Below, in pieces: positions 1 through 62,833 of a stretch of DNA of 62,833 bases. The notes below the pieces were generated by a model. The model saw only the letters and a list, made by a program, of their open reading frames with translations, made no database searches and was not told the DNA's origin. A program made the translations under genes and the position numbers. Within the stretch, counting starts at the first letter, position 1; every line of letters starts with the position of its first letter. Source of the stretch: Desulfurococcaceae archaeon. Its GTDB lineage: Archaea > Thermoproteota > Thermoprotei_A > Sulfolobales > Desulfurococcaceae. Where the stretch lies: positions 1 to 62,833 of the forward strand of contig JAJHQS010000004.1 of the NCBI GenBank assembly GCA_020833225.1, in the 5' to 3' direction.

Positions 1-588
1 GCTTTTGAGAAAATGTTAATATATGCAAGTAGATTCATAGAAGAATATCGCAAATTACTAAGCTCTAGGATTAGTAAGTATATCTATGAAGACCCTAATG
101 CTACTAAGCCGACAATAAATCCAGGTGGTGTATTGATATCGCCTGGAGCAGTGAACATTGTGCCAGGTGTTTCTGGTTTTAGCGTAGATCGAAGGCTTAT
201 TATAGAGGAGCGTGTAGAAGATGTAGTTAATGAAATTGAGCAATTAGCTAACCGTGTAAGTGGTGAGCTAGGTATGATTACTAGTGTAGAGTTTATTGAA
301 AAGTCTAATCCAGCATACACGCCCGAAGACTCATTACTGGTAAGACTATTAAAAACTTCCGTAAAAAGTGTTCTAGGATTAGAACCTAAAACTACTATAT
401 GTGTTGGTGGATTAGATCTAAAATACTACACATCTGTAGGTATACCTGCTATTGCCTATGGTCCTGGTACTGTAGGCGTAGCTCATAAACCAGATGAATA
501 CATTGAGCTAGAAGATCTAAAGAAGAGCATTAGTGTTTATGTAGACTTTATTAAACGACTTGAAAAAAGTACTAAAAGTAAATATTAA
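1..588 (+). CDS. M20-family metallopeptidase (ArgE/DapE type), C-terminal part
   Basis: Partial gene: the frame is open from base 1, so the N-terminal half lies outside the window. The visible 195 residues hold the end of the lid/dimerisation domain (an SPGAVNIVPG stretch followed by a DRR triplet) and the return of the catalytic domain, with GPGTVGVAHKPDEY, whose histidine is a usual second-shell or metal ligand in M20 enzymes. Family members hydrolyse N-acyl amino acids (acetylornithine, succinyl-diaminopimelate, or LysW-lysine in archaea). The substrate cannot be decided from this half. It stands alone before the ppsA promoter region. Confidence 0.85.
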   Translation, partial: AFEKMLIYASRFIEEYRKLLSSRISKYIYEDPNATKPTINPGGVLISPGAVNIVPGVSGFSVDRRLIIEERVEDVVNEIEQLANRVSGELGMITSVEFIEKSNPAYTPEDSLLVRLLKTSVKSVLGLEPKTTICVGGLDLKYYTSVGIPAIAYGPGTVGVAHKPDEYIELEDLKKSISVYVDFIKRLEKSTKSKY

Positions 589-816
589 ATTAAGTTTAAA
601 AGCTCTCTATTATTGTTTTAATTAAACATTTTTTTGATTTCAGTCACTTAGAGCTAGTGTAAATTGATATGTTTGTTAAAATTATGAATATTAGTCACGA
701 AGAAATAACTATTAGAATGACCTGTTGCCATCGAAGACAACGCACTCTTTAGTAATAAAGACGTGAGCTCTATGAAGTGTGAAAAACGCCGATTAAATAC
801 GGGTGGATGATATTCC

Positions 817-828
817 TTATTTTTATAA
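817..828 (+). promoter_or_regulatory. TATA box of ppsA
   Basis: TTATTTTTATAA lies about 47 bases before the ppsA start and fits an archaeal TATA element. The rest of the 286-base spacer (589-874) shows no gene I can support. Confidence 0.55.
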
Positions 829-874
829 CCCCCTCTTTTCATTATAACTCGTAAAAAGTTGTGTGTGATTCTAG

Positions 875-3406
875 TTGATTAGTAAAGAGAATAGATTTGT
901 ACTCTGGCTTGAAGAAGTTAGAAAAGAAGATACACCTTTAGTTGGAGGTAAAAATGCTAATTTAGGGGAAATGATGGCTGTAGGTATACCGGTACCACCG
1001 GGTTTTGCCATAACAGCCTATGCTTTTAGGTACTTCCTTGAGAAGACAGGTCTTAGTGAGAAAATATATGAAATGTTGAAGAAACTAGATGTTAATAATA
1101 CTAAAGAGCTTGAAGAGACTACTAGGAGGATTAGAGAGATGATATTAGCTCAGCAAATGCCACCGGAGATCGAAGAGGAGATCAGGAGATATTACCACGA
1201 CCTCGCTAAAAAGTTAAACATAGAGCCAAGTAAGCTGAGAGTAGCTGTTAGAAGCAGTGCAACAGCTGAAGACTTGCCAGAAGCTAGCTTTGCTGGACAA
1301 CAAGACACGTATTTAAATGTCTATGGAGCTGACGCTGTTGTAGAGTATGTTAAGAGGTGTTGGGCAAGTCTCTTCACAGCTAGGGCTACATTTTATAGAG
1401 TAGCCCATGGTATACCACACGAGAGAACACATATGAGTGTAACAGTACAGAAAATGGTTAACAGTAGAGCTGCAGGTGTAATGTTCACACTTCACCCTGT
1501 TACAGGCGATGAGAATGTGATTGTTATAGAGAGTGGATGGGGTCTTGGAGAAGCAGTCGTTGGAGGTAAAGTTATACCAGACGAATTTATCGTAGAGAGG
1601 GGTTCTTTTAGAATAATTGAGGAGAAGATTAATAAAAAGACTTTCATGGTGACATTTGATCCCTCAATTGGGAGAAATGTACACCTCCATTGGGATGAGG
1701 AGAAACAGGCGTGGATTAGTGAGGAGGGAGTAGAATCATCAGCTCCTCTAGCTAAAATAGCTAGGCCAGAAGCCCCCTCATTAACTAGGGAGGAGGTTAA
1801 GAGACTTGCAGAGCTTGGTGAGCTTATATATAAGCACTATGGTAGACACATGGATATTGAGTGGGCTGTAGATGCCGATCTACAGTTCCCGCAAAATGTC
1901 TTTATAGTTCAAGCTAGACCTGAGACTGTGTGGAGTATAAAGAAAGCTAAAGAAGCTGAAAAACAGACAACAACTGTAGTTCCACTAGTTAAGAAGATTG
2001 TTAAATTATCTGAGGCTAAAGTAGTCGTTAGGGGATTACCAGCTAGTCCTGGTGTAGCTGCTGGTATTGCGAGAGTCCTCTTTAACCCAAAAAGCCCTGA
2101 AGCTATGGAGTTTAAGCAGGGCGACATACTTATTACGAGAATGACTGATCCTGACTGGGTTCCATTAATGAAGAAAGCTGCCGCCATTGTAACAGATGAA
2201 GGCGGCATGACGAGTCATGCAGCAATAGTTAGTAGAGAACTTGGTATTCCATGTGTTGTTGGCACTGGTAACGCCACGAAGGCTATAGTGACAGGTACAG
2301 AGATCACGGTTGATGGTGGCAGAGGAATTGTCTATGAGGGTATTGTAGAGGATCTTGTAAAGCCTAAAGTTGAGGTTTCACTGCCAACACCACCAGGAGG
2401 CGTAGTTACAGCTGTTGGTATTAGTCCAGAGCAGCTTTTACCACTATACCCAGTAACAGCCACAAAGATCTACATGAATCTTGGTGAACCAGATGCTATT
2501 GATAAATACAAAGAATTACCGTTTGACGGCATTGGACTTATGAGGATAGAATTTGTGATATCAGATTGGGTTGGATATCATCCAATGTATCTTGTAGAGA
2601 CAGGTAAACCCGAGTTATTTATTAATAAGCTAGCAGAAGGTATAGCGAAAGTGGCTCAAGTAGTATATCCAAGACCTGTTGTTGTTAGATTTAGTGACTT
2701 TAAGACAAATGAGTATAGAGGACTAAAAGGCGGTGAGAAATATGAGCCTGAAGAGAGAAACCCGATGATAGGGTGGAGAGGGGTTTCAAGATATATTCAC
2801 CCGGGCTATGAACCAGGCTTTAGGCTGGAAGTGCGTGCTATTAGAAAAGTTAGAGAGGAGTTTGGATTAACAAATGTCTGGGTTATGTTGCCATTCGTGA
2901 GAACTACATGGGAGGTTGAGAGAGTATTAAAAATAATGGAGGAAGAAGGACTTAGGAGAAGTAGGGACTTTAAAGTCTGGGCTATGGCTGAAGTTCCAAG
3001 CATAGCATTACTTGTTGAAGAATTTGCTGAATTAGTAGACGGGTTTAGTATTGGTAGTAACGATCTCACGCAGCTTGTGTTAGGTGCAGATAGAGACAGC
3101 AATATACTTGCAGAAATGGGCTATTTTGATGAACGAGACCCCGCAGTATTAGAGGCTATAAGAATGATTATTAGAGGAGCACATAAGAAAGGGGCTACTG
3201 TTAGTATATGTGGACAAGCTCCAAGCGTCTACCCAGAAATAGTAGAGTTCCTTGTGAGAGAAGGTATTGATAGTATAAGTGTAAATCCAGATGCCATTAT
3301 TCCTACTAGAAGACTTGTTGCAAGCGTTGAGAGAAAGGTCATGCTTGAGAAACTAGAAAAAATCTTAGATAAGACTAAAGCGAAAAAAGCTAGAAAGTCA
3401 AGGTAG
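875..3406 (+). CDS. ppsA: phosphoenolpyruvate synthase
   Basis: Makes PEP from pyruvate, ATP and water for gluconeogenesis, or runs in reverse. The 843 residues show the order expected of the family: N-terminal ATP-grasp/PPDK domain ([10 protein letters not shown] near residue 24, [18 protein letters not shown] near 128), a swivelling phosphohistidine domain ([15 protein letters not shown] near 447, catalytic His), and a C-terminal PEP-binding TIM barrel ([19 protein letters not shown]). The start is TTG. The C-terminus ends in a charged helical tail rich in Lys and Glu. In Staphylothermus the homologue forms a giant ring-shaped complex (MAPS). Whether this one does cannot be seen from the sequence. 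Confidence 0.95.
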
Positions 3407-3475
3407 TAACTAGTAGTTATTTAGCCCATAGATCGCGTTAGGGCTTGTTTTTAACTTTCTTTAACTTTGAAGTAG

Positions 3476-3486
3476 TTTTTAAATAT
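3476..3486 (+). promoter_or_regulatory. TATA box of the cDPG-synthetase-like gene
   Basis: TTTTTAAATAT lies 47 bases before the ATG at 3533. A GAGGTG SD sits at about 3517-3522. The preceding T-rich tract (about 3448-3480) could also end the ppsA transcript. Confidence 0.5.
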
Positions 3487-3532
3487 TAACGACTCTTTTA
3501 TGATTATTAGAGGTATGAGGTGTTTTTGATAT

Positions 3533-4864
3533 ATGTCTAGGAGAGTAGTAATAATTGGAGCTAGTGGTAGGGATTATCATGTTTTTAATGTATATTTTAG
3601 GAATAACCCAGAGTATAAGGTAGTAGCGTTTCTTCAAACACAGATCCCTGGTGTTGCGGGCAGAAGATATCCGCCTTCACTAGCAGGTCCTATGTATCCT
3701 GAGGGTATACCAATAGTTAGTTTTGAACTTTTCGAAGACGTTGTGAAGAATTATAAGGTTGATGAGGCTGTATTAGCATATAGTGATTTAACGTACAGCG
3801 AACTTGGACACGTTCTCTCACGTGTACTGGCTACAGGAGTCTCGTTTAGAATTATTGGACCCTCAGAAAGTATGTTAGAGAGCTCTAAGCCTGTGATTTC
3901 AGTGCTTGGTGTGAAGACAGGTGTTGGCAAGAGCACAGTATCTAGAGAGGTTGCAGTTGAGCTTAGATCACGTGGACTTAGAGTAGGTATTGTGAGACAC
4001 CCCATGCCATATGGCGATTTAGAAAAAGAAGCAGTTGAAGTATTTCACACGCTAGAAGATCTTGATAAATATGAGGCCACGATTGAAGAAAGAGAAGAAT
4101 ACGAGCCATATTTAAAAATGGGCTTTAAAGTATATGCGGGAGTAGATTACGGTAAGATATTAAGTATTGTTGAACGTGAAAATGATGTAATACTCTGGGA
4201 TGGAGGTAATAATGATTGGTCATTTTATAGACCAGATTTCACAATCACAGTTGCAGACGCTATGAGGCCTGGTATAGAATTAAACGCGTATCCGGGTGAA
4301 ATCAATTTATACCTCGCAAATGCCGTTATCATTAATAAGTCGGATCAGGCGAAACCAGGGGCTTTAGAAGAAATAAAGAAAAACATTGCCTCGAGAAACC
4401 CTAAGGCACGTGTAAGTGTAGCTGTAAGCGACGTGGTGGTTGATAAACCAGAGCTACTCGAGGGTAAAAAAGCCTTAGTTATTGAGGATTCACCAACTAT
4501 AACACATGGTGGGCTTTCATACGCAGCTGGTTATGTTGCAGCTAAAAAGTATGGTGCTGAAATCATTGATCCAAGACCTTATGTGTCACCGTTTTTCAAG
4601 AGAATATATGAAGAATATCCACACATAGGCCCGGTACTTCCAAGTACTGGCTATACTCCAGAACAACTCGCGGAGCTCGAGAAAACTATTAATAATGCTC
4701 CGGTAGACGTTGTAGTGCTCGCCACACCTTCGGATATAACTAGGCTAGTTAGGATCAATAAGCCCGTTGTTCACGTATTCTATAGGTTAAAGATAATTGA
4801 AGGCCCGACTATAAGAGACTATATTGAAGAATTCTTAGAAAGAGCTAAGAAGAAGCTCACGTAA
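3533..4864 (+). CDS. cyclic 2,3-diphosphoglycerate synthetase-like P-loop GTPase
   Basis: A 443-residue cytosolic NTPase of the COG2403 type. The N-terminus is Rossmann-like (VVIIGASGRDYHVF) and a P-loop GVKTGVGKST lies near residue 126, followed by an NKSD motif near 268. Relatives are annotated as cyclic 2,3-diphosphoglycerate synthetases, which close 2-phosphoglycerate-derived 2,3-DPG into the thermoprotectant cDPG. Many archaea that are not known to make cDPG also carry this family, so the activity here is uncertain. It follows ppsA on the same strand with its own promoter, which fits a link to lower glycolysis. Confidence 0.8.
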   Translation: MSRRVVIIGASGRDYHVFNVYFRNNPEYKVVAFLQTQIPGVAGRRYPPSLAGPMYPEGIPIVSFELFEDVVKNYKVDEAVLAYSDLTYSELGHVLSRVLATGVSFRIIGPSESMLESSKPVISVLGVKTGVGKSTVSREVAVELRSRGLRVGIVRHPMPYGDLEKEAVEVFHTLEDLDKYEATIEEREEYEPYLKMGFKVYAGVDYGKILSIVERENDVILWDGGNNDWSFYRPDFTITVADAMRPGIELNAYPGEINLYLANAVIINKSDQAKPGALEEIKKNIASRNPKARVSVAVSDVVVDKPELLEGKKALVIEDSPTITHGGLSYAAGYVAAKKYGAEIIDPRPYVSPFFKRIYEEYPHIGPVLPSTGYTPEQLAELEKTINNAPVDVVVLATPSDITRLVRINKPVVHVFYRLKIIEGPTIRDYIEEFLERAKKKLT

Positions 4865-4878
4865 TTTTCAACAAACCT

Positions 4879-4891
4879 AATTATAAGTTTT
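4879..4891 (+). promoter_or_regulatory. TATA box of infB
   Basis: AATTATAAGTTTT lies about 100 bases before the chosen infB start. The leader would be about 80 bases, longer than usual here. Confidence 0.4.
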
Positions 4892-4993
4892 TTACACTTC
4901 ATATTAACTAACCTGTGACTTCCGTTAGCACGTAGAGCCATTATTCCTATTAGGGCGGCTTTCTATTATAGACACTCAGTGGGTGTATTGCTA

Positions 4994-6811
4994 TTGGAGA
5001 AGGCTAATGTATGGATAAGGCAACCTATTATCGTCGTGCTAGGTCACGTGGATCATGGTAAGACCACATTATTAGACAAAATTAGAGGTACAACTGTCGC
5101 TAAGAAGGAACCTGGTGAGATAACACAACATATAGGTGCTAGTATTGTACCCGTAAGTGTACTCGAGAAGATCTCAGCACCTCTGAGAAAAATTTTTCCA
5201 AAATTGAGAATAGAGATTCCGGGTTTACTCTTTATTGATACACCTGGACACGAATTATTTACTAGTTTAAGGCGTCGTGGAGGGAGTGTAGCAGATATAG
5301 CTATACTAGTAGTTGACATTATGGAGGGAATAATGCCTCAAACTGTAGAAGCTTTAATGCTACTTAGAGATAAAAGCGTACCTTTCGTCGTAGCAGCTAA
5401 TAAAATCGATAAGATACCTGGTTGGATTTCAACATTTGACGCTCCTTTTCTTGAAACTATGAAGAAGCAGAGTCAAAGAGCTCTAAATGAGCTTGAAAAA
5501 AGACTTTACATGATTATCGCTAAGCTCTACGAGTTCGGTTATCAAGCCGAGAGATTTGATAAAATTAGAGATTTTAAAACGACAATCCCGGTAGTACCAA
5601 TTTCTGCTAAAACTGGAGAAGGAGTACCAGAGCTCTTAGCACTAATAGCTGGGTTAGCACAACAGTTTATGAGGAAAAAACTCATTACTAGCGGAGAGCC
5701 AGCTAAAGGCGTTGTCTTAGAGGTTAAAGAGGAGCCGGGTCTTGGAGTGACACTTGATACTATAATATATGATGGCGTTATTCGCAGAAATGATATGTTT
5801 ATAGTAGCATCTAAGAGTGGATATATATTGACTCACGTGAGAGGACTACTATTGCCTAAACCATTGCAGGATATGAGAATGCCTGAGGGCAAGTTTCTCA
5901 GTGTTGAAGAAGTAGCAGCGGCTGCAGGTGTCAAAATAGTCGCGCCAGGTCTTGAGGAGGCCATTGCAGGTTCTTCTCTCTATGTTATACCTAGGGGCGA
6001 AGATATTGAGAACTATGTTAAGTTAATTCGTGAAGAAGTTTCACAAGCAATGTTTAAGGTGGAGGGTGATGGCGTAGTAGTTAAAGCAGATACTCTTGGA
6101 TCGCTTGAAGCAATAGTAACTGCTTTAAAGAGGGAAAATATACCAATAAGGTTAGCAGACGTTGGCAATGTCTCGAAGAATGATGTTATAGAGGCAAGCG
6201 TCGTTAAGAAGTCTAAGCCTGAATATGGTGTAATATTAGCTTTTAATGTTAAAGTGCTTGAAGAAGCTAAAGAACTCGCTGAGAAGGAGCGAATACCGAT
6301 ATTTTCAGATAATGTAATCTACAGGTTGCTTGAAAACATGTTAAAGTGGACGAAAGAATATAAGTTAATGGAGAAAATGAAAATCCTAGAATCTCTTGTA
6401 AGACCAGCAAAAATTAAAATTATACCCGGTTACGTTTTTAGACGCAGTGATCCAGCGATTGTCGGCATAGAGGTCTTAGAAGGGACGATCAAACCTGGTT
6501 ACCCCCTTATGCGTTCAGATGGCGTTTCAATTGGCAATATAATGCAGATTAGAGACAGAGACAACGTGCTTAAAGAGGCTAGAAAAGGTCAACGAGTAGC
6601 AATAAGTATTAAGGGTAAAATACTCATTGGTCGCCATGTCGACGAAGGAGACGTGCTCTACACTGATATACCCAGAGAACACGTTACACAATGGTTAACG
6701 CTTTATCAGGAAGAGCTTACTGATGATGAGAAGAAGGCGTTAAAAGAAATTATTAATATTAAGAGGTCCTCAGACCCCCTTTACGGTATGGTGTTTCAAC
6801 AAGCAACTTAA
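4994..6811 (+). CDS. infB: translation initiation factor aIF5B (IF2-like)
   Basis: GTPase that promotes ribosomal subunit joining and initiator tRNA binding. G1 is GHVDHGKTTLLDKIRG, G3 is DTPGHE, and G4 is NKID. These are followed by domains II, III and IV of the usual archaeal length (about 600 residues). No intein interrupts G1. I start it at TTG 4994 because GGGTG at 4981-4985 is the only SD with normal spacing (8 bases). GTG 4979 and TTG 4988 are in frame but overlap or touch that SD. The next gene downstream is L24e on the other strand. Confidence 0.93.
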   Translation: MEKANVWIRQPIIVVLGHVDHGKTTLLDKIRGTTVAKKEPGEITQHIGASIVPVSVLEKISAPLRKIFPKLRIEIPGLLFIDTPGHELFTSLRRRGGSVADIAILVVDIMEGIMPQTVEALMLLRDKSVPFVVAANKIDKIPGWISTFDAPFLETMKKQSQRALNELEKRLYMIIAKLYEFGYQAERFDKIRDFKTTIPVVPISAKTGEGVPELLALIAGLAQQFMRKKLITSGEPAKGVVLEVKEEPGLGVTLDTIIYDGVIRRNDMFIVASKSGYILTHVRGLLLPKPLQDMRMPEGKFLSVEEVAAAAGVKIVAPGLEEAIAGSSLYVIPRGEDIENYVKLIREEVSQAMFKVEGDGVVVKADTLGSLEAIVTALKRENIPIRLADVGNVSKNDVIEASVVKKSKPEYGVILAFNVKVLEEAKELAEKERIPIFSDNVIYRLLENMLKWTKEYKLMEKMKILESLVRPAKIKIIPGYVFRRSDPAIVGIEVLEGTIKPGYPLMRSDGVSIGNIMQIRDRDNVLKEARKGQRVAISIKGKILIGRHVDEGDVLYTDIPREHVTQWLTLYQEELTDDEKKALKEIINIKRSSDPLYGMVFQQAT

Positions 6812-7133
6812 AAACTAACCACATACTCTTAAGTACGGGGTTTCTTCAGGGTTGTTCTTAAGTCTATGGTTTTATGACCATCGCTTCATCTCATCTCGTA
6901 TTATAGTTTCTTAAGGCAACATCGGCTGAAAAGATTTAGGAGCATTTAAAATATATCACATCTAAGATGTGATATGAGATATCTCGTTGTCTAAATCTAA
7001 AATTTAGTAATCGTGAAAAGCTTTCTCGTTAAAACAATTTAAACAAGAATAACTTGTAAGCTTGAAAGATGATTCGTTGAGGTTATCTCCGTCTTTTATG
7101 GATAGTCGAAAGTAGTAACCACAGGTTTTCTGC
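6812..7133. other. gene-free spacer with palindrome and orphan TATA element
   Basis: A 322-base gap between infB and rpl24e (convergent). I see no credible protein gene. It contains a TATA-like stretch (TTTAAAATATA, about 6945-6955) immediately before a perfect 23-base palindrome (6953-6975), then about 150 bases of AT-rich sequence with no reading frame. A short RNA or a regulated, now lost, gene are possible. Nothing shows which. Confidence 0.45.
6953..6975. repeat. perfect inverted repeat, 11-base arms around one base
   Basis: ATATCACATCT, a single A, then AGATGTGATAT. The symmetry and the overlap with a TATA-like run are what a dimeric transcription factor operator looks like. It could equally form a short hairpin. 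Confidence 0.6.
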
Positions 7134-7319
7134 TTACTTTGATTGTTGCCTATATTTTAACGTCCACTTGAGTTTTCTTGGATCTCTCTTTAATTTGTAG
7201 TTTTTAAAGCATTTACTACTACAAAACCACATTATTGTTCCATCGTTAAACACGTACATTAATCCTCTTCCAGGTTCTATATCGCTGTTACAAAATGAGC
7301 ACTTTAAAACTCTAGGCAA
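7134..7319 (-). CDS. rpl24e: 50S ribosomal protein L24e
   Basis: Small zinc-ribbon ribosomal protein. [11 protein letters not shown], then [16 protein letters not shown], give the four zinc cysteines and the family's basic tail. The start is TTG at 7319, 7 bases after the GAGGTG SD. A GTG at 7328 is in frame but is part of that SD. It is divergent from rps28e, although the two genes are usually in one operon in archaea. Confidence 0.9.
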
Positions 7320-7358
7320 TAAGCACACCTCAACTCTCTTATAAGTGAGTATTTTTAA

Positions 7359-7368
7359 TACTTAAAAG
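7359..7368 (-). promoter_or_regulatory. TATA box of rpl24e
   Basis: On the minus strand CTTTTAAGTA stands about 40 bases before the L24e start. It is in the divergent spacer shared with rps28e. Confidence 0.45.
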
Positions 7369-7393
7369 TGTTACTATATAGTTAATGAATAGT

Positions 7394-7404
7394 GAATATA
7401 AGTA
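7394..7404 (+). promoter_or_regulatory. TATA box of rps28e (candidate)
   Basis: GAATATAAGTA is 34 bases before the TTG start and would give a leader of under 10 bases. ACTATATAGTTAA at 7373-7385 is an alternative that would leave room for the SD at about 7420-7427, so the second may be the true box. Confidence 0.35.
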
Positions 7405-7437
7405 TGAGACAAGTAGTTGAGGAAGGTGTTTTGATTA

Positions 7438-7710
7438 TTGAGTGAAGAAACTCGTGAAGTAAGAAAGGTGGTATTTGAACCCCCAAGTATTAATGTAGTT
7501 GAGGAAATAGGGTTTCCAGCTGAAGTTATTCAAATTATTGGGAGAACAGGGGTTACAGGTGAAATAACTCAAGTTAGAGTAAGAGTTTTAGAGGGCCGTG
7601 ATAAGGGTAGAGTTATAACTAGAAACGTGCGAGGTCCTGTGAGGATAGGAGACATAATAATTCTGAGAGAAACAGAGAGGGAAGCTAGAAAACTTACAGT
7701 AAGGAGATAG
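7438..7710 (+). CDS. rps28e: 30S ribosomal protein S28e
   Basis: Ninety residues with the S28e core ([19 protein letters not shown], then [12 protein letters not shown]) and a basic C-terminus. It has a 20-residue N-terminal extension rich in Glu and Val that is longer than in many S28e proteins. The start is TTG after a GGAAGGTG SD. It is convergent with rpl7ae. Confidence 0.93.
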
Positions 7711-7766
7711 TATTTTAAAAATTAAATTATTTTACTCGTTTATTTTTATTTATTTTATCATGACCA

Positions 7767-8150
7767 TTATCTTGATTGTGTACGGATTTGTTGAACTTGT
7801 TTAATTATCTCCTCAACAATATCTTTCGCTCCTCCTGGATCAATTATAGCTACTGATGCAGCTGCAACTTCTATGCCTGCGGCTTCGCCAAGTCTCTTTT
7901 TACTTGGCACATAAGTATAGGGTATTTTCTTCTCATCGCAGAGTATTGGTAAATGGCCTACTATTTCCGGGGGATCTACGTCTTCAGCTATAACTACCAG
8001 TTTTGCCAAGCCTCGCTCAACAGCTTTAGTAGTCTCATTTGTGCCCTTTTTCACTTTTCCTCCCGTCTCTCTAGCTCTTTTTACAGCTTCATATGTTTTC
8101 TCGGCTAGTTCTTGAGGTACCGTGAACTTTACGTAGAACGGCTTAGACAT
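7767..8150 (-). CDS. rpl7ae: ribosomal protein L7Ae (kink-turn binding)
   Basis: A 127-residue L7Ae with [14 protein letters not shown] and [14 protein letters not shown] motifs that read kink-turn RNA. In archaea it serves the 50S subunit, box C/D and H/ACA guide RNPs and RNase P. The start is ATG with a strong AGGAGG SD. A TATA-like CTTTATAAGG (8207-8216, minus) lies inside the end of gltX, so it probably has its own promoter. Confidence 0.95.
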
Positions 8151-8218
8151 GGTTCATCCTCCTCTCTTCTTCGTCTCCTGGTAAGTAATAGTAGACCTAA
8201 AAATTACCTTATAAAGCT

Positions 8219-9976
8219 TTACTCATGAGCATATATGAGAATTAATCTATCTCTGCTCACTTCGTCTACTCGCACAAAACCAATTCTATAAAGCTGTATA
8301 ATAGAGCCTACTTTTTCACTTAGAACTCTGCGTTCTAAATAAAATTGCTTTTTTAATACTTTGTATCCTTTAGTAATAATAACGTCCCCTACGATAGATT
8401 CTCCCCATAATACCCACTGCACAATAGGCGCGTTCAACTTCCTACTCTCCTCGTAACCAATACTATGTAATTCAGCAACGTAGACTGGAGTATCATTCCA
8501 TACATCTATGCGGCTTATTTTAAAGTTTGCTAAACCCATTAACCTGAAAACACTGTTCTTTATAGTAGAGAAGTCTGCTCGGGAAAGCATAACAATATCC
8601 CCACTCTTTATTCTATACACGTATTTCTCTTCTCTTGAAGGATGTATAGGTATAGATGCTTCTAGCTCTCCACTAAAACCACTTAGTTGTAGGTAAACAG
8701 GTTCTTCAACAGCCATATAACGATTTGCCACAGGATCTATTATTGACCTGTTCAACGCATAAAGATTTACTAAGCTTACTTTAGCATCTGTCTGCTTTAT
8801 TCCAACTTCTCTAATTAACTTCCAAATAGTTTCCCTAACTATTCCACGTCGTCTTAGAGCTTGTAAAGTTCCAAGCCTGGGGTCTGATAAGGATCTTATC
8901 CCCTCTTCTAACACTAATTTTCTCATTTTAGATTTACTTAGTACAAGACCTTCTAATGATAATCTACCAAAGTGTATTGTTTCAGGATATTTCCAGCCCA
9001 TATGTTTGTAAAGATATTTCTGTTTAATAGTGTTTGTTAAGTGTTCACGTGCTCTTAGAATGTGTGTAACCTCCATTAAGTGATCATCCACACCTGCAGC
9101 AAAATTATACGTGGGCCAGACAATATACTTATCGCCTACTACGGGGTGCGGTGTTTTTGAAGTATCAATGACTCTAAGAGCGATCCAATCTCTCACACTT
9201 ACATCAGGGTGACTTAGATCTGTTTTAACCCTCAGAACAGCTTCTCCCTCACTGTAATAACCCTCTAACATCTTGTCAAATTCCTCTAAGTGTTTTTCTA
9301 CCGGCAACTCTCTATGAGGACATGCCTTGCCTTGCACTCTAAGAGTCCTAATAGTCTTAGAGTCACATAAATCAATGTAAGCGCCGCCACGCTCTATAAG
9401 CTTTCTTGCAATTCCATAAAATAGTGGTAATCTAAGACTCTGTATATATTCTTCATTCCACGTTATTCCAAGCCACTTTAGATCTTCTTTAATAGTATTA
9501 TATGCTTCAGGATATGGGGCTTTTATCCTCGGATCGGTGTCTTCAAATCTTAAGATCATTTTACCCTTATACATCTCAGCATACCAGTAGCTAAGTAGTG
9601 CTGGCCTAGCATTACCAAGGTGTAGTGGGAAGTCGGGATTCGGAGCAAGCCTTGTTACAACTTTACCCTCGACAGCCCCATGTAAAGGTGGGAGTACTTT
9701 CTCTCGCTCTATGTGTCTTTCCTCGAGGAGTTCGGGCCAATTTTCTCTGGCTATCTTCTCTAATTCTTCATATGTTAACTTATTGACCCCCTCTACAATG
9801 TTTTTAATGACTTCTATACACTCCTTTATCTTACCCCTGATCTCAGGTAACTCTCCAATAACTTTTGACACTACAGCTTTGAGGTCGGCTTTTCCACCAT
9901 GCTTAACAGCATTTATAACAGCGTGTTTAAATGAAATCTCACGCACTTTTTCCAATAATGACTCGTCTATATTCAC
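8219..9976 (-). CDS. gltX: glutamyl-tRNA synthetase (archaeal type)
   Basis: Class I enzyme that charges tRNA-Glu. It may also charge tRNA-Gln for later transamidation, as usual in archaea. HIGH-like HLGN in APNPDFPLHLGNARP lies near residue 113, and a KMSKS-like LSKSK near 347. The C-terminal beta-barrel anticodon domain matches the archaeal/eukaryotic class. Length 585 is normal. The GTG start overlaps the preceding gene by 38 bases. It is the last gene of the MEMO-fni-DUF2118-gltX operon. Confidence 0.94.
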   Translation of the reverse strand: MNIDESLLEKVREISFKHAVINAVKHGGKADLKAVVSKVIGELPEIRGKIKECIEVIKNIVEGVNKLTYEELEKIARENWPELLEERHIEREKVLPPLHGAVEGKVVTRLAPNPDFPLHLGNARPALLSYWYAEMYKGKMILRFEDTDPRIKAPYPEAYNTIKEDLKWLGITWNEEYIQSLRLPLFYGIARKLIERGGAYIDLCDSKTIRTLRVQGKACPHRELPVEKHLEEFDKMLEGYYSEGEAVLRVKTDLSHPDVSVRDWIALRVIDTSKTPHPVVGDKYIVWPTYNFAAGVDDHLMEVTHILRAREHLTNTIKQKYLYKHMGWKYPETIHFGRLSLEGLVLSKSKMRKLVLEEGIRSLSDPRLGTLQALRRRGIVRETIWKLIREVGIKQTDAKVSLVNLYALNRSIIDPVANRYMAVEEPVYLQLSGFSGELEASIPIHPSREEKYVYRIKSGDIVMLSRADFSTIKNSVFRLMGLANFKISRIDVWNDTPVYVAELHSIGYEESRKLNAPIVQWVLWGESIVGDVIITKGYKVLKKQFYLERRVLSEKVGSIIQLYRIGFVRVDEVSRDRLILIYAHE

Positions 9977-10439
9977 CCGATATCACCACTAAGATAGCTT
10001 TCCTCGGAGTCTCCCATGGCATATCAACTACTAGTACTACTTGACCCTCACACTTAGATATAACATTTCTAACTTCTAATTTACCTGTAACATGATAAGC
10101 TACAATATCGCCTCTTTTAATAGAAGAGCCCTCATTTATAAGAAAATATATGAATTTACCCCTAATCTCTTGAAGACATACTTGTGCCCCCTCTTCAATT
10201 AAATATCCACTAAGCGTCTTTAGAGATGGTTCTTCGCGTAGAACTAGAATACTCCTAGTGACAATGGAGTTTTCAAGGTCAATAAATTCTATAACACGCT
10301 CATAAGGTATTTCCCCATAGATTTTTTGACAGTCATTAAGAGATCCTCCTATGCGCAGTAACAATTGATCTTTGAGGCAAACATACTTAGTGCTTTTAAC
10401 GCCCTCAACATAAACTTCATATGCCTGTAAAATACTCAA
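9939..10439 (-). CDS. DUF2118-like conserved archaeal protein
   Basis: A 166-residue protein that I assign to DUF2118/COG4072 by overall look, not by a diagnostic motif. The second half (EGSSIKRGDIVAYHVTGKLE onward) resembles a biotinyl/lipoyl-type hammerhead fold with paired beta strands, but no lipoylatable Lys motif is evident. The start is TTG 10439, whose TTGA overlaps the TGA of the IPP isomerase gene. This 4-base overlap suggests translational coupling. An ATG at 10454 is also in frame. Function unknown. Confidence 0.7.
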   Translation of the reverse strand: MSILQAYEVYVEGVKSTKYVCLKDQLLLRIGGSLNDCQKIYGEIPYERVIEFIDLENSIVTRSILVLREEPSLKTLSGYLIEEGAQVCLQEIRGKFIYFLINEGSSIKRGDIVAYHVTGKLEVRNVISKCEGQVVLVVDMPWETPRKAILVVISGEYRRVIIGKSA

Positions 10440-11560
10440 AAATAACCCCCACATCTCAGCCTCTTAACGTATTCTACTGGATTAATGCCACGCTGAGTAA
10501 GGTAATTAATTATAGTTGAGCCAAGCACTATTGGAATCTTACAAGTACTTTTCAAGTCTCTTGCGCCAACTAGGAACATAGCTGTTCTTAGTGTTGTTAA
10601 ATAGCGTTTAATATATATCTCTGCACCTTCTAAACCCTGTTCTAGCAGAGCCTTCAACAATGGTCTTGCAAAGCCAACTAAGTTAGCTCCAAGGGCTAAT
10701 ACCTTGAGGGCTTTAATACCATTCCACACACCACCACTAGCTATAACTACCAACTCTCTACTAATACTTCTAGCTTCAATTACTGAGAGAGGTGTTGGAA
10801 TACCCCAATCAGCTAATTCTAAGCCTACATAGTAATTAACGCTCTCTTTAGGATTTCGTAAAGCTTCAACAATAGCCCAGTTTGTTCCACACGCGCCTGC
10901 AGTATCAACATAATGGACTCCGAGCTCTACGAGCTTGGATAAGACTTCTATGGAGAGTCCATGACCCACTTCTTTAATTATAACTGGTATATTTAGCTCT
11001 CGTACAACATCGCGTACTTTGTAATACAAATCCTCGCTGAAATCTATATCACCTTCTGGTTGTATAGCTTCCTGGGCTGGGTTTAAATGTATAGCGAGGG
11101 CATCAGCATTAATAGTATCTATAAGCATTTTTATCACATCAATACTCACTTCCCTGAGTTGTGTAATACCAATATTACCGATAACTGGTACATCGTGAGC
11201 TATTTCTCTAACAACTCTATAAGTATCAATAACTTCTTGCTTAAATGAGGATTGAAGTATGGGACGTTGACTACCCACACCAATGCTAATCTTAAATTTA
11301 TGAGCTATTTTAGCAAGGTTTTCATTTATAGGTCTTGATGCTGGCAAACCCCCCGTCATGGCTTCAATAATTATTGGAGCTTGGAGCTCGTATCCTAGAA
11401 ATTTTGCCGAGAGATCTACGTTATCAAGCCTGATACCTGGTATTGCCCTGTGAACGAGAAAGATTTCGTTAAAAATGTGCTTACAATTCTCTGGGAAGAC
11501 TACGTCTTCTCTTAAACATAGTTCTATGTGATGTTGTTTTCTATGCTCATAATTACTCAT
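10436..11560 (-). CDS. fni: type 2 isopentenyl-diphosphate isomerase
   Basis: FMN- and NADPH-dependent enzyme that interconverts IPP and DMAPP for archaeal lipid chains. Seen: REDVVFPEN near the N-terminus, EAMTGGLPAS, VGSQRPIL, HLNPAQEAIQPEGD (the HLNxxQE substrate motif), and ASGGVWNGIKALK in the FMN phosphate site. Length 374 is typical. It lies between a MEMO protein and a DUF2118 protein, as in other archaeal mevalonate-pathway clusters. Confidence 0.94.
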   Translation of the reverse strand: MSNYEHRKQHHIELCLREDVVFPENCKHIFNEIFLVHRAIPGIRLDNVDLSAKFLGYELQAPIIIEAMTGGLPASRPINENLAKIAHKFKISIGVGSQRPILQSSFKQEVIDTYRVVREIAHDVPVIGNIGITQLREVSIDVIKMLIDTINADALAIHLNPAQEAIQPEGDIDFSEDLYYKVRDVVRELNIPVIIKEVGHGLSIEVLSKLVELGVHYVDTAGACGTNWAIVEALRNPKESVNYYVGLELADWGIPTPLSVIEARSISRELVVIASGGVWNGIKALKVLALGANLVGFARPLLKALLEQGLEGAEIYIKRYLTTLRTAMFLVGARDLKSTCKIPIVLGSTIINYLTQRGINPVEYVKRLRCGGYF

Positions 11561-11580
11561 AGTACTCGGCCACTAGTATT

Positions 11581-12438
11581 TTAAGTCCTATGGAACTTTA
11601 TAGTGGTGTAGCCTACTACAGCCGTCTTATCACCAGATATATCTCCGCTAGTTGCATGTTTTAATAATATTGCCTTTGCCTTAAGTCTCTTTGCGATTTC
11701 TATTAGAGTCATTATTCCTCCAGGTCCGCAAATACTTATATTCATGTCTATGAGTATTTTATAGAAACCCTGAGTGTCTAGTTCTAGGATTCTACTAATA
11801 GCTGCCTCATCTTTTTTAATGGTTATGTCGTGTGATTCGTAGTGGTTAAAATCGCTAGAGGCCAATATAATGATATCTCTGTTAAGTTCACTGGCAGCTT
11901 TTACTATGGACTCGGCGATATCGATTGCTGCTTCAGGTGTGTGAATTCCAATTACTATTGGGACTATTTTTACTTTATCGCTGTAAATGTATTGAATAAA
12001 CGGGAGCTGTACTTCAATAGAGTGCTCTTCTAAGTGAGCATACTCGTCAAAGTCAGCGATATTACTGTGTTCAACGATATGCTCACCAAGCTCACTGTCA
12101 ACTTCGAGGTATCCTAGAGGCGTTTGCCACTTACCCTCAGGATAAACTGAAACAGGCTTTCCGAGACCGGTGTGATTTGTACCCAGAATAATAATAGATT
12201 GAGGTATACCATCTTGTGCCATGTCGTAGTAAGCGTGAGCAGCAATTGGACCACTATACATGTATCCAGCGTGTGGAACAATATACCCAATAGATGTACG
12301 CATTTTCTCACTTATCACTGAAGGTATGACTCCGGGTCCTAGCCTGTGTGTAAAAGACCACTCAATCATTTTAATTAAATTATCCCTTCTACCAGGGTAA
12401 AAATATCCTGCAACTACAGGGCGCCTCACTTTCTCCAA
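11581..12438 (-). CDS. MEMO1-family protein (AmmeMemoRadiSam system protein B)
   Basis: A 285-residue protein of the MEMO family, related to class III extradiol dioxygenases. The expected clustered His/Asp positions are present: VPHAGYMYSGP, GTNHTGLG, EEHSIEVQLPF and ASSDFNHY. The enzymatic role in archaea is not settled. The gene often travels with isoprenoid genes or with AMMECR1 and a radical SAM protein. Here it heads the operon that contains fni. TTG start after GGTG. Confidence 0.9.
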   Translation of the reverse strand: MEKVRRPVVAGYFYPGRRDNLIKMIEWSFTHRLGPGVIPSVISEKMRTSIGYIVPHAGYMYSGPIAAHAYYDMAQDGIPQSIIILGTNHTGLGKPVSVYPEGKWQTPLGYLEVDSELGEHIVEHSNIADFDEYAHLEEHSIEVQLPFIQYIYSDKVKIVPIVIGIHTPEAAIDIAESIVKAASELNRDIIILASSDFNHYESHDITIKKDEAAISRILELDTQGFYKILIDMNISICGPGGIMTLIEIAKRLKAKAILLKHATSGDISGDKTAVVGYTTIKFHRT

Positions 12439-12474
12439 GTAAATACACCAGCAAAACTTTACACAAAATTCCCG

Positions 12475-12484
12475 GTATTAAATC
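12475..12484 (-). promoter_or_regulatory. TATA box of the MEMO-fni-gltX operon
   Basis: Minus-strand GATTTAATAC about 37 bases before the start, with a similar ATTTAATACC copy some 14 bases further upstream. Confidence 0.4.
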
Positions 12485-12587
12485 CTAGGTATTAAATTAG
12501 CTCTATTAGAGTGAAAATATATCTTTCTGCTTTAGCTAGTAATATTCCTATATCAATAATACATCTAGTTTAATGTAAAACTTGAAA

Positions 12588-13214
12588 TTATACTGGGGTT
12601 TCAAAGTCTGTAGGTTGTTCTGGGAGGTCTCCATCTGGCGGTATAATTCCCCGATCTCTTAAGATTTGCCTTGTAAGTATCCAGTATAGTAAAGCTAAAC
12701 TTTTACGCCCCTTATTATTAGCTGGAATAACCAAGTCTACGTTTTCTGTCCTATTATCGGTATCGGCAAAAGCGACTACAGGTATCCCTATTTCAGAGGC
12801 CTCTTTTACAGCTTGTGCATCGGCTCTAGGATCAGTTACGAGTAAAACACTTGGCTCAAAATATACTGTGAGTGCAGGGTTTGTAAAGGTTCCTGGTAGA
12901 AATCTATCTACATATGGTTTACACTGTAAGTATTGACACATTTTTAAAACAGGACTTCTACCATAGAGTCTAGCAGAAGCAACAGCTATTTTAACTGGTT
13001 CAAACATAGAGAGGAACTTAGCAGCTATTCTTAGTCTTTCATCTATTTTCCTTACATCTAATATGTAAACCCCATCTGGGCGAACTTTATAGACAAAGGG
13101 CTCCATATATCTTGTACAGATATGTGTTCCAATGTGTACCCCGGCTGACAAATACTTATCTACAGGCACTAGGAGTTCAATTACGCTAGGTGGTTTTTCA
13201 TGTTCACTGCTCAC
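12588..13214 (-). CDS. rps2: 30S ribosomal protein S2
   Basis: Last gene of the S13-to-S2 operon. S2 signatures: [54 protein letters not shown] and [14 protein letters not shown] use GTG 13214 because AGGTG lies 6 bases upstream. GTG 13223, directly after the rpoN stop, is the longer alternative. About 208 residues, normal for archaea. Confidence 0.94.
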
Positions 13215-13223
13215 ATAGAACAC

Positions 13224-13424
13224 CTACGAGATCTTTGGGAATTGTAAAACTTCACGAGCTACCTCTATATGCGATAGAAACATTCTTCTGCAACAATACC
13301 TCTTAACTCCAAGCTCGTCGAGAACTTTAGCTGGGTGTTCACCACGCTGAACTCTCTCAAGGTATTTCTCCCAGAGATGTCCTATTACAGCTCCACAAGT
13401 GAAACATCTTACAGGGAAGAGCAT
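13224..13424 (-). CDS. rpoN: DNA-directed RNA polymerase subunit N (Rpb10)
   Basis: Sixty-six residues with the zinc-binding CFTCG near the N-terminus and RYCCRRM near residue 43, exactly the Rpb10/RpoN pattern. It sits between S9 and S2, its normal archaeal place. Confidence 0.96.
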   Translation of the reverse strand: MLFPVRCFTCGAVIGHLWEKYLERVQRGEHPAKVLDELGVKRYCCRRMFLSHIEVAREVLQFPKIS

Positions 13425-13430
13425 AGCAAA

Positions 13431-13853
13431 TCACCTGTAGCTCTTCTGCCACCTTCTCCTAGCACTATACCTACCCCACTTTTCAGGCTCTGTTCTACGA
13501 GGGTCTCCACTTAACATGTGCCTGTCATATTCTATAAGTAATTTCTTTAATTCACTGTTGATCTCTGAGAAATATTCTACAAGGCCTCTAGCAATAGCTA
13601 TTCTACATGCCTCAGCTTGGCTCATAACGCCTCCACCTCTCACATTAATTTTTATATCAATCTTACTAGCTAATTCACCAATTAATCTTAATGGCTCAGC
13701 TATTTTTTCGCGAGCCATCTCAATAGGGTATACTTCAAGCGGTATACTATTAATCCATATTCTTCCCTCCCCGGGTTTAATTATAGCTCTAGCTATGCTA
13801 GTCTTTCTCTTACCAGTAGCAATTACAATTTTCTCCTGTAACTGAGCACTCAC
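13431..13853 (-). CDS. rps9: 30S ribosomal protein S9
   Basis: VIATGKRKTSIARA at the start, VNVRGGG-like NVRGGGVMSQAEACRIAIARG, and the basic tail that contacts the P-site tRNA (SARRRWQKSYR) mark S9. Start GTG 13853: its GTGA shares four bases with the L13 stop, and GAGAGGTG lies upstream. An ATG at 13871 would give a long overlap with L13. Confidence 0.94.
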   Translation of the reverse strand: MSAQLQEKIVIATGKRKTSIARAIIKPGEGRIWINSIPLEVYPIEMAREKIAEPLRLIGELASKIDIKINVRGGGVMSQAEACRIAIARGLVEYFSEINSELKKLLIEYDRHMLSGDPRRTEPEKWGRYSARRRWQKSYR

Positions 13854-14302
13854 CTGGCAACACCTCTCCATCCAAGTTCTCGAGCAAGCTCTTCAACTGT
13901 GATATATTTACCACGCAATTTCGTATATAGCGCCTCAGGATATTTAGTAAATTCTACGTTAATAAACTCCGGAGGCACTCCTACATATACTTTTAACCTC
14001 TTATATGCTAATCTTCCACGAGGTTTGTCCATAGGCAGCATTCCTCTTACAGCACGTTTAAATATACTTACTGGACTTCGAGGACGCATAATTTTAGTTT
14101 TTTCCGGGTTAACGTGTATTTTTACTCTTAGTAATAACTTATATCCCTCAACAACGCGATTTTTCTCACCACTTAATACTGCTTTCTCAACGTTAACAAC
14201 ATACACTCTATAGCCTTCGAGAAGTTTCTTAGCTACAATACTAGCTAACCTTCCTAATATATGACCAGCTGCATCTATATAAATAGTGTTCTCACTGCTC
14301 AT
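13850..14302 (-). CDS. rpl13: 50S ribosomal protein L13
   Basis: IDAAGHILGRLASIVAKKL, KAVLSGEKNRV and RAVRGMLP are the conserved L13 blocks. 150 residues, ATG start, coupled to S9 by a 4-base overlap. Confidence 0.95.
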   Translation of the reverse strand: MSSENTIYIDAAGHILGRLASIVAKKLLEGYRVYVVNVEKAVLSGEKNRVVEGYKLLLRVKIHVNPEKTKIMRPRSPVSIFKRAVRGMLPMDKPRGRLAYKRLKVYVGVPPEFINVEFTKYPEALYTKLRGKYITVEELARELGWRGVAR

Positions 14303-14307
14303 ATTTC

Positions 14308-14661
14308 TTACCCTATAATTTTAACATTAGAACCTGTAGGTCTCTCTTCTAGGAGTTTAAATATGCTAATAGCTCTACCACCAGCCATTGTGATCTTTTC
14401 AACAGCTGTTTTAGAGAAACCAAAAGCTGCAACAGTAACTGGGTGTTCTAGCCTACCTGCACCCAGAACTTTACCTGGAACTACTACGCACTCGTTCGGC
14501 TTTGTATACCTATTAATTTTACTAACATTAACTACTCTACGTTTCCTAGAAGGTCTCTCTAATTCTTCTGCAATACAAGCCCAAATATTTGCATTATATT
14601 TCTTCGCATATTTGTATAGTGTCTCAATAAGCTCTCTTAACACGAGGTTTGTCTTTTTCAA
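14308..14661 (-). CDS. rpl18e: 50S ribosomal protein L18e
   Basis: A 117-residue L18e (L15 superfamily) with VVPGKVLGAG and VAAFGFSKTAVEKI. The TTG start overlaps the rpoD stop as TTGA. Confidence 0.93.
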   Translation of the reverse strand: MKKTNLVLRELIETLYKYAKKYNANIWACIAEELERPSRKRRVVNVSKINRYTKPNECVVVPGKVLGAGRLEHPVTVAAFGFSKTAVEKITMAGGRAISIFKLLEERPTGSNVKIIG

Positions 14662-15494
14662 TCTAAAACACCTAGTTCCTTTAATTTAGTTTCAAATTCC
14701 TCGAGTTTTTTAATGAGGATCTCAGAGGCAATAATGAGTGTAGTTTTAGGATTAAGAGCACCTGTGAATTCTAGATTTAAAATATAGGAGTTTTCTCGAT
14801 GTAAAACTTTAATAGCACTAGTTGAGCACACGTTTTCACATATTTTGCAAAAACTGCATTCTAGTAGCTTATCTTCATTAACAACGACTTTATTATTACT
14901 AATCGTTAAAATCCCCCTTGGACACGAGTTAACACATTTTAAGCAATTATTACAATCATCATAGCTTATGACGATCACGGGTACATATTTATGTGCGGCA
15001 ATTGATACAGGACTCCACTTTGCATGTTCTTTTCCACGACCTAATCTAGCAAAAGCTTCAAGTTTTATTCTTTGGCCACGAATAAGTTTAATTATCGGTA
15101 TATTGTCGTATACTGGTGTAACATACATATCAGATGGAACAAGATCCCTAGAATACACGGTAACTTCGCCTTCTTCAGGCCCCTCAGCTGTAAGGTCAAA
15201 TTTTGCAAAGCAATCAGCAGAGAACAAGCGCCTCTCACCGGCTTCAGCACACTCTTCGGGTGATTTATATCTTAAAATAGCATCATCACTTTTAAGTGGT
15301 ATGAGAGCAAGTCTGTGAGCAACGTATTCATCATAAAAAGCACTAGAATTCTCAACGAAGATTACATAGTCTATAGCCATGGTAGGAGTCTCAGCTAAAA
15401 TAGCTCTTCTAATAGAGTTCAGTACGTGGAGGGAGATATCCTCAATGTATAATTTTAATGAAAAAGGTGTTTTCTCAAGTATTTGTATTTTCAA
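14658..15494 (-). CDS. rpoD: DNA-directed RNA polymerase subunit D (Rpb3-like) with two [4Fe-4S] sites
   Basis: Assembly-platform subunit that pairs with RpoL. The alpha-like dimerisation segment (LNSIRRAILAETPTMAID) is followed by the insert domain, then a ferredoxin-like domain with two complete cysteine sets, CNNCLKCVNSCP and CSFCKICENVC, so two [4Fe-4S] clusters can form. Many archaeal RpoD proteins keep one or none. Start TTG 15494 gives MKIQILEK and lies 7-8 bases after GGGTGAT. GTG 15506 is within that SD. Confidence 0.94.
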   Translation of the reverse strand: MKIQILEKTPFSLKLYIEDISLHVLNSIRRAILAETPTMAIDYVIFVENSSAFYDEYVAHRLALIPLKSDDAILRYKSPEECAEAGERRLFSADCFAKFDLTAEGPEEGEVTVYSRDLVPSDMYVTPVYDNIPIIKLIRGQRIKLEAFARLGRGKEHAKWSPVSIAAHKYVPVIVISYDDCNNCLKCVNSCPRGILTISNNKVVVNEDKLLECSFCKICENVCSTSAIKVLHRENSYILNLEFTGALNPKTTLIIASEILIKKLEEFETKLKELGVLD

Positions 15495-15508
15495 AGGATA
15501 GATCACCC

Positions 15509-15910
15509 TTACAGTCTCTTACCTCTTCTACCGCCAGGTCTTCTCGTAGTGTCATGTGGTATTGGTGTTACATCTTCAATTCTCCCTATTATAAACCCTG
15601 ACCTGGCAAGAACTCTTATTGCAGCTTGTGCACCTGGACCAGGTGTTTTTGGGCCATGGCCACCTGGAGCTCTCACTTTGATGTGTAATGCTGAAATACC
15701 TTTTTCAAACGTCTCTGCGGCAGCTTTTGAGGCAGCTAACATAGCTGCGTATGGGCTTGGTTTTTCTCTATCTGCTTTTACGACTCTTCCACCACCGTAC
15801 ATACTAATAGTCTCTGCCCCCGAGAGATCTGTTATATGTATGATCGTGTTATTTGGGCTACTGTAAATGTGAGCTACACCCCACTTCAACTCCCTTAGAG
15901 TAAATGCCAT
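15509..15910 (-). CDS. rps11: 30S ribosomal protein S11
   Basis: A 133-residue S11 with [41 protein letters not shown] and the C-terminal [20 protein letters not shown] start. Part of the S13-S4-S11-RpoD block. Confidence 0.96.
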
Positions 15911-15930
15911 AAGAACACCTCACATTTTTC

Positions 15931-16443
15931 TTACTCTTGTGCTTTCTCAGTAACTCTCATAGTTAGCGGGCTATATGGGTAATAATCTACATAAGGCTCT
16001 TCATCAACTGTAACTAAGTATCCAGGAGATCGTATTCTCCTACCTTTAATAGCTATATGGCCGTGGATAATGAGTTGTCTTGCCTCATATATGGTGCGCG
16101 CTAATCCTTTCCTGTAAACTACTGTTTGGAGTCTTCTCTCAAGAAGATCATCTACCCTCAGATCTAAGATGTTATCTAGTTTAGCACCCTCTTTTAAAAG
16201 TCCAAGTTTAATGAGTCTCTCTATAAGAGCCCTTTCTTCTCTCTCTCTAATTTCTGGAGGTGCAGCTAGTAAAGCTCTAGCTCTATGTCTATAATATCTT
16301 ACAATACTCATAGCTTTCCAAAGCTCTCTCTTATTCCTTAAGCCATATAAGCCTAATAATCTACTCTCCTCTACAAGGACCTCTTTTCTCCAGGGGTGAC
16401 GTGGACCCTCCCAGGTTCTCCTAGATTTCTTAGGATCACCCAT
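15931..16443 (-). CDS. rps4: 30S ribosomal protein S4
   Basis: MGDPKKSRR start typical of archaeal S4, then the S4 RNA-binding domain ([34 protein letters not shown]). The ATG at 16443 lies 7 bases after AAGGTG. An ATG two codons upstream is inside that spacer. 170 residues. Confidence 0.95.
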
Positions 16444-16454
16444 ACACATACACC

Positions 16455-16922
16455 TTACTTCTTTTGTTGCTGTACAGCTTTCTTCCTCTTTACACCCACG
16501 GTTATACCCGTCCTACCAGTTGTCCTTGTTCTCTGACCTCTAACTTTAAGACCTAGTGCATGTCTAATTCCACGCCAACTCTTTATTCTCTTTTCTCTCT
16601 CAATGTCTTCTTTGGCATAATATATTAATTGTGCTCCATAAAGATGAATATCTACACCTGTTGCATAATCTTTCCTCCTATTATACATCCACGTGGGAAT
16701 CCCTAAGCTCGCAGGATCTTTCACAGCCTTCTCAATAGACTCTACTTCACTATCCGTTAAGAACCCAGTCTTCATATAGGGGTCTAAATTTAAGACTTTA
16801 CAAATAGCATAAGCTAGGTTATAGCCTACACCTTTAACCTCAGCTAACCCATATAATAATGGTAACTCCCCAGACACATCTGTCTCCAGTATTCTTACTA
16901 CGTATCTAAATACTCTCTCCAA
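16455..16922 (-). CDS. rps13: 30S ribosomal protein S13
   Basis: First gene of the S13-to-S2 operon, 155 residues. Helix-two-turn-helix region ([17 protein letters not shown]) and the C-terminal [19 protein letters not shown] that follows the decoding site. TTG start after GGGGAT. Confidence 0.95.
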
Positions 16923-16973
16923 ACTCTATCCCCATAAGCACCTCTACGCTAATCCATACAATAAGCAATAAAA

Positions 16974-16983
16974 GCTTTTAAAC
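16974..16983 (-). promoter_or_regulatory. TATA box of the S13-S2 operon
   Basis: Minus-strand GTTTAAAAGC about 52 bases before the S13 start. The only AT-rich box between it and tRNA-Ser. Confidence 0.5.
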
Positions 16984-17014
16984 ATAGTACACGCAAACTC
17001 AACTAAGCACTAAA

Positions 17015-17112
17015 CGCCGGGGGCGGGATTTGAACCCGCGCGCCCCTTACGGGGCACTGGCTTTCCAGGGCATTCTCCAGGCCAGCCCCTTAGACCGCTC
17101 GGGCACCCCGGC
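17015..17112 (-). tRNA. tRNA-Ser(GGA) with a 12-base intron
   Basis: Acceptor GCCGGGG/CCCCGGC with discriminator G; T arm GCGGG-TTCAAAT-CCCGC; long variable arm GCCCC-GTAA-GGGGC, as in class II tRNAs; anticodon stem CTGGC/GCCAG. The 19 bases between the stem halves reduce to the 7-base loop CTGGAGA if 12 bases are removed after position 37, giving anticodon GGA. CCA is not encoded. The precise intron edge is ambiguous by one base because of an A run. Confidence 0.9.
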
Positions 17113-17154
17113 TCTATTTTTAAATTTTATAGAAAAAGGGTTAAAAATAGTGAT

Positions 17155-17469
17155 CTATAAAAACTCTACTTCAACCCATACTTCGGGAGGCACTCTCACA
17201 CGTATAAGTTGCTTCATTACTCTTTCATCTTCAGCTATGTAAAGTAATCGTTTATGTATTCTCATTTCCCATTTTTCATATTTCTTCTTTCCCTCGCCGT
17301 GAGGTAGTTTAAGTGTTCTAATTGTTAACTTTTTCGTGGGTAAAGGTATAGGCCCACTCATCTTTACACCACTTTTTTTGACAATATCAACTATTCTCGA
17401 AATAAAGTCTTCAAGTACCCTTACATCAGTACTCCAAACTTTTACCTTAACCATTCTCTGTAGTGACAT
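17155..17469 (-). CDS. rps10: 30S ribosomal protein S10
   Basis: VKVWSTDVRVLEDF, GPIPLPTKKLTIRTLK and RIHKRLLYI are S10 motifs. It follows EF-1A, the usual crenarchaeal order. I prefer ATG 17469 (MSLQRMVKVKV, 104 residues, the family's length). Upstream in-frame starts at 17487 and 17514 would add residues without family support. SD here is weak. Confidence 0.92.
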   Translation of the reverse strand: MSLQRMVKVKVWSTDVRVLEDFISRIVDIVKKSGVKMSGPIPLPTKKLTIRTLKLPHGEGKKKYEKWEMRIHKRLLYIAEDERVMKQLIRVRVPPEVWVEVEFL

Positions 17470-17565
17470 AGTTTCAGCCTTAAGCATTAATTTAGGTATT
17501 CCCAGGATAAACACTATTTACTCTTGGAGAAAAATACATGAATGCTTTTATAAAAGCACTCTAAA

Positions 17566-18882
17566 TTACTTTTTGATAGCTACTTGTGCTGGTTTAACAT
17601 CTATTACTTGTCCAACGCCCACAGTTTTACCCATATCTCTCATAGCAAATCTTCCAAGTCCTGGGAATTCGGCATATTTTTCAACTACTAGCGGCTTAAT
17701 CGGCTTGAATTTAATGATAGCTATATCTCCCTGCTTTATGAACTGCGGGTTCTTTTCGACCTCTTTACCCGTCCTCGGATCTATTTTAGCGACGATCTCT
17801 GTAATTCTACATGCAACACTAGCTGTGTGTATGTGAATTACAGGTGTATAACCGACAGCAATAGCTGTTGGATGCCACACTATCATTACTCTAGCTGTAA
17901 ATTCATCTGCCACTGTTGGTGGTGTTTCTAAGTGCCCAGCAACATCTCCTCTCTTTATGTCTTTTCTCTCTATACCTTTAAGGTTAAATCCAATATTGTC
18001 TCCAGGTTCTGCTTTCTCTATTCTTACATGGTGTGTTTCAATAGACTTTACTTCAGCAGTAAGGCCTGGAGGCATTACTACTACTCTATCACCAGTTTTC
18101 AATACTCCTGTTTCAACTCTACCAACAGCTACAGTGCCTACACCGGAAATTGAATATACATCTTGTATAGGTAGTCTCAGAGGCTTATCAATAGGTTTTG
18201 CAGGCACTGATAACATGTCAAGCGCCTCTACTAATACAGGGCCATTATACCATGGCATATTAGGTGAGCGTTCAATGAGGTTTTCACCAGTCCACGCTGA
18301 GATCGGTATAAATGGTGTTTTAGATGGATCGTAGCCGATACCCTTTAAGAATTTACTTAAGATCTCAACGATCTCCTTATATCTCTTCTCGCTATAAGGT
18401 GGCTCAGTAGCATCCATTTTATTAACAGCAACGATTAACTGTCCAATACCCATTGTCCTCGCGAGAATAGCGTGTTCTCTCGTCTGACCCTCAATACTCA
18501 TACCTGCCTCAAACTCGCCTTTTCTAGCGCTAACAACAAGTATTGCAGCGTCAGCCTGGCTTGCACCAGTAATCATGTTTTTCACAAAGTCACGATGTCC
18601 CGGCGCATCAATGATCGTGAAGAAATACTTCTTTGTCTCGAATTTCATGTAAGACAAAGCTATTGTTAATCCACGCTCTCTCTCTTCTTTCAATCTATCA
18701 AGCAGCCACGCATATCTAAAACTCTCCTTACCCATTTTCTTAGCCTGCTCTTCAATTTCTTTTATAGTTTTCTCGTCGAAGTAGCCTAGACGATACAGTA
18801 TATGACCTACCATTGTGCTCTTACCATGGTCTACGTGCCCTATTATTATTAAATTCAAGTGGGGTTTTTGCGGAACACTCAT
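17566..18882 (-). CDS. tuf: elongation factor 1-alpha (aEF1A)
   Basis: GTPase that delivers aminoacyl-tRNA to the ribosome. IIIGHVDHGKSTMVGHI (G1), RERGLTIALSY (switch I), DAPGHRDFVKNM (G3), VNKMD (G4), then beta-barrel domains II and III. ATG 18882 is 6 bases after GGTGA. 438 residues. It is separated from S7 by a promoter-bearing gap and followed by S10. Confidence 0.96.
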   Translation of the reverse strand: MSVPQKPHLNLIIIGHVDHGKSTMVGHILYRLGYFDEKTIKEIEEQAKKMGKESFRYAWLLDRLKEERERGLTIALSYMKFETKKYFFTIIDAPGHRDFVKNMITGASQADAAILVVSARKGEFEAGMSIEGQTREHAILARTMGIGQLIVAVNKMDATEPPYSEKRYKEIVEILSKFLKGIGYDPSKTPFIPISAWTGENLIERSPNMPWYNGPVLVEALDMLSVPAKPIDKPLRLPIQDVYSISGVGTVAVGRVETGVLKTGDRVVVMPPGLTAEVKSIETHHVRIEKAEPGDNIGFNLKGIERKDIKRGDVAGHLETPPTVADEFTARVMIVWHPTAIAVGYTPVIHIHTASVACRITEIVAKIDPRTGKEVEKNPQFIKQGDIAIIKFKPIKPLVVEKYAEFPGLGRFAMRDMGKTVGVGQVIDVKPAQVAIKK

Positions 18883-18923
18883 ACACTTCACCAAACCTCA
18901 GTAACACTTGAATCGAGAATCAG

Positions 18924-18933
18924 GCTTATAAAT
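18924..18933 (-). promoter_or_regulatory. TATA box of tuf-rps10
   Basis: Minus-strand GATTTATAAG about 42 bases before the EF-1A start, a very good archaeal box. Confidence 0.6.
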
Positions 18934-19024
18934 CTAGTCTAATTGAGGAACAAACTAAAAAGCAGGAAATATCCTAAATAGATGAGGGGTTTTGCGGACT
19001 CAGCAGTATTGCTTCTCGCTTAAA

Positions 19025-19621
19025 CTACCTACTACTCAGTGCTATTCTTTCGATTTCATCTCTCTTTTGTACAGCATAACTCTTAGGATCTCCATTAGCA
19101 GCCAATATTATCTCCTCTGCTAAGGCCTCCTCTATTGGAGTAGGAGTATTAAAGGCTTTTAGTCTAGCGCCTTCAGTTATATGTCTTAATGCTACATCTA
19201 TTCTCCTAATTGGAGACACGTCGACAGAGACATGGTATACTATACCACCATACATTATTCGCGTAGTATCTTCGCGTGGAGCACTATTTTCAATAGCTCG
19301 CACTAATACTTGAAGAGGGTTTTCCCCTGTCTTTAAATAAATTATATCAAAAGCTTTTTTTACAATATTATATGCTAGGTGTTTTTTACCTGCATTTCTT
19401 CCGGGTCTCATAAGCTTATTTATTAATCTCTCAACTATAGGGACACTCGCCTTGCCAAATTTTTTGTGTTCATGTCTTCCACCAGTATGAGGCAAAAGTA
19501 CTGGTTTTAGACATAGATATCTCTTTAAACTCGGATCTCTAACTTCTACCCAGTCATAGCTCCATTTACCAAAAAGCTTTATCTCCTTCATCTTAAATTC
19601 AAGTGCACTTGTAGAAGACAC
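19025..19621 (-). CDS. rps7: 30S ribosomal protein S7
   Basis: A 198-residue S7 with [36 protein letters not shown] and [21 protein letters not shown] start 5 bases after GAGGTG. Terminal gene of the RpoH-to-S7 operon. Confidence 0.95.
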
Positions 19622-19645
19622 GAAAACACCTCTTCTACATCTCCC

Positions 19646-20092
19646 CTATCTCACAGGCTTCTGCTTCTTTCCAAGCCAGAGAGCTTTAAGTGAAACCCCA
19701 TTTACCATTACAACTTTATATTTAACGCCTGGAATATCTCCCATGGCGCCTCCAAGCGTTCCACCAATTTTCTCTATAATAACTTCATCGTGTTCATCAA
19801 TATAATTTATACCGCCATCCCATGGCACAAATGCTGTAACTACTTTACCGTTTTTAACAAGTTGTACTCTTACACACTTTCTAACAGCCGAGTTTGGCTT
19901 ACGTGATTCTACCCCTACTTTCTCTAAAACTATACCCCTAGCCATGGGCGCACCTTCAAGCGGGTCTTCGAAAACACCTTGTTTTCTCAGTATTCTCCGC
20001 TTATATTCTCTTTGACGCCACTTAAACTTCTTTCTCTTTTCTACCAGCTTTCTAGCAGCGTAAAGTCCACTGGGTCCCTTTTTACCAGCCAT
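19646..20092 (-). CDS. rps12: 30S ribosomal protein S12
   Basis: A 148-residue S12. [20 protein letters not shown] is the universal decoding-centre segment, and [19 protein letters not shown] the second. ATG start. Confidence 0.96.
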
Positions 20093-20109
20093 TAAATAAA
20101 CACCTACAT

Positions 20110-20556
20110 TTACACTATTACTACGGAATCTATGTCAAAATGCCTTTTAAGTATTAATTTCGCCCTCTGCACGTTTCTACCTCCTTTACCAATAGCTATG
20201 GCCTTGTCTTTTGGATCAACAGCCACGTAGAGGACTTTTGAGCCGTCAGGTCTATTAACAAGCTTAACACTATTAACTCTAGCTGGCATTAAGGCGTATT
20301 TTACTTGTTCTTCTAAATTACTACTATAACCTATAATTTCAATATTCTTATTCAATAGGTCCTTCAATTTCTGCACAATAAAACCCCGAGGTCCTATAGC
20401 CTTTCTAACTTCACTAGGATCTACTAGAAATATTATTCTATTATTCTCGTTTTCAATAATACAGTCCCTTACCGTGGCTCCTGTTAAATCACTAAATAAG
20501 GCCATATACCTGAACTCTTCAGGCGTTATTTTAACGTTCGGTTTAGTCTTACTCAG
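20110..20556 (-). CDS. nusA: NusA-like KH-domain protein, apparent CTG start
   Basis: Archaeal NusA-like protein with two KH domains ([12 protein letters not shown] and [13 protein letters not shown]) that binds RNA, found between L30e and S12 as usual. From ATG 20505 it has 131 residues, but the same frame continues upstream for 17 codons that encode a typical NusA N-terminus ([18 protein letters not shown]). There is no ATG, GTG or TTG in that extension. A CTG at 20556 lies exactly 7 bases after GAGGTG, the spacing used by neighbouring genes, so I infer a CTG start (148 residues, 8-base overlap with L30e). Confidence 0.8.
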
Positions 20557-20875
20557 AAACGCTCACCTCTGTAGCTAGATCTAATATGTTCGATTGCCCA
20601 GGATCTATAATAGCTAGAACAGATACACTATGAGGTCTTCCAATAATAGCTCCGAGCTCTATGTTTGTACCATCAAACACTATGATAGGTATATTACCTA
20701 GTTTTGCATAGTATTCTAAGTCTCTCTTCACCTCTGGTGGAGTATTCTTAGCTATTACAACTAATTTCACGTTTCCACGTAATACTAGTTTTACTACTCT
20801 GCGCACACCATACTCTATACTTCCTGTCCTCGCAGCTAATTGAAGAGCTCTAATCAGTTCTGGTTTCAAGGCCAC
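20549..20875 (-). CDS. rpl30e: 50S ribosomal protein L30e
   Basis: A 108-residue member of the L7Ae/L30e fold (LVLRGNVKLVVIAKNTPPE, YYAKLGNIPIIVFDGTN). The GTG start directly follows the RpoA2 stop with GGTGA upstream. Its stop overlaps the start I propose for nusA. Confidence 0.94.
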   Translation of the reverse strand: MALKPELIRALQLAARTGSIEYGVRRVVKLVLRGNVKLVVIAKNTPPEVKRDLEYYAKLGNIPIIVFDGTNIELGAIIGRPHSVSVLAIIDPGQSNILDLATEVSVSE

Positions 20876-22084
20876 TTACTCTTCACCTTTCTCACTAGAC
20901 TCTAGTAGAGGTAACTTCATGTAAACTTTAACTATACCAGTACCTACAGGTGGCAATTGACCTATTATAATATTCTCCGTTACTCCAGCTAATGAGTCTT
21001 CTTCACCTGTAACAGCACTTTCGACGAGCTTTTGTACTGTTGTCTCAAAAGTAGCCTTTGCAAGAACACTTGGTTTTTCACCAGCAATACCCATTCTACC
21101 AACTTGTCTAATGTGACCTGTCCAAGTCATCATATCGGCAAGTAGCATTATGTGCCTTAAGTCTACATCTAAACCTTGGTCGTCTAGAGTGTTTTTAATC
21201 TCTTTTATTATTGCGGCTCGAGCGGCTTCTATACCTAAAACTCGTCTAATTTCATGTATATCATTAGTGTATACACGACGCCAATCAACACCAGGCACGT
21301 GCATAACTTCTTCTAGATTGCTACCCTCGGCCACTATCACGTACTCGTCACCTCTACGTTGTATTATAGTCTTCTTAATTCCCTTAATCCCCTTGATATA
21401 AGCTTGAAGTATCATATTCTTTAATTTCTCCATTTTAAATGGATCTAAGTATTCTTCACTAATATTTATTAAGATCTCGTGGGGATTTTCACTTGAAACT
21501 TCTATTGAGCCTATCTCTAATTTACTTAAAACATCAACAACATCCTCCACTGTAACATCCTTATCACTAAGCATTTCTGGATCTAGCTTTAATACTACAA
21601 CTCCACTACTATAATCAATAGAAAGCTCCTGAGTAACGTTTTCTACGTAAACACATTCAATCCTCCTCGCAACCTCTTTTACCTTCTCAAGATCTTGTTT
21701 AATCTCGTCAACTAAGTAAATCTCCATAATAGGTGTTTCAGGTTTTTTCTTGGCATCAACGATCTCGATGAGTCGTGGTAGACCTAGAGTAACGTTATAT
21801 TCTCTAACGCCAGCATAGTGAAAGACTCTTAGAGTCATTTGTGTAGAAGGTTCTCCAAGACTCTGTGCAGTTACAGTTCCAACAGCTTCACCTGGCTCTA
21901 TAAACGCAGAATGATATCTTTTCACAACCTCCCAAGCTATTTTCTCAACGTCTTCCGTCTTTAAGTTGCATTTTTTCACTGCTTCTCTTAATTTCTTGGA
22001 CAACTCAATGTATATTTGGGCTGTTACATAGGGTTTTATTTTCTCAAGAATATCCTCTACACTTTTTAATTCTTGCTCCTCCAA
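20876..22084 (-). CDS. rpoA2: DNA-directed RNA polymerase subunit A''
   Basis: C-terminal part of the largest RNA polymerase subunit, split as in all archaea. EPGEAVGTVTAQSLGEPSTQ and MTLRVFHYAG (trigger loop region), and GITGE-like IAGEKPSVLAKATFE near the end. TTG 22084 is 6 bases after GGGTG. GTG 22093 would overlap the A' stop as GTGA and is the alternative. Confidence 0.96.
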   Translation of the reverse strand: MEEQELKSVEDILEKIKPYVTAQIYIELSKKLREAVKKCNLKTEDVEKIAWEVVKRYHSAFIEPGEAVGTVTAQSLGEPSTQMTLRVFHYAGVREYNVTLGLPRLIEIVDAKKKPETPIMEIYLVDEIKQDLEKVKEVARRIECVYVENVTQELSIDYSSGVVVLKLDPEMLSDKDVTVEDVVDVLSKLEIGSIEVSSENPHEILINISEEYLDPFKMEKLKNMILQAYIKGIKGIKKTIIQRRGDEYVIVAEGSNLEEVMHVPGVDWRRVYTNDIHEIRRVLGIEAARAAIIKEIKNTLDDQGLDVDLRHIMLLADMMTWTGHIRQVGRMGIAGEKPSVLAKATFETTVQKLVESAVTGEEDSLAGVTENIIIGQLPPVGTGIVKVYMKLPLLESSEKGEE

Positions 22085-22089
22085 AGCTA

Positions 22090-24732
22090 TCACCCGTGTA
22101 CATATTTTTCAATAATTCTATCAATGTTCACAGACTTCCCATGATCGCTTTTAGCAGGATCTACACCGTCTTCTCCATATAGCAATTGTACTATTTCTTC
22201 TGATGTTGTTCTCACAGAGCCGTCATAGTGAACCTTGAGATCTTGGAGAGCATTTATAAGTCTCCTCTGCATGTAACCCGACTGACTTGTTCTCACAGCA
22301 GTATCTATTAAACCCTCTCTACCTGCAGCTGTGTGGAAGAATAGTTCTAAGGGTCCAAGCCCGTCGACAAAGCCTTTTGCAATGAACCCTCTCGCTTCAG
22401 CTCCAAGATCACCAGGTTTAAAGTGCGGTAGCATTCTCCCCATATAGCCTCGCGTAAGTCTCTTACCTCTGACGGTTTGCTGTCCTAGTAGACCAGTCAT
22501 CTGAGTCAAGTTAACAGGGTTTCCTCTAGCACCAGTTCTCGCCATTATAACTACGGGATTTGTTAGTGCAAAGTACTGGGTTAACACGTCTGCAACTTCA
22601 TCAAGCAATTTTTTCGATAAAGTATCTATGATCTCGTCTTCTAAGGTCTCTTCTAGGGTCTTACCCGGCCTAGCTACTAAGCGCCTTTCTCTGTAAAGTT
22701 TTAATAGCTCAGACACTTCTTCTTTCTTATTTTCAATGATGCTATAAATGACTTTTTTAGCGTCTTCGCTTACTGTGAGGTGATCATAGCTCATCGTGAA
22801 ACCATGCATCTCACACATAGTTATAAACATTTTGTATACTTTATCCATAAATAATCTTCCCACATCCTCTCCATACTCTTTAATTAGCCAGTGAACAATG
22901 TTTTCAGGCTCTTCTCTACCAATACTGTTCTTGTCGATGACACCCTCAAGTAGAATGCCATTTCTAATGATGACTATACTGTCGTGTGGGCAGTCTTCAT
23001 CAATACATCTCAGCACGGAAGCACTACCTATTTTTGACACTCTCCTATAATTAAAGTCTTTTGGCAAGAAAAGTGATACTAGTTGTTTACCAGTCCAATA
23101 TTCTCTAGGTTTTAATATAGCGGGTTCTGGTAAGGGGCCTTTATAGCCAGTAGACGCTAATAATTTAACAACCTTATCTTTAGTAAGTATAGTCGACTTC
23201 ACTGTTAACAAATATGCACCGCTCACATAGTCTTGTAAGCCACCTATTATTGGGCCTCCATAACGTGGCGTTAAAATATGCTTTTCGACGAGCATTAAGA
23301 GCCTAGCTTCAGCACGTGCTTCTTCACTTTGAGGCACGTGGAGATTCATTTCATCGCCATCAAAATCAGCATTATATGGTGGACACACTAGGAGGTTTAA
23401 TCTAAAAGTCTTATATGGCAATACCCTAACTACGTGCGCCATTACTGATATCCTGTGTAATGATGGCTGACGGTTAAATAGCACAATATCTCCGTCTAGT
23501 AAATGTCTCTCAACAATAAAGCCTGGCTCTAAAGACTCAGCGGTAGCTTTTCTATCAACATACTTTAAACTTATTTTTCTACCATCTGGTCTAATAATGT
23601 AATTTGCTCCAGGCCATTTGTCAGGGCCGTTTAAAACAAGGCGACGTAGGAGGTCAATATTCCATGGAGTCACACGCTCTGGTATAGTAAGAATCTTTGC
23701 CACTTCTTCTGGAACGCCTACTTCGTTTATACTCAAATTAGGATCAGGACTAATAACCGTCCTAGATGAGAAGTCTACACGTTTTCCCCTTAGATCACCT
23801 CTAAATCTTCCCTCTTTACCTTTAAGCCTCTGAGCTAAGCCTTTAAGTACCTTACCACTTCTGTGTCTAGCTACCGGTATTCCTGATACCTCATTATCAA
23901 AATATGTTGTAATATGATATTGCAAGAGCTCCCATTCTTCTTCAATTATAGCTTCAGGTGCTCCGCTTTCGAGGTGTTCTTTTAACCTATTATTGACTCT
24001 TATAATATCTACAAGCTTATGTGTTAAGTCATCCTCGCTTCTTATACCTGTTTCTAGTGTAACGGAGGGTCTTACTTGCTTGGGTGGTACTGGGAGAACA
24101 GTTAAAACCATCCACTCGGGTCTCGCATCTCTAGGATCGCCTCCAAGTAATCTCACATCATCATCTGGTATTTTCTCAAGATGTTTTCTCACTTCACTTG
24201 GTGTAAGTTTTCTTAAACCAGTCTCCGTCTTAACGTAAAAAGAGTGGGGTTTTTCGAGTTTAATATCGAGAGAAGGTGCACCACAATGTGGACACGTAGT
24301 AGTACTTGCAGCTTTTCTTCTAATATACTCATGTAGCCTCCTCTTTAAATGTGTTAATTTAAGATCCTCAAGGTCTCTTAATAGTTTTAAAAACTCCTCT
24401 CTCTCGCTTTCTGGTATTTTAATCCTACCACAATTACTGCAAGTAGCTTTCAAATACATTAATATATATTTTGTAAACGCTACGTGAAATACTGGTTTTG
24501 CGAGCTCTAAGTGTCCAAAGTGTCCTGGACAGTTCTCTCTAGTGTTTCCACAAACAGGACAGGTTTCACCAGGTTCTATAGCACCCATACGTCTATCCAT
24601 TACGCCCCCATCTATTGGCATGCCATCATTATCATAAACCTCAGTTGATACTATAGTTGTTACGCTCATTTTACGTATTTCATCTGGTGAGAGTATTCCA
24701 AACTTTATTTTAGAAATTCTAGTTGTAAGCAC
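22090..24732 (-). CDS. rpoA1: DNA-directed RNA polymerase subunit A'
   Basis: Catalytic largest subunit, N-terminal part, about 880 residues. [14 protein letters not shown] start, zinc motif [17 protein letters not shown], a second CSNCG/CPHCG pair, active-site [15 protein letters not shown], and the bridge-helix region further on. GTG 24732 is 6 bases after GGGTG. GTG 24741, overlapping the rpoB stop, is possible. Confidence 0.96.
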
Positions 24733-24737
24733 AAATA

Positions 24738-27700
24738 TCACCCTGTACCAAGCTCTTGAACTATGAGTCTAGGTCTAATACCCATGCTCATGAGTTCTTG
24801 TATTAATAATTTAAATGCATATGTTATCTCGACGGGTTTAAGTGTAGCCTTATCTTTGTGTATTGGACACATGTATCTACCTCTATTCTTATCATAGTAG
24901 CCTATCATGCCACATTCTTCACACACATATACACGTGTATGATCACTTCTCTCCCTCATAGTCTCTCTTAATAGTATTGATGAGCCATGTCCAATAAGGC
25001 AGTCAACCTCCATTTCACCCCACCTTAAACCTCCAGCCCTAGAACGTCCCTGAGTAGGCTGTCTAGTCAATATCTGGACTGGTCCTCGCGCTCTAGCATG
25101 TATTTTATCACTAACCATGTGGTGTAATTTTTGATAATATACAATGCCAATAAACACTGGGACCTCAAGCATCTCTCCTGTTCTACCATCATACATAACC
25201 TCCTCACCACTCGGTGAATAACCATAGTTCTTCAAAACTAGTTTTAACCTCTCAGTACTCTCTTTGAAGAAAGGTGTTGCATCTACACTCTCTCCCCTAA
25301 GAGCTGCGGCTTTTCCAGCAATACTTTCAAGAAGTTGTCCTACAGTCATTCTACTTGGGAAGGCGTGAGGATTTATTATGAGATCGGGTGTTATGCCGTC
25401 TTCGGTGAAGGGCATGTCATATTGTGGTATGAGAAGACCTACTACCCCTTTCTGGCCATGCCTAGATGCAAATTTATCACCTAATTCGGGGATTCTAAGA
25501 TCTCTTACTCTAACCTTTATTAGCTTATTGCCTTCACCATCCATGGTTAATACCACTACATCGACAACTCCTTTCTCTGCATGTCTCACTACTACGCTTG
25601 TATCTTGTTTAGTTAATCCACTAATACCATACTCCTCTGCGCCAGCACTGAGGAATCTTGAAGGGCTTATTTTACCCACTAAAACATCTCCTCCTACAAC
25701 GTCTGTTTCGGGAGCTACTATGCCATCTTCTTCCAGCTTATCATACGCTCTTGGACCTCTATATCCTCTTATACTTGGTGGAGGTCTTGTGATCTCGTCT
25801 TGAACACCACCTGGATATTTATGCTCTATTGTGGAGTAAAGTCTAAAGAAAGTTGATCTAGCAAGCCCTCTCTCAACACTGCTCTTGTTGAGTATTACGG
25901 CGTCTTCCATGTTGTAGCCAGTATAAGCATATATAGCCACTATCATGTTCTGTCCTGCAGCTCTTTCATTGTAGCCTATAATCTCAATAGCTCTAGTTTC
26001 CACAAGGGGTTTTTGCGGATAATGTAGTAGATGACCTCGCGTATCTACTCTACGCTGAAAACTAGCAGTGCTAAGACCTAGGGCCTGTTTAGCCATGGCT
26101 GCCTCATACATGTTTCTTGGACTTTGATTATGCTCGGCATATGGTATTATTGACGCAGTTATCCCAAAGATTCCTGGAACCCATAGTTCTAGGTGTGTAT
26201 GTTCTTGTGTGACGTGATCCGGCGTTAAAGCTATATAAGTATTCTCCTCTTCATCTGGGTCAATGTACTCTATAATGCCCATTTTCACGAGGTCGTCAAA
26301 TGAGAGCTCTCCTCTCTTAACTCTCTCAACAATGTCCTTTGTCAATTTAGGTTTACCATTTTCTACAACAATCAAAGGTCTTCTAATGCGCCCAGCATCT
26401 GTATTTACTATTACTTCATTTATGTACTCAGTGCGAATATAAGCTACGTTTACTTCAGGACTTAATTTACCTTTTCTCCTGAGCTCTCTAATAGTTTTAG
26501 CGAGGTTTTCACCATCTGGATGATATCCTATGAGTTTACCATTTAAGAATACTTTGCTCCACTCTGCAAATTTCTCTCCTATAGGCTCTCCCTTGTTAAG
26601 TCCTTCAATTACGAGGTCTAGATATCCTTTCTTAATTTTACCTTTAACTTTTCTCGTAACTATTGGTGTAACACCTAGTTCATAAAGGAGCTCTTCGACC
26701 TCGCGATCATCTATACCAACACTCACATTAGCGACTAAGGCAAGATTTTTCACAAGCCCAATATTAGTTCCCTCTGGCGTTTCCAGGGGACAAATCCTAC
26801 CCCATTGGGTTCCATGAAGCTCTCTTGCCTCAAAGTGAGGTTGTGTTCTAGTTAGTGGAGACACAACTCTCCTTAAGTGGCTTAGTGTGCTCAACATGTT
26901 TGTTCTGTCTAGCAACTGGCTGACACCAGTTCTGCCGCCTGGCCAATTGCCAGTAGCCATTGCATGGAGGATTTTGTCTGTTACACTAGTATATTTAAAT
27001 ACGGCTTTAAGATCCGCCCTTTTCATTTTAGATATCTGTTTTTCAAGTTCTTCTCTTAAATCTCTAATAAAAGCTACGAGAGAAGCTCTAATTAGAGTAG
27101 CTAACATATCACCTGCAAGTTTAAGTCTCTTATTCCTGTAATGGTCTTTATCATCAACCTCTCTATAACCTAACGCGAGTTCAATTATTCTTGCAATCAT
27201 TTGCCCTATAAATACTGCCTTAAGTATCCTTGTCTCTCTACTTGAGTCTATTCCTATGTGTGGTAAGAGTCTTTCATCTAACAATCTTTGTGCTCTCGCA
27301 ATTCTCTCTTCTCTAGGTCTACCAATAGCAAATCTTGAGCCAATATAGTCTAATGCCTCTTCTACCAGTTTTTTCCTATACTCTTCTACAATCTTCTTAA
27401 TCTCTTCTTCAGAGGCTTCAGGCGGTATTTCTAATTTAGGTAAGAGTTGTTCTGCGTGAAGTATTGATGGGAGCATATGAACGTGGTATATTGAGTTAGG
27501 GCTTATGGCATATAGTATCTCGCGAGTATCTAACCCAAGGGCTACCATTAATATTACTACTGGCATCTTGTGCCCCTGGAAGTTAACGTAAAATACGCCA
27601 TCTTTCTTACGATCAACTATTAGCTGTGAACGCCTACCGCGTGCAGCACTAATAACTTTTGCTGTATGAGTTACACCAGTACCTTCTTGACCGTAATCTA

Positions 27701-28223
27701 CAATGATAGTATTACTTGCTAGGTCTTCTTGTGCCACGATGACTTTCTCACTTCCATTTATAATAAAATAGCCTCCGGGGTCTCTAGGATCCTCACCAAT
27801 ACTGATAAGCTCTTCGTGCGTCATTTTACTGAGTGGATCAATGTCTGATCTCAGCATAACTGGGAGATCCATAAGTTTTAATTCAATTTCACGTGTCGTT
27901 ATTTCTCCTTCTAGTCTCACGCTCACATACACTGGAATCATGTATGTTAAATTTCTAATTCTACATTCTAGTGGTGTCTTATAGCTCGCTGTCCCATCAA
28001 TATCTATCCATTGGGGTTTAGGACCTAACCTCATTTTTTCAATAATAAGCTTTGTGCCCTCTGTAATGGGAATTTCTCTGAACTCCGATATAATTGCAGG
28101 CAGTATTTCTCTTACAAATCTATTATAGCTATCAAGGTGTTGTCTTACTAATCCCTTTTCTTCAAAGTATCTTCGTGTAATGATCCAGAGGTCTTCTATT
28201 GTAAGCTTATCTGTAGAGTTCAA
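24738..28223 (-). CDS. rpoB: DNA-directed RNA polymerase subunit B (undivided)
   Basis: Second-largest subunit as a single 1161-residue chain, as in crenarchaea and unlike the B'/B'' split of many euryarchaea. Seen: [63 protein letters not shown] and the C-terminal zinc pair CEECG...CPIHK. The TTG start shares TTGA with the rpoH stop. Confidence 0.97.
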
Positions 28224-28477
28224 GTTCTCTTAGTCACCTCTACAACAACATATCTATAGGCAATAGAAATACCAGCCGTAGGACTTTTTCTAATAATTCT
28301 CACAATATCTCCAGGTTTAGCACCGATGGCTTTTACAACGGGGTCGTCTATAGATATCCATGGAAGTTGCCAGGGCTCTATCCTAAGCTCTTTTAATATC
28401 TTTAAAGCCTCTTCTGGCGGGATTATTTCGTGTTTTGGAACAAGCTCGTGTTCCAGGATATTGACTTTTTCTCTCAT
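28220..28477 (-). CDS. rpoH: DNA-directed RNA polymerase subunit H (Rpb5 C-terminal type)
   Basis: An 85-residue RpoH from ATG 28477: [39 protein letters not shown] and [16 protein letters not shown]. First gene of the polymerase operon. GTG codons at 28492 and 28486 are in frame near a GGTGAT, so the exact start is uncertain. Confidence 0.92.
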
Positions 28478-28535
28478 ATTAAGCACTATCACCTACAAAA
28501 ATTCATACTTAACCTAAATATAGAGAGTAAAAAAG

Positions 28536-28545
28536 GTTTTTAAAT
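28536..28545 (-). promoter_or_regulatory. TATA box of the rpoH-rpoB-rpoA operon
   Basis: Minus-strand ATTTAAAAAC about 58 bases before the rpoH start, between it and tRNA-Ala. Confidence 0.5.
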
Positions 28546-28616
28546 AATATCTCAATGGCTTCTCGCTAGGTTACTTTTTACTTTTACTACTATATCTTCA
28601 TCTTCTTAGAGAATTG

Positions 28617-28705
<89 letters not shown>

Positions 28706-28828
28706 ATTCCTTACTGATAGAATTAGTTGTTATGGGTTTTAAAAGTATTTCTCTAAGTATATGTTTTTAGAGTTTAGAGAAGCTCTCAACACCTTAATCT
28801 TTGAAGCGGATAATTAGGGTTTTCAACT

Positions 28829-30019
28829 ATGTCTAGTACTCATGACGTAATTGAAGAGATACTTAGAAAGCGAGGATTAGTTTCAAGGATTTTTGCTAAT
28901 AGAGAAGTGTTACATCCGGATTATGTGCCGGATAGTCTTCCTCATAGAGAAAGAGAGATCACAAAATTAGCCGAGATCTTAGTCATTTCTGCTAAAGGTG
29001 AGAGACCTAGTAATGTTTTCTTATATGGGCTTACGGGCACAGGTAAAACAGCTGTAGCTAAATATGTTGTTAAAAAACTAGTTGAAAAAGCATCTGCTTT
29101 TGGTGTAAGGCTAAATTACGCGTATGTAAATACTAGAAAAGTTGATACTGCTTACAAAGTTTTAGCTTCAATAGCTGCGAGTCTAGGTCTTAAAGTGCCT
29201 CATACTGGGTTAGCTGTTAGTGAAATTTATAGGCGCTATATAAGTGCTCTTAATAGTTGGAATGGGTTACACATAGTTATACTCGATGAAATAGACTTTT
29301 TTGTTAAGAAGCATGGAGATGATATATTATATAAGCTTCTTAGAGTAAACGAAGATCTTTCAAATGCACGTGTTTCTGTCATTGGGATAACAAACGACTT
29401 GAATTTTGTTGAAGAACTTGATCCAAGGGTTAGGTCTAGTTTAGGTGAAGAGGAAATAGTTTTTCAACCTTACAACGCTGATCAATTATTTACTATTCTA
29501 AAGCAGAGAGCAGAGTTGGCGTTTAAACCTGGGGTTATAGATGATAGCATTATCTCTTATTGCGCGGCGTTAGCAGCTAGAGAACATGGTGATGCTCGGA
29601 GGGCGCTAGACTTATTAAGAGTATCTGGTGAAATAGCTGAAAGAGAAGGTGTAGACAAAGTTACTATTGAACACGTTAAAAAAGCTTCTCTAGAGATAGA
29701 AGAGAATAAGATATATCAGAGTATAGCATCACTACCACTTCACCAAAAACTAGTTCTCAAGTCTATTTTAGAAATAGTTACATCTAAAGGCTATGCATCA
29801 ACAGGCGACGTATATGCTAAATATGTAGAGAAGACACGCCATTTCTCTCTCGAACCACTCACTATGAGGAGAGTTAGTGATATAATTTCTCAACTAGATA
29901 TGATGGGGCTCATAATGGCAGAAGTTACTAGTAGAGGTAGATATGGAGTCACTAAAATGATTAAAATGAGAGAAGACTTTATACCAATAATTGAAAAAGC
30001 TTTAAGGGATCTTGACTAA
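28829..30019 (+). CDS. cdc6: Orc1/Cdc6 replication initiator
   Basis: Origin-binding AAA+ ATPase of 396 residues. Walker A GLTGTGKTAVAKYVV near residue 66, Walker B IVILDEID near 150, sensor motif GITND, arginine-finger region LDPRVRSS, then a lid and C-terminal winged helix (KGYASTGDVYAKYVE). Archaeal origins usually lie beside such genes. I see no convincing origin box in the 120 bases upstream, whereas a candidate region lies 7 kb away at 35.8-36.8 kb. Confidence 0.94.
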   Translation: MSSTHDVIEEILRKRGLVSRIFANREVLHPDYVPDSLPHREREITKLAEILVISAKGERPSNVFLYGLTGTGKTAVAKYVVKKLVEKASAFGVRLNYAYVNTRKVDTAYKVLASIAASLGLKVPHTGLAVSEIYRRYISALNSWNGLHIVILDEIDFFVKKHGDDILYKLLRVNEDLSNARVSVIGITNDLNFVEELDPRVRSSLGEEEIVFQPYNADQLFTILKQRAELAFKPGVIDDSIISYCAALAAREHGDARRALDLLRVSGEIAEREGVDKVTIEHVKKASLEIEENKIYQSIASLPLHQKLVLKSILEIVTSKGYASTGDVYAKYVEKTRHFSLEPLTMRRVSDIISQLDMMGLIMAEVTSRGRYGVTKMIKMREDFIPIIEKALRDLD

Positions 30020-30020
30020 A

Positions 30021-30605
30021 ATGTGCTCTATACTATTAGAAGCGTACGATGATGGTTTTTTTCCCTACTATTTTAAAGCTTGTAAAGGTTCAACATACAT
30101 AGTCGGCGTTGAAGTAGAGGACTTTCGCGATGTACGTAAAGTAGTAGTGGGGCTTGTTAAAGTAGATGAGAGAAACACGTTGAGAGTTATTAGAGATATT
30201 TCTATGAGTATGAGTGGTGACATAATATTACTTGACGGTGTGATTTATGCTGGTTTTGATGTTGTAGATCCATGGGAGCTCTATAATAGTACTGGTAAAG
30301 GAGTAATTGTAATTCAATCGCATCCACTAAATCTCGAGAGTATTAAAAAAGCTCTCCGAGAACACTTTGTAGATTGGTCTGAGAGGTTTAGTGTTATTGA
30401 GAATGTGTATAATAAAATGATTAGAGTTGAAACTCCATGGAGAGTAATAGAGGTCTACAGTGTCGGAGTAGATTTTAACACGATGACCACTATCTTAAAG
30501 AGAAGTTGTCTCTATAGCCCCATACCAGAACCTCTTAGAATAGCTGATAAAATAGCTTCAACACTCTCAAGACTACACTTAAATCAACTATATTACCAGA
30601 TCTAA
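30021..30605 (+). CDS. DUF99 family protein (endonuclease V-like fold)
   Basis: A 194-residue archaeal protein of the DUF99/COG1628 family, distantly related to endonuclease V. The region IILLDGVIYAGFDVVDP matches the family core. No biochemical role is known with certainty. ATG 30021 lies one base after the cdc6 stop. A TTG at 30012, overlapping cdc6, is in frame but poorly spaced from GGGAT. Likely co-transcribed with cdc6. Confidence 0.78.
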   Translation: MCSILLEAYDDGFFPYYFKACKGSTYIVGVEVEDFRDVRKVVVGLVKVDERNTLRVIRDISMSMSGDIILLDGVIYAGFDVVDPWELYNSTGKGVIVIQSHPLNLESIKKALREHFVDWSERFSVIENVYNKMIRVETPWRVIEVYSVGVDFNTMTTILKRSCLYSPIPEPLRIADKIASTLSRLHLNQLYYQI

Positions 30606-30679
30606 CTAAAACATAGAATAATGGCAATAAAGCAAATTTACAACTAATTTCCAATATTATTGTAAACCGGCTTAATAAG

Positions 30680-30752
30680 TAGCCGGGCGGGGATTCGAAC
30701 CCCGGTCACGGGGGCCAGAGCCCCGCATCCTTGGCCGCTAGACGACCCGGCT
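30680..30752 (-). tRNA. tRNA-Gln(CTG)
   Basis: Acceptor AGCCGGG/CCCGGCT, discriminator A, T arm with TTCGAAT, anticodon stem CGGGG/CCCCG around loop CTCTGGC, anticodon CTG. No intron, no encoded CCA. GTTATAAAT (30784-30792) is a TATA element in minus-strand orientation about 32 bases upstream. Confidence 0.93.
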
Positions 30753-30850
30753 GCCCCACTAATTAGCCCTTAGTAGAAACAGGGTTATAAATCCTCTTAA
30801 AACTAGGTATTTTGAATAAATATTAAGAACATAGTACAAGGGAAATATAG

Positions 30851-30859
30851 CTTTTTAAG
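30851..30859 (+). promoter_or_regulatory. TATA box of tRNA-Lys
   Basis: CTTTTTAAG 33 bases before the tRNA 5' end. The same CTTTTTAAG stands about 30 bases before tRNA-Asp (near 58253), which supports both. Confidence 0.55.
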
Positions 30860-30891
30860 CGTCTTTTCATAAGTATTTTTATGCTGGGTGA

Positions 30892-30965
30892 GGGCCCGTA
30901 GCTCAGCTTGGTAGAGCGGCGGGCTTTTAACCCGTAGGTCCCGGGTTCAAATCCCGGCGGGCCCG
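30892..30965 (+). tRNA. tRNA-Lys(TTT)
   Basis: Acceptor GGGCCCG/CGGGCCC, discriminator G, D arm GCTC...GAGC, anticodon loop CTTTTAA with anticodon TTT on a five-pair stem, T arm CCGGG-TTCAAAT-CCCGG. No intron. Confidence 0.94.
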
Positions 30966-31084
30966 CATCTTCTTCAAGCTCCTTAGAGATTACTTTGAGA
31001 AGCGAATTAGGGCATGGAAATATATGTTCTTACTAGAATCTCACTATTGAGTTAGGGCTGATTTAAGGCTTTAATTCTTGGATA

Positions 31085-32740
31085 TTATTTTTTCACGACT
31101 AGTTCTAATATTCCTTCATATGTTTTCTTATATATCTCGGAGGACTCTAATAGTTTTCTGTCTCTAATGTACTTTTTAGTTGGCTTTGTAATTTGTGTAC
31201 TGAACTCTCTGTGTACTTTGTCTCTATAGATCTCTTCGAAGATGTTAAATACACAGAACGGTATAAGTCTTCCATCTGGTATAACGTAGTGTATATTACA
31301 TCTTTGGACCCTTTGTATATCGTAATTATAAAGATCCATAAAGTGCATTTGTCCTATAAAGAGCAATTTATAATGTAGCTCTCCTAAAGCATTATAACTT
31401 CTCTTTAGTATTATATTGATAAGTATTTTAAACACATCTATCTCTCTGGGAGCTTTCTCCTGATCTATGAATTTCCTAATAGAATAGAGAAGCCGTAACC
31501 CTGTTAAGACTCTACTACTACCACTTATAAGATCTCTCCACTTATCTCTTAAGTATTCGAGAAGTCCCTCAATATCCATGAACTTTGTAATCGGAATTAA
31601 TTTTGTCTTGCCCTCACTCTTATCTACATATACATATGTTCCCACACCACATATAGGGTGATTAGCCATTTCAAATTTAAACTCTCCACTAAAACCCTCA
31701 ATAAACCTGGAGAATATTATACTAGCATTTACTGGGAACCAGGAGTCTCTAGATATTTCACCATCAGTTTGCTCTTCGATAAGCTTTACTACTTCAGGAA
31801 TAGTGATCCTGTATTTCTCGCGCTCATGTTTCTTCATGAGGCCTGTTAAGCTTACTGGCTGGAAGTTAACAGATCTTACTATATCAATGTGTTTAGCAGC
31901 AAATTTTATTATAGCGCCGAGCTCATTAGTATTTATTCCCTTAATAACCGTGGGTACTAAGACCACACTCGTAACTCCAGATCTCCTAAAAACCTCAAGA
32001 ATATAGGGTACTTCCCAGTGATTCTTCCAATTAGTTCTTGGTGTTATACCATCAAAGCTTAAATAAACGGTATTAAGCCCGCTCGTTCTCAAGTTCTTAG
32101 CAAACTCTACGGCTTCAATAGGGTTTTTAATAAACATTTCTGCGAACTTTATACCATTAGTATTTAGTTGTATGTGTCTAACACCTTCATCTCTGAGAAC
32201 CTTTACTATTTCTACTAGGTCTTCGCGTAATAATGGTTCACCCCCAGTTAGCTGGACAGCTATGGTGACGCCTTGTTTTTTCACACTTCTAATCATGTTC
32301 CTGATCTGATCTATTGTGGGCTCGTAGAAATATCCTGATACCTCAGCATAGAAGAAGCAATACCAGCAGCTTAGATCACACCTATTAGTCACTACAAGAT
32401 TTATTAAAGCACTATGTTGTTTATGCATACCGCAGAGTCCACAGTTGAATGGGCACGTAGTCTTAATGGATGTGTATGTGTATCGAGAACCTCTACCCTC
32501 ATCTTGAAAGGCCATTACTCTCTTATAGAATTCTACGTCACTATAATACACTTCTTCTATTAATCCGTGTTCTGGACAAACCCGTCTAATATAAACTCTT
32601 CCACCTCTCTCAATTATTGTTGCTGGTAGTACTCTATAGCAGTAAGGACAAACGCTCATAGTTAATGATAATACTTCTTCGCCACTACGCACGCTTGGCA
32701 GGACATATGCTATTTCTCCTATATGCTTAGTATTACTCAA
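31085..32740 (-). CDS. radical SAM protein, tetraether lipid synthase (Tes)-like
   Basis: A 551-residue protein. N-terminal zinc-ribbon-like CPYC...CPEHG (residues 31-59), an extra cysteine set CPFNCGLC (96-103), the SAM cluster CDLSCWYC (121-128), GGEP near 166, and late cysteines in HPICGVG and RCNIHYVIPDGRLIPFC. This layout matches the family of MJ0619-type tetraether synthases, which join two archaeol chains to make membrane-spanning GDGT lipids. A related lipid-modifying radical SAM paralogue, such as one making the chain-bridging bond of GMGT, cannot be excluded. TTG start after GGTG. Single-gene unit, divergent from the AK6-like gene. Confidence 0.78.
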   Translation of the reverse strand: MSNTKHIGEIAYVLPSVRSGEEVLSLTMSVCPYCYRVLPATIIERGGRVYIRRVCPEHGLIEEVYYSDVEFYKRVMAFQDEGRGSRYTYTSIKTTCPFNCGLCGMHKQHSALINLVVTNRCDLSCWYCFFYAEVSGYFYEPTIDQIRNMIRSVKKQGVTIAVQLTGGEPLLREDLVEIVKVLRDEGVRHIQLNTNGIKFAEMFIKNPIEAVEFAKNLRTSGLNTVYLSFDGITPRTNWKNHWEVPYILEVFRRSGVTSVVLVPTVIKGINTNELGAIIKFAAKHIDIVRSVNFQPVSLTGLMKKHEREKYRITIPEVVKLIEEQTDGEISRDSWFPVNASIIFSRFIEGFSGEFKFEMANHPICGVGTYVYVDKSEGKTKLIPITKFMDIEGLLEYLRDKWRDLISGSSRVLTGLRLLYSIRKFIDQEKAPREIDVFKILINIILKRSYNALGELHYKLLFIGQMHFMDLYNYDIQRVQRCNIHYVIPDGRLIPFCVFNIFEEIYRDKVHREFSTQITKPTKKYIRDRKLLESSEIYKKTYEGILELVVKK

Positions 32741-32786
32741 ATTCTAGACACCAGCTATAAGCCTGTTATAAGGTAGGCCTAAAGGG

Positions 32787-32795
32787 GTATAAAAG
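32787..32795 (+). promoter_or_regulatory. TATA box of the AK6-GTPase-Ubl-E1 operon
   Basis: GTATAAAAG 26 bases before the first start. A GTGGTG SD lies between. Confidence 0.45.
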
Positions 32796-32820
32796 TATTT
32801 GGTGAAGTGGTGAAACTTCT

Positions 32821-33414
32821 TTGGTACGGGTTTATGTTTTAGCAGGAACACCGGGTACTGGGAAGAAGAGTATTGGATCTAAACTAGCAGAATTATGTAG
32901 CGTGTTAGTATTGAATTTGAGTAGTCTAGTTATCGAGCACGGCTTATTTGTAGCTTATGACCAGGAGAGAGATACATACATTATAGATGAGGAGAAGGTA
33001 TCTAACTTTATTAAGAGCTACATCTTAACACTTAAAGGTGATGTTTTCTTAGAGACACATTACCCTGAGATTATACCCCGAGAAATAGTTAACTCAGTGT
33101 TCCTGCTTAGAACAAACCCCCTTGTACTCGAAGAAAGACTTATTAAACGTGGTTGGAGTAGACGTAAAGTAAATGAGAACGTTATGGCTGAGATCTTGGG
33201 GGTAGTAGCTTATAGCGCAGTCGAGGCCTTTGGCTTTGAGAGAGTGTTTGAAATAGATACTACTAATACAAGTCCAGAGGAAGTAGCCAACATTATTTGT
33301 AAGGCTATTAGAGGGGAGATTATTCTGGATTCAGGAGTTAAAATCGATTGGCTTTCACAACTACCTTTTCATGTAGTGAAAAGGTTTGAAGAGTATGAAG
33401 GGATCGATGACTAG
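32821..33414 (+). CDS. adenylate kinase-like P-loop NTPase (AK6/Fap7 family)
   Basis: A 197-residue protein with Walker A GTPGTGKKSIGSKLAE at the N-terminus and LIKRGWSRRKVNENVMAEI, the AK6/Fap7 signature helix. Eukaryotic Fap7 acts with Rps14/S11 in late 40S maturation and has adenylate kinase and ATPase activity. The archaeal form likely has a similar ribosome-assembly role. TTG start. It overlaps the following GTPase gene, which is also a ribosome-assembly type. Confidence 0.85.
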   Translation: MVRVYVLAGTPGTGKKSIGSKLAELCSVLVLNLSSLVIEHGLFVAYDQERDTYIIDEEKVSNFIKSYILTLKGDVFLETHYPEIIPREIVNSVFLLRTNPLVLEERLIKRGWSRRKVNENVMAEILGVVAYSAVEAFGFERVFEIDTTNTSPEEVANIICKAIRGEIILDSGVKIDWLSQLPFHVVKRFEEYEGIDD

Positions 33415-34219
33415 TCCAGGTGGTATTGTTCTAGCTTCTTGGGGCCAAGTGTGGAATCTAGTTTCAAGAGCTGACATAGTATTACATGTACTTGATGCTA
33501 GAGATCCTATCAGTACACTCAGTAGAAGACTTATCAACATTATTGAAAAGAAAAATAAGAAACTTATTATCGTCATTAATAAGGCTGATCTAGTCCCGAG
33601 GAGCGTTGCTGAGGAGTGGAAAGAATACTTTGAGGAACAGGGTTATACGGCAGTTTATATTGCAGCTTCGAAACATATGGGTACGTTAAAATTGAGAAGA
33701 GCTATAAAGAGAACTGCACCGGTATTACCTGTGGTAGTAGCGGTTGTAGGTTATCCTAAAGTTGGAAAATCCTCTATTATTAATGCACTCAAAGGCCGTC
33801 ATTCTGCATCTACAAGTCCATATCCTGGTAGTCCAGGTTATACTAGACATTTTCAGCTCTATCGTGTTGATAGTAAAATACTAATGATTGATACCCCTGG
33901 GATAATTCCAGTTGAGGGTGATGAAGTTGAGAAATTAATTAGGGGGTATCCGCCTGAAAAACTAGAGGATCCTGTAAGACCAGCAATAATACTTATTGAG
34001 AAAATTCTTAAATATAATCCTAATGCATTTCTACACGCATATGGTATTGAAACACAAGACCCTGTGAAAATCCTCGAGGAGATAGCTGTGAGAAGGGGTT
34101 GGTTTTATAAGATCACTAAAGAACCCCTTATTGAGGAGGCTGCGAGAGCTATTATTCGCGATTATCACGATGGAAAAATAAGATTCTATATTAGACCTCC
34201 TACCGCTCTGAGTAAATAG
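33395..34219 (+). CDS. circularly permuted GTPase (YlqF/RbgA-like)
   Basis: Motif order is permuted: G4 NKADLVP comes first, then G1 GYPKVGKSSIINAL, then G3 DTPGIIP, which defines the YlqF/YawG group. Such GTPases act in large-subunit assembly. About 274 residues from ATG 33395. TTG 33386 and ATG 33407 are also in frame, and none has an ideal SD. It overlaps the AK6-like gene by about 20 bases, so the two are probably translated together. Confidence 0.86.
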   Translation: MKGSMTSPGGIVLASWGQVWNLVSRADIVLHVLDARDPISTLSRRLINIIEKKNKKLIIVINKADLVPRSVAEEWKEYFEEQGYTAVYIAASKHMGTLKLRRAIKRTAPVLPVVVAVVGYPKVGKSSIINALKGRHSASTSPYPGSPGYTRHFQLYRVDSKILMIDTPGIIPVEGDEVEKLIRGYPPEKLEDPVRPAIILIEKILKYNPNAFLHAYGIETQDPVKILEEIAVRRGWFYKITKEPLIEEAARAIIRDYHDGKIRFYIRPPTALSK

Positions 34220-34232
34220 AGAGGTGGATGTT

Positions 34233-34436
34233 ATGGTAGTTAAAGTGAGAGTTCTTGAGAGCAATGAGTGTATCGAGCTAGAAGTAAAAGAGATTAGTGT
34301 GAGAGAAATCCTTTCAAAACTAGGACTCACATTATCTGAACACATAGTGTTGAAAAACGGTGAAGTAATTACAGAAGACGATGTAGTTGAAGACGGATCA
34401 GAAATAGTGATCTTCACGGTGAAGTCTGGTGGCTAA
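34233..34436 (+). CDS. ubiquitin-like sulfur carrier (MoaD/ThiS/SAMP type)
   Basis: Sixty-seven residues of beta-grasp type ending in the GG needed for adenylation by an E1-like enzyme. ATG 34233 is 6 bases after GAGGTG. It directly precedes an E1-like gene that it overlaps by 8 bases, so the two form a carrier/activator pair. The pathway (molybdopterin, thiamine, tRNA thiolation, or protein tagging) is not shown by the sequence. Confidence 0.85.
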   Translation: MVVKVRVLESNECIELEVKEISVREILSKLGLTLSEHIVLKNGEVITEDDVVEDGSEIVIFTVKSGG

Positions 34437-35193
34437 TATTGAAGGTGTTTTTGAATCATGTAGGGAGTTGTCTAGTGAGGAACTTGAGAGATATAGTCGT
34501 CAAATACCAGTTATAGGTTGTGAAAAGCAATTAAAGCTTAAAGAGTCAAGTGTTCTAGTTGCCGGTGTTGGCGGGCTTGGTTCAATAATACTCTATTATC
34601 TCGTCGCTGCAGGTATTGGTAGAGTGGTGTTTATAGATGATGGTATCGTAGAACTGAGTAATCTTCAGAGACAAATATTATTTACAACAGAGGATATTGG
34701 TAAGCCAAAAGTACTAGTAGCTGAAAACAGGTTAAAAGCACTAAATCCACATATTAAACTCATACCTTTACAAGCAACTATAACAGAGGATCTCTTAGAA
34801 AAGTACATTAGAGATGTTGATGTTGTAGTAGATGCTTTAGATAATTGGGAAGCAAGGTTTGTTATTGATAAAATAGCCTGGAAATATTGGAAACCAATAG
34901 TACATGCAGGTGTTGGTGAGTATTATGGACAATTAACCGTTATTAAACGTGGAGTAACGCCATGTTTAAGGTGTTTATTTAGGGGTGTAAAAAGTAGTAG
35001 TAGAGGTAGAGTCACAGTCTTAGCTACTACTCCAGGAATATTAGGTTTACTCGAAGTTAACGAAGTCTTTAAATTACTGCTAGGTCTGAGTGAACCTCTT
35101 TATAATAAAATCCTCGTGTTTAATGGGAAAAAACCCTCAATAGATATTGTTGAGATAAAAATTTCAGATTGTAGCGAAATCTGCGAAAATTAG
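34429..35193 (+). CDS. E1-like ubiquitin/sulfur-carrier activating enzyme (ThiF/MoeB family)
   Basis: A 254-residue protein. RYSRQIPVIG start block, ATP-binding GVGGLGS, NLQRQILF, DALDNWEARF, then CLRC (first zinc pair). The second zinc pair, normally CxxC near the C-terminus, appears only as CSEIC, with one extra residue. There is no rhodanese domain. It adenylates the C-terminal glycine of the adjacent small protein. GTG 34429 lies inside the last codons of the partner. A TTG at about residue 15 is an alternative start. Confidence 0.87.
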   Translation: MANIEGVFESCRELSSEELERYSRQIPVIGCEKQLKLKESSVLVAGVGGLGSIILYYLVAAGIGRVVFIDDGIVELSNLQRQILFTTEDIGKPKVLVAENRLKALNPHIKLIPLQATITEDLLEKYIRDVDVVVDALDNWEARFVIDKIAWKYWKPIVHAGVGEYYGQLTVIKRGVTPCLRCLFRGVKSSSRGRVTVLATTPGILGLLEVNEVFKLLLGLSEPLYNKILVFNGKKPSIDIVEIKISDCSEICEN

Positions 35194-35230
35194 TTGAATT
35201 TTTAAGGGATTTCTAAGCGAAAAATACAAT

Positions 35231-35743
35231 TTAGGGTTTAATGTGAGGCCACACCCTGTCAAAGTAAATGTTTTTTGCCTTAACTGAGAGTGGTATGCCA
35301 TAAGCTATGTCCGCGTCTATTAGTTTTAACTCGAGTGCTGCTAAACCAGCACTATACATTATTCTATTGTCAACATTTAACATTGATGCTGTTTTAACAG
35401 CGGAGCCTAATGCTATTCCGAGATTTATAATAGAGCCAACGTAGTCGGGATCAAATTTTAATGTTTCAACTTTTCTTAGACCAATATTAGTGATCTTGCA
35501 GCCTATGATTACAACGGCATCGCTATTGCGAACATTATCAGCATCTCTCTTAAAGTATTCTCCATGCATTTCAGCAAGCTCCTCCATTTTTCTAGCGAGT
35601 TTTTCAAGCTCCTCTCTACTTACTAATATAGTAGAAACTACGTTATCTACTCCTCGTGCTTTAGGAGCAGTCTTTGCAGATACAATCATGAGTTCAGCTA
35701 CCAATTTCACAGCTTCACTTATAGCACTCTTCTCATCTATCAA
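35231..35743 (-). CDS. DUF2148 domain protein
   Basis: A 170-residue protein resembling DUF2148/COG4739, described in databases as ferredoxin-domain-containing. Visible marks are SAKTAPKARGVDNVVS near residue 22, a GCK cysteine and a conserved-looking LGIALGSAVKTASMLNVD. I see only one cysteine, so a [4Fe-4S] ferredoxin domain is not supported here. TTG 35743 is 6 bases after GGTG. Function unknown. Confidence 0.7.
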   Translation of the reverse strand: MIDEKSAISEAVKLVAELMIVSAKTAPKARGVDNVVSTILVSREELEKLARKMEELAEMHGEYFKRDADNVRNSDAVVIIGCKITNIGLRKVETLKFDPDYVGSIINLGIALGSAVKTASMLNVDNRIMYSAGLAALELKLIDADIAYGIPLSVKAKNIYFDRVWPHIKP

Positions 35744-36036
35744 AATACTCACCGCGAATACATAGTACTCTAATACCACGACTACATATTAAAGCTCTTT
35801 AAATTATTAAATTATGAATCGCGGACATGGTGTTAAATACTCATCAGAACAAGTCACTGTGAGTTGAATTCTACTAACAAGTGTATAGGATTCATCTTCA
35901 AATATCTCACGTGGTGAAAAATTTTTAGAGAGTGAGTTTGGTACATGGTTAAAGTGTTTAATAGTTAATAAGTAAAAATAATGTTAAAAATAATATTGTT
36001 GAATATTTGGAACGTGTGAATTTGAGCAGTGGTTAA

Positions 36037-36072
36037 GTTAATCGCGAATTAACTATGCCTCTGTATAGTTAA
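36037..36072. repeat. nested inverted repeats
   Basis: GTTAAT (36037-36042) pairs with ATTAAC (36048-36053) around CGCGA. Overlapping it, TTAACTAT (36049-36056) pairs with ATAGTTAA (36065-36072) around 8 bases. The two pairings exclude each other, as in switching hairpins, or mark protein sites. Confidence 0.6.
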
Positions 36073-36078
36073 CACCGA

Positions 36079-36135
36079 ACCCCACTGTGAAACCCCAGAT
36101 CATTAGACATCCGAGTAAAACTCCGCGAGTGGGGT
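36079..36135. repeat. inverted GC-rich boxes ACCCCACT / AGTGGGGT
   Basis: Perfect 8-base inverted repeats 41 bases apart. Each is flanked by a GAAAC-like or GGAAAC sequence (TGTGAAACCCC, TGTGGAAACA). G-run plus GGAAAC is reminiscent of archaeal origin recognition boxes. As RNA they would close a stem with an inner GAGT-AAA-ACTC hairpin. Confidence 0.5.
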
Positions 36136-36879
36136 GTGGAAACATTTCCTCATTATACAAATACACATTAATATATGAAAAAATACAGAAAACACAAAAA
36201 ACATAACAACAAACTAGAACAATGTCGTAATATCAGACATCACTGATCCACTCCTTTTAATAAGACATAGTTTAGGTGAATTCAAAAACTGATCACTTGA
36301 ACACTTGATTTAGTTATTACATATAAGAAACATTACAACGAAATATAATTCAAAGTAATATATAATACATGAGAGGAGAATTATTACCTATTACATAAAT
36401 ATAGATAAATAATATAGTCGAAGTATAAATTAATTATAATTGCTAAGGTTCATATAATTTATATCGTATACATTAAAATTATGTATGAGAAAAATACGAA
36501 AATAAAAATACAGCATAATTATTTAAGAACATAGTTAAGTATCTACGTAATAGTATAATTTCTATTTAGATATATTTACTTTAATTGAAATTTATCAGTA
36601 TTATGTAGCCATGTTAATTGTTATCTACTATGCAAGGGTATTACTGATATAAAGTGTTCACTTGTGGCAGATTCTTAAGGTGCTATATAATGTTATCTGC
36701 GTATACATGGATCTATCTTAAAGGGTATTACCGCTATTTTAAACATAACTATGTGATTTTTAATCAGTTTATAAGATGTATCTTTTAATATCTATGATTT
36801 AAAAAGGCTATTGTTTTTGATATGTATTAATATGTGCTAACATGAAAATAATTACTGTATTATTTTTATTTTATTTTTA

Positions 36880-37701
36880 TTATAGTTCTCTTATCTTTGC
36901 CATTAGTAGTTTTGCCCTATCAGGGTCTGTGGGATTTCCAGCTTTTCCATTTGTTTTAATAAAAGAGCCTACAATAACTCCATCAACTATTTTTAAAATA
37001 TTCTTAATGTTTTCTGGAGTTACGCCACTACCGGCTAATACAGGTATGGGCGAGTACTTTTTAGTTACCTCTAAGAGTCTTAGTGGTGGTGGTTCACCGG
37101 TCTTTAAGCCGGTAACTACGAGGGCGCTTGCTTTACCTCTCTCTACGTATTCTTCTATGAGTTCTTTGTAGTAGTCCTCTAGTATATCGCTCTTTTTTGC
37201 AATAGTGCTCTCAGCTTCTAAAATACTTAGGGAAAACCTTAAACTTGAAGCATGTTTTACTAGTATATCAGCGTAGACTTCAATGCCGGGATAGTTTAGT
37301 TTAAGGGGTTTTAAGCGTGGGGCTTCAGGTTCAATTATGCCTGAATCAGATATTATTGTCTCTACGAGAGCATTAACTCTAATAAACCTAGCACCACTTA
37401 CAATAGCTACGCTATAAGCTTCTCTACCGGAATTTCTAAGCATGTTCACGCCAACTTTTAAACTAGAAGATTTTACAACTTCTCTCACAATAGTAGTCAT
37501 AGCGCAGAGCGTCACCGGATCTCTTATTCTCTTAGAATAAGGGAAATCACCGTAATTTTCTATGATTACACCACTATAGCCAAGCTCTTCGAGCAACTTA
37601 GCTTCTCTAGTAGCATATTCGATAATGTTATTTACATCGACATACCTGTAGATAGATGGTAATCTCGGAAGATGTATGACACCTATAACCTCTTTAAACA
37701 C
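36880..37701 (-). CDS. BtpA/SgcQ family TIM-barrel protein
   Basis: A 273-residue protein of the BtpA family (COG0434). GVIHLPRLPS, VIIENYGDFP, KVGVNMLRN, RVNALVET, VLAGSGVTPENI and VGSFIKTNGK are the family blocks. BtpA was named for photosystem I assembly in cyanobacteria, which cannot apply here. The general activity is unknown and a sugar-phosphate or nucleotide-related enzyme is likely. GTG start 7 bases after GGTG. Confidence 0.85.
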   Translation of the reverse strand: MFKEVIGVIHLPRLPSIYRYVDVNNIIEYATREAKLLEELGYSGVIIENYGDFPYSKRIRDPVTLCAMTTIVREVVKSSSLKVGVNMLRNSGREAYSVAIVSGARFIRVNALVETIISDSGIIEPEAPRLKPLKLNYPGIEVYADILVKHASSLRFSLSILEAESTIAKKSDILEDYYKELIEEYVERGKASALVVTGLKTGEPPPLRLLEVTKKYSPIPVLAGSGVTPENIKNILKIVDGVIVGSFIKTNGKAGNPTDPDRAKLLMAKIREL

Positions 37702-37783
37702 AAATTATCACCACACATTCTCCAATATCAAATACACCAACTACCATACTTAGACCTTCCTCAAGAGAAACCCTTATTTTAAG

Positions 37784-38029
37784 CTAAGCCCTCTTCTCTT
37801 TAATACACAATATTGCTTTCTTCAAGATCTCTATGAGATATCCTTCTTCACCTGGAACACCTTTACCAATAAGTTCGCCATTTACTAGTAGTTCTGGGTC
37901 TTCACTACTACCATCTAGAACTTCTATTTCAATTCTCTCTCCTATTTCATATTCTAAAATATCCCTGATCTCTAGTAGCCATAAGTATAGTGTGTGTCTC
38001 CAATAGTTGCTTCTACCACGCACTATCAC
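37784..38029 (-). CDS. small conserved-looking hypothetical protein
   Basis: Eighty-one residues that I do not recognise. Basic, aromatic N-terminus (RGRSNYWRHTLYLWLLEI), then a segment that reads like a thioredoxin- or ubiquitin-like fold (ELLVNGELIGKGVPGEEGY), but with no CxxC. A single Cys lies near the C-terminus. GTG start at 38029, with another GTG two codons on. It lies between btpA and glmS on the same strand. Confidence 0.55.
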   Translation of the reverse strand: MIVRGRSNYWRHTLYLWLLEIRDILEYEIGERIEIEVLDGSSEDPELLVNGELIGKGVPGEEGYLIEILKKAILCIKEKRA

Positions 38030-38065
38030 TACAACCAGGATCCCTCACCATATCTCCGCAAGATA

Positions 38066-39898
38066 TTATTCCACGGTAACGGTCTTTGCGAGATTTCGTG
38101 GTCTATCAGGATCAAGCCCCTTTCTAATAGCAGTATAATATGCAAGTAGCTGAAGAGGTGGAGTGTGAGATATTGGTGTAAGTAGCCAGTGAGGACAAGG
38201 AACAGTGATGACGTGGTCTAGTAAACTCACAACAGGGCTTTCATCACAGACAATGCCGAGAGTCTTAGCTCCACGAGCCTTCATCTCCTCGATATTACCC
38301 TTGGTAGAGTGTTCAAGCCATACTAGTTTAGGGACAATAAATACTACGGGGAAAGCACTCTCTACGAGTGCTATAGGTCCATGTTTAGACTCACCTGCAG
38401 GGTATGCTTCAGCATGGATATAAGCGATCTCTTTGATCTTTAAAGCCCCCTCCTTAGCTATAGGGAGACCTATGTGCCTACTCAAATAATACATACTCTT
38501 CTTCTCAGCATAGACTTCTGAAAGCTCATAAGCAGTTTTCTCACTCCTTTCTAAACTCACCTCTACTAATCTAGGCGACTCTTCAAGCGATTTAACTAGC
38601 TCTCTATGCTCACTGCTAGAAATAGCCCCTGTATACTCTGCAAGCTCTACAAGGAGCCAAGATAATAGTAGGGTTTGTGCGAGAAAAGTCTTAGTAGCAG
38701 CTACTCCTATCTCAGGCCCTGCTCTAGTGTAGAGTGATATGTGACTTTCTCTAGGTATAGCTGATTCCACTACATTAGATACTGCTACTACTCTAGCACC
38801 ACGCTCTTTAAACATCCTCACAGCTTTTAATACATCCATAGTTTCACCGCTCTGACTAATAGCTATTAATATATCCCCATCTCTCACAGCATTAACATAA
38901 GCTTCATATTCACTCGCTATGAACGGTATAGTCAAAAGTCCGGTGAGCGTGTTTGAAGCTATAGCATAGAATTCTGCGGCATGATAACTAGTACCAGCAC
39001 CTGTAACATATACTCTACGTGCATCTACAAGCATTTTAACAACTAGAGGAAACTCGCGTGAGCTTCTTAAACCAGTAATAGTGTTTATTAAGGCTAAAGG
39101 CTGCTCATAAATCTCTTTAATCATGAAGTGTGGATAACCCCCCTTAGAGGCCTCTTCAATACTCCACTCGATAAGCCTAATATACGTGGAGTAGTCGATG
39201 GGTTTTCCAGAAGCTAGGTCTTCAATGTGAACTCTACTAGGAGTTACATAACCAACCCAGTAGTCTCTGAGTACTATGACGCTACACGTATGATCTAGTA
39301 TTGCTGGTATATCGCTAGCTAACACTTTGTAGTCTTCTCTAAGCCCGATTATTAGTGGGCTATCCTTCTTCGCGAAAAATACCTTGTTCTCCTCGAGAGG
39401 AGTGATCATTAATATGGCGAACGCTCCTTTAAGTGACCTTATAGCCCTCTTAAAAGCTTCATAGACGTCTCCTAGTTCACGATAATACTCCTCAATGAGG
39501 TGTACAATAACCTCGCTGTCAGTCTCGCTGGCAAAAATATGACCTCTATTAATTAACCACTTTTTTAATTCATCAAAATTCTCTATAATGCCATTGTGAA
39601 CTACTGCGAAGAAGCCTTTACAATCTACGTGTGGGTGTGCATTAATATCAGAAGGTGCACCATGAGTAGCCCACCTAGTGTGACCTATGCCAGTGGAACC
39701 TGTATACTCTGTGAATTTTAATCTCTCCTCAAGATCTCTTAACATCCCTTTACCTTTGACAACAAAAAGTCTACCAGAGTTTAATACAGCTATACCTGCT
39801 GAATCATAGCCTCTATATTCTAGTCTCTGAAGCCCCTTGTATAATAGTTTACCCAGTTCTTCTGTTTTATTAAAGCATAGACCAATTATTCCACACAC
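38066..39898 (-). CDS. glmS: glutamine-fructose-6-phosphate aminotransferase
   Basis: Makes glucosamine-6-phosphate for UDP-GlcNAc. Start GTG 39898 yields Met-Cys-Gly-Ile-Ile, placing the catalytic cysteine at position 2 after Met removal. A TTG three codons upstream would bury it. N-terminal glutaminase (EYRGYDSAGIA, GHTRWATHG, HNGIIENF), two SIS domains (TGAGTSYHAAEF, SQSGETMD, GESKHGPIALV), and C-terminal KTVTVE. 610 residues. Divergent from the UMP kinase gene. Confidence 0.95.
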   Translation of the reverse strand: MCGIIGLCFNKTEELGKLLYKGLQRLEYRGYDSAGIAVLNSGRLFVVKGKGMLRDLEERLKFTEYTGSTGIGHTRWATHGAPSDINAHPHVDCKGFFAVVHNGIIENFDELKKWLINRGHIFASETDSEVIVHLIEEYYRELGDVYEAFKRAIRSLKGAFAILMITPLEENKVFFAKKDSPLIIGLREDYKVLASDIPAILDHTCSVIVLRDYWVGYVTPSRVHIEDLASGKPIDYSTYIRLIEWSIEEASKGGYPHFMIKEIYEQPLALINTITGLRSSREFPLVVKMLVDARRVYVTGAGTSYHAAEFYAIASNTLTGLLTIPFIASEYEAYVNAVRDGDILIAISQSGETMDVLKAVRMFKERGARVVAVSNVVESAIPRESHISLYTRAGPEIGVAATKTFLAQTLLLSWLLVELAEYTGAISSSEHRELVKSLEESPRLVEVSLERSEKTAYELSEVYAEKKSMYYLSRHIGLPIAKEGALKIKEIAYIHAEAYPAGESKHGPIALVESAFPVVFIVPKLVWLEHSTKGNIEEMKARGAKTLGIVCDESPVVSLLDHVITVPCPHWLLTPISHTPPLQLLAYYTAIRKGLDPDRPRNLAKTVTVE

Positions 39899-39964
39899 GC
39901 TTAACAAACCTTACTATAATAGCTTACTATAGTAGACAGTCAGTTAATAATATAACTATACGTG

Positions 39965-39978
39965 GAATATAAATATAG
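39965..39978 (+). promoter_or_regulatory. TATA region of pyrH
   Basis: GAATATAAATATAG about 50 bases before the pyrH start, in the 126-base spacer shared with the divergent glmS. Confidence 0.4.
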
Positions 39979-40024
39979 TAAGTAAAGAAATAGTGTAGTT
40001 CATAAGCGTCAAAGGTGATATTAC

Positions 40025-40696
40025 GTGGAGTATATGGTTTTAAAGATCACTGGAAAGGCGTTTACTAGTAGTGACTTGTTATTGAGGTATATAGAGGTCA
40101 TAAGAGCGTTGTCTAAAACACATAGGGTTGTAGTAGTTACAGGTGGTGGCGAAATAGCTAGGAGATATATTGAAGTAGCACGCGGTATCAATATTAATTC
40201 AAATTACTGGCTTGACGAAATTGGGATATGGGTTTCAAGATTAAATGCACTATTATTAATAGGAGCATTAAGCCCATTCACGTCTCCAACGCCTCCACAA
40301 ACACTTGAAGATATTATTAGAGCAGCTATATTATACCCGGTTACAGTTACCGGTGGATTAATACCTGGACAATCAACAGCACTAGTGCTACTACAGGTAG
40401 CAGAAGCTTTAGGAGCTAGTAGAGTATATTACTTTTCGGCTATTGGTAAAGTTTACAGTAAAGATCCCACAAAATATCCAGATGCTCAACCTTTAAGTGA
40501 AATTACTGTTACAGAGTTGAAGAGAGTCATAGAACAGAAAATACTCCCGGGTGACTATGCACTAGTAGATTTACATGCACTAGAACTAGCTATTAGGAGT
40601 AATATTGAGATTCAAATACTAGATTATAAGAAACCAGAACTACTATTTGAAGCACTAAGAGGGCAAAACCCTGGTACTCGAATATTACCACGTTAA
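40025..40696 (+). CDS. pyrH: UMP kinase (archaeal type)
   Basis: Amino acid kinase fold, 223 residues. VLKITGKAF phosphate-binding start, VVVTGGGEIARRYIE, VTVTGGLIPGQST, and SKDPTKYPDA near the ATP site. Phosphorylates UMP to UDP in pyrimidine synthesis. GTG start with AAAGGTGAT upstream. Confidence 0.92.
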   Translation: MEYMVLKITGKAFTSSDLLLRYIEVIRALSKTHRVVVVTGGGEIARRYIEVARGININSNYWLDEIGIWVSRLNALLLIGALSPFTSPTPPQTLEDIIRAAILYPVTVTGGLIPGQSTALVLLQVAEALGASRVYYFSAIGKVYSKDPTKYPDAQPLSEITVTELKRVIEQKILPGDYALVDLHALELAIRSNIEIQILDYKKPELLFEALRGQNPGTRILPR

Positions 40697-40712
40697 TAGA
40701 GGATATTGATAA

Positions 40713-41159
40713 ATGTCAATTATTCTCTTAGCTATTAAACCTAAATATGCCGAGGAGATACTTAGTGGTATGAAAGAATATGAGCTAAGAAAGGGTTGTG
40801 TGTTTAAACCTGGTTATAGGTTAATACTATACGTCTCTTCACCCATTAAAGCTATTGTAGGAGAATTCACAGCTGGAGAAGTCTACACGGGTAGCTCACA
40901 TGAGGTAATAGCGTTCATAAAGAGTAAAAGGCCGAGAGGTATTTCAGAAGAAGATATTTACTATGTTACTGGTAAAAGTTGTAGAGTCTCAGCTATAGAA
41001 GTAATAAACCCTATCAAATATCCTTGCAAAGTGTCTTTGAGTGAAATGCGGAGATGTGGATTGAAAAACCCACCAAGATCATATGTGGTGTTAAAACCCG
41101 AGAACCCTGTACATTTGGCTGTTTTAAAGCTTATTGAGAGAGCTTCCACCTGCCTCTAG
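40713..41159 (+). CDS. ASCH/PUA-like domain protein
   Basis: A 148-residue protein whose start, LLAIKPKYAEEILSGMKEYELRK, is the ASCH pattern of the PUA superfamily, thought to bind RNA or modified nucleotides. It has a short linker to a Cys-containing tail. It overlaps the convergent trmJ by 36 bases at the 3' ends. Partner and function unknown. Confidence 0.72.
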   Translation: MSIILLAIKPKYAEEILSGMKEYELRKGCVFKPGYRLILYVSSPIKAIVGEFTAGEVYTGSSHEVIAFIKSKRPRGISEEDIYYVTGKSCRVSAIEVINPIKYPCKVSLSEMRRCGLKNPPRSYVVLKPENPVHLAVLKLIERASTCL

Positions 41160-41846
41160 TTTTCTTATTAAACGTCGAGCCAAGTATAAGAGCACTTTAA
41201 GCTCATATTGTGAAGGCAGAGACCTCATGAGTGTTCTCTTCAAAACCAAATTACACCTCCTTTTCTTATCTTCACTACTGACAGTAAGCCCTATGATCCT
41301 TTCTAGAATACTTAGCAATTTTGTTACATCCTCTCGACTAGCTCTTGGCGGTATGTTCGCAGCTACTTTTTTCTCTCTCTTCCACAGCTCCCAGAGAAAA
41401 ATTGCAACGGCTTGAGAGACGTTTAATACAGGATACTTTAGACTAGCCGGTATTGTAACTAAGAAGTCTGTTTTTAGAATTTCTTCTCGTGTGAGTCCCG
41501 TACTTTCACGCCCAAATACAACAGCGATCTTTTCTGCTCGCGGATATATCTTTTCAGCAAAATCTTCGATTGCTATTGCTTGTCTAACAACGTCGCACTC
41601 ACTATATCCAATAGCACTTGTAGCTACCGAGATATGTACGCCCTTCAAGGCCTCCTCGAGACTGCTGGTAACTATGCTTCGAAGTAAGAGGTCTCTCCCA
41701 CCTGCGGCGTATTTTAAAGCCTCATCAATACTTGCAACAGGGCTCACTAAGTAAAGCTCGTCTACATCAAAGTTTACACAGGTCCTCGCTATTAATCCTA
41801 AATTTACGGCTCCTTCAATGCCAACTAAGACAACTCTAATTCTCAC
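41124..41846 (-). CDS. trmJ: SPOUT methyltransferase, TrmJ-like
   Basis: Knotted methyltransferase of the TrmH/TrmJ family. GIEGAVNLGLIARTCVNF at the start, VFGRESTGLTREE, and SLKYPVLNVSQAVAIFLWEL forming the SAM knot. Archaeal TrmJ methylates the 2'-OH of position 32 in tRNA. GTG 41846 lies 9 bases after AAGGTG and gives a normal start. A TTG six codons upstream is in frame. Confidence 0.87.
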   Translation of the reverse strand: MRIRVVLVGIEGAVNLGLIARTCVNFDVDELYLVSPVASIDEALKYAAGGRDLLLRSIVTSSLEEALKGVHISVATSAIGYSECDVVRQAIAIEDFAEKIYPRAEKIAVVFGRESTGLTREEILKTDFLVTIPASLKYPVLNVSQAVAIFLWELWKREKKVAANIPPRASREDVTKLLSILERIIGLTVSSEDKKRRCNLVLKRTLMRSLPSQYELKVLLYLARRLIRKLEAGGSSLNKL

Positions 41847-42441
41847 GGTTAAGTACACCTTCAATAGCTGTTAAAGACTCAAAGAAGAAATTTCTACTCC
41901 TACTCGAAATAATCTTAAAACCCAGTTTTTCTAAGTGCAATTGTATAATTTCCGGCTTCGAGAGCGAGGAATATACTAAGTAAAACAATCCATTAGGCTT
42001 AAGCACAGAGGCAGCCATATTAATAAAGCAGAGGATTTTCTCGTAACCTTCAATGCCACCTTCAATTGTAATATCACGTGAATTATCTTCTTGTAGAGGC
42101 AGGTATGGAGGATTTGCAAGCACTATGTCTACAGATCTCTCTCGAAAGGGTGAAACATAACAAGCGTCAGACTGCAGGATAATTGAAAATACTTCAACAC
42201 CGTTTAAAACTATGTTGAAACTAGTAGTCTTAACAGCGTCTTCTTGCACATCAACAAATATCACGCGTTTACACTTCTTATTTAACAGGGAATATATGCC
42301 GAGAACACCACTACCACACCCGAGATCCATACATAGATCTCCACTTGCACTACTATTCTCAAAAACACCTAGAAGTAGCCATGTATCATCACTAGGTCTA
42401 TATGTATCCCCAAAGTATTCTAGTTTTGGTATTGTGCACAT
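41836..42441 (-). CDS. HemK/Mtq2-like N5-glutamine methyltransferase
   Basis: A 201-residue SAM methyltransferase with LGCGSGVLG and the NPPY motif (VLANPPYLPLQ). The small, single-domain form matches archaeal Mtq2, which methylates the GGQ glutamine of release factor aRF1. Other NPPY substrates are possible. ATG 7 bases after GGTG. It overlaps KsgA by 22 bases. Confidence 0.83.
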   Translation of the reverse strand: MCTIPKLEYFGDTYRPSDDTWLLLGVFENSSASGDLCMDLGCGSGVLGIYSLLNKKCKRVIFVDVQEDAVKTTSFNIVLNGVEVFSIILQSDACYVSPFRERSVDIVLANPPYLPLQEDNSRDITIEGGIEGYEKILCFINMAASVLKPNGLFYLVYSSLSKPEIIQLHLEKLGFKIISSRSRNFFFESLTAIEGVLNREN

Positions 42442-43271
42442 TTAATAACACCTTTCTCACGGAGGAAGCTAGTCATATCTAATAGTATGTCTTCACTAAG
42501 CATGTATACTCTCTTACCTATTATTTTATTTTTCAAGTGATCAAGCTCGTTTATTTTAACACCAAGCTTTGAGGCTAAGACCTTCTCTACTAATCTCCGC
42601 CTCTGCGTAAAAAGCTCTTTAGTTAATGCTTCAAGTAAACAGATCTCCTCACTATATTGCTTTTTACGTTCAAGTACGACTATTTTGTGGAAAACCCCTG
42701 GTTCAGGGTAAAAACTAGTTGGAGTATAAGTGCCTAAACCTCTAATATTAAAGAGTACTCTTATAATAATAGTTAACTTACCATAAGCTTTCGACCCCGG
42801 CTCGGCTAAGAGGCGTTCCGCAACTTCCCTTTGAAGAGTTAACACAGCTCTCTTAATACTATTAGTTCTCGCTATTTTTACTAACAATTCGGAGGTTACA
42901 TGGTAAGGTATATTTGATACTACCTGCTCTACTTGAGGAATGAATATTCTCGCATCTGCATTAATAACTAGGAAGTAGGGGTTTCTAACAATATGAGTAG
43001 AAATAACACACAATTTCTTATCTATCTCAATACAGATAAGCCTTTTAACCCTAGTTAAAAGGGCTAGTGAGAGCGTTCCAATACCACAGCCGATCTCCAC
43101 GGTATCTACTGGGCTTGTTTGAGAGAGGATCTCGCTTATTAAGTGAGGATCTACTACGAAGTTTTGACTTAGTTTTTCACGTGGTCTTACTCCATAAGTG
43201 CGAAGTACATTAAGAGTCCAGTTGAGAAGACTCTTCCGGCTCGCTAGTATTGGGTTAAATGATTTCTCCAT
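42420..43271 (-). CDS. ksgA: 16S rRNA dimethyladenosine transferase KsgA/Dim1
   Basis: Dimethylates two adjacent adenines near the 3' end of 16S rRNA. QNFVVDPHLI start, VEIGCGIGTLSLAL SAM motif, NIPYHVTSELL, and the FYPEPGVFHKIVVL helical domain. 283 residues, ATG start overlapping the DUF655 gene. Confidence 0.94.
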   Translation of the reverse strand: MEKSFNPILASRKSLLNWTLNVLRTYGVRPREKLSQNFVVDPHLISEILSQTSPVDTVEIGCGIGTLSLALLTRVKRLICIEIDKKLCVISTHIVRNPYFLVINADARIFIPQVEQVVSNIPYHVTSELLVKIARTNSIKRAVLTLQREVAERLLAEPGSKAYGKLTIIIRVLFNIRGLGTYTPTSFYPEPGVFHKIVVLERKKQYSEEICLLEALTKELFTQRRRLVEKVLASKLGVKINELDHLKNKIIGKRVYMLSEDILLDMTSFLREKGVIKCAQYQN

Positions 43272-43893
43272 AGAGTTTCTCCAAATAACCTAGGTATATA
43301 GCCGTCTTATCTCGTGGTTTAATAAATAAATAATACTTCTCCTCACCTACGAGTTCTGTTATAATACGGTTGACTAAAGCCTTAACAGGGTCTATTTTAA
43401 TTCTATCTTTAATATCACTAAAACTCGTAAATCTAGCTCTTCTTCTCTCATCTAGTAGAGTGTCAAGAGTTTTTGCCCCTATTTCAGGGAGAAGTCTAAG
43501 TGAATGTAATCTAATGTTAATTGGTTCAGCTATGTTAAAAAATTCTACGAAAACACGTTCATTCTCCGTGATTATTCTTCTAAGAGCCTCAGGAAGATTA
43601 GTTCTAGCAACAGCGGTGAGATCACTGTAAGTTATAGGTATTATTCCCCTTAATTTACTTGGATATTCGAGATCAACTCTCTCCAAGATCTCTATTCTGA
43701 CAGCCATGAGTGGCATAGCTTCGAGTAATGTAAAGTATTTTGTCCCCACGCCCTGAACGAAGGGTTTATTTCTGTGTTCAGGGTGTATGTCGTGTGGATT
43801 TCCCATTTCAAGGTAATCTAATATATAAACAGCATTTTCATATCTACGCTCTTCACGATGCCTGTCTCTATGTTTAAAATAAGGTCTAGACAA
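43255..43893 (-). CDS. DUF655 protein, RNA-binding OB/HhH type
   Basis: A 212-residue archaeal protein of the DUF655/COG1491 family. Basic N-terminus, YILDYLEMGNP, PFVQGVGTKYFTLLE, and a helix-hairpin-helix-like LRLLPEIGAKTLDTLLDERR. It always tends to lie beside KsgA and RpoF, suggesting a ribosome or RNA role. TTG 43893 is 6 bases after GAGGGTT. TTG 43908 is in frame. Confidence 0.84.
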   Translation of the reverse strand: MSRPYFKHRDRHREERRYENAVYILDYLEMGNPHDIHPEHRNKPFVQGVGTKYFTLLEAMPLMAVRIEILERVDLEYPSKLRGIIPITYSDLTAVARTNLPEALRRIITENERVFVEFFNIAEPINIRLHSLRLLPEIGAKTLDTLLDERRRARFTSFSDIKDRIKIDPVKALVNRIITELVGEEKYYLFIKPRDKTAIYLGYLEKLYGEII

Positions 43894-43931
43894 AGTGTGA
43901 ACCCTCAAAGTAATTTAAAAATAGAACTTAA

Positions 43932-44294
43932 CTATTCTGAACAGTGATCTTTAATAATACTAATTATTTTTTCTAGAAATTCTTGTTCAAGGATTTTTTC
44001 TTCGACTTGAAGTATAGTTTTTAAATCATCTGTATTCTTAGGACATATATTCATGATCATTATTATGCTCTCCTCTTTTAAGCCTAATTTTTCCAGGTTA
44101 CTACGTACTTCACTCACACGATCACGTGGAATCTTAGAGAACTTGCGTAAGTACTCTAGTACTCTTAAAGCTAGTGGTGGAGTAGAGCCTGTTTCACTCT
44201 TAATTCTCTCAATATATTTTTCAACATATTCTAACGTCTCCGGGTTAGAAAGTAGTTTAACTTCCTCAGCTTTTAACTTAGTAAAGACGCTCAT
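43932..44294 (-). CDS. rpoF: DNA-directed RNA polymerase subunit F (Rpb4)
   Basis: Stalk subunit that pairs with RpoE. A 120-residue HRDC-like helical protein: TPPLALRVLEYLRKFSKI and NICPKNTDDLKTIL are family marks. ATG 44294 is 7 bases after GAGGTG. Confidence 0.9.
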   Translation of the reverse strand: MSVFTKLKAEEVKLLSNPETLEYVEKYIERIKSETGSTPPLALRVLEYLRKFSKIPRDRVSEVRSNLEKLGLKEESIIMIMNICPKNTDDLKTILQVEEKILEQEFLEKIISIIKDHCSE

Positions 44295-44332
44295 AAGAAC
44301 ACACCTCAACTAGTATATTGGAGCACTTTTAT

Positions 44333-44659
44333 TTAGCCCTGAACCTGGATAGAAGTTATCTTAGACTCTAATGGTCTGAGATGCTCAGGTCTAATAAAAA
44401 TTGTCTTCTCCTTGTCGCCAAGCATAACACTAACAATATAACATTTACCACGCTTACCTATAATTACACCTGTCTTACCATGATACCTTCTATGAGGCAT
44501 TCCCGCGTGAATAGAGGGATTTATAACAATGTGAACTCTCTCACCTATATTATAATTTACCATAAGTAAACTGAGGGGAGGTATAATACCCCTCTCTCTC
44601 ACATTTTTCTTAAGCAATTTCCTCGTTCTATGTCTATAACCCCTTGGTGCTTTAACCAA
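44333..44659 (-). CDS. rpl21e: 50S ribosomal protein L21e
   Basis: APRGYRHRTRKLLKK start, then PHRRYHGKTGVIIGKRG, both L21e blocks. TTG 44659 (MVKAPRG) follows GGTG by 6 bases and gives 108 residues. A longer frame to 44683 is not needed. First gene of the L21e-RpoF-DUF655-KsgA-Mtq2-TrmJ operon. Confidence 0.92.
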   Translation of the reverse strand: MVKAPRGYRHRTRKLLKKNVRERGIIPPLSLLMVNYNIGERVHIVINPSIHAGMPHRRYHGKTGVIIGKRGKCYIVSVMLGDKEKTIFIRPEHLRPLESKITSIQVQG

Positions 44660-44693
44660 GATACTCACCACATAATTGGACAATATAAGTTAA

Positions 44694-44704
44694 CTTTTAT
44701 AACT
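44694..44704 (-). promoter_or_regulatory. TATA box of the rpl21e operon
   Basis: Minus-strand AGTTATAAAAG 35 bases before the L21e start. Confidence 0.55.
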
Positions 44705-44765
44705 AAATAACATGTCTCCCTTAAAAATTAATCTCTAAACAAGAACATCTTTTAACCTGATATGT

Positions 44766-46094
44766 TTAGATGACTTTCTCCTCTACATAGAGAACATCCA
44801 GTTCTATTGGTATGAGTATTTTATTTAAAGCAGATGTAAAAGAGGGATTTGTACGCCCTTGATCGCCATGAACAAGTTCTTTAATGTAAAGTCCACCTTC
44901 ACAATATATGAGTACTTCAAATACTCTTGGAGTTATTCTAGTAGCTCTCACGGAGTAAACTTTCCTCACTCTTATATGTTCTCTCTTCTTTCTCCTCAAT
45001 ACACGTAGAGGTGTCTTTTGATAGATAGTAACATTATTAAATACCTCTTCTAGTTTTCTCAATTCGGCTTCATCTATGTCTTCAAATGGCGAGTATATGC
45101 AGACTCTGTAGATTTTACTTGACTTTTTAGATGTTTCTTTTAAGAGCCTAATGCATTTCCTAAGCGCAGTACCTTCTATGTGTAACTTTATTGGAACATT
45201 TCTCGCCGTGTCTATATATTTGTTGATGAATTCAACGCTCACATCTCTTTTTAGAGGAGACTTTATTTCTATTATTAAAGGTCTTCCCGAGCCGATCATC
45301 CGAGCATCTACATCCTCTCGTCCAGCCGCGTGAATTAATATTTCACCTGCTTTAAATAAGTCCCTTAGAACTCCCTCAATATATTCTTGTATGCTTAACG
45401 CATACTTCTTGACACCGCTACGCGTAATCCAGGGAACTTGTGAAATTCTCCGAGCAAGTTTCCAGTAGCGTCCACGGAGTAATAAAGGTTTTACTTCTAC
45501 CTTCACGCTGCATTCTTTAAGATCTCTACTAAATGTCACCATCACTATGGCATCAGGATCTGTAAAGTCAGGTCTAAGGCCACTCTTATCACGAATCAAT
45601 TTTCCAATTTCTCTCTTAATTTCTCTCTTAATAGACTCAGCGTAACTTAAACCACACTCTAAGAGTAACTGTAACTCGCGATTTAGAATCTCTTTATCTA
45701 ATGTGACGCCCACAAGAAAAGATGTTACATCATATTTTCTGAGTTCTCTAATAGCTTTTTCAGCTACCTCCTCGTATAGCCGTGAACTTAACACATTATG
45801 GCATAAATAGCATTCTTTTAATATTAGATCTGTATTAAATAGCTTCTTATACGTAGAAGCTACTATAGAGTCGGCGTTTACAGCTATTTTCTCAAAAAAC
45901 TCTTTACTAACCTCGCCTTTAATGTACTGAGAGTGTAGTTTCATTGAGAGTATTGTTTTAATAGAGTAACCTCTCTCAGTATTACTTAACCCGACACCGA
46001 GCTTAGCGAATAACCTACCTAGGCATGCATCACAAAGTGGATATTTTAAAAGCACTTTCTCAGCTATTGTAAATACTTGTTCATAGAAACTCAA
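44766..46094 (-). CDS. pus10: tRNA pseudouridine synthase Pus10
   Basis: Makes pseudouridine 54/55 in tRNA. N-terminal zinc motif (CDACLGR ... CYLC), a THUMP-like middle, and the catalytic AGREDVDARMIGSGRP with its Asp. C-terminal HVKGLYIKE-like GGLYIKELVHGDQGRTNPS. 442 residues from TTG 46094. GTG 46103 is an alternative. Adjacent to srp54. Confidence 0.92.
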   Translation of the reverse strand: MSFYEQVFTIAEKVLLKYPLCDACLGRLFAKLGVGLSNTERGYSIKTILSMKLHSQYIKGEVSKEFFEKIAVNADSIVASTYKKLFNTDLILKECYLCHNVLSSRLYEEVAEKAIRELRKYDVTSFLVGVTLDKEILNRELQLLLECGLSYAESIKREIKREIGKLIRDKSGLRPDFTDPDAIVMVTFSRDLKECSVKVEVKPLLLRGRYWKLARRISQVPWITRSGVKKYALSIQEYIEGVLRDLFKAGEILIHAAGREDVDARMIGSGRPLIIEIKSPLKRDVSVEFINKYIDTARNVPIKLHIEGTALRKCIRLLKETSKKSSKIYRVCIYSPFEDIDEAELRKLEEVFNNVTIYQKTPLRVLRRKKREHIRVRKVYSVRATRITPRVFEVLIYCEGGLYIKELVHGDQGRTNPSFTSALNKILIPIELDVLYVEEKVI

Positions 46095-46106
46095 AATTAT
46101 CACACG

Positions 46107-47456
46107 TTATTTTGTTCTCGTAAGCTCCTCTAGTTTAGATAAATCTATACCGAGCTTCTCAAGCTTCTTTAAATCTGATTTCTTAATTCTCCTAGTTAGT
46201 TTTTTTAACAACTCATATTGTTTTAGGAGATCTTTTACGTCTTCAACGTCAACTCCTGCTCCGCGAGCAATTCTCTTCATTCTAGATTTATCTATTATAT
46301 CTGGATTATCAAGTTCTTCGTAAGTCATGGAGTTAATTATAGCAATCCATTTTTCAATTTTTTCTTCTAGTTCTTTACTGTCAATTTCAAAGGGTATTTT
46401 TACTCCTAATCCTGGAATCATTTGTAGAATTCTACGTAGAGGGCCAAGTTTTCTTAAGTTAGTTATTTGTTTATATATGAGTCTCATGTTAATTTTTCCT
46501 TCTAACATCTCTTCGAGATCTTTCTCTGTAAACTCTATTCGAGCTCTCTTTACTGATTCAATTAGGCCCTCAATATCGCCTAATCCAAGTATTCTTGCGA
46601 CAAATTTAGGGGGGTTAAATAATTCGATTTCATCTATTTTTTCGCCAGTACCAATGAACTTTATAGTTGCACCCGTGATCGCGACGGCTGAGAGTGCTCC
46701 ACCACCCCTCGCTGTACCGTCAAGTTTTGTGAGCACTATTGACCCTATTGGGGTTGTCTCGTGGAATTTCTTAGCAATAGTATATGCTTGCTGACCTGTA
46801 GATGCATCTAGTACGAGCATTATTTCGTCTGGGTTAACACCCATGTATATCTGTCTCATTTCTTCTAGTAAGGAGTCTTCTTTGTGGTGTCTTCCAGCGG
46901 TATCTATTATTATTACATCAAAACCCCTCTCAGCGAAGTATTTAACCCCGTCAATAGCTATTTTCACGGCATCTTTACAGTTAGGATCACCGTAAACTGG
47001 GACGCCTATTAGATCTCCGAGCTGCTTTAATTGATCATAAGCGGCCGGTCTATATGTATCTGCAGCTACTAGGCCTACTTTAAACCCCTCAAACTTGTAG
47101 AAATTAGCTATTTTAGCAGCTGTAGTCGTCTTGCCGCTGCCTTGAAGACCCACTAGTAATATCACCCAGGGCTTTTTACTAGGCCTTATACTAGGCTTTC
47201 TTTCCCCACCTAGAAGCCTAACTAACTCCTCATAGACTATTGTTAAAAACCAATGTCTTCTCGGAACACCAAGTGGTGGTTCTTCTTCAAGAGCTCTCTT
47301 TTTGATCCTCTCTGTAATTTCAGCTACTAATTTTACGTTGACGTCGGATTTTAATAGTTCTTTTTGCATTTCCCTAATAAACTCGTTTACAGCATCCTCA
47401 TACCTATCTCTCTTCAAGAAGTTTGAGATAGCATTACGTAGTCCTTCGAAAACCAT
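46107..47456 (-). CDS. srp54: signal recognition particle protein SRP54
   Basis: Binds signal peptides and 7S RNA and docks ribosomes at the membrane. NG domain: GLQGSGKTTTAAKIA, DTAGRHHKE, TKLDGTARGGGALS. C-terminal M domain with the RNA-binding RMKRIARGAGVDVEDVKDL. 449 residues, ATG 7 bases after GGTG. The 7S RNA gene itself is not in this window. Confidence 0.96.
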   Translation of the reverse strand: MVFEGLRNAISNFLKRDRYEDAVNEFIREMQKELLKSDVNVKLVAEITERIKKRALEEEPPLGVPRRHWFLTIVYEELVRLLGGERKPSIRPSKKPWVILLVGLQGSGKTTTAAKIANFYKFEGFKVGLVAADTYRPAAYDQLKQLGDLIGVPVYGDPNCKDAVKIAIDGVKYFAERGFDVIIIDTAGRHHKEDSLLEEMRQIYMGVNPDEIMLVLDASTGQQAYTIAKKFHETTPIGSIVLTKLDGTARGGGALSAVAITGATIKFIGTGEKIDEIELFNPPKFVARILGLGDIEGLIESVKRARIEFTEKDLEEMLEGKINMRLIYKQITNLRKLGPLRRILQMIPGLGVKIPFEIDSKELEEKIEKWIAIINSMTYEELDNPDIIDKSRMKRIARGAGVDVEDVKDLLKQYELLKKLTRRIKKSDLKKLEKLGIDLSKLEELTRTK

Positions 47457-47493
47457 TAATAAGCACCTCTCTTAACTCTAAAACAATAAGTAT

Positions 47494-47501
47494 CTTATAA
47501 G
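47494..47501 (-). promoter_or_regulatory. TATA box of srp54-pus10
   Basis: Minus-strand CTTATAAG about 40 bases before the srp54 start, inside the 57-base gap to tRNA-Leu. Confidence 0.5.
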
Positions 47502-47513
47502 AGTTGACTAGTG

Positions 47514-47598
<85 letters not shown>

Positions 47599-47712
47599 GC
47601 ACACAGCTCTATATTTTTATAATTTCTATACCCCTATAAAATTCTATAATAGTATGAATTTAACTCAGTGAGGTTAAGACATTATAGGTTTTTAAGGTGT
47701 TAACATATAAGA

Positions 47713-47721
47713 GTTTTAAAC
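47713..47721 (+). promoter_or_regulatory. TATA box of the rpl10e operon
   Basis: GTTTTAAAC 40 bases before the L10e start. Confidence 0.45.
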
Positions 47722-47760
47722 TTAGTATGTATCCGTGGTATTTAGGCGTGGTGTTTAGAA

Positions 47761-48288
47761 ATGCCTCTTAGACCAGCAAGATGTTATACGCATTTTAGTG
47801 GTCCACCATACACGAGGAAAGAGTATATTCCGGGTATCCCACCACCAAAGATCTCGAAGTTTGAAATGGGTGATGTAAAGAAAGATTATGATTACGAGTT
47901 AGCACTTGTAGTTGAAGAAGCTGGGCAGATTAGACATAATGCACTTGAAGCTGCACGTGTAATGGCTTTAAAAAGACTTTCTACAAAAGCCGGTGAAAAC
48001 AACTTCTTCTTAAGAGTTAATGTGTATCCACACCACGTTATAAGAGAGAATAAAATGCTGGCTTTTGCAGGTGCTGACAGGTTACAAGAGGGTATGAGAC
48101 TTGCTTTTGGTAAACCTATTGGAACAGCGGCCAGAGTGTACCCTGGACAAGTAGTTCTTATTGTTAAGGTCTTCAAAGATCACTTGGATGTTGCAAAAGA
48201 AGCCTTAAAAATAGCAGCATCGAAGCTACCTCTACCCACAAGAATATCTATTAAGCCGTTGAAACCAGGGCTCTTGTCCTCGGCATAA
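47761..48288 (+). CDS. rpl10e: 50S ribosomal protein L10e (uL16)
   Basis: A 175-residue L10e: [61 protein letters not shown]. Binds near the tRNA path on the large subunit. ATG start. First of five same-strand genes. Confidence 0.95.
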
Positions 48289-48303
48289 TTGAGGACTGAT
48301 TAT

Positions 48304-49323
48304 TTGAGTCAGAGAGATATATGTGATCTCTACAATATTCGATTAAATAGCATCTTAGAAAAACTTAAAGCACTGAAAACACGCAAAATTCTTCTTCATG
48401 CACCTGACGGACTTAAATCTCTTTATAAATGTTTAGAGAGCGCGCTAAGAGAACTAGGAGTAGAGGTTTTTTATTCTAGTGAGCCAGCATATGGAGCTTG
48501 TGATATACCGCTAGAAGAGGCTCGAATAACCCATGTAAATGTAGTTTTACACATAGGTCATGAAGAATACGTCTTACAAGAACAGGACATTAGTGCTGAG
48601 ATTAAAGTATTTTACATACCAGTATATTATACTGTAAAATTAGAGGAGAATGTATTAGAGTATTTATATAAGCTCTTAGTAGACGGCAACATTAAGAATG
48701 TTACTGTTTCTTCAACGCTAATTGAGAGTCTTCAGAGAAAACAAGTAGCTCAATATCTTCGGGAAAAGGGTCTGAATGTTCACGAGATCTCTACTCCTAT
48801 TCTAGGGTGTTATTATGGTCCTATAGCGATTTTAGATAGTAGTGTTGACGCCCATGTAGTTGTATCTGGCGGTGTATTTCACCCTATTGGAGTAGGGCTT
48901 ATTTCAAACAAACCCATAATCGTAGTAGACCCATATTCACAGAGAGTATGGCTTGCTCGTGAAGAAGTAGACAGAGTTCTCAAGAAGAGGTTTTTCCTGC
49001 TTTTAAAAGCAAGAGATCTGTTTGAGGGGAAATTAGGGCTAATTATTGGCGGGAGACCAGGTCAATTTAGACCTGCCTTAGTAGAATATTTAGAGAATAT
49101 TGCTAAAACATTCAAATTTAAAGTGTATAAAATAGTATCGAGTTATTTGACGCTAGATAGGTTAATAGCTATAGACAATGGATTACAATTAGATCTATAT
49201 GTTGTGGCTAGTTGTCCTAGGTTACCAATAGATGACTTAGCAGAGTTCTATAAACCAGTTTTAACACCTGGAGAGTTTATAATGCTTATAGCTAGGAGTG
49301 AGAAATATATTTATCCATGGTGA
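48304..49323 (+). CDS. dph2: diphthamide biosynthesis enzyme Dph2
   Basis: Radical-type [4Fe-4S] enzyme that cleaves SAM to put a 3-amino-3-carboxypropyl group on the conserved His of EF-2. Its three cluster cysteines are visible in PAYGACDIPL, TPILGCYYGP and VASCPRLPIDD. 339 residues from TTG 48304, 9 bases after GAGG. TTG 48289, next to the L10e stop, is an alternative. Confidence 0.92.
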   Translation: MSQRDICDLYNIRLNSILEKLKALKTRKILLHAPDGLKSLYKCLESALRELGVEVFYSSEPAYGACDIPLEEARITHVNVVLHIGHEEYVLQEQDISAEIKVFYIPVYYTVKLEENVLEYLYKLLVDGNIKNVTVSSTLIESLQRKQVAQYLREKGLNVHEISTPILGCYYGPIAILDSSVDAHVVVSGGVFHPIGVGLISNKPIIVVDPYSQRVWLAREEVDRVLKKRFFLLLKARDLFEGKLGLIIGGRPGQFRPALVEYLENIAKTFKFKVYKIVSSYLTLDRLIAIDNGLQLDLYVVASCPRLPIDDLAEFYKPVLTPGEFIMLIARSEKYIYPW

Positions 49324-49332
49324 AATAGTTGA

Positions 49333-49983
49333 TTGAGTAATGTGAATAGTAAAGCAGAATTAGAGAGAGCATTAATTGTTTATAGTACTGAGCAACGCGT
49401 TCTTAAGAGGAAACTTGAGCAATATCCTACTCCAACACAGCTTGTAGCACACGTGGTTTGGCTTGGTTTACTTAAAGGTGATATAGGGGGGCAAACTATA
49501 GCTGATTATGGTTGTGGAGATGGGAGATTAGCAGTAGCGTCTCTACTAGTAGGAGCTTCTCGCGCTCTCTGCGTTGAGATAGATGAGGAGTTATTAAGAC
49601 TGGGATTGAGAATAACTCTTCAATATTATTACCCAATACATTTCAAAATATTGTTTATCGTAGGAGATGCCACAAGGATTCTGCTTAAAAATATTAATAC
49701 GATCATTATGAATCCTCCTTTTGGCGTTGTGAGGAGTAATAGGGGTTTAGATGTAAAGTTCTTAATTTCAGCTTTGAAGACTGGTAGGAAGGTGTATAGT
49801 TTTCATAAATACTCTGAAGGCTTTATGATGCTCTTAGAGAAGATCATATATACACTTAATCTTGACCTAGAATATAGGGAGCTTATGGATTTTGAAATTC
49901 CAATGCTATATAATAGACATAGGAGAAGAACATATAGATTTAAAGCAGTACTAATAATATTAGCGAGGAAGGTGATTAGCTAG
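49333..49983 (+). CDS. METTL5-like N6-adenine methyltransferase
   Basis: A 216-residue SAM methyltransferase with ADYGCGDGRLAVA and the NPPFG catalytic motif (IMNPPFGVVRS), preceded by LEQYPTPTQLVAHVV, the METTL5/COG2263 signature. The eukaryotic relative methylates one adenine of 18S rRNA. An rRNA target is likely. TTG start. It overlaps csl4 by one base. Confidence 0.88.
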   Translation: MSNVNSKAELERALIVYSTEQRVLKRKLEQYPTPTQLVAHVVWLGLLKGDIGGQTIADYGCGDGRLAVASLLVGASRALCVEIDEELLRLGLRITLQYYYPIHFKILFIVGDATRILLKNINTIIMNPPFGVVRSNRGLDVKFLISALKTGRKVYSFHKYSEGFMMLLEKIIYTLNLDLEYRELMDFEIPMLYNRHRRRTYRFKAVLIILARKVIS

Positions 49984-50534
49984 TGAGTTTTGTAATACCA
50001 GGAGAAGCCATCTGCGTAGAAGAGGAGGCTTTACCAAGTGGATATGTATATAGTGATGGTAGGGGATACTTGAGATCACATGTTATTGGAGTAGCTGTAT
50101 TAAACAAGTATAAGAAGACTGCAAGTGTAAGGCCCCTTGTTAAGCGGGGATTAACATTAAAACAAGGAGTAATAGTCGAGGGGCTGATTTCCAGCGTTTA
50201 CGAAGACGTAGCGGTCGTCAAGATATACCAGGCAGATAATATCAAGATCAACGCTACTGGACTACTACACATATCTCAGATTTCAAGCGAATATGTTGCA
50301 GATATACAAGATTATATAAGACCTAGCGATACTATTAAGGCCAGAGTATTAAATAATATGCCACCATATTTACTCACAATTAAAGAACCACAACTAGGAG
50401 TTATCCATGCTTATTGTAGTTCATGCGGCGAGGAATTATACTTAACAAGTACAGGGGTTCTTACTTGTAATAATTGTGGTAGAATCGAGAAGAGGAAGGT
50501 AGCTGTAGGCGGTTACTTGTTAGTCGTGAGTTAA
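49983..50534 (+). CDS. csl4: exosome RNA-binding subunit Csl4
   Basis: A 183-residue cap subunit of the archaeal exosome. N-terminal VIPGEAICVEEEALPSG, a central S1 domain (VEGLISSVYEDVAVVKI), and a C-terminal zinc ribbon CSSCG...CNNCG. GTG 8 bases after GGTGAT. Confidence 0.92.
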   Translation: MSFVIPGEAICVEEEALPSGYVYSDGRGYLRSHVIGVAVLNKYKKTASVRPLVKRGLTLKQGVIVEGLISSVYEDVAVVKIYQADNIKINATGLLHISQISSEYVADIQDYIRPSDTIKARVLNNMPPYLLTIKEPQLGVIHAYCSSCGEELYLTSTGVLTCNNCGRIEKRKVAVGGYLLVVS

Positions 50535-50543
50535 GGTGTACTT

Positions 50544-51194
50544 GTGCCATTAGTTAAAAGGAGGTTTTTTATTTCATGTAAAGAGGAGGAATGTATTAAG
50601 CTATATGAGTTCGTGAAAGATAGACTTCCAGCTTTGAGCTATGTGGAGCTTACGGTCACTAGTAAAGGGCTTCTCGTAGAGATTTATGGATATGAAAGTG
50701 ATATAAAAACAGCTTGGATGGAGATTAGAAAAATTATTAAGTCTATTAGAGAAGTATCTAGCACCCGTGGCTTAAAGAGATATGGTGTTGAGTTCATTAC
50801 ACAGGTTACAAAAAAGACATTTTCACCAGAACTTCTTGTCGAGATAATTAAAAGACTAGGATATAGGGCCGTTTTCTTAAGAGAGGAAAATACGTTGCTC
50901 TCCGATATGGATTTTAATAATATTGTTATACTAGTTGAACGGATCGCGGAACAGAACACCATGTTAGCTAAGATCAGTAAGAACACTTCTACTAGATATT
51001 ACTTAGTTGCTTGTGCAGTTCTAACGGGTTTACCAATTGAAGATATTATTAAGATATCTAGAGATCTTGATTTATTATTTATCGGTGAAGATGGCAAAGT
51101 TGCTCTTAAATCGGAGTGGAAAAGCTCTCTGAATAAATTCTACGAGAATTTTAAACCTAATCTCTCTTCACACATAAAAAGTGAGGGTTCTTAA
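50544..51194 (+). CDS. DUF2067-like archaeal protein
   Basis: A 216-residue protein similar in size and place to crenarchaeal DUF2067 (COG3286) proteins that follow Csl4. KRRFFISCKEEECIKLYEFV start and an alternating beta/alpha first half. The helical second half (YYLVACAVLTGLPIEDIIK) may be a small HTH. No catalytic motif recognised. GTG start after AAGGTG. Confidence 0.65.
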   Translation: MPLVKRRFFISCKEEECIKLYEFVKDRLPALSYVELTVTSKGLLVEIYGYESDIKTAWMEIRKIIKSIREVSSTRGLKRYGVEFITQVTKKTFSPELLVEIIKRLGYRAVFLREENTLLSDMDFNNIVILVERIAEQNTMLAKISKNTSTRYYLVACAVLTGLPIEDIIKISRDLDLLFIGEDGKVALKSEWKSSLNKFYENFKPNLSSHIKSEGS

Positions 51195-51294
51195 CAAGGC
51201 AGGAAGATTGAGAGCACTAATCTCTAGTATTGTACTATAAAATATGTAATTGGATAATATGGATTAATAGTTGTGAGAAGTAACATGTTGAGTA

Positions 51295-51630
51295 CTATTC
51301 ATACTCTCGCCACACAAATCCGCATTTTACGCACTTATAGAATCTTGTAGGAGGCTCGTCGGCTGCACGTGTTTGTAAAAACCAGTAATAGGCTTCATTA
51401 TGACCACATCTTTTACATATAACATCTCTCGTAATGGGTAATCCAGAAGTACTTTTCTCATTTATTATTAAAGTTTTCTCTTTAGTGCTATGTTCTATTT
51501 TAGATGAAACTTTAAGCGACGTGCTTGTAGACTCAACGTGATAACCACATCTTGAGCAAACTAAGTATACTTTATTACCTTCTCGCCTAGATCTCAGAGG
51601 TCCTCCACATCTTGGACAGAGAAGTGTCAT
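51295..51630 (-). CDS. tfs: transcription factor S (TFS/TFIIS-like)
   Basis: Rescues stalled RNA polymerase by stimulating transcript cleavage. Two zinc ribbons: CPRCGGPLRSR...CSRCG and CKRCGHNEAYYWFLQTRAADEPPTR (written here in its two halves: CKRCG and TRAADEPPT) ending CVKCG. The D-E pair in the tip loop is the active, cleavage-inducing version. ATGA overlap with the preceding gene. Confidence 0.94.
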   Translation of the reverse strand: MTLLCPRCGGPLRSRREGNKVYLVCSRCGYHVESTSTSLKVSSKIEHSTKEKTLIINEKSTSGLPITRDVICKRCGHNEAYYWFLQTRAADEPPTRFYKCVKCGFVWREYE

Positions 51631-52010
51631 AATTCTTCACCTTTACTTAAACATTTATCAGGAGCTCCTATTAAAATACCAGTAGCTGGGCTAATAAGAC
51701 CTCCGGTTTCGAGTAAGCAGATTATGGCGTTTATTAATTTACAATATTTCTCTACGTAGATTAGTATATCTCCACCTTCGAGTATTCTGAATGACTTGAA
51801 TCTAGCTCTATATTTACTCTCTGTACATGGTAGAACATAGGTGACTTCGTTATAAGTATTAAGTTTATCTCTGATAAAAACCTCGAGGTCTAGTGTTGGA
51901 TGTTTAGATATAAAGAGTTCTTCGAGGAAATCCCACCTATAAGTAGCAATTACAATGTGATTTCTCGAGAGACCGTAGACTAATACTCTACTTTCTTTCT
52001 TTGTTTTCAC
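51627..52010 (-). CDS. unknown protein between rpoL and tfs
   Basis: A 127-residue protein I do not recognise. Basic N-terminus, LVYGLSRNHIVIATYRWD beta pair, and three or four scattered cysteines but no CxxC motif. Its ATG lies at the end of rpoL and its stop shares ATGA with tfs, so it is translated between two transcription proteins and may belong to their machinery. Confidence 0.7.
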   Translation of the reverse strand: MKTKKESRVLVYGLSRNHIVIATYRWDFLEELFISKHPTLDLEVFIRDKLNTYNEVTYVLPCTESKYRARFKSFRILEGGDILIYVEKYCKLINAIICLLETGGLISPATGILIGAPDKCLSKGEEL

Positions 52011-52285
52011 TCTAATACCTCTTCAATGAGCTTCTTAAACTTGCTTACTTCGCTCTTTAACTTACTTATAATTTCTGCGAGTACATTTGAGAGGCTAGCC
52101 CCCTCTTTAACAATTATTGTAAACTCCATTATATTTCTAAGCGGATGTGGTATTCTGTAAGCTGCGTATTCTACATTAGGGTGTTTCAGAGCCTCTTTCA
52201 TGAGCATGTTTCCGAGAGTGTGATCCTCACCAACGATCTCTAATACGAGCTCTCTATCAGTCTTAGAGACAACTCTCACCTCCAC
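52007..52285 (-). CDS. rpoL: DNA-directed RNA polymerase subunit L (Rpb11)
   Basis: A 92-residue partner of RpoD: GEDHTLGNMLMKEALKHPNV and YRIPHPLRNIMEF are signature blocks. GTG start near a GGTG/GAGGTG run. The GTG two codons on is also possible. Heads rpoL-unknown-tfs. Confidence 0.94.
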   Translation of the reverse strand: MEVRVVSKTDRELVLEIVGEDHTLGNMLMKEALKHPNVEYAAYRIPHPLRNIMEFTIIVKEGASLSNVLAEIISKLKSEVSKFKKLIEEVLE

Positions 52286-52335
52286 ACCAATATCACCTAT
52301 GAAAACACTTACAAGCGTTAAGTAGCGAGGTATTC

Positions 52336-52345
52336 CTTTAAAAAC
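52336..52345 (+). promoter_or_regulatory. TATA box of pcna (candidate)
   Basis: CTTTAAAAAC about 57 bases before the PCNA start. CTTTTTAATTTT at 52359-52370 is an alternative closer to the start. Confidence 0.4.
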
Positions 52346-52401
52346 ATGTTTTTCCTACTCTTTTTAATTTTAGAGTGCTAAATATAGTAGGGTGGGTGTT
52401 T

Positions 52402-53148
52402 TTGAAACTTAGTTTTAGAGAAGCTGTTATTTGGAAATATGCTATATCAGCTATATCTAAAATTATTGAAGAGGCTGGTTTTAGAATTAGTGAAGAAGGA
52501 TTAAGACTTAGAGCAATGGATCCCTCAGCTGTCGTATTAGTAGATTTTTACATACCGAAAGAGGCTTTTTCTATTTTTGAAGTTGAGGGAGAAGTTCATA
52601 TTGGAGTAAATATGGAAGAACTCGCGAAGATTCTGAGACGTGCTAGAAAAGGCGATGAATTACTACTCGAACCACTACCCGGTGGACAATTGAGAGTTTT
52701 ATTTGAAGGGAAGGGTTCTAGGAGCTTTAAAATACCTAGTATTGAGTTATCAATCCAAGAGATCCCAGAAATAAGTTTTGAAGAGACTTTTAAGTGTAAA
52801 ATTATGCCAAAAATGTTTAAAGATGTAATTAGAGAACTTGAACCAATAAGTGACTCTGTGGAGTTCTACTCTCCAGCTCAATCAGGAGTTTTATATCTAA
52901 AAGCTCAGGGTGACATCGCTGAAGCAGAAGTAGAGCTTAGTGCTGCTTCAGGGGCTTTAATAGAATACGAGTCTACTGGTGAGGCTAAATCGAAATATAC
53001 TGTAGACTACTTAGTGGATTTATCAGCTGCCTCTCAAGCGGCAGAGGTGCTTAGTATAGGACTTGGCGTAGAGACGCCGCTAAGAGTAACTTATGAACTT
53101 CCCTATGGGGGGAAATTAGAGTTTTATGTTGCGCCGAGAACAGATTAG
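52402..53148 (+). CDS. pcn: sliding clamp PCNA
   Basis: A 248-residue clamp. RISEEGLRLRAMDPSAVVLVDFYI is the family core, written in its parts as RLRAMDPS and VLVDFY. LDEIPEI-like QEIPEISFE is the interdomain connector, and YELPYGGKLEFYVAPR the C-terminus. TTG 52402 follows GGGTG. A GTG at 52375 in frame would add residues not seen in the family. Crenarchaea often have three PCNA genes, and only this one is in the window. Confidence 0.93.
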   Translation: MKLSFREAVIWKYAISAISKIIEEAGFRISEEGLRLRAMDPSAVVLVDFYIPKEAFSIFEVEGEVHIGVNMEELAKILRRARKGDELLLEPLPGGQLRVLFEGKGSRSFKIPSIELSIQEIPEISFEETFKCKIMPKMFKDVIRELEPISDSVEFYSPAQSGVLYLKAQGDIAEAEVELSAASGALIEYESTGEAKSKYTVDYLVDLSAASQAAEVLSIGLGVETPLRVTYELPYGGKLEFYVAPRTD

Positions 53149-54262
53149 TAGATTTAGCTTTTTGAAGACTATTATAAGAGATTATTATAAGAGAAGACCT
53201 CTTGAAGAGCCTTCGAATTTACATAAGCGGGAAATAGCTCTTGAGAGCCTTGAAGACGGTGTATACATTAGACACTTAGCTTTTCCATACATGGAGCAAC
53301 TCTATAATTACATATTGAGTATTAAAACACCTCTACACCTATACTACTCTTCAGCACTATATGCAAATCCCTCAGCACAACTAATGGAGGAGAAGTCTTG
53401 GGAAGGTTCAGAGTTACTCTTCGATATTGATGCTGATAAGTACTTAGAATGTGTAACTAAGCTTTACATGTGTAGTGATGGTACATTACTTAAGGAGAGT
53501 GTTGATAAATGTATTGATGGCTCTAAGCCATTAGAATATGTTAATGTATCATGGAATTGTATTATAAAGGCGTGGAGAAGCGTCATTACTTTAATTGATA
53601 TTTTGCGCGAGGAATTGGGCTTTAGAGAGATAAAAGTATTTTTCTCGGGTAATAGGGGGTTCCACGTCAAGGTTACAGATGAAAAGGCTTTATTACTTAA
53701 TCGTGATGAGAGGAGACATATTGCGGGCTATGTTACATGTGAAGATCTCAGAGTAGAGAGAGTGTTTCCAGCTATTAGAGACAAAGTGATCTTTAGCACC
53801 AGTGAACATGGTTTAAGGAAACGGGTATTAGAGGAAGCTATTAAGAGAGGTGTAGCTATATTTAAGGAGAAAACATATGGTTTGAGAAATATCTATATAG
53901 TTAGTCTCAGAGATCTCGAGGAGGTTTTAAAAGATACTTGTATTAGTATTGATAAAGCTGTAACAATGGATATCTCAAGGCTTTCCAGATTTAATTACAG
54001 TTTAAATATGAAAGCGGGTATGAGAGTTGTTAATGTTGATCTAAACAGAGACATCAATAATGCCTCTTACGAAGAGTTCTCACCTTTTACTGGAAATGTG
54101 AAAGTAAAACCTATTGTAACTGGGATGCTAGAAGTATTAGATAGGAAGTTGAGTTTAACGAGGGGTGAAGTTATTAAATTAGAAGCATATTTAGGAGTAT
54201 ACCTCGTAGTTAAAAACGTAGCTTTACCAGTAGATATAAGTGATTTAGGGATTAAGAGTTGA
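53126..54262 (+). CDS. priS: DNA primase small catalytic subunit PriS
   Basis: Makes primers with PriL. Catalytic FDIDADK near residue 99, SGNRGFHVKV near 173, and the surrounding primase fold of 378 residues. ATG start, 23-base overlap with PCNA, and TTGA overlap with the GINS gene, so the replication genes are translationally linked. Confidence 0.93.
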   Translation: MLRREQISRFSFLKTIIRDYYKRRPLEEPSNLHKREIALESLEDGVYIRHLAFPYMEQLYNYILSIKTPLHLYYSSALYANPSAQLMEEKSWEGSELLFDIDADKYLECVTKLYMCSDGTLLKESVDKCIDGSKPLEYVNVSWNCIIKAWRSVITLIDILREELGFREIKVFFSGNRGFHVKVTDEKALLLNRDERRHIAGYVTCEDLRVERVFPAIRDKVIFSTSEHGLRKRVLEEAIKRGVAIFKEKTYGLRNIYIVSLRDLEEVLKDTCISIDKAVTMDISRLSRFNYSLNMKAGMRVVNVDLNRDINNASYEEFSPFTGNVKVKPIVTGMLEVLDRKLSLTRGEVIKLEAYLGVYLVVKNVALPVDISDLGIKS

Positions 54263-54768
54263 GTGAGATTTTTCTACGGCTTCTAAGAGAGGAGCTAGGT
54301 CTTAATAAATTGGGCCCTCTTCCACAGCAGAGATACCTTGAAATAGAAGAGCGAGTGGTCAAAGTCCTTTTACGCATACATGAGCTTGATGAGACAGGTT
54401 TAGAGGTGTTACTTGGTGTTATTAAGAGACTTAATAACGACGTGGAGAAATATGTAGAGATCAGAGCTTTAAAGGCGGCGCTTACAAGAGAAATCCCTGA
54501 GAACACCATAGACTACGATGTAATTAAAGCATTTACAATACTACTTAGAGTTGAGAAAAATATACTTTCACCATTTACAGTAAAACATGCTAATAAATTA
54601 CTCTACTTGTTTATAAAACCATGTGTTATTAACGAAAAGAAGTTCAAGAAAAATGATATTTCAGAACTCAGCATTGCGGAAGCTATAATAGCAGATCTTT
54701 ATGAATGTGGTAGAATATTAGAGAAACCTATTGTTAAGATGATCTCATCTAAATCTAATATATCCTGA
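54259..54768 (+). CDS. GINS15-like (Sld5/Psf1 type) replication protein
   Basis: A 169-residue mainly helical protein. LLREELGLNKLGPLPQQRY then VIKRLNNDVEKYVEIRALKA resemble the N-terminal and central helices of archaeal GINS15 (GINS51), which bridges MCM and primase. Its place after PCNA and PriS is the same as reported for crenarchaeal GINS15 genes. The sequence match is by eye and weaker than the context. Confidence 0.72.
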   Translation: MSEIFLRLLREELGLNKLGPLPQQRYLEIEERVVKVLLRIHELDETGLEVLLGVIKRLNNDVEKYVEIRALKAALTREIPENTIDYDVIKAFTILLRVEKNILSPFTVKHANKLLYLFIKPCVINEKKFKKNDISELSIAEAIIADLYECGRILEKPIVKMISSKSNIS

Positions 54769-55126
54769 AAAAGCATATCATAGCATAGCTTAAGACTAGT
54801 AATACTAAGATTACCAGTAATGAGATTACTATTGTCGGCGACTCTCGAGTAGAGGGCTTTTTCCTTCTCCTTGTTTCCACGGATTTAAGAGTATGTACCC
54901 TGAATGGTATAAGCTTAGTTAGTATAATACTTAATATCAGTAATAGTGATAATAGCGTGATTTTGCCTATGGCCATAGGCTCATTGATAACAATTGTGTA
55001 TGTTAAAATCCCTGAAACAACCGTGAAGTATAATATACCACTTACTATGAGAAATCCTTTGTGTAATGTAGTTATCAGCAAACCATACTCCATAAGCCTC
55101 GTGACAAACCCGGCTTTCTCTTTCAT
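54755..55126 (-). CDS. small membrane protein, 3 predicted TM helices
   Basis: A 123-residue hydrophobic protein with likely membrane helices at about 23-46, 55-70 and 98-120 and a basic loop (TRRRKKPSTRE) between. No family recognised. It ends inside the convergent GINS gene (14-base overlap) and is divergent from the AglB-like gene, with which it shares an 80-base spacer. Confidence 0.6.
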   Translation of the reverse strand: MKEKAGFVTRLMEYGLLITTLHKGFLIVSGILYFTVVSGILTYTIVINEPMAIGKITLLSLLLILSIILTKLIPFRVHTLKSVETRRRKKPSTRESPTIVISLLVILVLLVLSYAMICFFRIY

Positions 55127-55204
55127 AATTAAACACCTAGAAGAATTCAGAGTAAACTTTACATTTATATATTACACATTTCTGTTTCTATTAGCTTAGA
55201 GAGC

Positions 55205-57211
55205 GTGGAAGTGGTCTTTGTGTTGAAGAATCATTACAAAATTCATCAAAGAATTCGTAATTGGTGTATTCTATTGCTTATAATAGCTGTATATATAGCT
55301 GTTTCTAAACTACTCATACCAGACTATTATATTGACCTATATCCTATTAGAGTAGCTGTGAATACTAAGAATGTTATTGACATGTGTAAAAGTCTTGAGT
55401 ATACTGTTGAGAAATGTAGCTCGTTGTTAAATTCGCTGTGGCTTGCTTCGAGAATATTTCAAGTAAAGTTTCTAGTGTATGTGGTAATGGTGCTTGGAGT
55501 TGTTGTAGTTTTTATAATTACTATGATGTTAACTAATAGTTATTTGTCTTCTATAATGGCAACTTTGCTCTATGTTTTTACACCAAGTGTTTTAAATCCT
55601 GTTTTATTAGATTATTTTGGCTTTATATTTATAACACCGTTACTTTTAACATCAATAGTATTTATTGTTAAGGGATTTGTAGGAGGCAGTAAGAAACTAG
55701 TGGGTATAGGGGTTGCTCTCTACGCGATGCTAGCAGTTTTACATATGGCTTACTGGGCGGTGTTTTTAATAATTACGCTTTATATGCTGGTTGTTTATGT
55801 AAGAAGGAGACTATTGGGGCTTGAAAGAGTAGTATTATTAGTGTTTACATTAATCACTGTTGTTAAGCTAATACTTGGAGCATTTAGTTATGACTTCTTC
55901 CCGGCAATATTTACTATACTACTAGCCCTAGAGGTTTTACTATTAGACTACATAGCAAGTAGGTGGAGTGCCTATTTTAAGGTAGTTTCAGCTATATTAG
56001 CTTTTACGTTTGCTTTATCAATTAGTGTTTTTGCTAGTTTGTTATTAATGGGTATTGAGCTTCGAGAAATTTACATGAAACCTGAGGTTAGACCTGTAAT
56101 AGCTTATGGTTTTTCAGGATTTTTAGCACTTGGTGGAGTTTTCCTATCTCTACGGGAGAGAACTAGTGATATAGTATGTTTTTCCACAGTAGCTCTTCTA
56201 GTATCTACAGTGCTTTCACTAATAACACCTACGTTGACGTTGCTAGCAGCGGCTTTTATGTCTGCTCTAAGTGGATATCTCTTAGAAGCTATTATAGTAG
56301 CTATTAGGGCTGTGAAATTGCAACGTATGGGTTTAATAGCGCAACTAATAGTTTTAGGAGTTTTAATAGCGACAATACCTGCATCTATTACTGTTACTTT
56401 AGAGCAACGTTATACAGTAAATCCTATAGTAGAGAGTGTTTCAACTAATGTAGATAGAGCTCGCTTAGTTGAAGTTTATAAATGGCTTTCTAACTTGGGC
56501 TCAGAAATCGCTGATGTTGTTTTAAACACGTCGACTAATAAGAAAGTTCTACTCGTAGTTAACTGGGATTATAGTTACTGGATTTACGCGGAACTAGCAG
56601 AGAAGGGTTTAAGTGTTTATACGCTTTCTCACAGCGCTGGTAGTATTCAGAGTAAAAGTTTAATTGCAAAGTTGTTCACAGCTAGCGAGTCTTCCTCGAG
56701 ACTTATGCTTAAAAACATAACTAGAGACCTCGGCGTAGAAGAAGTCTATGTGATTGTTCTTTGTGGTTTTAGTGTAAGGAGGGGGGATAATGCGAGTTTC
56801 ATAGGGTTACCTTTTACTATAACAGGAGCAGAAGGACCTCTACTTTTATTTAGAGCTCTAGGTGATGTGGCCTTGATACCCTCATATTTGAGACTAGCTG
56901 GTCGTGGAGTAGGAGATTATTTATTTCTCTTAACCGGCTTAACTGGCTATGGTGAAGATGTTCAAGCATTAATGTGGACTGTGCGTGGGAGAGAAATGTT
57001 ATTGGCGAGGTTAGCGATTTCAACTATACGTTACTTGAATTATACAGTTGTATACAACTATATGGCTGGATATATGCCGCTAGAAGATAGTTTAACGTGG
57101 TATGAGCCTATTTATGCTAGTAAGATGTATTTATCGACTACAGATACGAGATATTATGGTGTATATGATTTGTATTTATCACTAGTAGTTTTTAGAGTAA
57201 AGTTAGATTAG
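55205..57211 (+). CDS. AglB/STT3-like membrane protein with altered WWDYG motif
   Basis: A 668-residue protein with about 11-12 hydrophobic segments between residues 20 and 410 and a C-terminal soluble part. The position that carries WWDYG in oligosaccharyltransferases reads N-WDY-S (453-457), followed by YWIY, and the surroundings (AKLFTASESSSRLMLKNI) match the AglB pattern after that motif. An acidic PDYYIDLYPIR near residue 40 corresponds to the first luminal loop. It is shorter than typical archaeal AglB. I infer an AglB-derived enzyme or subunit, not necessarily an active transferase. The start at GTG 55205 is uncertain. Confidence 0.62.
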   Translation: MEVVFVLKNHYKIHQRIRNWCILLLIIAVYIAVSKLLIPDYYIDLYPIRVAVNTKNVIDMCKSLEYTVEKCSSLLNSLWLASRIFQVKFLVYVVMVLGVVVVFIITMMLTNSYLSSIMATLLYVFTPSVLNPVLLDYFGFIFITPLLLTSIVFIVKGFVGGSKKLVGIGVALYAMLAVLHMAYWAVFLIITLYMLVVYVRRRLLGLERVVLLVFTLITVVKLILGAFSYDFFPAIFTILLALEVLLLDYIASRWSAYFKVVSAILAFTFALSISVFASLLLMGIELREIYMKPEVRPVIAYGFSGFLALGGVFLSLRERTSDIVCFSTVALLVSTVLSLITPTLTLLAAAFMSALSGYLLEAIIVAIRAVKLQRMGLIAQLIVLGVLIATIPASITVTLEQRYTVNPIVESVSTNVDRARLVEVYKWLSNLGSEIADVVLNTSTNKKVLLVVNWDYSYWIYAELAEKGLSVYTLSHSAGSIQSKSLIAKLFTASESSSRLMLKNITRDLGVEEVYVIVLCGFSVRRGDNASFIGLPFTITGAEGPLLLFRALGDVALIPSYLRLAGRGVGDYLFLLTGLTGYGEDVQALMWTVRGREMLLARLAISTIRYLNYTVVYNYMAGYMPLEDSLTWYEPIYASKMYLSTTDTRYYGVYDLYLSLVVFRVKLD

Positions 57212-57222
57212 AGGTGTGTTAT

Positions 57223-58020
57223 GTGGTATTGCCTAGAAAACAGCTTCCAGATGTCGGTGAGCTTGTAATTGGCACTGTTAAAGAAATACATGATTTTGGA
57301 GCATATCTTGAATTAGATGAGTATGGTGGTCTCAAGGCTTTTTTACCATGGAGTGAGGTATCTTCTAAGTGGTTTAGAGATATTAGAGAAGTTGTTAGAG
57401 AAGGACAGAAGGTAGTTGTAAAAACAATACGTATTGATAGGGTTAAGAAGACTGTTGATGTCTCATTGAAGAGAGTTAGTGATGTAGAGAGACAGAGGAA
57501 AATGTTGTGGTGGAAGAGGTTTTCTAAGGCTTGTAAAATTGTTGAGATTGTTGCTGAGAAACTCGGTAAGAGTATTGAAGATGCTTATAGAGAAGTTGTA
57601 TGGCCTTTAATGGATAAATACTATGATGTAATGTATGCTCTTGAAGAGGCTGTTGTAAGTGGTTCTCAAGTTCTCAGAGATGCTGGTGTACCCGAGTATT
57701 GGGCAGATGTGTTAGTTGAAGAGGTTCAAAAACATGTTAAAGTGAAAGAAGCTCTTGTTAGATATAATTTGACGGTGCAGTCTTATAGTCCACGTGGTAT
57801 TGAAGATGTTAAGGCTTGTTTAAATGCAATAGCGGAGTATTTGTCTTCTAATAATGTGAAATTTGAACTATACACAGCTGGTTCTCCAAGATATATTCTA
57901 GACGTATATGCACGTGACTATAAATTAGCCGAGGTGTATGCAACTAGGGCCATTAGTAAAGGTGAAGAGAAAGCTAAAGAGCTAAGTGTAGTATTTAAAG
58001 TAGAGCGTGAAAGGAAGTGA
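57223..58020 (+). CDS. aif2a: translation initiation factor aIF2 subunit alpha
   Basis: Binds initiator tRNA with the gamma subunit. S1 domain first (VGELVIGTVKEIHDFGAYL), a middle helical domain, and an alpha/beta C-terminal domain. 265 residues from GTG 57223, 6 bases after GAGGTG. GTG 57214 and TTG 57229 also in frame. GTGA overlap with nop10. Confidence 0.95.
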   Translation: MVLPRKQLPDVGELVIGTVKEIHDFGAYLELDEYGGLKAFLPWSEVSSKWFRDIREVVREGQKVVVKTIRIDRVKKTVDVSLKRVSDVERQRKMLWWKRFSKACKIVEIVAEKLGKSIEDAYREVVWPLMDKYYDVMYALEEAVVSGSQVLRDAGVPEYWADVLVEEVQKHVKVKEALVRYNLTVQSYSPRGIEDVKACLNAIAEYLSSNNVKFELYTAGSPRYILDVYARDYKLAEVYATRAISKGEEKAKELSVVFKVERERK

Positions 58021-58214
58021 AATGGTTAATGAGGAAGTGTAAAAATTGTGGACGATATGTAATTGTCAGAGAGAAATGTCCCTTCTGCGGTGGAGAACTC
58101 TATGTGCCACATCCACCTAGATTTAGTCCTCAAGACAAATATGTCTACTATAGGCTTAAAATGAAAATAGAAGGAAGAATACTAAGTTTAAACACCGAGG
58201 AGAAAACCTCATAG
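58017..58214 (+). CDS. nop10: H/ACA RNP protein Nop10
   Basis: A 65-residue rRNA pseudouridylation RNP protein. Zinc ribbon RKCKNCGRY...CPFCG and PHPPRFSPQDKY, the family's linker. Common partner of aIF2-alpha in archaeal operons. GTG start shares GTGA with its neighbour. Confidence 0.94.
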   Translation: MKWLMRKCKNCGRYVIVREKCPFCGGELYVPHPPRFSPQDKYVYYRLKMKIEGRILSLNTEEKTS

Positions 58215-58289
58215 TCTAATCACCAAATTGTTTTAATCATTCCAATATTTAGTCTTTTTAAGTCCCTCTACAACTATTATAATAATGAC

Positions 58290-58364
58290 GCCGCCGTAGT
58301 ATAGCCCGGTTTAGTATGCGGGCCTGTCGAGCCCGTGACCCGGGTTCAAATCCCGGCGGCGGCG
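58290..58364 (+). tRNA. tRNA-Asp(GTC)
   Basis: Acceptor GCCGCCG/CGGCGGC, discriminator G, anticodon stem CGGGC/GCCCG around CTGTCGA, anticodon GTC, T arm with TTCAAAT. CTTTTTAAG about 30 bases upstream. The decayed recombinase-like fragment begins about 60 bases downstream. Confidence 0.94.
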
Positions 58365-58422
58365 CATACTCCTTTAAATATCCAAGTAAACTCTATTAGG
58401 GTTATTTTTACAATTCACCTCT

Positions 58423-58720
58423 CTGTGGAGAAAGTATGAACTATTGGGTGATGTGTTCGGTAAAATCATGTCTACTAATTCACGGTGTTCTAGGATCAAT
58501 ATTAATGCTTTTAACGTTGATGTGAGGAGATCTATACTCCTTAGGGTTAAAGAAAATCTCGATTTCAACAGTTTTTAGAAGTTTCCGGGATCTCTAGGGG
58601 CGCTTTGCACAATTATCTACATGGGTTTAAGAGGGTCTTAGATGTAGTAGTGAAAAGAGCTATTCAATATTTAGGTGAGTAGGAGTTTAATGAGAAAGGG
58701 CATGGTATTCATAGGCTACA
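58423..58720 (+). pseudogene. decayed N-terminal fragment of an archaeal integrase-like protein
   Basis: Two reading segments on the plus strand join if one T is added to the T5 run at 58572-58576. The first ends at TAG 58576. The second gives EVSGISRGALHNYLHG then VLDVVVKRAIQYLGE and stops at TAG 58680, after which the frame goes on EFNEKGHGIHRL. A helix-turn-helix followed by a VVxRALxYLxEEEF block is what I know from the start of crenarchaeal tyrosine recombinases. There is no start codon and there are at least two lesions. Its place beside a tRNA gene fits an old integration site. Confidence 0.5.
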
Positions 58721-58748
58721 CTGGTTACTCTTTACTTCTAGTAGTAGA

Positions 58749-58758
58749 ATTTTAAAAA
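58749..58758 (+). promoter_or_regulatory. TATA-like box before the 58.8 kb membrane gene
   Basis: AATTTTAAAAA-type run, 25-30 bases before ATG 58782. This suggests a leaderless transcript beginning near that ATG. Confidence 0.35.
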
Positions 58759-58781
58759 TTATGGTTAGATGTAAGTACTTA

Positions 58782-59228
58782 ATGGGTATGGGGTTTATGG
58801 AAAACTTAAAGTATCTTGTATCAACGCTTCTTATACTCTGGTGTTTAATGTTGTTTTTCTCATTTTCCTCTCTTATAGCTATTAGTGTATTTCGATACGC
58901 TTTAAGTCAATTATTTTTACCTGTTATCTACTCTATACTTGCTTTATCCGTGTTACCTGCGCTACTACTACATGTGTACCTAAAGAAACGTTGCGGAGAG
59001 ACAAGGGCTTTACCCCCTCTAGTAGCAATGATTTTGTTTTTCGCTGCGAACTACTTTTACGCTTTTTACTGGGGTTTGTTGAGCTTCGAAACAGCAGTCA
59101 CATTGATACAATTCTCCTTAATTATTACGCTGTTCACATCTATTGTTCTTTTTTCAATATATTATATTTACAGGCAGAGACGCGGAAGAGCCGAAGACTA
59201 CATAGCTGAGGTAATCAAGAAAAACTAA
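58782..59228 (+). CDS. small membrane protein, 4 predicted TM helices
   Basis: About 148 residues, hydrophobic, with likely helices near 10-35, 40-65, 80-100 and 110-130 and a basic cytoplasmic tail (YRQRRGRAEDY). No known family. ATG 58782 is preferred because of the nearby TATA run. ATG 58761, 58788 and 58797 are also in frame. The frame is continuous with the second part of the recombinase relic, so it may be a gene that came with that element. Confidence 0.5.
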   Translation: MGMGFMENLKYLVSTLLILWCLMLFFSFSSLIAISVFRYALSQLFLPVIYSILALSVLPALLLHVYLKKRCGETRALPPLVAMILFFAANYFYAFYWGLLSFETAVTLIQFSLIITLFTSIVLFSIYYIYRQRRGRAEDYIAEVIKKN

Positions 59229-59928
59229 ATGTTATATCTTTAGCTTCCCGCATCATTAATACGCTTCCATCCCGATATGTCATTTTGCATAAATTACTCT
59301 AAAGATCGCTGCACCCTCAATTATTCCTCAACATATAAAACACCTGCTATCACGCTACTAATTATTAAAAATAAATAAACTTTCGATCAACCCCTTCTTT
59401 TCATCGAAGAGACATAAACTATTAGTTTTGACAACTTTTCAATTCTCTAAATTATATTTAAGCTTGAACTTTTACCTAAGTATGTGCTAAGAGTTTTAAC
59501 ATGTTGAGTGTTAGGTAAAGAATCATAACCATTTTACCTAACACCTAGTAGGAGTGGAGAGAAGAGAAGATCAGCTGACATTTAATGGCCTTAACCACCG
59601 GAGAGCTTCCTCTATAGATCAGAGATGTAATGATCTCTCGTAGAGTCGTTGCCTGATCCGAATAGGGGCGGTCTCACTATTAATGTCATGTCTCACATTG
59701 ATTACCGCTATTATCCCATAAGATCACTTGATCTTCAGGAGCGTTCGTGAACACTTGTTTAGAACATTTTGATCAGAAGTTTAAGATCACTGTGAATAAA
59801 ATTCATAAACTCTAACCATGTTATAAAATAAGAGATTCTTGTGTTTTAGCGAGGTTTATGTGTGTATTTAGTCTGGCTTAGGTAGATTAAGCTGCAGTAG
59901 CTTCTTTGTTAATTAAGTTGTGTTTATG
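59229..59928. other. 700-base gene-free region with hairpins and blocks shared with the 36 kb region
   Basis: No protein gene supported. Holds a 12-base-stem hairpin (59508-59544), three copies of TTTACCTAA (59471-59479, inverted 59511-59519, 59533-59541), a less AT-rich stretch at about 59545-59760 with several small inverted repeats (AGAGAT/ATCTCT at 59621-59638, AAGATCA/TGATCTT at about 59720-59735), and an outer pair TGACATT-TAAT / ATTAATGTCA (about 59576 and 59680). Reads more like a structured RNA or an element remnant than like simple spacer. Confidence 0.45.
59508..59544. repeat. inverted repeat with 12-base arms, 13-base loop
   Basis: GTGTTAGGTAAA at 59508-59519 and TTTACCTAACAC at 59533-59544. 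A perfect 12-pair stem. A further direct copy of TTTACCTAA lies at 59471-59479. Confidence 0.75.
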
Positions 59929-60204
59929 TTATTCAGCGAGTCTTATTAAAATATAGGTGTTTTCAGAGATCTCTTTTATGGGCAAATATAGTTTTTCTCT
60001 AAGTGTGATTATGAGATCTCTACTGGTAATTAAGATTTCTTTTTGCCTGGTTAATGTAGCGAGGGTTTTTTCATCAAGTATACCTTGTAATTCACTCAGA
60101 AGCCAAGAGCCCAGTTCTTTGCAGAGTGAGATTCCCGTGATGAAGTGTCTTGAGAAAATAGATGAGTATTCATTATATGTGCATAGGTATAATCTAGTAT
60201 TCAT
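59929..60204 (-). CDS. unknown 91-residue protein at the end of the hydrogenase operon
   Basis: ATG two bases after the hydrogenase small subunit stop, with AAGGCA upstream. Helical, with ITGISLCKELGSWLLSELQGIL and LTRQKEILITSRDLIITLR. Not recognised. A plus-strand frame covers the same region (59957-60262), so reality is not certain, but the immediate coupling to the hydrogenase genes favours this one. Confidence 0.5.
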   Translation of the reverse strand: MNTRLYLCTYNEYSSIFSRHFITGISLCKELGSWLLSELQGILDEKTLATLTRQKEILITSRDLIITLREKLYLPIKEISENTYILIRLAE

Positions 60205-60205
60205 A

Positions 60206-60685
60206 TTATTCTGCCTTATATATCTTCATTTCTCGTTTTTTAGAGACTATACCCTTGATTAAGGCTATAGCGTAGAGAAGAGCTTCAGGTCTAATAGGAC
60301 AACCTGGAACATGGTAAACGGCATCTACTTCAATACCCTTCTCTTTTAGGATTTTCAGTAATCCATTTACACCACCTATAGTTGAATACGTATCATGCCA
60401 TATACCTCCTCCACTACCACAAGAGCCTAGGGCAACAATTATACGTGGTCTTGGGGCAGCTTCTATAGCGTTTATCACTTTTGGTAAACTCTCAACTGTT
60501 ATAGGCCCCGTTAATAATATTACATCGGCATGTCTTGGCGAGACAACTAGTTTAACACCAAATCTTTCAGCATCGTGATATGGTGTGAGGGCATCTAAGA
60601 TCTCTATGTCGCAGGCGTTACAACTCCCAGTGTTTAAGTGAAAAACCCAAGGGCTCTTCTTTAAAATACTACTTTTTAAGCTCAC
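60206..60685 (-). CDS. group 4 [NiFe] hydrogenase small subunit (NuoB/HycG-like)
   Basis: A 159-residue electron-transfer subunit with the proximal [4Fe-4S] ligands in TGSCNACDIEIL, ALGSCGSGGGIW and VPGCPIRPEALLYA. Pairs with the large subunit below and the ferredoxin subunit. GTG start after GGTGGGG. 17-base overlap with the ferredoxin subunit gene. Confidence 0.92.
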   Translation of the reverse strand: MSLKSSILKKSPWVFHLNTGSCNACDIEILDALTPYHDAERFGVKLVVSPRHADVILLTGPITVESLPKVINAIEAAPRPRIIVALGSCGSGGGIWHDTYSTIGGVNGLLKILKEKGIEVDAVYHVPGCPIRPEALLYAIALIKGIVSKKREMKIYKAE

Positions 60686-61190
60686 TAATCCCCACCTTTC
60701 TCATAGCTATTTTCTCTGCAAATTGTTTTTTCCTACACGTAGGACACGTAGTTATGTACTCTTCACTAATTGGAACTTTCTCTGTGATATATCTCCGCAT
60801 TCTAACAGTTTCTGCTGGTGTACCACATAATTCGCACGTTGCTCGTGTGTGTACTACTAGCGTGTAGAGGTCTGTGAACTTGTCTGTTGCTAGTTCGAAG
60901 TTCTTTGTACCTTTAATAGCACTTACTGGGCATACATCAACACATCTCCAGCAGAAAATACAACGTCCTACAAAATATCTAAGTATTATTTCCTTCTCAG
61001 ATTCTAAGAGCTCTAATGCATTGGGCGGGCAGGCTCTTACACATGCACCACACCCGATACACTTCGCTGGATCTATTTCAACTTCTCCTCTAAACTCTGG
61101 AGTTACGATGGGTTCTTGAAATGGGTATTTAACGGTTACTCTACCTTTCTTTCCGGCTATGACAATTAATTTTACTGGTTTAATGCTCAC
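60669..61190 (-). CDS. hydrogenase ferredoxin subunit (NuoI/HycF-like)
   Basis: A 173-residue protein with two [4Fe-4S] motifs, CIGCGACVRACPPNALEL and CIFCWRCVDVCPVSAIKG, and a C-terminal CELC...CPTC pair that may bind zinc. Passes electrons between the small subunit and the donor. GTG 7 bases after GGTG. Confidence 0.92.
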   Translation of the reverse strand: MSIKPVKLIVIAGKKGRVTVKYPFQEPIVTPEFRGEVEIDPAKCIGCGACVRACPPNALELLESEKEIILRYFVGRCIFCWRCVDVCPVSAIKGTKNFELATDKFTDLYTLVVHTRATCELCGTPAETVRMRRYITEKVPISEEYITTCPTCRKKQFAEKIAMRKVGISELKK

Positions 61191-61196
61191 ATTACA

Positions 61197-62816
61197 TCAC
61201 CGGAGTAAATTAATCCTCTTTACTCTACCATCTCTAATTACTATTACTCTATCTGTGCAGGAAAAGCAGGGGTCTATGCTAGCTATTGTAATAGGTGCAT
61301 CTGCAAGAGGTTGATCTCGAAGCATTATGCGGAGAGCTGGTATATTGGCATATGTTGGTGCTCTAACTCTCCATCTGTAAGGAGCACCTTTACCGGTTAC
61401 TACGTAGTGAATATCGCCTCCGCGTGGGGCTTCAACAACTTGAACACCTACTTTGCCTTCAGGTATTTCAAAGTCACTCAATAATATGGGGCCGCCAGGG
61501 AGTTTGTCTAAAAGTTGCTCTATTATTGAGATAGATTCAAAAGTCTCATCTATTCTTACTAGTGCTCTAGCCAAGTTATCGCCCTCACTATAAACTGGAA
61601 CTTTAAATGACGCGTACTTATAGGCAGCATAAGGGAGGTCTCTTCTAGCGTCTTTATTTACCCCTGAAGCTCTAGCTGTAGGTCCCTCAACTGAGAGTTT
61701 TATTGCATATTCTCTTGGAAGAACACCTGTACCGGTAAGTCTCCTTTTTACTTGGGGGACGTGGAGTGCGACTTCAATAAGGCTCTTGAAGTCTCTATTT
61801 AGTTCGCGAAGAACTTCAAGGGCTTTCTGCTTTTTATCTTCACTAATATCTCTGCGTACACCGCCAATTAGATTTATACCATAAGTTTTCCTACTACCCG
61901 TCAAGAGCTCTGCCAACCACATTACTCTTTCTCTTGTACGCCACACGTGCATAAAACCAGCATCATAGCCAAGTAGGTGAAATGCTACTCCAAGCCAGAG
62001 GAGGTGACTGTGGATTCTCTCGATTTCTAAAACAATGCTTCTAATAAACTGTGCTCTCTCTGGAACATCTAGTTTAGCTGCTTTCTCAACGGCTAGAGCA
62101 TAACATGTGCTGTGTACAAAGCCACATATGCCGCAAATTCTCTCAGCGAGGAAGTTTATTTGCTGGTAATTCATTCGAGACTCAGCGAGCTTTTCAATAC
62201 CCCTATGTACGTGGAAACCCCTGTACTTGACATCAACTATTCTCTCACCTTCAACGTAGAGTTCAAAGTACTCGGGTTCGTGTAGTGTTGGATGATAAGG
62301 TCCTAGTGGTATTACACCATATTCGCTACTATAGCTAATTTTCTCACTCTCAATTCTCGGCTCTGGCCTGTAATTGTATGGTACATCTTTTCTTAGCGGG
62401 TGTAGATTACTCGGCCACCATGGTGGTAGCACTAATCTAAATGTCTCTCGCCCCGTAAACTCTATCCCCACTAGGTCTCTGGCTTCCATTTCACACCAAT
62501 CGGCAGCTGGCACAGCACTAACTATGCTCGGAGCCACTGGGTTGTCTCCACTAAGATATGTCTTAATAGCCACATAGTATCCAGCTTTATCATCTGTAAA
62601 GAGATGTACTAGGGAGAAGTGGCCATTAAGAGGTCTCTCATCTATACCTGCACAAACTCTAAATGAACAATTGTATTTATTAAACACTATGTCTGCTACG
62701 TCTACGAGTTTACTAGCTGGAACTATGATGTGTATTGTATCCCCTTCAATGTAGATTACTCCACTACTTTTCTCCGCTAACTCGACATATTTTGCTATGG
62801 CTTCGGGATTAGGCAT
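61197..62816 (-). CDS. group 4 [NiFe] hydrogenase large subunit, NuoCD fusion (HycE-like)
   Basis: A 539-residue fusion of a NuoC-like N-terminus (about 1-150) and a NuoD/hydrogenase large subunit. Both nickel-binding motifs are complete: RICGICGFVH near residue 225 and DPCFSC near 515. It therefore should carry a working NiFe site, unlike sulfur-reducing relatives that lost ligands. The resemblance is to HycE/HyfG of formate hydrogenlyases more than to Ech. ATG 7 bases after GGTG. More operon genes are expected past the right edge. Confidence 0.93.
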   Translation of the reverse strand: MPNPEAIAKYVELAEKSSGVIYIEGDTIHIIVPASKLVDVADIVFNKYNCSFRVCAGIDERPLNGHFSLVHLFTDDKAGYYVAIKTYLSGDNPVAPSIVSAVPAADWCEMEARDLVGIEFTGRETFRLVLPPWWPSNLHPLRKDVPYNYRPEPRIESEKISYSSEYGVIPLGPYHPTLHEPEYFELYVEGERIVDVKYRGFHVHRGIEKLAESRMNYQQINFLAERICGICGFVHSTCYALAVEKAAKLDVPERAQFIRSIVLEIERIHSHLLWLGVAFHLLGYDAGFMHVWRTRERVMWLAELLTGSRKTYGINLIGGVRRDISEDKKQKALEVLRELNRDFKSLIEVALHVPQVKRRLTGTGVLPREYAIKLSVEGPTARASGVNKDARRDLPYAAYKYASFKVPVYSEGDNLARALVRIDETFESISIIEQLLDKLPGGPILLSDFEIPEGKVGVQVVEAPRGGDIHYVVTGKGAPYRWRVRAPTYANIPALRIMLRDQPLADAPITIASIDPCFSCTDRVIVIRDGRVKRINLLR

Positions 62817-62833
62817 GTGTTATCACCAATAAC

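Follow-up and report, generated by a model that had tools for sequence, protein, structure and literature searches.

A probable CTG start of nusA in a Desulfurococcaceae archaeon and the apparent use of CUG as a minor fourth start codon

The nusA locus

The DNA stretch analysed here (the window) comprises 62,833 nucleotides of a hyperthermophilic Desulfurococcaceae archaeon (genome G000). It harbours on the reverse strand rpl30e, directly followed by a gene for an archaeal NusA-like factor, of which the stop and the first codons overlap (Table 1). The nusA frame (20110-20562) is open from just after TGA 20563-20565 down to its stop at 20110, and its first canonical start codon is an ATG at 20505. 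The first-pass annotation of this DNA had placed the nusA start further upstream, at a CTG, and had described 19 open codons before the ATG and a GAGGTG at 20564-20569 ending 7 bases before the CTG. Both observations were reproduced: exactly 19 codons separate the TGA from the ATG, and the 7 bases equal a spacing of 6 when counted, as throughout this study, from the A of GGTGA. The proposal that the CTG is the sole possible initiator holds for NTG codons, as no other NTG is found among the 19 codons, but ATA 20527-20529 and ACG 20524-20526 also lie in frame. These two codons were rejected as start sites; neither has a spaced Shine-Dalgarno (SD) sequence and neither position is used as a start in relatives.

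Table 1 Features of the window discussed in the text (positions of the whole stretch)
Feature	Position	Strand	Remarks
nusA (archaeal NusA-like factor, TIGR01952), read from CTG, 148 aa	20110..20556	-	profile and structure matches
CTG, probable start codon of nusA	20554..20556	-	homologous to ATG/GTG/TTG of relatives; CTG in sister G001 (L002 = L031)
Shine-Dalgarno GAGGTGA of nusA	20563..20569	-	spacing 6 to CTG
Internal ATG of nusA frame	20503..20505	-	first canonical start, without spaced SD; rejected as main start
rpl30e (L30e)	20549..20875	-	TAA 20549-20551 inside first nusA codons; 8-base overlap
84-aa ORF, second apparent CTG-start gene of window	37784..38038	-	genus-conserved, no Pfam match
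CTG, apparent start of 84-aa ORF	38036..38038	-	aligns with GTG in G001, TTG in G005
Shine-Dalgarno GGTGA of 84-aa ORF	38045..38049	-	spacing 6 to CTG 38038

The sequence preceding the nusA CTG has the properties of an SD-led start. GAGGTGA is a complement to the tail of the 16S rRNA, and its spacing of 6 is the modal spacing of the genome, found in 80 of the approximately 240 first canonical starts that have an SD of 5 bp or more in the genome survey described below. The predicted duplex of 7 bp has a stacking energy of -14.4 kcal/mol, which is matched or exceeded by just 6 % of the SD-supported starts. No properly spaced SD was found for ATG 20505, which has just AGGT at spacing 0. The protein read from the CTG matches the TIGR01952 model over positions 2-141 of 141 with 157.9 bits (curated cut-off 74.35), compared to 146.0 bits without the extension, a gain of 12 bits. 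The solved structure of NusA from Aeropyrum pernix (2cxc) aligns to the protein from residue 8, thus covering the extension. With its full-length family match and its place after rpl30e, the gene resembles other archaeal nusA genes (TIGR01952; 2CXC) and differs from them in start codon only.

Start position of nusA in relatives

A nusA gene was found in 60 of the 61 genomes searched, and the best 30 of these were read at sequence level, 29 of which are relatives. An additional 17 nusA loci from a public collection are mostly repeats of these 30. The one genome without a nusA match, G047, belongs to the same order and is rated 99 % complete.

As proposed in the first-pass annotation, the nusA starts of relatives were compared. 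In all 29 relatives read, nusA starts 17-20 codons upstream of the position to which the internal ATG aligns, and none of them needs this ATG as start; a start at the internal ATG in relatives, which would have spoken against the CTG, was thus not encountered. The start codons are mostly GTG or ATG and in a few cases TTG, while sister genome G001 has CTG. In nearly all of these relatives the start is preceded by an SD, is followed by an AGY codon and lies within approximately 10 bases of the rpl30e stop. The relatives also keep the ITPEEFRYM motif of the extension. In genus g6 (L009, L011, L017) nusA begins with ATG AGT AAG, with an SD at spacing 6 and the rpl30e TAA at +5. This arrangement is identical to that of the window, the start codon differing in its first base only.

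G001 is 84 % identical and was assembled separately. Its nusA has CTG AGC at the homologous place with AGGTGA at spacing 6. A GTG is located two codons before this CTG, but the SD abuts that GTG directly (spacing 0). The rpl30e stop of the window is absent from G001, where L30e runs further into nusA to a stop at +17, while the CTG remains. The start of nusA at CTG 20554-20556 is well supported by these comparisons, as the start position in relatives, the CTG of G001, the gain in profile score by the extension and the coverage by 2cxc all agree, and it is considered very probable.

Apparent CTG starts in the genome and in the family

The first-pass annotation had treated the CTG start of nusA as an isolated oddity. 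This view did not survive a survey of 931,938 bases including the window (64 % of the assembly, sampled in stretches) with 835 ORFs of 100 aa or more; it did not extend to the last part of the genome, to most of G001 or to outgroup genomes. In genes of which the ATG, GTG or TTG start lacks an SD, it was counted for each codon how often an SD of 5 bp or more precedes it at spacing 5-7. This was the case for 10 of 59 in-frame CTG codons compared to 109 of 8,335 other codons (Fisher p = 8e-9), and in the same gene set for 2 of 533 CTA, CTC and CTT codons together. At spacing 6 alone the numbers are 7/59 and 29/8,335, respectively; every other spacing gave 0-2 in-frame CTG codons with an SD, and out-of-frame CTG showed no comparable SD excess in the survey by single spacing. 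As an SD was the selection criterion for all candidates, the survey is silent on whether an SD is required. SD-supported canonical starts were found for 568 genes (185 GTG, 192 TTG and 191 ATG), which puts the share of CTG among SD-led starts at approximately 1.0 % when the six survey cases supported by relatives are counted and at 1.7 % for all ten.

Protein names of the CTG genes were assigned by family matching. In G001 four genes retain the CTG, namely nusA and the genes for an M24 peptidase, a metallophosphoesterase and a DUF1616 protein. In the M24 peptidase gene (L069:17109-18224) the first ATG, GTG or TTG follows 242 codons after the CTG, and several relatives have TTG at the same start position. 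In the metallophosphoesterase gene (L061:19477) no NTG other than the CTG precedes the first canonical start; most relatives have ATG at the CTG position, and CTG is found not only in G001 but also in G032 of genus g6. The DUF1616 gene (L092:3630) carries GAGGTGAT at spacing 6, G001 having CTG with GAGGTG, G003, G004 and G006 having ATG and G005 having TTG. The CTG of an aldo/keto reductase gene (L069:7340) corresponds to TTG in G001; in the other congeners the start is found one codon earlier. For an NMNAT-like nucleotidyltransferase (L091:2245) six relatives have TTG at the same codon; in the present genome the CTG is preceded by two GTG codons at a distance of 3-4 codons. The window itself harbours a further case, an ORF too short for inclusion in the survey (Table 1). 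Besides nusA, at least six genes of this genome, among them one that may have another start, thus appear to start at CTG. Because nusA and these genes appear to share this start, CTG seems to serve the genome regularly as a minor fourth start codon, accounting for approximately 1-2 % of SD-led starts.

Four of the ten survey candidates are without confirmation from relatives. L066 and L067 have canonical alternatives nearby; L116:5277 and the substrate-binding protein L127:4683 are candidates compatible with a CTG start. ACG with a well-spaced SD was seen near the head of three long ORFs, all on the reverse strand (L238:7895, L052:12402 and L122:12144), or 3 of 41 ACG codons in this genome; these could be ACG starts or chance occurrences.

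The trait is evident in this genome and its sister G001; other members of the family probably have it as well, at a lower rate. The CTG excess is weak in congener G005 (4/81, p = 0.02) and no significant excess was found in G032 (2/93). Two cases in G032, L203 and L230:17055, are plausible CTG starts, and relatives of the latter align with it from codon 1 or 2 onwards. CUG is probably a minor fourth start codon in G001 and in a neighbouring genus as well, on less evidence than in G000.

Proposed initiation at CUG and alternative explanations

The most probable explanation (approximately 90 %) is that nusA is translated from CUG by the initiator Met-tRNA, directed by a strong SD, as one case of a genome-wide minor use of CUG. 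The codon, the SD and its spacing, the homology of the start, its recurrence and its conservation in the sister species are directly observed parts of this explanation. Pairing of the anti-SD of 16S rRNA with GAGGTGA would place the CUG in the P site, ribosomes would initiate there, and the strong SD would make up for the weak codon. The single initiator tRNA seen in the 64 % of the genome read (L069:13932-14006) has a CAT anticodon, the GGG/CCC stem and an A1-U72 pair; no initiator tRNA with a changed anticodon or a lost GGG/CCC stem was found in this part. The initiator tRNA being ordinary, a changed decoder is not indicated, and Met-tRNAi (anticodon CAU) would have to read CUG despite a C-U mismatch at its first base, something that the bacterial initiator does weakly. 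As the ordinary Met-tRNAi is proposed to tolerate this mismatch, NusA would still start with methionine. Initiation by a leucyl initiator, with these proteins beginning with leucine, has a reported precedent in a study on antigen presentation in mammalian cells (PMC524250). In the present genome it is very improbable, since, in the 64 % read, the tRNA with CAG is a tRNA-Leu of the ordinary long-arm type and CAU is the anticodon of the sole initiator-type tRNA.

A start at ATG 20505, leaving the upstream part untranslated, would use the first canonical codon of the frame, and the short form still scores above the TIGR01952 cut-off. Such a start has hardly any probability left, in view of the missing spaced SD, the start position and the conserved ITPEEFRYM of the relatives, and the loss of conserved residues to which the solved A. 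pernix NusA aligns. Least probable of all is that the true codon is GTG or TTG and that the CTG arose by faulty sequencing or assembly. The genomes are drafts and relatives carry GTG, TTG or ATG at the nusA start, but random errors would not cluster on initiation codons with an SD spacing of 6, nor produce CTG at the same codon of four different genes in a separately assembled sister. Somewhat more credit, though still little, is given to the explanation that translation of nusA depends mainly on coupling, ribosomes that end at the rpl30e stop 20549-20551 reinitiating at the adjoining CUG with the SD being less important. The overlap of the two genes and the short distance between them in nearly all relatives agree with this; the shift of the stop to +17 in G001 while the CTG stays, and the strong SD kept in both species, do not. 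Coupling to rpl30e may supplement SD pairing instead of taking its place. More speculatively, start-codon selection in this branch of the Desulfurococcaceae could have become relaxed, with CUG and perhaps ACG as regular, maintained starts, looser initiation factors or ribosomes leaving the decision to the SD, and possibly with the role of keeping chosen proteins at a low dose; this broader proposal is regarded as tentative.

Archaeal GUG and UUG starts are similar to the CTG cases described here in their SD lead, spacing and homologous position, but differ in the first base. With C at this position initiation in bacteria is far lower: in E. coli CUG has just 0.86 % of the activity of AUG, and CUG makes up 0.024 % of bacterial starts (PMC11497404). 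Start switches to CUG have also been recorded in bacteria and archaea, in 2 of 61,358 AUG, 1 of 5,080 GUG and 1 of 2,468 UUG ancestors (Belinky et al. 2017; PMC5622118). With 4 switches in approximately 69,000 ancestral starts, a change to CUG is very rare in curated start sets, but these sets rest on annotation in which CTG is seldom allowed. In contrast, at least 6 apparent CUG starts stand against approximately 570 SD-supported canonical starts in the single genome studied here, and four genes share CTG between two species. The search of the open-access literature, from which most subscription journals were absent, yielded no report of CUG starts recurring in crenarchaea.

The set of putative natural CUG starts with matched ATG, GTG and TTG orthologues makes the tolerance of the archaeal ribosome for a first-position C testable. 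Gene callers usually accept ATG, GTG and TTG only and would therefore shorten or miss 1-2 % of the genes in these archaea, among them nusA. Under standard gene calling the M24 peptidase would lose 242 residues, or be missed.
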